This document shows positions 1 through 20,878 of a DNA stretch of 20,878 bases, in pieces; the first letter of the stretch is position 1, and each line of letters opens with the position of its first letter. This stretch comes from a virus. The stretch spans positions 1 to 20,878 of the IMG/VR virus record IMGVR_UViG_3300032315_000891. One strand, written 5' to 3'. The position numbers and the translations under genes were made by a program. Under the pieces are notes generated by a model, which made no database searches, had not been told where the DNA came from, and worked only from the letters and a program-made list of their open reading frames with translations.

Positions 1-135
1 AATACCTTGCGGGCCTTGTTGATTAGAAATAACAATTTCTGCAGGTGTTGCAGTAGTGGTTGAAACGGTGACATTGTTGGGTGTCTGAGCCGTTACTGTC
101 GTTGTTGTCGTTGGAACATAAACGATAGAAGTCAT
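1..135 (-). CDS. Partial tail-fibre-like protein entering a collagen-like tract
   Basis: This is the first 45 codons of a gene that runs off the low-coordinate edge of the window. The ATG is at 135, 2 nt after the TAA of the upstream gene. The visible part is rich in Thr, Val and Ser, including a run of Thr, and ends in NQQGPQGI. Gly-Pro-Gln-Gly is how collagen-like Gly-X-Y repeats often start in phage fibres after a short beta-rich or disordered head. Function as a fibre or virion decoration is inferred from this and from the neighbouring tail-type gene. The start has only a weak ribosome-binding site, so translation is probably coupled to the gene upstream. The collagen-like reading rests on a single visible repeat unit. 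Confidence 0.6.
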   Translation of the reverse strand, partial: MTSIVYVPTTTTTVTAQTPNNVTVSTTTATPAEIVISNQQGPQGI

Positions 136-137
136 TG

Positions 138-485
138 TTATCGTGTCACTTCGGCTGAAACTACAAGTTCTCCCTGAACAAGTCGGGTAACAGTGCCACT
201 GCCTGCAACCATTTCAAGATCATAAATATAGGTTCCAGCGGCAATGGCTGCAGTTTGTGCTGCACTTTGATCTAAGGTGATTGTGCCTGCAGCGCCACCA
301 AGAGTGATGCCACCGCCTGCAGTAGTCATTGAAAGCACTGTTTCTGTATCTTCAACATCAACGCGAGCCTGTAGGCGTGCAGTGTAGTTGGTGAGATTTA
401 CTGCGGTGCCATCTACTCGCCAAGTCAAAACAAGGTTATAGGTTGAACCCTGCTCAATGCTTAAATCAAGTGTGCCTGCTGCCAT
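138..485 (-). CDS. Small phage structural protein (baseplate/fibre-associated, beta-rich)
   Basis: A 115-aa protein with the pattern IEQGSTYNLVLTW near residues 10-22, NLTNYTARLQAR near 30-41, and IYDLEMV...GTVTRLVQGELVVS near the C-terminus. I recognise this pattern from short proteins in phage tail/fibre regions, where a beta-sandwich domain starts with 'qGsT..l.ltw...g.pvdLtgyta..qvR' and ends with 'yDleL...G.v.rll.G...v'. The exact role is not established. The start has a GGAG ribosome-binding site 8 nt upstream. It lies downstream of the holin-like gene and just before the partial fibre gene, which supports a tail or host-contact role rather than lysis. No signal peptide or membrane segment is seen. 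Confidence 0.65.
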   Translation of the reverse strand: MAAGTLDLSIEQGSTYNLVLTWRVDGTAVNLTNYTARLQARVDVEDTETVLSMTTAGGGITLGGAAGTITLDQSAAQTAAIAAGTYIYDLEMVAGSGTVTRLVQGELVVSAEVTR

Positions 486-512
486 TTGTTTTGCTCCAAA
501 ATTAGTGGTGGA

Positions 513-716
513 TTACTTGTCTGAATTGATGCCGTAGCTCTTATATGTTGGGTCAATCCACTTAAAGATTGGTGCTGCAATTGACCCTAGCAAAACTGCA
601 TATTCAGGCTTTACATCTGCCACCAATGCCAGCAAAACTGTGACTGTTGCAACCCCTACTGAGCGCAAATAAGATTTGAATTCTTCTTTGAATTTGTTAG
701 TTACTTTGATTGCCAT
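513..716 (-). CDS. Putative holin (small two-helix membrane protein)
   Basis: A 67-aa protein with a basic N-terminus (MAIKVTNKFKEEFKSYLR), a hydrophobic segment around residues 19-35 (VGVATVTVLLALVADV), a short Lys-Pro-Glu turn and a second hydrophobic stretch around 39-55 (YAVLLGSIAAPIFKWI), then a polar tail. Size, two-helix topology and position 2 nt after the endolysin gene fit a small holin that would form membrane holes releasing the endolysin. AAGGGC at the end of the endolysin gene, 4 nt upstream, serves as ribosome-binding site. The holin call is from context and topology, not a family signature. The one-helix protein on the other side of the endolysin (1193-1387) could share or take the role. 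Confidence 0.6.
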   Translation of the reverse strand: MAIKVTNKFKEEFKSYLRSVGVATVTVLLALVADVKPEYAVLLGSIAAPIFKWIDPTYKSYGINSDK

Positions 717-718
717 TT

Positions 719-1177
719 TCAGCCCTTCAATCCTGCTATCAACGCTGCAGCTTTTGCAGGTGTTACATCAATTTCAATGTGCATCCAGTCAGGTTTGGCA
801 GTTTTGTATGTGCCACCTGATCGCAAACCATACTTCTTGCAGATTTCAAGTATAGCGGTTTGCTGCTCTTTTGTTAGGTTTCCATCTTTGTCACCTTGCG
901 GGTGACGGCTTGGCCATATATCAATGGCGGTACCACTGGCGTGATTTGAAAGAGTGCCGTTGCCACCGCGTACATCTCTGAACGCATACCCCTGCACTTC
1001 ACCTGGTTCTAACTTTTCAACTCTTTTGTGCCACTCTTTACAAGCTGCAATCAGTAACGGTGCCACCGCCGATGCGCAGCGCAGGCGAACTGGCCTAATG
1101 CCTGGCACTATTGTGAAAATCTTGATGCCAATTTCGGCTTGATTGGCACTTGCTGGCCACCCGTTAGATGATTTCAT
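719..1177 (-). CDS. Endolysin, peptidase M15 (D-Ala-D-Ala carboxypeptidase/VanY-like)
   Basis: A 152-aa zinc peptidase that would cleave peptide bonds in peptidoglycan during lysis. The M15 signature is clear: SNHASGTAID at residues 77-86 matches SxHxxGxAxD with zinc ligands His79 and Asp86, and DWMHIEI supplies His133 with the acidic Glu135. I chose the ATG at 1177, not the upstream in-frame TTG at 1192, because GAAGGGGG sits just 5' of 1177. The protein is one catalytic domain, with no signal peptide and no recognisable wall-binding domain, so it needs a holin to reach the wall. It sits between a one-helix membrane protein and the holin-like gene, forming a lysis cassette. Whether it acts as a carboxypeptidase or an endopeptidase cannot be told from sequence. 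Confidence 0.9.
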   Translation of the reverse strand: MKSSNGWPASANQAEIGIKIFTIVPGIRPVRLRCASAVAPLLIAACKEWHKRVEKLEPGEVQGYAFRDVRGGNGTLSNHASGTAIDIWPSRHPQGDKDGNLTKEQQTAILEICKKYGLRSGGTYKTAKPDWMHIEIDVTPAKAAALIAGLKG

Positions 1178-1192
1178 TGCAACCCCCTTCAA

Positions 1193-1387
1193 TTACTTTT
1201 TTGCAAGCAAATCCAAAACAATTTGCATCTGAGCCTCAAGTCTATTGATGGAGTCACGCATACTGCTGCCGCCATTGGGTTTAAGTTCGTTGAGGTAATG
1301 CTTTACAAGCCATCGAACGCCACCTGCAAAACCGCTAACAATAGCGATTGCAGATACGATCAGCCCAGCCCAGTTTTGTGGTGACAT
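1193..1387 (-). CDS. Small one-helix membrane protein of the lysis cassette
   Basis: A 64-aa protein with one N-terminal transmembrane segment (about residues 5-27, NWAGLIVSAIAIVSGFAGGV), a basic stretch (RWLVKHYLNELK), and a C-terminal amphipathic region (SMRDSINRLEAQMQIVLDLLAKK) likely to form a short coiled coil. The gene directly precedes the endolysin; the endolysin's ribosome-binding site begins right after its stop. Actinophage lysis cassettes often carry such short membrane-anchored coiled-coil proteins as a second holin or holin accessory. That role is inferred. GGGAG lies about 10 nt before the ATG. It could instead be a virion-associated membrane protein. Confidence 0.6.
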   Translation of the reverse strand: MSPQNWAGLIVSAIAIVSGFAGGVRWLVKHYLNELKPNGGSSMRDSINRLEAQMQIVLDLLAKK

Positions 1388-1417
1388 TTGCGCGGTTCTC
1401 CCGTTATGAGTTAGTGA

Positions 1418-1588
1418 TTAGATTTCTTCAGGTGTTGGTGCAGGAAAGAAAAGCCCGCCATCAATGCCGTTGGAATAATCCCAACCGTTTGAATAATTGA
1501 CATACTTGGCAGGGTTATTTAACAAATCCTTTGCATCAACATCAACGACAATGTTTATGACTTTGTTATCCTCAATGATTGCCCACAT
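1418..1588 (-). CDS. 56-aa tail-region protein, unknown function
   Basis: A short ORF (MWAIIEDNKVINIVVDVDAK... ending PAPTPEEI) starting 2 nt after the TAA of the glycine-rich protein. The N-terminus, 'MWAiIedn.V.niv', resembles small proteins encoded directly after fibre genes in many phages, sometimes as a fibre-tip domain or assembly helper. The C-terminus is a Gly-Gly-Leu-Phe-Phe-Pro-rich tail. A GGGTG motif at the end of the upstream gene, 5 nt before the ATG, may serve as ribosome-binding site. Coding nature is supported by tight packing and a protein-like composition; the function is a guess from neighbours. Confidence 0.6.
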   Translation of the reverse strand: MWAIIEDNKVINIVVDVDAKDLLNNPAKYVNYSNGWDYSNGIDGGLFFPAPTPEEI

Positions 1589-1590
1589 TT

Positions 1591-2085
1591 TTACACCCAG
1601 TATTCGATCTCAATTGAACCATTACCACCTGCACCGCTTGCAAGGCCACTGCCTGAGTAACCACCAAATTGCCCACCATTGCCAGCAGATAGGGTTGCAG
1701 TGCCTGCATTTCCAGCACTTGAAGATGCACCGCCACCAGTTCCACCTACGGCACTTGTTGCACCTGTAAATGTTGTTGTGCCACCCGATGAGCCACTATT
1801 GCTACCGCTAACACTTGCGCCACCTGCACCAATTGCATAAGCAATAGAAGCACCTGGAGATGTTGCAAGATTTGTAGCGATTACTTGCCCACCTGAACCT
1901 AGATTACCGAAAACTACTTGTGAACCATTAAGGCTTCCTGATGAACCGCTACCGCCACCGCCACGCAAAGTGGCGTTGATGTATAGAACATTTGCTGGCA
2001 CTGTCCAAGATGTGCCACTGGTAAGATTTACCACATAGCGAGTTTTTGCTGCGCCATCTGAAGCTGGAACTGTTGAAGCACCCAT
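1591..2085 (-). CDS. Glycine-rich putative receptor-binding/fibre-tip protein
   Basis: A 164-aa protein with an N-terminal beta-type segment (VNLTSGTSWTVPANVLYINATLRGGGG, residues 19-45) and then about 110 residues dominated by Gly, Ser, Ala and Thr in GG/GS/GA islands, closing with GGNGSIEIEYWV. This layout, 'W.VP.nv..i...l.GGGG' then a Gly-rich domain and a final 'G..G.i.I.y', is typical of phage glycine-rich tail-tip proteins. Some of these fold as polyglycine-II bundles that display specificity loops. Adhesion is therefore a reasonable inference, not shown. The start is adjacent to the previous stop (TAA then ATG), with GGAG 9 nt upstream. No signal peptide is present. Glycine codons are the main reason the strand opposite also shows an open frame. 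Confidence 0.75.
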   Translation of the reverse strand: MGASTVPASDGAAKTRYVVNLTSGTSWTVPANVLYINATLRGGGGSGSSGSLNGSQVVFGNLGSGGQVIATNLATSPGASIAYAIGAGGASVSGSNSGSSGGTTTFTGATSAVGGTGGGASSSAGNAGTATLSAGNGGQFGGYSGSGLASGAGGNGSIEIEYWV

Positions 2086-2391
2086 TTATGCAATCTCCAT
2101 TCCTGAAATGTGGAAATTGACTGCCGTATTTGATGCGCCGCCCTTGATTGTCTTAGTTGTTGCTAAAACTTGTTTCAGATCAATGTAAATGGTTGAGTTG
2201 CCAACAATCGTTGTGGCACTATGAATTGCAACATCATCAAGACTGAGTGTGAAGGTGTAAGTCGTTGCCGATGTGTTGACAACCACAATGTTTGTAACAA
2301 TGGTTGTTGTGCTTGCTGGCACTGTATAAAGAAGCGTGCTAGTTGTAGTTGTCGCAGCTCCGCGAACAAGCGTTTTTGCCGTATTTGCCAT
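2086..2391 (-). CDS. Small beta-rich virion/fibre-associated protein
   Basis: A 101-aa protein rich in Thr, Ser, Val and Ile, with alternating hydrophobic residues (LLYTVPASTTTIVTNIVVVNTSATTYTFTL) that suggest a small beta-sandwich. 'LYTVPA.tttiv..ivv.Nts...ytftl..d...i' is a pattern I associate with short phage tail or neck decoration proteins. The function is otherwise unknown. It lies between the 48-aa adaptor-like ORF and the glycine-rich protein, with stop and start codons directly adjacent at both ends, so these three are probably co-translated and may assemble together. GGGAG precedes the ATG by 8 nt. Confidence 0.7.
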   Translation of the reverse strand: MANTAKTLVRGAATTTTSTLLYTVPASTTTIVTNIVVVNTSATTYTFTLSLDDVAIHSATTIVGNSTIYIDLKQVLATTKTIKGGASNTAVNFHISGMEIA

Positions 2392-2538
2392 TTAATATGC
2401 TCCCATTGTTTGTGCGATAAAGTTGTCTTGAACTGTTGAATCTGCAGATGAACCAAGAGTGCGGATTGCACTAGCACCATTTTTTACAAGTGCAGTGTCA
2501 TCGGGCGTTGGCCAGTTGTTATAAGTCGTTGTTGCCAT
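2392..2538 (-). CDS. 48-aa tail-fibre-adaptor-like protein
   Basis: A short ORF that is easy to miss. The sequence YNNWPTPDDTALVKNGASAI near the N-terminus, followed by RTLGSSADSTV, matches a motif that in many phages begins tail-fibre proteins ('WPtPddtdLV.dGa.aIr.LG..id'). Here it stands alone as 48 aa and ends before any fibre shaft. The start codon has an excellent AGGAG 5 nt upstream, and the TAA is directly followed by the ATG of the next gene. I infer that it belongs to the fibre/tip module, as a detached adaptor or linker peptide. Packing, ribosome-binding site and the recognisable motif make coding likely. Confidence 0.75.
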   Translation of the reverse strand: MATTTYNNWPTPDDTALVKNGASAIRTLGSSADSTVQDNFIAQTMGAY

Positions 2539-2546
2539 CGTTGCTC

Positions 2547-3698
2547 CTAGTCATAAGTCAGCCAAGTAAGGTTAGCGTTTACCGCGTTCCATTGCAGGGT
2601 TGATAGTGTGTCAATCCAGCGGGATGGGCGGTAAGAGTAAGTTTTATCTGAACTGCGAATTGTAATCTTAGCCATTACTGAATCAAATGAAATGTTCCAG
2701 CCTTCAACAAAGCCCTGGTAGGCGGTGTCGGTGATGGATACTGGCAGGCCAGTAATTGAAATTGGCATACCAAAATACATATTGAGCATTTTGTTCAAAG
2801 TTGTGTTGTTGATGGTTGGGTTATCCAAGCGAATATCAAAAGCTGAAATTGATGTTTTTGGATAAGAACGCATACCAAGATAAACGCCAGCAAGGGTAGT
2901 TGCATCAGCCAAAGTTGCAATTTCGGTGGAATAGGTGCCGCCAATGGTGCCGTAGGTGCCAATTGATGAGGTATTGCTTTGACCTGCATACAATGAGCCG
3001 CCATAGCCAATGTTGATCAAGTTGATAACATCTGAAAGGTTGCGCTGGGATTGGATATTGTTAACACTGATGTATGAAGGGTCAATGGCAAAGTACCCAT
3101 TGATAATTGCATCAGTGTTGCGGCGTTGCTCGCTGGCATAACCAATGGTGTTAACTGTTGTTTCATACACCGCGCCTGTTGCCATCGCTGCATAATTGTT
3201 CACAAGTGTAAGCGCATCATTGGGATTTACTGGGCGCTCCATCAAGGTATAAACGCCTGTATCAATCACATCAATGTTGGCATCAGCTTCAACCAAAATG
3301 CGCTGAATTCGTGATGATTCTAATTCTGATGGGTAGATGGTAGTTCCCGCAGGTGATCGTGAAAGGCCTGCAAATGGGCCAACTGAGGTAACGGTAACGG
3401 TGGCAACATCTGTTGAGGCGGTTGCAACACGCATTGAACCTGCAACTTGGCTAACAGTGCCTGTGAAAATAGTAATGTCAGCGGTGTTGGTTGCGTTTTG
3501 AATTTTGATAACTACGGGGTCGTTGATGTCAATGGGGAAGCCTGTGTTGTTCACATCTATCAGGCGCACTGTTGAAACTGATGCACGCTGCTGATCCCAC
3601 ACATTGTTTCTGCCAAAATCAACGCTGAGCGCACCGATTGCATCGTTGGTGTAAGCAACACCATCAATGGTCACACTTGCGACAATGTTCCAGGTCAT
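2547..3698 (-). CDS. Minor tail / tail-tip protein after the tape measure
   Basis: A 383-aa protein whose ATG overlaps the tape measure stop by 4 nt (ATGA). It starts MTWNIVASVTIDGVAYTNDAI and contains a beta-rich N-terminal region (residues 1-105, with VSTVRLIDVNN and DPVVIKIQN). A mixed middle and C-terminal part follows with PSRWIDTLSTLQWNAV near the end. The position directly after the tape measure is where siphoviruses encode the distal tail or tail-hub proteins that close the tube and anchor fibres; the beta-rich start fits such a role. I cannot assign it to a named family. No Cys, no signal peptide and no enzyme motif are seen. It is the largest protein on the tip side, so it probably builds much of the tip. 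Confidence 0.75.
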   Translation of the reverse strand: MTWNIVASVTIDGVAYTNDAIGALSVDFGRNNVWDQQRASVSTVRLIDVNNTGFPIDINDPVVIKIQNATNTADITIFTGTVSQVAGSMRVATASTDVATVTVTSVGPFAGLSRSPAGTTIYPSELESSRIQRILVEADANIDVIDTGVYTLMERPVNPNDALTLVNNYAAMATGAVYETTVNTIGYASEQRRNTDAIINGYFAIDPSYISVNNIQSQRNLSDVINLINIGYGGSLYAGQSNTSSIGTYGTIGGTYSTEIATLADATTLAGVYLGMRSYPKTSISAFDIRLDNPTINNTTLNKMLNMYFGMPISITGLPVSITDTAYQGFVEGWNISFDSVMAKITIRSSDKTYSYRPSRWIDTLSTLQWNAVNANLTWLTYD

Positions 3699-5716
3699 AG
3701 CAGGGTCACGGCTCGGCTGACACCAATGCCTTGAAAGCCGCCTCTAATGTTGGTGCTGCTATTGATTGCATCCACAACTGAATCGCCAGCCTTTGTTGGG
3801 TCTCCGTTGGTTGTTATGTAGTTGTTAATGACCGTTGTGTTGCTTCCGCCACCGTAACCACCACTGCCTGAGTATCCCATATCTGAACCTGGAAAACCTG
3901 AAGATGCGTAATTGCCAGCACTTGAAGAACCACCAAGAACGCCACCAGTTCCAGGTATTACAGGAACAAAACCGCCATTTTCCAAAATAGTATTTGTTTC
4001 TGCAGGGGTAAGAGGTAATGGTGGCAATTGTGGAGTGTTTGCAAGGATTGAGGCGTAGTAAGCATCAACTGCGGCCTTTGCGCTAATCCAACCACTTGCA
4101 GCAGACAATCCTGGTGAATCTAATCCAGGAAAATCTGTTTGTGAGATTCCAGTAACTTTGGTGATGTATTCAATTACTGCCTCGCGTGGAATACCCCAAG
4201 CCTTTGCAAGATTGTCAATTTCCTCGGTTGAAATTTTGCCATCTTGAATAACCTTGAGAATGTCGGCATAACGCTGGGCGTTGGTGTTGGCCATCATTTG
4301 CTTTTCAATAAAGGCAAGATATGAGGCATCAACGGCCTGAATTGCAAGGTTTTGTTGCTTGATCAGGTTCAGGCGTGCAGCTTCAAGTTGGATTGGGTCA
4401 GTCTCTGATGTTGCCGTTGAACCAAGTTTTTTCAATGCCATTTGAAGGGCAAGAAGTAACTTTTGCTCTGCGGTTAACTTTTTGGTTGTGCCTGCGGTTT
4501 TACCCAAATTGATGTTTAAGTTTTTGAGTCCTTTGAGGAAGTCGGCGGTTGTGCCATCTAATCCATCAAATGTAAATTCAAGGTCTTTGCCATTGCCTTC
4601 TAATTTCTCCAGTTGACCATTGGCATTTTTTACAACCAGGTACAAACCGCCAAGAGTTAATGTAAAGGCGGCAACACCTGCTGCTGCTGCGGCTACTGAA
4701 AGGCCGCCAGTTGCTGCGGCCTGAGCTGCTGCAGCGCCAATGGCTGCGGCTCTGATCGCTTTGTAGGCAGCAACCAGTTTGCCAATAGCCGTAACAAATG
4801 CAATTACTTTGCCTGCCACAAATGTTGCGGTGAAAATTGCGGCAAGTGAGATAAACACATTTTTATTCTTTGCGACAAATTGGAAAACTTTGAACACGAT
4901 GAAGCCGAAGCCAACAACGGCTTTGATAGATGCTTCAAAAGCGGCCACAAGTTTTGTGCCGTTTTCATTGAGCCATTCCTGAAGCGCTGGAATCACTTTT
5001 GTAACAATTGTTTTGTATAGTTCTTCAATAACAGGAAGCAAGGCATTGCCAAGTGTTTCTTTCGCTTCCTCAAAGGCTATGCCCAAACGCTTCATTCTAA
5101 ATTCAAATGTGTTGGCTCGTGTAGATGCTGCCCCTGCAAATGTCTTTGAGGTCAATTCCAAAACGGCATTGAGGTCTTTACTTTTCATCATTGCATCAGT
5201 AATTGGAACGCCTAAGTTTTTCAGCGCCTTAAAATTACCTTGCAGTGCCTTTGTAACGGCATTTGTTGCTGAACCTAGATCAACGCCACCGCCCGCTGAA
5301 ACATCAAGTGCCAAGCCAAGAAGTGCTTGAGCATCTGCCACGCTGCCAGTCATTGCCGCAAGTTTCGATAGGGCTGGCCTTAAATTGTCATCAACTTCGC
5401 CGTAAGCGGCTTGAACCGCGCCAATCCAAACTTCAGTTGCAGCAATAGCGGCATCTGTTGCACCTGTTGTGTTGCGCAAAGAATTGGCAAGAATGGCCTG
5501 AGACTTTTCATCCGCAATTGCAGCTTTGACTGAATCAACACCAATTTTAATGGCAAATGCTGCCGCTGCCGCCCCTGCTATTCCAAATGCTTTTGCAGAT
5601 TTCTTAGCAAAGGCATCAAAGTTTTTGCCAAGTTTGTTAATGTCTTTTGCTGCAGCCTTTGAGCCTTTGTCAGAATACTGCGTGAGGATGCGGGCAACAA
5701 TTGAGCCAACTGCCAT
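3695..5716 (-). CDS. Tape measure protein
   Basis: A 673-aa protein, the longest of the tail module. It starts with a helical, Lys/Ala-rich region (SDKGSKAAAKDINKLGKNFDAFAKKSAKAF), continues with long Ala-rich helices and a central hydrophobic block (about residues 265-365, including AFTLTLGGLYLVV) as in tape measures that insert into membranes. It ends in a Gly/Ser-rich flexible region (about 595-640, e.g. GYSGSGGYGGGSN) and a compact tail. Tape measures set tail length and are ejected ahead of DNA; with the usual ~1.5 angstrom per residue, a tail around 100 nm is expected. No lysozyme, peptidase or transglycosylase motif was found. GCGAGG lies 7 nt before the ATG, which is 3 nt after the preceding stop. 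Confidence 0.92.
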   Translation of the reverse strand: MAVGSIVARILTQYSDKGSKAAAKDINKLGKNFDAFAKKSAKAFGIAGAAAAAFAIKIGVDSVKAAIADEKSQAILANSLRNTTGATDAAIAATEVWIGAVQAAYGEVDDNLRPALSKLAAMTGSVADAQALLGLALDVSAGGGVDLGSATNAVTKALQGNFKALKNLGVPITDAMMKSKDLNAVLELTSKTFAGAASTRANTFEFRMKRLGIAFEEAKETLGNALLPVIEELYKTIVTKVIPALQEWLNENGTKLVAAFEASIKAVVGFGFIVFKVFQFVAKNKNVFISLAAIFTATFVAGKVIAFVTAIGKLVAAYKAIRAAAIGAAAAQAAATGGLSVAAAAAGVAAFTLTLGGLYLVVKNANGQLEKLEGNGKDLEFTFDGLDGTTADFLKGLKNLNINLGKTAGTTKKLTAEQKLLLALQMALKKLGSTATSETDPIQLEAARLNLIKQQNLAIQAVDASYLAFIEKQMMANTNAQRYADILKVIQDGKISTEEIDNLAKAWGIPREAVIEYITKVTGISQTDFPGLDSPGLSAASGWISAKAAVDAYYASILANTPQLPPLPLTPAETNTILENGGFVPVIPGTGGVLGGSSSAGNYASSGFPGSDMGYSGSGGYGGGSNTTVINNYITTNGDPTKAGDSVVDAINSSTNIRGGFQGIGVSRAVTLL

Positions 5717-5719
5717 TTG

Positions 5720-6277
5720 TTAGCCTCGCTTTCCGTTTAAGTGTCTTTGCAATTCTTTTTTGGCATCATCTAATGCCTTTGCAACATTTGCTTGAATTCT
5801 GTCTTTATCTTTATCAACAACACGCCAAACAACGCGAGATGCAGCACCAAATCTATTGCTGATGGTGCGCAGGAATTGTGCGCTTGAACCGCCACCTGTA
5901 CCTGGTTTTGTTTTTCGGCCTGCAACTTCAAAGATTGAACCCGCTGCAGACTTATTGAGCAAAGCGCCCGCGCTGGTTGTGTAATCACCCTTGCGAGTTT
6001 TGCCTTGCGATTTTGTTTTGGTGATCTTGCTGCGAATTTCCCCAGCGTTCCACCCAGGCCAACCTTCACCACCGCGAGTGCGGCCTTTGGCAGCATCTGC
6101 CTTACGCCAGCCACTCATCGGTGGTTCATCGGTAATCAATCCTTTTGCATCGCGTTCAGCTCCAGCAAGTTCAGAATTGATGACTTTGTTAAAGCGCTTT
6201 ACGACATCTTTATCAAATTCTTTTAAGGCATCAAGAGTTTCTTTGATACCGCTGAGAACAATAACTTCATCTGCCAT
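5720..6277 (-). CDS. HK97-gp10-like tail completion protein (tentative)
   Basis: A 185-aa basic protein. The N-terminal helix (IKETLDALKEFDKDVVKRFNKVINSELAGAERDAKGLI), the PPMSGW turn, then GWNAGEIRSKI and LLNKSAAGSIFEVAGRKTK followed by a C-terminal helix resemble proteins of the HK97-gp10-like/minor capsid-tail joining type. In those, 'A..iyE.AG' marks the core. Such proteins normally lie before the tail tube gene; here the gene is between the chaperone and the tape measure. Its ATG follows immediately after the TAA of the chaperone's frameshift ORF, with CGGAG as ribosome-binding site. A tail-assembly role is likely, but the exact identity is uncertain. Confidence 0.5.
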   Translation of the reverse strand: MADEVIVLSGIKETLDALKEFDKDVVKRFNKVINSELAGAERDAKGLITDEPPMSGWRKADAAKGRTRGGEGWPGWNAGEIRSKITKTKSQGKTRKGDYTTSAGALLNKSAAGSIFEVAGRKTKPGTGGGSSAQFLRTISNRFGAASRVVWRVVDKDKDRIQANVAKALDDAKKELQRHLNGKRG

Positions 6278-6463
6278 TTATTTGCTCCGCGCTTTATTTC
6301 GCTCTTTCAGGAATATGATGATTGCTTCCAAAATGCCGTCAGGGGCATCTATTAAATCAATCGGTGAAATTCCCGTTTCCACCGAAACAGCCGCTATTGA
6401 ATAAGTCAGACTGTCTCGGTGGATTCGAAAGAATCGTTTGCCGCCAGTTCCACTGAAACTAGA
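6278..6463 (-). CDS. -1 frame extension of the tail assembly chaperone (gpGT-type 'T' part)
   Basis: In the -1 frame relative to the chaperone gene, codons stay open from just after a TGA at 6464-6466 to a TAA at 6278-6280 that abuts the next ATG. The part beyond the upstream stop reads DSLTYSIAAVSVETGISPID and then LIDAPDGILEAIIIFLKER followed by NKARSK. This resembles the C-terminal part of frameshifted chaperones ('a.a..tGi.p..l......l.am...lker'). There is no convincing start codon with a ribosome-binding site, so expression by frameshift from the upstream gene is the best reading, giving a fusion of about 135 aa. Possible slip sites in the right phase are G GCA AAC (6436-6442) and T TCT TTC (6427-6433); neither is a perfect XXXYYYZ. 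Confidence 0.7.
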   Translation of the reverse strand, partial: SSFSGTGGKRFFRIHRDSLTYSIAAVSVETGISPIDLIDAPDGILEAIIIFLKERNKARSK

Positions 6464-6684
6464 TCATCCAAAAAGTCAGGGCCAAAAGGTTTTACTACTT
6501 TGCCATTGGCTTTAAGAATTTCGTGACCTAGAAAATAGATATGCTCTAGTTTCTGTTCTTCGCCAAGTAGCTTTGCAAAGCCCTTGCCGTACTTTTGCTC
6601 AAAAGCAACGATGATTCTTGGCGTTAATGAATATGTGCCTTCGAACCCATCCTTAGTTTTGACCTTTACTGATAATCCATCCAT
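6406..6684 (-). CDS. Tail assembly chaperone (gpG type)
   Basis: A 92-aa protein placed between the major tail protein and the tape measure, the canonical position of tail assembly chaperones that coat the tape measure during tube assembly. It has a beta start (SVKVKTKDGFEGTYSLTPRIIVAFEQKYGKGFAKLL), then LEHIYFLGHEIL and a short acidic C-terminus ending in a TGA. The pattern '.f..k.g..y.ltpr.ivafE..ygk....l......le.iy.l.we.l' is typical of this family. An AGGGGGA ribosome-binding site is 4 nt before the ATG. The product is probably made in two forms, short and frameshift-extended. Confidence 0.8.
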   Translation of the reverse strand: MDGLSVKVKTKDGFEGTYSLTPRIIVAFEQKYGKGFAKLLGEEQKLEHIYFLGHEILKANGKVVKPFGPDFLDDLVSVELAANDSFESTETV

Positions 6685-6702
6685 TTGTTCCCCCTAAGTT
6701 AG

Positions 6703-7110
6703 TTATGCAGTTGCTTTTGTAATTGTACCCGAAATTGGGAAAGTTGTGCTTACTGTTGCAAGTTCACCCACGCCACCTGAGAGTGGTTGCCACTCTGAGA
6801 TTAGTGCTGAGAATGTGTAACTTGGATTTGTTGGGCCAACTGATGTTGCATTTGGCTTCACAACTACTGTTACCGCAGTTCCCAATAATGGGTAAATTGT
6901 TGCTTCAAGTGCGTTTGTTGCATAATCCTGGTTCCATTCAAAGGAAACTGAATTGTCTGCAAGGCCTGCAATGCGCTTCTTTGCGGTATCGCCAAAACCT
7001 GTGGTTTCAACAATATCGTAGGCAGTGTTGAGTGCAACGCTTGTGCAATATGAGCTGAGATCGGTGGTGCCAAATACAACTGACACATTAGTTAATACGA
7101 TGCGTGCCAT
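6703..7110 (-). CDS. Major tail protein paralogue 2
   Basis: A 135-aa beta-rich protein when started at MARIVLTNVSVVF; an in-frame extension to 7137 is rejected because it would sit inside the upstream gene and lacks homology to its paralogue. It shares with the gene just upstream MARIVLT, VETTGF near residues 34-39, DNSV, ATIYPLLGT and the identical block SEWQPLSGGVGELAT. Such small tube-forming proteins polymerise into the tail tube, and position before the chaperone supports this. Its ATG lies 1 nt after the TAA of paralogue 1 and has no obvious ribosome-binding site, so translation is probably coupled. Which paralogue is the main tube subunit cannot be told. Confidence 0.75.
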   Translation of the reverse strand: MARIVLTNVSVVFGTTDLSSYCTSVALNTAYDIVETTGFGDTAKKRIAGLADNSVSFEWNQDYATNALEATIYPLLGTAVTVVVKPNATSVGPTNPSYTFSALISEWQPLSGGVGELATVSTTFPISGTITKATA

Positions 7111-7111
7111 A

Positions 7112-7519
7112 TTATGAAAGTGTCTTTGTGATAGCACCTGAAATTGGCCAGGTGACGGATGCGGTTGCTAGTTCTCCAACGCCGCCTGAAAGTGGTTGCC
7201 ACTCTGAGACAAGGCAGGTGAAACTGTATAAAGGCGATGTTGCACTTGTTGTTGATGTAGGTGAAACAGTAACTGCCGTTGTGGTTCCAAGCAAAGGATA
7301 GATTGTTGCTTCAACAAGTGAAGTGCCGTAATCCTGAGCAAATTCAATTGTTACTGAATTGTCTTGCAATCCACCAATGCGAGTCTTTGCAGCCGTTGAT
7401 GAAAAACCTGTGGTTTCAACAACATCTGTGGTTGTGTTGAGTGTTACGCTTGTGCCAAATGTGCTTAAATTAACGCCATTGACTGTGATTTTTGCATCTG
7501 TTAATACGATACGGGCCAT
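7112..7519 (-). CDS. Major tail protein paralogue 1
   Basis: A 135-aa Thr/Ser/Val-rich beta protein (MARIVLTDAKITVNGVNLST...), alignable almost end to end with the next gene downstream, with more than half of residues identical by eye. Location between the tail-terminator-like gene and the chaperone is where siphoviruses encode the tail tube subunit. GAGGAAG 8 nt before the ATG is a good ribosome-binding site, better than that of paralogue 2. The TAA of the 55-aa gene directly precedes the ATG. The assignment to a tube protein is by context, size and beta composition; one copy might instead be a decoration or cap subunit. Confidence 0.78.
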   Translation of the reverse strand: MARIVLTDAKITVNGVNLSTFGTSVTLNTTTDVVETTGFSSTAAKTRIGGLQDNSVTIEFAQDYGTSLVEATIYPLLGTTTAVTVSPTSTTSATSPLYSFTCLVSEWQPLSGGVGELATASVTWPISGAITKTLS

Positions 7520-7687
7520 TTATTTTGCTTCCTCTACTGTTGCTGGTTTGATTGGTGCATTGCTCTTGAGGTGATCGCCAGCAACAAGTGCATCGGCATT
7601 TAACCCAAGTTCAAGCAATTCTTTTTCGGTGATTGCCTCACCCTTTTTCTTTGCCTCAAAATTATCTGAGGTGACTGTGTAGCTCAT
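7520..7687 (-). CDS. 55-aa protein of the head-tail/tail module, unknown
   Basis: A short protein (MSYTVTSDNFEAKKKGEAIT, then EKELLELGLNADALVAGDHLKS and a C-terminus rich in Pro/Lys/Glu). I chose the ATG at 7687, preceded by a perfect AAGGAG, over the in-frame GTG/TTG-type extension to 7705, which would overlap the upstream gene further. The pattern 'y.v.s.nf....Ge.v.e.eL...g.n.daL...g.l' resembles small acidic proteins found next to tail tube genes in several phages. No function is assigned there. Strong translation signals directly before the tube genes suggest it is made in quantity. Confidence 0.72.
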   Translation of the reverse strand: MSYTVTSDNFEAKKKGEAITEKELLELGLNADALVAGDHLKSNAPIKPATVEEAK

Positions 7688-7695
7688 TTTTCTCC

Positions 7696-8094
7696 TTATC
7701 CCCAAATGGTTAGGCGGTAACGGTATGAAAGGAACTCAAGATCACCTGAGACATAAGTTCCCGCTTCGGCTGATGTAACGCGCAAGGTGTCGCAAGCGCC
7801 ACCAAGAGTTCTGTCTGATTCAATTGCTGCCTTGATTGAGTAATCCCCGCTGCCTGCAAGGTACTTATCAAGTTCGTTTTGGCCAGTACGCTCTGTAAAA
7901 CGCTGAACCAAAACAACAACATCAAGGTTTGCCTGGTCTAAACCACGGGCATTGTTCAAATCAAAGGTGAAATCCAACTGGCCTACTACGGCAGCAGGTG
8001 CCACGGCAGGTGACGGGATAAGGTCATAAACACGCATACCCTTAATCGCCTGCAAGTTGGTTTTTAAGCCTTCTCTAACTTCGCTTGGCAACAT
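7696..8094 (-). CDS. Tail terminator-like / head-tail joining protein
   Basis: A 132-aa protein: N-terminal helix (LPSEVREGLKTNLQAIKGMRVYDLIPSPAVAPAAVVG), beta strands (LDVVVLVQRFTERTGQNELDKYLAG), then SIKAAIESDRTLGGACDTLRVTSAEAG and a C-terminal strand (FLSYRYRLTIWG). The order helix-strand-'r.....a...l..yl..........d.tLgG....v.v......g' is what I know from small tail terminator proteins that cap the tail tube and join the head. The ATG overlaps the connector stop by 1 nt (TAATG). A head-completion (stopper) role is the alternative. Confidence 0.65.
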   Translation of the reverse strand: MLPSEVREGLKTNLQAIKGMRVYDLIPSPAVAPAAVVGQLDFTFDLNNARGLDQANLDVVVLVQRFTERTGQNELDKYLAGSGDYSIKAAIESDRTLGGACDTLRVTSAEAGTYVSGDLEFLSYRYRLTIWG

Positions 8095-8702
8095 TACTTA
8101 GCCAACCCGTTGTTGCGGCGCAATGGGCGCAATAGCGCCTCTACATCGGCATCTAATTTGGCTGCTAAACGCACTGTTCCAATGTCGGTTGAACCTGCAA
8201 TGCCAAACGGTGACTGGCGGCGCAAGAATAGGCGGGAAGCCTGAATTTGTGTTGCACTGTTAACTTCAGCGGGTACCGCTGACCAGCCAAAGATTCCTTT
8301 AAGGCGTACAGATTGTGGCAAGTTAAATGGAAAAACATAAGAACCAACGGCCAAAATTCTGCTCATTGGCCAACCGCGTGAAGGATTATTGACAGGTTCA
8401 AACATTGAATCGTCAGCAGTCCAAATGGTGTCATAAGTGCGGTTGAAATTGTCATCGGTTGCGATCTCGCTGATGCTCACAAAGTCATCAGTTGGCAAAA
8501 TCCAATAATCGCTTGGTGTGTAGTAACGGGTGGCAGGTACACCAACAGTTCCATCCTTGTAAAAGAAACGGCCTGTGTAATCGTCAATCATTCGGCTGGC
8601 AGTTGCAATGGCAATTTCAATTGCAGCGTTATCCATTGAATCTTCAATGTTGAGTGCTGCCTTTACATCGTTGAGTGTGCAATAGCCGTTAGTGATCGCC
8701 AC
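8094..8702 (-). CDS. Head-tail connector (gp6/adaptor-like)
   Basis: A 202-aa protein starting with GTG at 8702. Residues 7-45 (YCTLNDVKAALNIEDSMDNAAIEIAIATASRMIDDYTGR) match the helical N-terminus of phage connector proteins that bind under the portal ('yat..dvk..L.i......d..l...i..Asr.Id..tgR.F'). A beta region (TRYYTPSDYWILPTDDFVSISEI) and a 'GiFGWsavP..v..A..q.a.rlf.Rr.SPfG' C-terminal block complete the typical layout. Actinophages commonly carry this version. The ribosome-binding site is weak, and the start lies inside a possible 41-aa upstream ORF, so coupling is plausible. Confidence 0.82.
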   Translation of the reverse strand: MAITNGYCTLNDVKAALNIEDSMDNAAIEIAIATASRMIDDYTGRFFYKDGTVGVPATRYYTPSDYWILPTDDFVSISEIATDDNFNRTYDTIWTADDSMFEPVNNPSRGWPMSRILAVGSYVFPFNLPQSVRLKGIFGWSAVPAEVNSATQIQASRLFLRRQSPFGIAGSTDIGTVRLAAKLDADVEALLRPLRRNNGLAK

Positions 8703-8814
8703 GCTTTGTTCTCGTTTCTACTTTGGGAAGCATTGCGCGTTCCAGTTGTGGAACGGCGGTAGCGGTTTCCTTTGATTTTACCTTAATTCTTAAAATTCTT
8801 TTTATGCGTTCCAT
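8689..8814 (-). CDS. Possible 41-aa basic protein bridging glycosyltransferase and connector
   Basis: An ATG at 8814 inside the last codons of the glycosyltransferase opens a 41-codon frame that runs through the otherwise empty 99 bases and stops at 8689, 14 nt inside the connector gene. The product (MERIKRILRIKVKSKETATA then VPQLERAMLPKVETRTKRGDH) is very basic. For: it fills exactly the one gap between these genes, with short overlaps at both ends as elsewhere here. Against: no ribosome-binding site, small size, and a perfect 7-bp hairpin within it (8738-8755) that could be the real reason for conservation. No family recognised. Confidence 0.45.
   Translation of the reverse strand: MERIKRILRIKVKSKETATAVPQLERAMLPKVETRTKRGDH
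8738..8755 (-). repeat. Short perfect inverted repeat before the connector gene
   Basis: CGTTCCA and TGGAACG form a 7-bp stem around a 4-base loop. It lies 36 bases before the connector GTG and within the possible 41-aa ORF. There is no T-run after it on either strand, so it is not a typical terminator; it may be a processing or translational element, or chance. Confidence 0.4.
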
Positions 8815-9479
8815 ATATCGTGCTGCCGATCATCTAACCAATAGCTCTTTGAGTGAGGCAGTATCGCGCCAGTGTGAACATAGATTGGAAATCCAAGTGA
8901 GCGAACACGGCGGCAAAATTGTAAATCTTCGCCAATCCAAATGCCGTCAATTGGCCCATCCCAAAACCAGCACCAGTCTTTGCCCTGATGTGGGTCGGCT
9001 TCATCTTGCATCTTTTGCAACACGCTGCGGTGGATTAGCAAACAACCAGTGCCTGCTGCATCTACCTGAAACAGTGAATCTTTGTCGTAATTGTTAAGCG
9101 GCAAGAAACCTTCAGGGGCATCTTGAAAAATTGTTGGCACTGGTTGCGGATAAGGCTGGCCTATTTCAAAACTGGCAAAAACAAGTCCAGCAATTATTGG
9201 TCGCGCCGTTTCGTGTGCCGACTCAATGAGTTTGTCAAAAGCTGCAACTGACAACTGCTCATCTGAATCCATCATCAAAAGCCAATCAGAATTGGTTTCT
9301 AGAAATTGCTTAACCAAACGATTGCGTTGCTTTGATAAAAGCCCTGAACCCTTAACGCGCACAAATGGGCCAAGTCGTGATGATCGTGCCTGCGCCAACT
9401 GAATCAAACTAAAAGCAAACCCGCCGTTGACATTGCCTGGGTCACAACTACCGATTGAAACTTTATGTGCTGACTTCAT
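8802..9479 (-). CDS. Glycosyltransferase, GT-A fold (GT2-like)
   Basis: A 225-aa enzyme likely to transfer a sugar from a nucleotide-sugar. The DSD motif at residues 71-73 (LLMMDSDEQ) is the metal/nucleotide-binding DxD of GT-A enzymes. 'G.GLLSKQRNRLVKQFLE...DWLLMMDSDE' upstream, the 'AAGTGCLLIHRSVL' segment and the 'DGIWIGEDLQFCRRVRSLG' segment with its Glu-Asp, followed by His203 and His209, are typical of phage-encoded members. The acceptor is unknown. Location between the major capsid and connector genes suggests a virion protein such as capsid, though a host-surface or DNA target cannot be excluded. Its ATG is 5 nt after CGGGGGA, which lies in a conspicuous RNA structure. No signal peptide or transmembrane segment. 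Confidence 0.85.
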   Translation of the reverse strand: MKSAHKVSIGSCDPGNVNGGFAFSLIQLAQARSSRLGPFVRVKGSGLLSKQRNRLVKQFLETNSDWLLMMDSDEQLSVAAFDKLIESAHETARPIIAGLVFASFEIGQPYPQPVPTIFQDAPEGFLPLNNYDKDSLFQVDAAGTGCLLIHRSVLQKMQDEADPHQGKDWCWFWDGPIDGIWIGEDLQFCRRVRSLGFPIYVHTGAILPHSKSYWLDDRQHDIWNA

Positions 9480-9480
9480 A

Positions 9481-9494
9481 GATTCCCCCGAATC
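9481..9494 (-). promoter_or_regulatory. Ribosome-binding-site hairpin of the glycosyltransferase
   Basis: On the transcribed strand GATTC-GGGG-GAATC is a perfect 5-bp hairpin whose loop holds the G-rich ribosome-binding site, ending 1 nt before the ATG. The 8 bases TCGGGGGA (9484-9491) are exactly complementary to the loop of the larger hairpin just upstream (9520-9527), so two exclusive pairings are possible. Confidence 0.55.
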
Positions 9495-9503
9495 ATTTAA
9501 GAA

Positions 9504-9545
9504 GTAAGAGGCGGGTTAGTCGGGGGAGAAAAACCCGCCTCTTAC
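9504..9545 (-). terminator. Strong hairpin after the capsid gene (terminator and/or translational control)
   Basis: Two 14-base arms, 9504-9517 and 9532-9545, pair perfectly (GTAAGAGGCGGGTT with AACCCGCCTCTTAC) around a 14-base loop. It begins 18 bases after the major capsid stop. The minus-strand 3' side continues TTCTTAAA, only a weak U-tract, so termination would be partial. That would suit high capsid and lower downstream expression. The pyrimidine-rich loop (minus strand TTTCTCCCCCGACT) complements the next gene's ribosome-binding site. Confidence 0.65.
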
Positions 9546-9562
9546 AATTTGTTAACTTTCGA

Positions 9563-10909
9563 TTAGAAAGTTGGTGCTACTAAACCAGTTCCGCTGATAA
9601 TTGAAGCGGCCTTTGGATAGCGCTCTGCAGTGAAGGCACCAAAGCCGTACACAACAGACTTGATCTGCAATGAACCTGGTGCAGTTGCATCAAATGACAA
9701 TGCAAACGGTGAACCTGGTTGCTCCCATAGGTGCATTTCAGGTGCTGCTACGCAGTAGATTTCATCCTGATTTGTTGCTGCGCCGTAAGCGGTTCCAACA
9801 TTTGCATCAGCAATAATTGGCAAGCCCATCATTGAGTAACCAGTGTTTGCGTATGCTGCTGCGCCTGCACCTGTTGCAACCGCGTTCATTACGCCATTTG
9901 CAGTTGGAACTACAAGTGGACGGCCTGCTGTATCTGTTGCTGCTAGCAAGAAAGCTAGGCGGCGTGGGTGCATAATCCAGTGTGTTGGTGTCTCAAAGAC
10001 ATTGCTTTGAATCTGCTGAATTGCATCAGCCAACTTTGGATATAGAAGTGCAACTGTTGGTGTTGTTGCAGTGAAAGTGATTGCGTTTCCACCTGCGTTG
10101 CGGATTCCCTTGAACTGGCCGTTTGAGCCTGTTCCGTTAAGAACCTGAGCATCAACTGTTGTGTGCCAAGAACGGATTAGGTCAGCGATTACGAATGAAT
10201 CAATGCCTGTTCCGCGCTCGATTGCCTGGCGTGATAGGTCTTGCTGGCCAGCGATTGTGCGTACTGGAACAGAAAGTAGTGTGTCATCAGCATCAGTATT
10301 TGAAACTGCAGTGTTCTGAGTTTCCTGAACTGCAGTAGTTGTGCCTGTTGTCATACGAGAAATCTCAAGTGACATACCTGCTACTGGAAGTGTGTGCTTT
10401 GCAGTTGCAAAGTCTGCAGTTGGTCGGCCTGCGCGTGCAAATGGTGCAGCAAGGTCAACTAGGTACTGAGGAATAACTAAACCAGCAAAGTTAGATGTAT
10501 CAACTGCGCGGCGCTCAATTGATTCTTCCTTTGTGTGGCGTGCTAAACGCTCTTGTGCGTTGTAATCTCCGCGAACCTGTGCGTTGAAAACATCCTTAAC
10601 GAATGAAACTTCAGCTTCAGGGTTGTATGTGCGTGCTTCGCGTGTAACTGTTGCTCCGCCGACCTTTGGTGTGATTACTGCTGCAACAGATGAGCGCATT
10701 TCTGCAACCTTTGCATCTGCTGCTGCCTGTGTTGTGAACTTTTCAATCTTTGCATCTAGTGCGCGTGCTTCTTCTACGAGAGCATCAACCTTTTCGGTTT
10801 CCTCTGCAGTAAGGTCGGTGCGAGATTCTGCGGCTACTGCCTCAAGAACTGCATCCATTTCTGCCTTAACTGCATCACGGCGCTCTACTACATTGTCAAA
10901 ATATGACAT
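9563..10909 (-). CDS. Major capsid protein, HK97 family with N-terminal delta domain
   Basis: A 448-aa protein. Residues 1-85 are strongly helical and charged (VVERRDAVKAEMDAVLEAVAAESRTDLTAEETEKVDALVEEARALDAKIEKF), the scaffold-like delta domain normally removed by the prohead protease. The remainder reads as an HK97 capsid fold: VIPQYLVDLAAPFARAGRPTADF, LEISRMTTGT, QQDLSRQAIERG, a WHTTVDAQVLNGTGSNGQFKGI region and the C-terminal FGAFTAERYPKAASIISGTGL. No separate scaffold gene is present, as expected with a built-in delta domain. The AGGAGA ribosome-binding site 5 nt before the ATG is among the best in the window, fitting high expression. A large hairpin follows the stop codon. Confidence 0.93.
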   Translation of the reverse strand: MSYFDNVVERRDAVKAEMDAVLEAVAAESRTDLTAEETEKVDALVEEARALDAKIEKFTTQAAADAKVAEMRSSVAAVITPKVGGATVTREARTYNPEAEVSFVKDVFNAQVRGDYNAQERLARHTKEESIERRAVDTSNFAGLVIPQYLVDLAAPFARAGRPTADFATAKHTLPVAGMSLEISRMTTGTTTAVQETQNTAVSNTDADDTLLSVPVRTIAGQQDLSRQAIERGTGIDSFVIADLIRSWHTTVDAQVLNGTGSNGQFKGIRNAGGNAITFTATTPTVALLYPKLADAIQQIQSNVFETPTHWIMHPRRLAFLLAATDTAGRPLVVPTANGVMNAVATGAGAAAYANTGYSMMGLPIIADANVGTAYGAATNQDEIYCVAAPEMHLWEQPGSPFALSFDATAPGSLQIKSVVYGFGAFTAERYPKAASIISGTGLVAPTF

Positions 10910-11002
10910 AGTGATCTCCTAATGAGTTGTTTGAATGTGGTTTGAGGTGGTGGCGATATTTTCCACGGCGCTTTCAGGGTGTGGGATTCGCTCCGACTTC
11001 GA

Positions 11003-11022
11003 TCTGCTACGAGTGCAGCAGA
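11003..11022 (-). repeat. Short inverted repeat in the protease-capsid spacer
   Basis: TCTGCT and AGCAGA form a 6-bp stem with an 8-base loop just after the protease stop codon, in the 116-base gap (10910-11025) before the capsid gene. No T-run follows. It could be an mRNA-processing or stabilising element in the capsid leader. Apart from this and the capsid ribosome-binding site, I see nothing else in the gap. Confidence 0.35.
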
Positions 11023-11025
11023 AAC

Positions 11026-11976
11026 TTATTTTGTGTTGTTGATAATTGCTTGGGCAAGGCGCAAGGAAATTGAACGGCCTGCGGTTGCCTCAACTGGCGC
11101 TTCCTCAACAACAGGTTCTTCAACTTCAACTTCAACTTCTTCTTCAGGCTCGCCACCTGTAAGCATTGCCATCATTTCAACGGCCTTCATAATGTAATCG
11201 TGGCCTTCGCTTAAATCTTCAAAAATAGAATTCAAAACAACCAAAGATTCGCCTGTTACTTCGCGGCCTTCTTTGACTGCATCAATTGCCTTGCGTAGTG
11301 CTTCGCGTGCCTCAACACTTGTTGTTGGGTAGGCAGGGTAAGTGACCACTGAAACATCTCCATCTGCTAGTGAAACTTCAGTTAGCGTGCGAACTGAACG
11401 ATCTTCATTCCACTTTTGGCGAATAACGCGAAAAGCAAAACTCATTTGGTCAACATCTCCGCGCTCAACTAACTTGTAAAGGTCGCGCCCCTCTGTTGTG
11501 TCAGCAATTGTTGCATCCATATACAAACCGCGATCATCTTCGGTAAGTGTAAGAGTGCCGTTCTTTGTGCGAGCTAGTGGCAAACCTTCGTGGTTGATAA
11601 GCAAGCGCACATCAGGTGTCTCGCTGAGTGTCTTACGAAACGCGCCAGGGGCGATAGTTTCCTTGAATGGTAGTGGAACGCTGGCATCGTTAAACACTGC
11701 TGCGTAACCACGCAAGCGCATTGTTCCGTCATCTGCCTTGCGTGCTTCAACATCCTGAACCGTAAATGTACGGCGTTCGATTTCTTTCACTTTGCTCCTT
11801 GAGTTAACTTCCCCGCCTGGTTCCATATTTTCCGAAATTGAAACTGCAACCATCTGATCTATTGCATCTTGCTTGTTATCGTGGCAAGTAATTGTTGTGT
11901 ATGAACCATCTGATTCTTGCTTAACCGTTGCCCATCCTGAACAATCGGCTTGTTTGTCGCTGACAAAGTAAGGCAT
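11026..11976 (-). CDS. Prohead protease (HK97 family, U35) with N-terminal extension
   Basis: A 316-aa protein. Residues 67-225 are the serine protease that cleaves capsid delta domains during maturation: LRGYAAVFNDAS, FKETIAPGAFRKTL, then LLINHEGLPLART with catalytic His129 and VDQMSFAFRV with catalytic Ser179. Residues 1-58 (MPYFVSDKQADCSGWATVKQ... CHDNKQDAIDQMVAVS... MEPGGE) form a separate small domain with a Cys-Ser-Gly-Trp motif, which I know from actinobacterial phage proteases and neighbours; its role is unknown. The C-terminal 90 residues are very acidic (EPEEEVEVEVEEPVVEEAPVE), perhaps disordered. The ATG overlaps the portal stop by 1 nt, with GAGG 7 nt upstream. Confidence 0.9.
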   Translation of the reverse strand: MPYFVSDKQADCSGWATVKQESDGSYTTITCHDNKQDAIDQMVAVSISENMEPGGEVNSRSKVKEIERRTFTVQDVEARKADDGTMRLRGYAAVFNDASVPLPFKETIAPGAFRKTLSETPDVRLLINHEGLPLARTKNGTLTLTEDDRGLYMDATIADTTEGRDLYKLVERGDVDQMSFAFRVIRQKWNEDRSVRTLTEVSLADGDVSVVTYPAYPTTSVEAREALRKAIDAVKEGREVTGESLVVLNSIFEDLSEGHDYIMKAVEMMAMLTGGEPEEEVEVEVEEPVVEEAPVEATAGRSISLRLAQAIINNTK

Positions 11977-13370
11977 TATTGAACCTCATAAACTGCAGTT
12001 GGGTCGGTTGGGTCAATTGTTGAAATCTGTTGCAACTGACTTGATGGCAAACCAGTGTGCTTCATATCAGGCAAGCCAACTGCCGAAGTAACTGCTGCTG
12101 GGTCAAAGCCAACTTGAATCAATGCAGCAGCAATTTCGGTGCGTAGCTTGAGGCCAACATCCTTTGCATCTGCTGCATCAATGTTTTGTAGTGGAACGCG
12201 GTACTGATCGCCAGCCTCAATTGGTGCCATATCTTCGTATGCGTGAACATCGTTGAGTGAAAGGAAACCTTCACGCAATCCCTTTGTGTAGGCATCGTAA
12301 CGCTCATTTGTTGTGCCACGAAGTAGCGCATCTAAGTTAAAGCGGATGAAACCATCAGGTTCAGGTAGCAATGCTGATAATGATTGCTCAATTCGCTCCA
12401 AGATTGGGCGCAATGAATACTGAACAAATGAAAGGTTTTGTGCTTCAACTGATGCGTAAGACATAGCACCCGCAACTGGGTGGCCAAGTAACGCCAATGG
12501 AACACGGTAAATGCGGGCAATTTCTTCAACGCTGAAGCGGCGAGTGTCTAACAACTGCGCATCTTGGGCGTTAATTGTTAGCGGCTTGAAGGCTGCACCA
12601 CCTGAAAGTATGCCGATCTTGCCAGCGCGGTATGGGCCAGTGTGAGTGAGGTTCCAATCACGGCCAATGTCTGATGCCTGTTCTTCAGTTAACTCACCTG
12701 GCACTTCAATGACACCGCCAGGGTTGGCAGCGTTGCCAAAGTATGAAGCTGCATAAACATCTGCTGCCATCGCTGAGCCAAGTGTTGTGCGGCAAGCGGC
12801 AATTGGTGAAAGGCCGTAAAACTCACCTGGTAAACGGAAATCAGGAATGTGCAAAAGTTCTTTATCGGTTAGGCGTTGCTCATAAACGCCTTGTGAGTCT
12901 TTGATTTTTGCAAAATAAACAAGTGGCTCGCCTGGCCCTAAGCGTTCAATGCGAATGTTACGGGGATTCAAAACATACAGTTCTTGAACATCGCCCATAT
13001 CATCGCGCACTGTCAAAAGGTAAGCGTTGCCATCTAGTTTGAATGAGGTAACAATCTGCTCATAAAACTCAAGGCGTGTTGTTTCAGGGTTTGGCTTTGT
13101 CACCCACGCTGGTTGATCGCCATAAACTGATGTGTATGAAAGGCGCTCACGGTCACGGCGCACATAAGCACCGACTGGCAAAGAGGAAACTGTGTCTGCC
13201 AAGAGGCGCACGCAAGAATAAACCGTTGACATACGAATTGCAGATTCAGAATCTACAACTACGCCAGCAACTGAACTGAAGGCTGGACGGCCAGGAATCA
13301 ATGGCTCAATGTATTGGTTATTCATTGAACGCTTACTGCCTGAACCTGCCAAACGCTTTGATAAACTCAT
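11976..13370 (-). CDS. Portal protein (HK97/phage_portal family)
   Basis: A 464-aa protein forming the dodecameric DNA channel at the capsid vertex. Typical stretches are AIRMSTVYSCVRLLADTVSSLPVGAYVRRD (residues 44-73), LTRLEFYEQIVTSFKLDGNAYLLT-type region, the DKELLHIPDFRLPGEFYGLSPI segment, 'AADVYAASYFGNAANPGGVIEVPG', 'RRFSVEEIARIYRVPLALLGH' and the C-terminal 'LREGFLSLNDVHAYEDMAPIEAGDQYRVPLQN'. Length and order match HK97-type portals. The ATG overlaps the stop of the 46-aa gene by 1 nt (TAATG), with AAAAGG as ribosome-binding site. Confidence 0.93.
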   Translation of the reverse strand: MSLSKRLAGSGSKRSMNNQYIEPLIPGRPAFSSVAGVVVDSESAIRMSTVYSCVRLLADTVSSLPVGAYVRRDRERLSYTSVYGDQPAWVTKPNPETTRLEFYEQIVTSFKLDGNAYLLTVRDDMGDVQELYVLNPRNIRIERLGPGEPLVYFAKIKDSQGVYEQRLTDKELLHIPDFRLPGEFYGLSPIAACRTTLGSAMAADVYAASYFGNAANPGGVIEVPGELTEEQASDIGRDWNLTHTGPYRAGKIGILSGGAAFKPLTINAQDAQLLDTRRFSVEEIARIYRVPLALLGHPVAGAMSYASVEAQNLSFVQYSLRPILERIEQSLSALLPEPDGFIRFNLDALLRGTTNERYDAYTKGLREGFLSLNDVHAYEDMAPIEAGDQYRVPLQNIDAADAKDVGLKLRTEIAAALIQVGFDPAAVTSAVGLPDMKHTGLPSSQLQQISTIDPTDPTAVYEVQ

Positions 13371-13510
13371 TAGTTAGCCTTTTCTGTAATCCATACGAGA
13401 AACACACCTGAAACAATCAATGCAAGAGGCACTGAAATCATTGCAAGGCCAGTTGCTGCAAGGGTTACGCCTACAACTTCAACTGCAACTGAAAAATCAA
13501 TCTTCTTCAT
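13370..13510 (-). CDS. 46-aa membrane peptide between terminase and portal
   Basis: A short ORF (MKKIDFSVAVEVVGVTLAAT... ending WITEKAN) with one long hydrophobic stretch (about residues 12-41, GVTLAATGLAMISVPLALIVSGVFLVW) able to form one long or two short membrane helices. Supported as coding by AGGGAG 4 nt before the ATG and by the 1-nt TAATG overlap with the portal gene. Small membrane proteins of unknown function occur at this spot in other actinophages. I do not know its role; superinfection effects or assembly at the membrane are guesses. Confidence 0.75.
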   Translation of the reverse strand: MKKIDFSVAVEVVGVTLAATGLAMISVPLALIVSGVFLVWITEKAN

Positions 13511-13518
13511 CGCACTCC

Positions 13519-15048
13519 CTATACCTGAATTGAAAAGAATCTAGCAACTGGCGCTGGCGGTTCAGCGGGTTGTGTTGCTCTGTCATAGCCAAAGATTGAT
13601 GCAACCGCTGCATCTACCTTACGCCTGCTACTTGCTTTGGCAACCATAACACCACGGCTTGATTGTTTTGTTACGCAGTTGGCAATATGGCGAGCAAGTC
13701 TTTCATCTCCATCGTGGGTAAATGATTCATTTACCACGGCTTCATAAAACTTTTGTGTTGCTGGCACCATATTCTGCGCACTGTTTGGATAAGAGACAAC
13801 TGGCAAACCTTCTTCATCCAAAACCATAAATGTTCGCTGCCAGCGTGCAGGGTCAAAAACAATTTCTTTTACATTGAAGCGATCATCGCGGTATGTGTCC
13901 ACAATGACTTGTTCAACTTCAGCAACTGGAATGTGCCAGCCCTGTTCAGCATCATCGGGGCGTTCCCATAAGCCAACAACCATTAAGTGTGGCTTTTCGC
14001 CACCTAGTAGCCAAGCTACAAGTGCAGTTGAGTCATTTGAAAACGCACCATCAAAGGCAAGGATTACATCTTCGCCAGGTTCAGGAAATCTGTCTTTATC
14101 TGCAAGTGCTTCCCAAGCACCTGTTGGCAACCACGCAACTGAAGTATTTACAAAACAGTTCAGGCGCTTAGTTCTAAATTCAGCTTCAGGTGTACGCAAC
14201 ACCGCGCTTTGCATTTCCTCTTTGTCCACAATATCTGAAAACCCAGGGTTGGCTTCAATCCAAAGTTCTTCATTGCGGTGATCGGCTTCAGGTGTTGTTG
14301 GTTCCCACCAAGAAAAGAAAAATGATGAATCTTTCTTTTCACCCTTAACAACCTGTTGGCCGTATTGGTAAAGCGAGTAACAAAGAGAATCTTGGCCGTT
14401 GCTTTGTGTCTTAACACCTGCAGTTGTGATGCCCAGGAGAAGTGAATCGGCTCTAGCACCACCAGCAAGTGATAACACATTCCATAATTCCCACGAAGGC
14501 TGGGCGTGAACCTCATCAAAGATGACAAGCGGTGAAGGGTTCAAACCTTCTTTTGAATACGCTTCGGCAGACAATACGCGGTACACACTGCCTTTATCTT
14601 TGAACTCAATCGCATCGCGGTAAAGTGTGAACATTGATGATAGTTCTTCATCTAATTCAATCATTCGCTTTGCGGTTCCAAACACAATGCGTGCTTGGTC
14701 GCGGTCTGCTGCGCAAGAATAAATCTCTGAACCGTTGCCGCCAACTGTTAAACCAGCAAGCCCCATTGAAGCTGCCAATGCTGACTTGCCATTTTTACGG
14801 CTCATTCCAACCAACGCGGTGCGGTGTCTGAAACGGCCATCTTCACGGCGGGCAAGAATATGCTTGAGCAATTCTTTCTGCCATCCACGCAGTTCAAGCA
14901 ACTTGCCTGCAGGTGAGGCTACTGAATCCTTTGTTACACGGCAAACGGCTTCGGCAAAGTTTGCATACAACTCGCCATCACCGCGCATTTGATCTGCAAG
15001 TGGAACTTCAGTAAGCCAACGCGGTGGCCAACCAGCAACATCAGCCAT
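13519..15048 (-). CDS. terL: Terminase large subunit
   Basis: A 509-aa DNA-packaging motor. N-terminal ATPase: Walker A SRKNGKS at residues 83-89, Walker B VIFDE at 175-179, and the coupling motif GITTAG at 206-211. C-terminal RNase H-like nuclease with acidic residues Asp333 (ILAFDGAFSNDS), Asp399 (IVFDPARW) and Asp479 (KVDAAVA), consistent with metal-dependent cleavage of concatemers. Length and motif order match the HK97/Terminase_1 type. The start overlaps the small subunit by 8 nt; the ribosome-binding site is a weak A-rich AAAAGA, so coupling is likely. Confidence 0.95.
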   Translation of the reverse strand: MADVAGWPPRWLTEVPLADQMRGDGELYANFAEAVCRVTKDSVASPAGKLLELRGWQKELLKHILARREDGRFRHRTALVGMSRKNGKSALAASMGLAGLTVGGNGSEIYSCAADRDQARIVFGTAKRMIELDEELSSMFTLYRDAIEFKDKGSVYRVLSAEAYSKEGLNPSPLVIFDEVHAQPSWELWNVLSLAGGARADSLLLGITTAGVKTQSNGQDSLCYSLYQYGQQVVKGEKKDSSFFFSWWEPTTPEADHRNEELWIEANPGFSDIVDKEEMQSAVLRTPEAEFRTKRLNCFVNTSVAWLPTGAWEALADKDRFPEPGEDVILAFDGAFSNDSTALVAWLLGGEKPHLMVVGLWERPDDAEQGWHIPVAEVEQVIVDTYRDDRFNVKEIVFDPARWQRTFMVLDEEGLPVVSYPNSAQNMVPATQKFYEAVVNESFTHDGDERLARHIANCVTKQSSRGVMVAKASSRRKVDAAVASIFGYDRATQPAEPPAPVARFFSIQV

Positions 15049-15520
15049 TCTTTTTTTGCTGCTCTAACAACTGAGCCAACTTGCCCTTAGTCGTTACTTC
15101 AGCAACCCCCAACTTACTGCGATCAACTGGCGTTAAGCCAAGCAATGAAAGCAATTTTACAATGTCGTTTTCAACAGTGTTCAACATTCCAAACAAAGGG
15201 TTTGCATAGGCGTAGCCCTTGTCGGTGAAAAGCACATAGTTAGTAGCGGCTAACTTTTCTTTCAGCTCGTACTTCTTATCCATCTTTTCACAAAGTTCAA
15301 TGAGCAACTTGCCATCGGTGTTAGCAATCCACGGTGCCATTGCTCGAACATCTGCCCACATCTTTTGGCCAGCATCGCTTAAATGAAGCGGTGCATCGCC
15401 TTTGATTGGCGGCAAGGAAATTACATTTTTCAGATCGGGCAACGGGCGCTTGCCTGGGTTGCCTGTCTTTCGTTTTTGTTCAGTCGGCTTTGCTGGTCTG
15501 CCTGCCATTGTTTCATCCAT
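15041..15520 (-). CDS. terS: Terminase small subunit (P27/Terminase_4 type)
   Basis: A 159-aa protein with the usual basic N-terminus (MAGRPAKPTEQKRKTGNPGKRPLPD), then 'P..L...g..mWaDvr.maPW' and long helices (DGKLLIELCEKMDKKYELKEKL, YANPLFGMLNTVENDIVKLLSLLGLTPVDRSKLG) typical of the P27 family, which recognises phage DNA and loads the large subunit. Two starts are possible: 15520 (used here, GAAG upstream) and MAGRP at 15508 (GGATG upstream), the latter matching the usual family start. Position directly before terL confirms the call. Confidence 0.88.
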   Translation of the reverse strand: MDETMAGRPAKPTEQKRKTGNPGKRPLPDLKNVISLPPIKGDAPLHLSDAGQKMWADVRAMAPWIANTDGKLLIELCEKMDKKYELKEKLAATNYVLFTDKGYAYANPLFGMLNTVENDIVKLLSLLGLTPVDRSKLGVAEVTTKGKLAQLLEQQKKNG

Positions 15521-15525
15521 TCGCT

Positions 15526-15924
15526 TCAGTAATCTAACGCCCCCGTTAGTTTGATTGCCTTGCTGATTGGTAGAAAGCCAACAACCTTTTCAATCTGCTC
15601 GCTCTTGCCAAAATCAGTTGATGCTGGCATCCAATGTGTATGCCATTCAATTTGCTGCAACGATAAGTTCCAGGCATAAATTCCAAGCGGTGTTGAGTTG
15701 ATATACACAGCGTTGTAAAACAGATGTTCAGCTTTGGCGATCAGCGCATCAAACTTTTTCTTTTCAATTGTCATTTCGTCATAGTGCGTGCGCCTGCATT
15801 TGAGTTCAATCACCAGCCGCGATTCATCGCTTACGCAATCGTGCGTGCTGAATTTGTTTTGACTTTTTTTCAAATCGCGCAGGTAGTTAGTTTGCAAAAA
15901 CTGCAACAGTTCTAATTCGGACAT
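15526..15924 (-). CDS. PD-(D/E)XK nuclease-like protein
   Basis: A 132-aa protein when started at MSELELL (15924); longer in-frame starts up to 16008 would translate the G/C-run region and look unlike protein. The segment SDESRLVIELKCRRTHYDEM (residues 32-51) with IEKKKFDALI after it matches phage restriction-like nuclease proteins: Asp33 and the Glu40-x-Lys42 pair would be the metal-binding core, followed by the conserved 'Y..m.IE..K.d.l' and a strand 'INSTPLGIYAWNL'. It may process recombination or packaging intermediates; its place just before the terminase genes fits. The ribosome-binding site is an unusual G6 run about 10 nt upstream. Family assignment is by motif only. Confidence 0.6.
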   Translation of the reverse strand: MSELELLQFLQTNYLRDLKKSQNKFSTHDCVSDESRLVIELKCRRTHYDEMTIEKKKFDALIAKAEHLFYNAVYINSTPLGIYAWNLSLQQIEWHTHWMPASTDFGKSEQIEKVVGFLPISKAIKLTGALDY

Positions 15925-16039
15925 TTGCGACAAACCCCCCAAATCCCATTTTGCGGAACTCTGCGTTTGCAGGGCATCGGGGTTTATACCCCGCACGCTT
16001 AAAAACATTTGGACGGGGTACGGAGAGTGCCACGGGGGG
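15925..16039 (-). other. Non-coding G/C-run region, candidate cos/packaging site
   Basis: Between the HNH gene and the nuclease-like gene lie 115 bases unlike the rest of the window. Plus-strand CGGGGT occurs at 15978 and 16014, and CGGGGGGT at 16033; CGGGGT-TTAT-ACCCCG (15978-15993) is a perfect 6-bp hairpin. HNH, then a cos site, then the terminase operon is a common order in cos phages. No cleavage site can be proven from sequence alone. Confidence 0.4.
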
Positions 16040-16345
16040 TTATCTATTGCCTTTTTGTGAATTGTGTGATCGGCATAAGATGCGCAGGTTTGTAATTTCT
16101 AACTTGAGCCACGGTGCCTCACTCAAAGGAATAATATGATCAACAGTTAAATCTTTATTGTTGCATCCAGGTATTGAACAAAAAGGTTGTTGTTCTCGTA
16201 GCCGCCTACTCAGCTTGTTCCATTGGTAATCGTAACCGCGTTGGCTGCGTGTTGGTCGCGCTCTATCTTTAATGCGCTGACATTCCAAACATCTACTTGC
16301 CCGCACTACTCGACCACAACCAGCGCAAGGTCTAGGCAATACCAT
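16040..16345 (-). CDS. HNH endonuclease
   Basis: A 101-aa protein with the start at 16345 (MVLPRPCAGC), supported by GGAG 7 nt upstream; an extension to 16387 lies within the preceding gene. Zinc ribbon Cys7, Cys10, Cys19, Cys22, then 'RGYDYQWNKLSRRLRE', then the HNH core LTVDHIIPLSE (Asp69-His70), Asn86 in ITNLRILC, and Cys91/His94 in CRSHNSQK. HNH proteins next to terminase genes are often needed with the large subunit for cos cleavage in HK97-like phages. A free-standing homing function is the alternative. The gene overlaps the Endonuclease VII-like gene by 14 nt. Confidence 0.9.
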   Translation of the reverse strand: MVLPRPCAGCGRVVRASRCLECQRIKDRARPTRSQRGYDYQWNKLSRRLREQQPFCSIPGCNNKDLTVDHIIPLSEAPWLKLEITNLRILCRSHNSQKGNR

Positions 16346-16703
16346 CGTGGCGCTCCAAGTATTCAATTGCATACGATAAGAACACAACAGAATCTTTGAA
16401 CTGTCCTAATCCTAAGTTGCAACTGTTGCACAACAATCCACGCACCTGATTGGTTTCGTGGTTATGGTCAACACTTAACTTCTTATTGAGTTCCCCTGCA
16501 TTGATTCCACAAATAGCGCAAGAATTATTCTGTTCTTCAAGCAAATCTTTTCTATGACCTGATGAAATGTTGGTAACTCTTTTGTGTAAGTTTCTGCAAT
16601 CATTGCAAGTAGTTCTTCTTTTGTTAGTTGTTCGCTTATCGTGATGAAACTTTGTTAAAGGTTTATCTGTGTTGCATTTCTTACAAAACTGCGTGTTACT
16701 CAT
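16332..16703 (-). CDS. Endonuclease VII-like recombination endonuclease
   Basis: A 123-aa protein (ATG at 16703 chosen over 16706 because AGAGG then has 3 nt spacing rather than none; both are possible). N-terminal Cys pairs (FCKKCNTDKP; CNDCRN) precede the His-Me core: CAICGINAG, then KLSVDHNHETNQVRGLLCNSCNLGLG. There the DHNH supplies the catalytic histidine and two CxxC pairs bind structural zinc, as in T4 endonuclease VII, which resolves branched DNA before packaging. Overlaps the 59-aa gene by 8 nt and the HNH gene by 14 nt. Confidence 0.85.
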   Translation of the reverse strand: MSNTQFCKKCNTDKPLTKFHHDKRTTNKRRTTCNDCRNLHKRVTNISSGHRKDLLEEQNNSCAICGINAGELNKKLSVDHNHETNQVRGLLCNSCNLGLGQFKDSVVFLSYAIEYLERHDGIA

Positions 16704-16875
16704 CATCCTCTGTTAGTGCTTCCAAATCTTCATTGACAACCACATATCGGTTGTAGGCATCAAGAGTTGAGTTAGTTGCTCTTAATAATAATGTTTCGAT
16801 TCCTTCAAATGACATTGGCTGATCTGTCACAATGTCTGTTGACACATCACCGACTGTTACCGCAATGCTTAGCAT
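16696..16875 (-). CDS. 59-aa acidic protein, unknown
   Basis: A short ORF (MLSIAVTVGDVSTDIVTDQP then MSFEGIETLLLRATN... ending EDLEALTEDDE). It has a predicted beta start, one amphipathic helix and an acidic tail. Its start overlaps the end of the 48-aa gene by 7 nt (ATGCTAA) and its end overlaps the endonuclease VII-like gene by 8 nt, and this packing is the main evidence for coding. No family recognised. It may simply be part of a set of small late leader genes. Confidence 0.65.
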   Translation of the reverse strand: MLSIAVTVGDVSTDIVTDQPMSFEGIETLLLRATNSTLDAYNRYVVVNEDLEALTEDDE

Positions 16876-17015
16876 TTGGTTAGCTCCAATCGGCTATCAA
16901 GTAGATCGTCAATAAATCTATCAACGATGTGTTTCTTTGAATCAATTGTTTTGGAGCGAGTATCTACGGCGTGTGATAACGCCTCATCAATCTCTTGTAT
17001 TGTTTCGGTATCCAT
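16869..17015 (-). CDS. 48-aa helical protein, unknown
   Basis: MDTETIQEIDEALSHAVDTR followed by SKTIDSKKHIVDRFIDDLLD and SRLELTKC: almost wholly helical and charged. It is the first gene after a candidate promoter and hairpin. The only purine-rich motif, AAGG, is 1 nt from the ATG, too close for good initiation, so either translation is weak or a more distant GGGA serves. It overlaps the next gene by 7 nt. Coding is likely from packing and composition; the function is unknown. Confidence 0.6.
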   Translation of the reverse strand: MDTETIQEIDEALSHAVDTRSKTIDSKKHIVDRFIDDLLDSRLELTKC

Positions 17016-17038
17016 ACCTTTATCCCATAAATGAATAA

Positions 17039-17061
17039 AGCCCAAACCTATTGGCTGGGCT
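17039..17061 (-). terminator. Hairpin in the leader before the packaging operon
   Basis: AGCCCA and TGGGCT pair around an 11-base loop that can add two inner G-C pairs. On the minus strand it is followed by TTATTCATTT, a weak U-tract. It could end the early transcript after the 243-aa gene, or act as an attenuator for the promoter just upstream of it. Confidence 0.45.
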
Positions 17062-17092
17062 GATTAAATGGATGGCAATACCTGTTAACGAA

Positions 17093-17125
17093 AGTGTAGC
17101 AAACAGATTAGAACTTTTCTGTCAA
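17093..17125 (-). promoter_or_regulatory. Candidate promoter for the HNH/terminase operon
   Basis: On the minus strand a perfect TTGACA (17120-17125) lies directly after the stop of the 243-aa gene. The best -10-like hexamer, TACACT (17093-17098), is 21 bases away, longer than the usual 16-18, so it is either weak, activator-dependent or coincidental. It is the only consensus -35 I noticed in a non-coding gap, and the 113-base gap 17016-17128 holds only this and the hairpin. Confidence 0.35.
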
Positions 17126-17128
17126 GTT

Positions 17129-17860
17129 TTATCTGTTGGCAATGACGGCTGCCAAGTCATACATCTTGCCATTCTTGGCAACGCCATTGGCCTTGATGAT
17201 TTTATGCACCTGCCTTTGGCTGATGCCCAACCACAAAGCTATTGCCTCAACATCTAAAAAAAACTTTCGGTTGGGGTTGCTCATTGCCAGCGCCACCAAT
17301 CGCAACACTGTCCAAGATTGTTTGCACCCAAAGCAACTCACATCTGCCATAAGGTTTTCAGCATCAATAACTACATACTTGCCACACTCATCTGTTGGGC
17401 AAGGAATCCTGCGGGGTTGCTCAACAAATTGCTTTGCAGCAGCCATTCCCTTTGCGTGTTGCTCTTTGATCTCATTGTAGAAATCTGCTGCCCATTCTTG
17501 GCCAAGTGTCCATTCAAGGTGGGCAAGATGAAAGTCGCAGGCAACCTGCACTTCCATATCGGTTGTCGGTTCCTTGTTCAGTAGCGCAGGCGGTGTCAAC
17601 TGCCGTGCGCTGCGAATCTCTGATTCCCAACTATGCAAGATGCCTAGCAACTCAATTGCCATTGAGTAATCCAGCGCGTTGACATTAACACCGATGGAGC
17701 GTTCGGCGCTGACACTGCCTGAGCCTGATCGCCCTGGTGCAATATGAAACCCTGCCTCATACTGCAGGTTTGGGATGTTGCCAAGCCAACTGGTGATTGA
17801 ACTATGGCATCGGCGGCAGGTTGTTGCATTGGCTGGGCGTTGGCAGATGTTGCAGTTCAA
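17129..17860 (-). CDS. Zinc-ribbon protein with C-terminal helix-turn-helix
   Basis: A 243-aa protein starting at TTG (17860), supported by GAGGTG 5 nt upstream and a 4-nt TTGA overlap with the previous gene. Cys3, Cys6, Cys15 and Cys18 form an N-terminal zinc ribbon (CNICQ...CRRC); a second Cys set (CPTDECGK ... CFGCKQSW) lies near residues 155-185. The last 40 residues (FFLDVEAIALWLGISQRQVHKIIKANGVAKNGKMYDLAAVIANR) read as a helix-turn-helix of the type 'diA.wLgis.r.v.r..k.g.v....g.YdlaaV'. DNA binding, perhaps as a regulator of early/late switching or a replication accessory, is inferred. Such proteins follow the primase in actinophages. Confidence 0.7.
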   Translation of the reverse strand: MNCNICQRPANATTCRRCHSSITSWLGNIPNLQYEAGFHIAPGRSGSGSVSAERSIGVNVNALDYSMAIELLGILHSWESEIRSARQLTPPALLNKEPTTDMEVQVACDFHLAHLEWTLGQEWAADFYNEIKEQHAKGMAAAKQFVEQPRRIPCPTDECGKYVVIDAENLMADVSCFGCKQSWTVLRLVALAMSNPNRKFFLDVEAIALWLGISQRQVHKIIKANGVAKNGKMYDLAAVIANR

Positions 17861-18198
17861 AATGGCACCTCACTTGTTGTGGTTGCAGTTTGTGGTCTTG
17901 AGAAGTATTCGGGTGGCTCTGATACAAAAATGGTCATTGACCTGCAGGTGTGGGTGGCAAGAACAATTGGCTCTTTGGCACCCATCCTGACTGGGGTTCG
18001 GCGAGTAGCTTCAAAGGATTGGCTGGTGCGGTGGATTTGGTAAGTGCCAATGCCTGTGGATAACTTTTGGATTTCCTCAACAATGTTGAGTCTGTCTGTA
18101 TCAAGTTTGATGTCGCAACGGCTGGTGGCTGACACTCCTGCCCACACTAGGTTGCCACACTTTCGGCAATTGATAGGTTTGAAATCAAGGTCACTCAT
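17857..18198 (-). CDS. Small Cys/His zinc-binding protein
   Basis: A 113-aa protein started at MSDLDFKPINCRKCGN (18198), because the upstream extension to 18270 runs through the repeat region. CRKC (Cys11, Cys14) near the N-terminus and THTC (His83, Cys85) towards the end could hold one zinc. The pattern 'C..Cg..v..g......r.D...l......l......y.i.r........R.........v...H.C' is known from actinophage early regions, where function is unknown. It overlaps the HTH gene by 4 nt, so the two are probably co-expressed. The C-terminus (residues 95-113) is Ser/Thr/Pro-rich. Confidence 0.65.
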   Translation of the reverse strand: MSDLDFKPINCRKCGNLVWAGVSATSRCDIKLDTDRLNIVEEIQKLSTGIGTYQIHRTSQSFEATRRTPVRMGAKEPIVLATHTCRSMTIFVSEPPEYFSRPQTATTTSEVPF

Positions 18199-18218
18199 TG
18201 GGCGTACCTGTACCGAGT

Positions 18219-18277
18219 GTGATGGTGTACCTATTTCCGCATATATACATATGCGGAACGGTACGCACACCGATCAC
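18219..18277. repeat. Large nested dyad centred on TTCCGCATAT/ATATGCGGAA
   Basis: A perfect 10-bp inverted repeat (18235-18244 and 18249-18258, loop ATAC) is flanked by imperfect continuing symmetry. GTGATGGTGTACC at 18219-18231 mirrors GGTAC (18260-18264), ACACC (18267-18271) and ATCAC (18273-18277), with small bulges. The whole could form a cruciform of nearly 60 bases or be bound by a dimeric protein. Confidence 0.7.
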
Positions 18278-18290
18278 GCTCAAAACTGCC

Positions 18291-18317
18291 TGTGTACCTA
18301 AAATAAAAAGGTACACA
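18291..18317. repeat. Perfect 9-bp inverted repeat with A-rich centre
   Basis: TGTGTACCT (18291-18299) and AGGTACACA (18309-18317) pair exactly around AAAATAAAA. On the minus strand the loop is U-rich, but no U-tract follows the 3' arm, so a rho-independent terminator for the primase gene is possible but not typical. A protein-binding operator with a flexible centre also fits. Confidence 0.7.
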
Positions 18318-18320
18318 AAA

Positions 18321-18335
18321 GGTACGGTACGGTAC
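18321..18335. repeat. Three tandem GGTAC direct repeats
   Basis: GGTAC is repeated three times head to tail with a 5-base period, directly after the primase stop. The same word recurs, in both orientations, through the rest of the gap. Confidence 0.7.
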
Positions 18336-18338
18336 ACC

Positions 18339-20450
18339 TTAGTTCACCTTCAATTGGGTGATTTCGGCATCCATCAGATTGAAATGGCTCTTGCCCAAGT
18401 CGGTAATGTAAAGAATAAATGACCTGTCATTGCCACGATTATCAACCCAGCCACCTGCCAAGAGGTCACTGATTCGCTCGCCAATGGCATCTTTTGAACC
18501 GCTGATGCCTTCTTGAACCAATCGCCGTGAAGCGCCTGGGTGGTTGTGGATAAACTCAACAACCTCTTTTTGTTTCTTGAACTCTTTGTTGGCTTCCATT
18601 TCATCTTCAACCAATGGCACACTGATGATGTATTGCATCTGCGCTTTGGTTGAATCAATGGTGAAAATTGCAGCTTCTTGGGTACGGTCTGATTTTCTCC
18701 ACATACCTGCAATCTTGCGGATAAATCCAGGGCGATCTTTGGTCACTCTCATTGTCAGCGTTCCAATGCGACCAGGGGCGAGTGCCTCAAGCGGTTCAAC
18801 AAGGTAGGCAGCGCCGTCAATGGTTGCCAACTTCGCCTGCCCGCCAATGGCAAACCGCCCGCGTGTTTCAGCATTTTTGGTGATGTGGTCAATAAGCACA
18901 ACAGCAGCGCCTGAGGCAGTTGCCACTGTTCTTGGAAATATCCGCATCCAGCGGGTGATGGCATCGTTGTCCTTTGTCTCGCCACCCCACATTGTCAGGG
19001 ATTCGGTGACACCATCAATAATGACCAATTCGGCAGAATCAGGCTCAAGTATCGCCTTCCAATACGGGTCATCGCTATCGCGTGGGCCGTCAGGTCGAAT
19101 GTAGGTGAAGTATTGCAAAAGGTTGGCGCGGCTGACACCTAGCGCTTTCAGTCGGTTCACAATGTCAATGGCATCTGATTCAAAGTCAATGTAGATCACC
19201 TTTTTGTCAGCTTTAAGACATTCAGCGGTGGCAATTTGTGCAACCCAGGATTTACCCGATTCTGACTCACCATAAATGGAATGAACGCGACCCGTATAAA
19301 TCAGGCCGTGGCCATCGGTGCGCTTTAAGATCGTTGCAATAGGTGCTGCGAATAAGCCATCAAAGTAATCTTTAAGTGCAATTGGCTTCCAACTTGATTC
19401 ATCATCGCCCAAATCGCCTTGTGTGGCTTGTGTTGGTGCCTGTAGTGAGTTTGCAGGCATCAGTGAGTTGCTTAAATCAAAAGAATTAAGCCCCTGCGCC
19501 CCGTAGCCTTGATTTCTAAGGTCAGTTGCTGCTGCCTTAAAATCTCCACCGTGTTTGATGGTGGCATAAAAGGCAAACTTGGAATATGAAGTTTCTGCCT
19601 CAAACTGAGTGCTGGTTGAAAACACATAAAACTTATCGTTGCCATTGAAATTGGTGGTGGCACTGATGCCTTCATTCTTACCTGGTCTGCGCCAAACAGT
19701 TGCCCCATTTTTGCGATAAACAACAGTCCAGCCAAGTGGTGCCAATAGTTCTTCCCAAGTGGTGCGGGCATTGTAATCATCGCCAGGTGTTAAAACGCCA
19801 TCGTGCTTTGTGGCAACTTCTTGTTGGATACTTTCAGCTTTGGGCATTTCGTCAAACATTGCAAAAATGTTGTGAAGTGCTGATCGTTGCTGCATTGTGA
19901 TTGTTGGGATTGTTTCAATTGAGCCACCGATAAGTGTCCAATTGCCCCCGCTTGGGTGAGTGGTGCCACCTGAAGGTGCAGTAATAGTAAATCCGCCTTC
20001 AGATCGTGTTTCTGCCCATACATCAACCCCGCCGTTTTCACCAGGTTTGCGTGCCAACTTTGTGTTGCCTGGCAACTGACCATTGGAAACGCGGTAAAGC
20101 CAATGAAGCCCACCTGAAGGTGTGATTTCTACATAACCAGCGTTGAGGCGTTGCCACAAATCGCCCAGCCCTGAATTGTTTGCAATCTCTGCAATCTCAA
20201 GGTGCATTTTCTGAGCTACTGCGCGACCTTCAAGTTCAAGCATTTCCAATGAACCCGACACGGCACCAGTAATTACACCAATGCCATTTACATCATCTTT
20301 GAACCACATTAGCAATTCATCAGGTGTCGGCAACTCTTGCTGGAAGCGCTGCCAAGCAAATGCAGGTCGTTTGGAACCGTCATTGGCAACTGGCACTACT
20401 GAAATGCCTTGAGTTAGAAATCGCAGGGCAATTGGTAGCAAGTTGGTCAT
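18339..20450 (-). CDS. Bifunctional primase/polymerase with RecA-like (RepA-type) helicase
   Basis: A 703-aa replication protein. Residues 1-190: prim-pol domain (LRFLTQGISVVPV...RPAF.W..FQ; LEMLELEG at 68-75 in the place of the usual acidic metal site; TPSGGLHWLYR at 110-120; GVDVWAE...GGFTITAPSG). Residues 225-320: a linker domain (DDYNARTTWEELLAPLGWTVV, WRRPGKNEGISATTN, FYVFSTST.FEAE.SYSKF) common in actinophage primases. Residues 385-600: ATPase with Walker A GESESGKS (394-401), IYIDFE (419-424) and Walker B LVIIDG (475-480), then VVLIDHITK. Residues 620-703 look like a winged helix (VVEFIHNHPGASRRLVQEGI). It probably primes and unwinds at the phage origin. Its ATG overlaps the 38-aa gene by 1 nt; ribosome-binding site AGGGTG. 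Confidence 0.9.
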   Translation of the reverse strand: MTNLLPIALRFLTQGISVVPVANDGSKRPAFAWQRFQQELPTPDELLMWFKDDVNGIGVITGAVSGSLEMLELEGRAVAQKMHLEIAEIANNSGLGDLWQRLNAGYVEITPSGGLHWLYRVSNGQLPGNTKLARKPGENGGVDVWAETRSEGGFTITAPSGGTTHPSGGNWTLIGGSIETIPTITMQQRSALHNIFAMFDEMPKAESIQQEVATKHDGVLTPGDDYNARTTWEELLAPLGWTVVYRKNGATVWRRPGKNEGISATTNFNGNDKFYVFSTSTQFEAETSYSKFAFYATIKHGGDFKAAATDLRNQGYGAQGLNSFDLSNSLMPANSLQAPTQATQGDLGDDESSWKPIALKDYFDGLFAAPIATILKRTDGHGLIYTGRVHSIYGESESGKSWVAQIATAECLKADKKVIYIDFESDAIDIVNRLKALGVSRANLLQYFTYIRPDGPRDSDDPYWKAILEPDSAELVIIDGVTESLTMWGGETKDNDAITRWMRIFPRTVATASGAAVVLIDHITKNAETRGRFAIGGQAKLATIDGAAYLVEPLEALAPGRIGTLTMRVTKDRPGFIRKIAGMWRKSDRTQEAAIFTIDSTKAQMQYIISVPLVEDEMEANKEFKKQKEVVEFIHNHPGASRRLVQEGISGSKDAIGERISDLLAGGWVDNRGNDRSFILYITDLGKSHFNLMDAEITQLKVN

Positions 20451-20566
20451 TAAATGTCACCCTGGCAAATCTCGCAAAGTTTCCAATCAAGATAAACGAC
20501 CAATGTTGTTTCATCAACCTTATCTTCACACCGCGAACACATCGCCAGTTCTATTTCATCACTCAT
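20450..20566 (-). CDS. 38-aa zinc-ribbon mini-protein
   Basis: MSDEIELAMCSRCEDKVDET followed by TLVVYLDWKLCEICQGDI. Two CxxC pairs (Cys10/Cys13 and Cys31/Cys34) separated by 17 residues form a minimal treble-clef or zinc-ribbon unit. GGGGG lies 5 nt before the ATG, and TAATG overlap couples it to the primase gene. Coding is well supported; the role is unknown, perhaps nucleic-acid or primase binding by context. Confidence 0.75.
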   Translation of the reverse strand: MSDEIELAMCSRCEDKVDETTLVVYLDWKLCEICQGDI

Positions 20567-20714
20567 TGCTGCCCCCTGTCACGCGATCTGTTCTATGAAA
20601 TCCTGTTGGGATATGACTCTCACAATAATAACCACCCCAACCATCGGCAATAGTATCCATTGCATAAACAGTTGCTTCTTGCCTGCAATTTTCACAAACT
20701 TTTAACTCACTCAT
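20559..20714 (-). CDS. 51-aa Cys/His mini-protein
   Basis: MSELKVCENCRQEATVYAMD then TIADGWGGYYCESHIPTGFH and a polar tail. Cys7/Cys10 and Cys31/His34 make one CxxC-CxxH zinc site ('Y.Ce.H.p' is common in phage proteins such as these). Strong GGGGG ribosome-binding site 7 nt upstream. It overlaps the neighbours by 8 nt and 4 nt. The function is unknown. Confidence 0.75.
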   Translation of the reverse strand: MSELKVCENCRQEATVYAMDTIADGWGGYYCESHIPTGFHRTDRVTGGSNE

Positions 20715-20854
20715 TTACTTGCCCCCTTAAAAAACTCTTTTTCATCTAAGTATGCAACCACGGCTTTTGCCATTGTCGCAGGTGATACTGGCAATGTGTA
20801 TTCGTAACCTTCCCACAATGCGCGAGCTATTAAACCTTCAAGTTCAGCTTTCAC
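20711..20854 (-). CDS. 47-aa early protein, unknown
   Basis: Starts with GTG at 20854 in a 4-nt GTGA overlap with the gene upstream and ends in an ATGA overlap with the next gene. The sequence (M)KAELEGLIARALWEGYEYTL, then PVSPATMAKAVVAYLDEKEFFKGASK, reads as two helices joined by a Pro turn. No family recognised. Coupled translation is likely since no clear ribosome-binding site precedes the GTG. The packing and protein-like composition support coding. Confidence 0.65.
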   Translation of the reverse strand: MKAELEGLIARALWEGYEYTLPVSPATMAKAVVAYLDEKEFFKGASK

Positions 20855-20878
20855 AATGGCAACTCATCGGATTTATCT
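20851..20878 (-). CDS. 3' end of an upstream gene
   Basis: Only the last codons are inside the window, reading DKSDELPL then TGA in the frame that gives a 4-nt overlap with the next GTG. An acidic tail ending in 'DELP' plus a hydrophobic residue resembles those of single-strand-binding and recombination-mediator proteins, but eight residues cannot identify it. Confidence 0.5.

Follow-up and report, generated by a model that had tools for sequence, protein, structure and literature searches.

A putative iteron and stem-loop replication origin, with its proposed winged-helix reader, beside the prim-pol/helicase gene of an uncultured phage

The stretch of phage DNA analysed here (IMG/VR record IMGVR_UViG_3300032315_000891, 20,878 nucleotides; hereafter the window) carries, between its prim-pol/helicase gene and the next gene, a 139-bp gap that is very probably the replication origin of the phage. 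A nested dyad would form the central stem-loop of this origin, which would be both read and primed by the adjacent prim-pol/helicase. The sequence-only reading had already suggested, as one of two options, an origin for this enzyme at the dyad, and the proposal is strengthened by a conserved element, iterons, compensatory stems, co-change of the iterons with the primase winged helix and flanking DnaA boxes, from which we infer origin function itself. The features of the region are collected in Table 1.

Table 1. Features of the putative origin and its surroundings (window coordinates)
Feature	Position	Strand	Evidence
Prim-Pol + AAA_25 (RecA/RepA-like) helicase gene, 703 aa, proposed initiator	18339-20450	-	PF09250 E 5e-12; PF13481 E 6e-10
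Primase C-terminal winged helix, aa 621-690, proposed iteron reader	18381-18590	-	AlphaFold; Foldseek; tracking of iteron class
Gene of a small zinc-ribbon-like protein (113 aa), next downstream; not the iteron reader	17857-18198	-	PHROG 10480 E 3e-9; weak Zn-ribbon match; control tree
Whole element, putative origin; gap between prim-pol/helicase gene and next gene	18200-18338	-	conserved layout; ssDNA fold z -7; 47 pairs with 95.2% of cells paired
Left iteron block, three tandem GTACC (18331-18335, 18326-18330, 18321-18325)	18321-18335	-	
Fourth iteron GTACC, left arm of TGTGTACCT/AGGTACACA hairpin	18310-18314	-	
Inverted iteron GTACC, right arm of TGTGTACCT/AGGTACACA hairpin	18294-18298	+	helix 97.9% paired
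Conserved GAGCGTGATCGG box adjoining dyad	18270-18281	-	GAGCGTRAKCGGTGT single-copy in 13 of 14 long related contigs
Nested dyad, outer stem GTGAT.GGTGT (18219-18228 with 18267-18277)	18219-18277	.	100% of cells paired; 3 double-changed pairs
Central hairpin, 10-bp arms + 4-nt AT loop	18235-18258	.	perfect in GTAC/GTTCC relatives, >10 stem sequences
Iterons GTACC (18260-18264) and variant GTTCC (18255-18259), hairpin base	18255-18264	-	
Right iteron block, GTACC at 18204, 18210 and 18227	18204-18231	+	
Perfect DnaA box TTATCCACA, inside primase 3' end	18545-18553	-	
Perfect DnaA box TTATCCACA, inside next gene	18055-18063	-	

The dyad had been described as a perfect 10-bp inverted repeat with a 4-base AT centre, extended outwards on both sides by imperfect symmetry. 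The repeat is as described: its arms, TTCCGCATAT (18235-18244) and ATATGCGGAA (18249-18258), are 100% complementary and enclose a 4-nt AT loop. A central dyad with 10-bp arms occurs once within the window, and when 24-nt palindromes are ranked across the whole window it comes first, with 11 of 12 symmetric positions against nine for the runner-up. The outward extension is a real stem, backed by the relatives and containing a one-base bulge and an internal loop, in which GTGAT (18219-18223) pairs with ATCAC (18273-18277) and GGTGT (18224-18228) pairs with ACACC (18267-18271); the boundaries of this stem are exactly 18219 and 18277. It does not keep a strict mirror register. An ungapped count gives 15 of 30 mirrored positions, which is equalled by chance elsewhere in the window, and strict mirror symmetry across 60 bp was rejected as lying within background. 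Folding of the 59-mer as single-stranded DNA, a check proposed at the outset, gave -16.5 kcal/mol compared with a shuffle mean of -6.2 (z -6.1). A 137-aa open reading frame with a listed start at 18270 overlaps the dyad; since the corresponding proteins of relatives begin with MSDLDFKP/MSELDFKP at the ATG at 18198, this is likely to be its true start, and the dyad would therefore be non-coding.

The dyad is only the middle of a larger element and is not by itself the unit. The gap contains nine copies of GTACC and one of GTTCC, in both orientations, and 9 of the 31 GTAC sites of the window fall within its 139 bp (binomial 4.5e-13). These iterons account for the GTACC motifs that had been noted as part of the dyad symmetry. 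As in iteron-type origins, a cluster of short sites adjoins the proposed initiator gene. A second hairpin, TGTGTACCT/AGGTACACA, has its arms at 18291-18299 and 18309-18317, and the two strands of the whole gap fold with z values of -7.1 and -7.7. No tRNA or att-like tRNA site was found.

IMG/VR was scanned with four primases, which gave dozens of independent contigs, and a layout common to about 90 related phage loci emerged. In almost all relatives the order is left iterons, hairpin, box, dyad, right iterons and next gene. Primase identity among the phages that share this order ranges from about 50 to 93%, and the element is intact behind genes inserted between the primase and the gap (loci L007, L018 and L080). 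Scans of genome contigs gave no cellular or prophage relatives.

Next, 32 aligned gaps were compared with the structure predicted for the window. Its 47 pairs are formed in 95.2% of cells; there are 96 double-change cells (shuffles, 40.7), and covariation scores 0.202 (slid controls, at most 0.069). Double changes affect five pairs of the inner hairpin and three of the outer stem, and the latter is paired in 100% of cells in the relatives. Moreover, the central hairpin is perfect in all GTAC and GTTCC gaps examined, across more than 10 different stem sequences, and RNAalifold, unprompted, returned a nearly identical fold. Much of the outer pairing is an automatic consequence of having iterons in both orientations. 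The sequence-only reading would have been refuted by a dyad-free, unconserved gap in related phages; the comparison instead finds the gap conserved and the dyad kept with compensatory changes.

Nearly all iterons within one phage share the same core, and this core varies between phages. GTACC, GTTCC, GTGGTG, GTTGTG and GTTTCCC are found, together with CCCTTTCCC, CCATTTCCC, CTAGTTCCC, CCTCGTCCC, CCTCGCCCC and AGTTCGCC in a second clade; the gaps of L030 and L198 mix GTAC and GTTCC. Of the primase regions and downstream proteins compared, only the C-terminal winged helix of the primase follows the iteron switch, and this domain is proposed to be the iteron reader. The 703-aa protein as a whole has a PHROG match to DNA polymerase/primase. 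The AlphaFold model of its winged helix has a mean pLDDT of 68 (about 80 in the core), and Foldseek matches it to MarR-family folds with a probability of 1.00 but with E-values near 3e-3. The C-terminal domain of the second clade has a similar predicted fold.

Several comparisons point to this domain. The six columns (of 703) that best distinguish GTAC from GTTCC primases are all found in the C-terminal domain, and no single residue splits the two groups perfectly. Identity of the winged helix is about 90% within a class versus about 75% between classes (the rest of the protein being 85-100% identical), which was reached in none of 2000 label permutations, a procedure that removes relatedness only in part. 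GTAC and GTTCC primases offer three independent tree contrasts on well-supported branches, which is below the size for a sign test. On trees obtained by quick searches, iteron class changes at least 17 times along primase residues 1-605, and 11 times (minimum 10) along residues 615-690 compared with 14-20 times for 76-aa control windows elsewhere.

The strongest tests of the proposed reader are provided by near-identical pairs of phages, together with the trees of control proteins described below. L043 and L059 share 90% identity over primase residues 1-600 and only 35% in the winged helix, and their iterons are GTTCC and GTGGTG respectively. L208 and L216, with iterons CCCTTTCCC and CCTCGTCCC, differ at six positions within residues 71-630 and at eight within residues 636-657. 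This short segment is a predicted helix-turn-helix, with the differences placed on its two helices, and besides the first 240 nt of the gene it is only here and in the gap that the nucleotide identity of the pair drops. By comparison, L208 and L211 have the same iterons and no differences in residues 631-661.

Perfect TTATCCACA boxes occur just twice in the window, once on each side of the element. DnaA boxes near iteron-type origins are common, though not universal, and the window conforms to this pattern. In ten long contigs (325 kb), 11 of the 13 perfect boxes lie no more than 700 bp from the element and on the same strand; they occupy homologous positions in related phages and so represent few independent events, and perfect boxes are absent from many clades. 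The GC skew across the window, another check put forward by the sequence-only reading, is monotone, and is uninformative as an origin marker because all of the genes are on one strand.

The co-change of iterons and winged helix is a record of recognition and is silent on the purpose of that recognition. The winged helix could bind the iterons for transcription, as autoregulation or as an early-to-late switch, with replication starting elsewhere: autoregulation would leave an identical trace, a MarR-like winged helix is a repressor fold, and the gap divides the replication genes from later genes. Such a control region is nevertheless unlikely. The element is downstream of the primase gene, not upstream, and no sigma-70-like promoter that could overlap the sites was found by consensus in 18000-18500, although host promoters may differ from that consensus. 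In addition, a compensatory stem-loop and clustered DnaA boxes would be unexpected for an operator.

The conserved stems and their compensatory changes might instead belong to an RNA structure within the mRNA that runs out of the primase gene, acting as a processing site, in translation control or as a replication-control RNA. On the gene-sense strand, the conserved stems contain 103 G.U cells compared with five A.C cells (11 versus three columns), an excess that an RNA could also account for and that hints, weakly, that the gene-sense strand is the one that folds, either as single-stranded DNA or as RNA; the structure was itself derived from this strand, which weakens the inference. Folding of the same strand as single-stranded DNA accounts for the pairing equally well. 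Moreover, the gap matches no known RNA family in Rfam and contains no terminator by consensus and no terminator tail, and the iterons track a DNA-binding winged helix. Taken together, an RNA function for the element is quite improbable.

The sequence-only reading had also suggested an operator for a zinc or HTH protein encoded just downstream. Close to the element there is indeed a 243-aa protein with weak HTH and zinc-finger-like matches, in addition to the small zinc-ribbon-like protein. However, on the same quickly built trees and with the same rows, iteron class changes 13 times on the zinc-protein tree versus eight times on the winged-helix tree (minimum eight), and 18 times on the HTH-protein tree versus 10 on the winged-helix tree (minimum 10). 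Furthermore, L043 and L059-L061 have a nearly identical downstream gene, yet one set of iterons has been replaced by another. This operator model is very improbable and is not supported. Finally, a chance or low-complexity origin of the GTAC cluster and dyad, for which it could be said that the outer dyad is not unusual under a strict count, is refuted by the binomial value, the fold z near -7, the conservation across dozens of contigs and the compensatory changes, and its probability is negligible.

In the mechanism proposed for the putative origin, the C-terminal winged helix of the prim-pol/helicase, which is encoded by the DNA ending at the origin, would bind the GTACC iterons to either side of the dyad. 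Once bound, the protein would use its hexameric AAA_25 domain to open the AT-rich dyad, possibly with the help of host DnaA at the flanking TTATCCACA boxes. The exposed strand would fold into stem-loops, and the N-terminal prim-pol domain would lay the first primer there.

The reader domain and its target are side by side, and could therefore be exchanged as one cassette (from primase residue ~610 to the start of the next gene). It is conceivable, if somewhat doubtful, that the winged helix and origin constitute a mobile specificity cassette that is quickly exchanged and re-evolved, possibly under pressure from parasites or origin-directed nucleases; that a code relates the reading helix to the iteron; and that the folded gene-sense hairpin is itself an initiation signal. 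As an example of such a code, E639 with R650 (L208 numbering) accompanies a CG step in the iteron in L213, L216, L141, L142, L143, L215 and Microcystis phage MinS1, and I639 with L or M at 650 accompanies iterons with no CG at that step in L208, L210, L211, L212, L214, L132 and L136.

The component parts of this system are of known kinds. Among the closest is the pRN1 plasmid family of Sulfolobus, grouped here with Bordetella phage BIP-1, in which a stem-loop origin follows the prim-pol/helicase gene (ORF904); in pRN1 the stem-loop is needed for replication (PMC4234260). Like the window protein, the pRN1 protein combines prim-pol, helicase and a C-terminal winged helix, and in both cases a large stem-loop of ~100 nt lies directly 3' of the gene and its stem is kept while the sequence varies. 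The two differ in that the pRN1 helicase is of the SF3 type, whereas that of the window is AAA_25 (RecA/RepA-like), and in that pRN1 is stated to be without iterons (PMC4234260), whereas about ten flank the stem-loop here. The alpha protein of phage P4 also unites primase, helicase and C-terminal winged helix in one initiator, and its winged helix binds repeats in the origin (as described in PMC4234260), as is proposed for the window protein; its primase is of the bacterial Toprim type, whereas the window protein has an archaeo-eukaryotic prim-pol domain (PF09250) in place of Toprim. The RSF1010 oriV resembles the window in having iterons and hairpins, a RepA-type helicase and, as proposed for the window, a primer placed beside an exposed stem-loop (as described in PMC4234260). 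In RSF1010, however, the work is divided among three proteins (RepC on the iterons, the RepA helicase and the RepB' primase at the ssi hairpins), whereas in the window it would fall to one. The rep-ori modules of staphylococcal pathogenicity islands and the lambda O-ori pair are further likely analogues.

Covariation of an origin and its reading domain as a module is established for the PLE satellites, in which the RepA DNA-binding domain has been swapped repeatedly along with the origin; the specificity was proved there by experiments in which origins were swapped, and the ICP1 nuclease Odn is considered along with them (PMC8263062). PLE RepA differs in being an unrelated initiator with an N-terminal reading domain and two main known specificities, whereas the window group has eleven, and includes nearly identical pairs whose differences are almost confined to the reading helix. 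The combination of an AEP prim-pol, RecA-like helicase, winged helix, iterons and compensatory stem-loop was not found in the open-licence PMC papers searched, nor was specificity switching on a comparable scale. The element and winged helix are the likely replication origin and reader of a large group of uncultured phages, and suggest a replicon run by one protein, in which iterons of the P4 style are combined with a stem-loop of the pRN1 style. They also provide a natural series in which a single winged-helix scaffold carries at least 11 DNA specificities, some of them in proteins that differ almost only in the reading helix. The repeats and the primase end have changed together many times, leaving a natural record of a protein learning a new DNA address, and short DNA probes with a domain of 100 residues would allow direct tests of how initiator-origin specificity evolves, for which a few swaps are usually the only evidence.

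Similar arrangements were found in named records. MinS1 (MZ923504, L089) has a related helicase (38% identical to the second clade), and its initiator gene is followed by clustered iterons (CTCGTCC; the CCTCGTCCC iterons of the L216 class) and a central hairpin; its winged helix has the E/A/R residues that mark the CCTCGTCCC class. Arthrobacter phages Peas and RootBeer have GTGACA clusters behind the prim-pol gene, which take in 8 of the 9 copies present in about 11 kb in Peas and 7 of 9 in RootBeer, and in Streptomyces plasmid p-XQ-29-C (CP146840) clustered CTGCCC and a central hairpin follow the initiator gene. The matches to MinS1 and p-XQ-29-C cover the helicase part only and those to the Arthrobacter phages the prim-pol part only, and, except in MinS1, the iterons differ from those of the window group. 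The retrieved annotation tables of these four records list no origin. Kineococcus plasmid pKRAD02 has a related ATPase with no clear iteron array after the gene, and the genes for related primases in Streptomyces phage KimJongPhill and Dulem virus 38 are not directly followed by such an element.

Some further observations were made on the window and its relatives. GTAC is depleted about two-fold genome-wide in the window and in all long contigs, regardless of iteron class, perhaps from host restriction or base composition; avoidance by each phage of its own iteron elsewhere in the genome was rejected, since GTAC is depleted in every class and there is no decoy signal. Upstream of the terminase small subunit, window positions 16040-16706 hold two small open reading frames that by eye resemble genes for an HNH endonuclease and for an endonuclease VII-like protein. 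The gene inserted between primase and origin in L007 and L018 is, by eye, PAPS-reductase/PP-loop-like, and the corresponding position in L080 is occupied by an HNH-like gene; the edge of the gap seems to be a hot spot for insertions. In L135/L136 and L138/L211, the 330 nt after the primase gene are expanded putative origins with ten copies of CCCTTTCCC and several inverted TTGAGCGTAA boxes. In L133, L139, L140 and L141, the coding start of the next gene contains one iteron, which is of the same class as the others of that phage and changes along with them. MinS1 carries an Lsr2 gene, and its initiator is the closest here to those of the window-group phages. Several Nocardioides/Pimelobacter proteins are among the best matches published for its proteins (PMC8876498), and an actinobacterial origin of the MinS1 genome should be considered.
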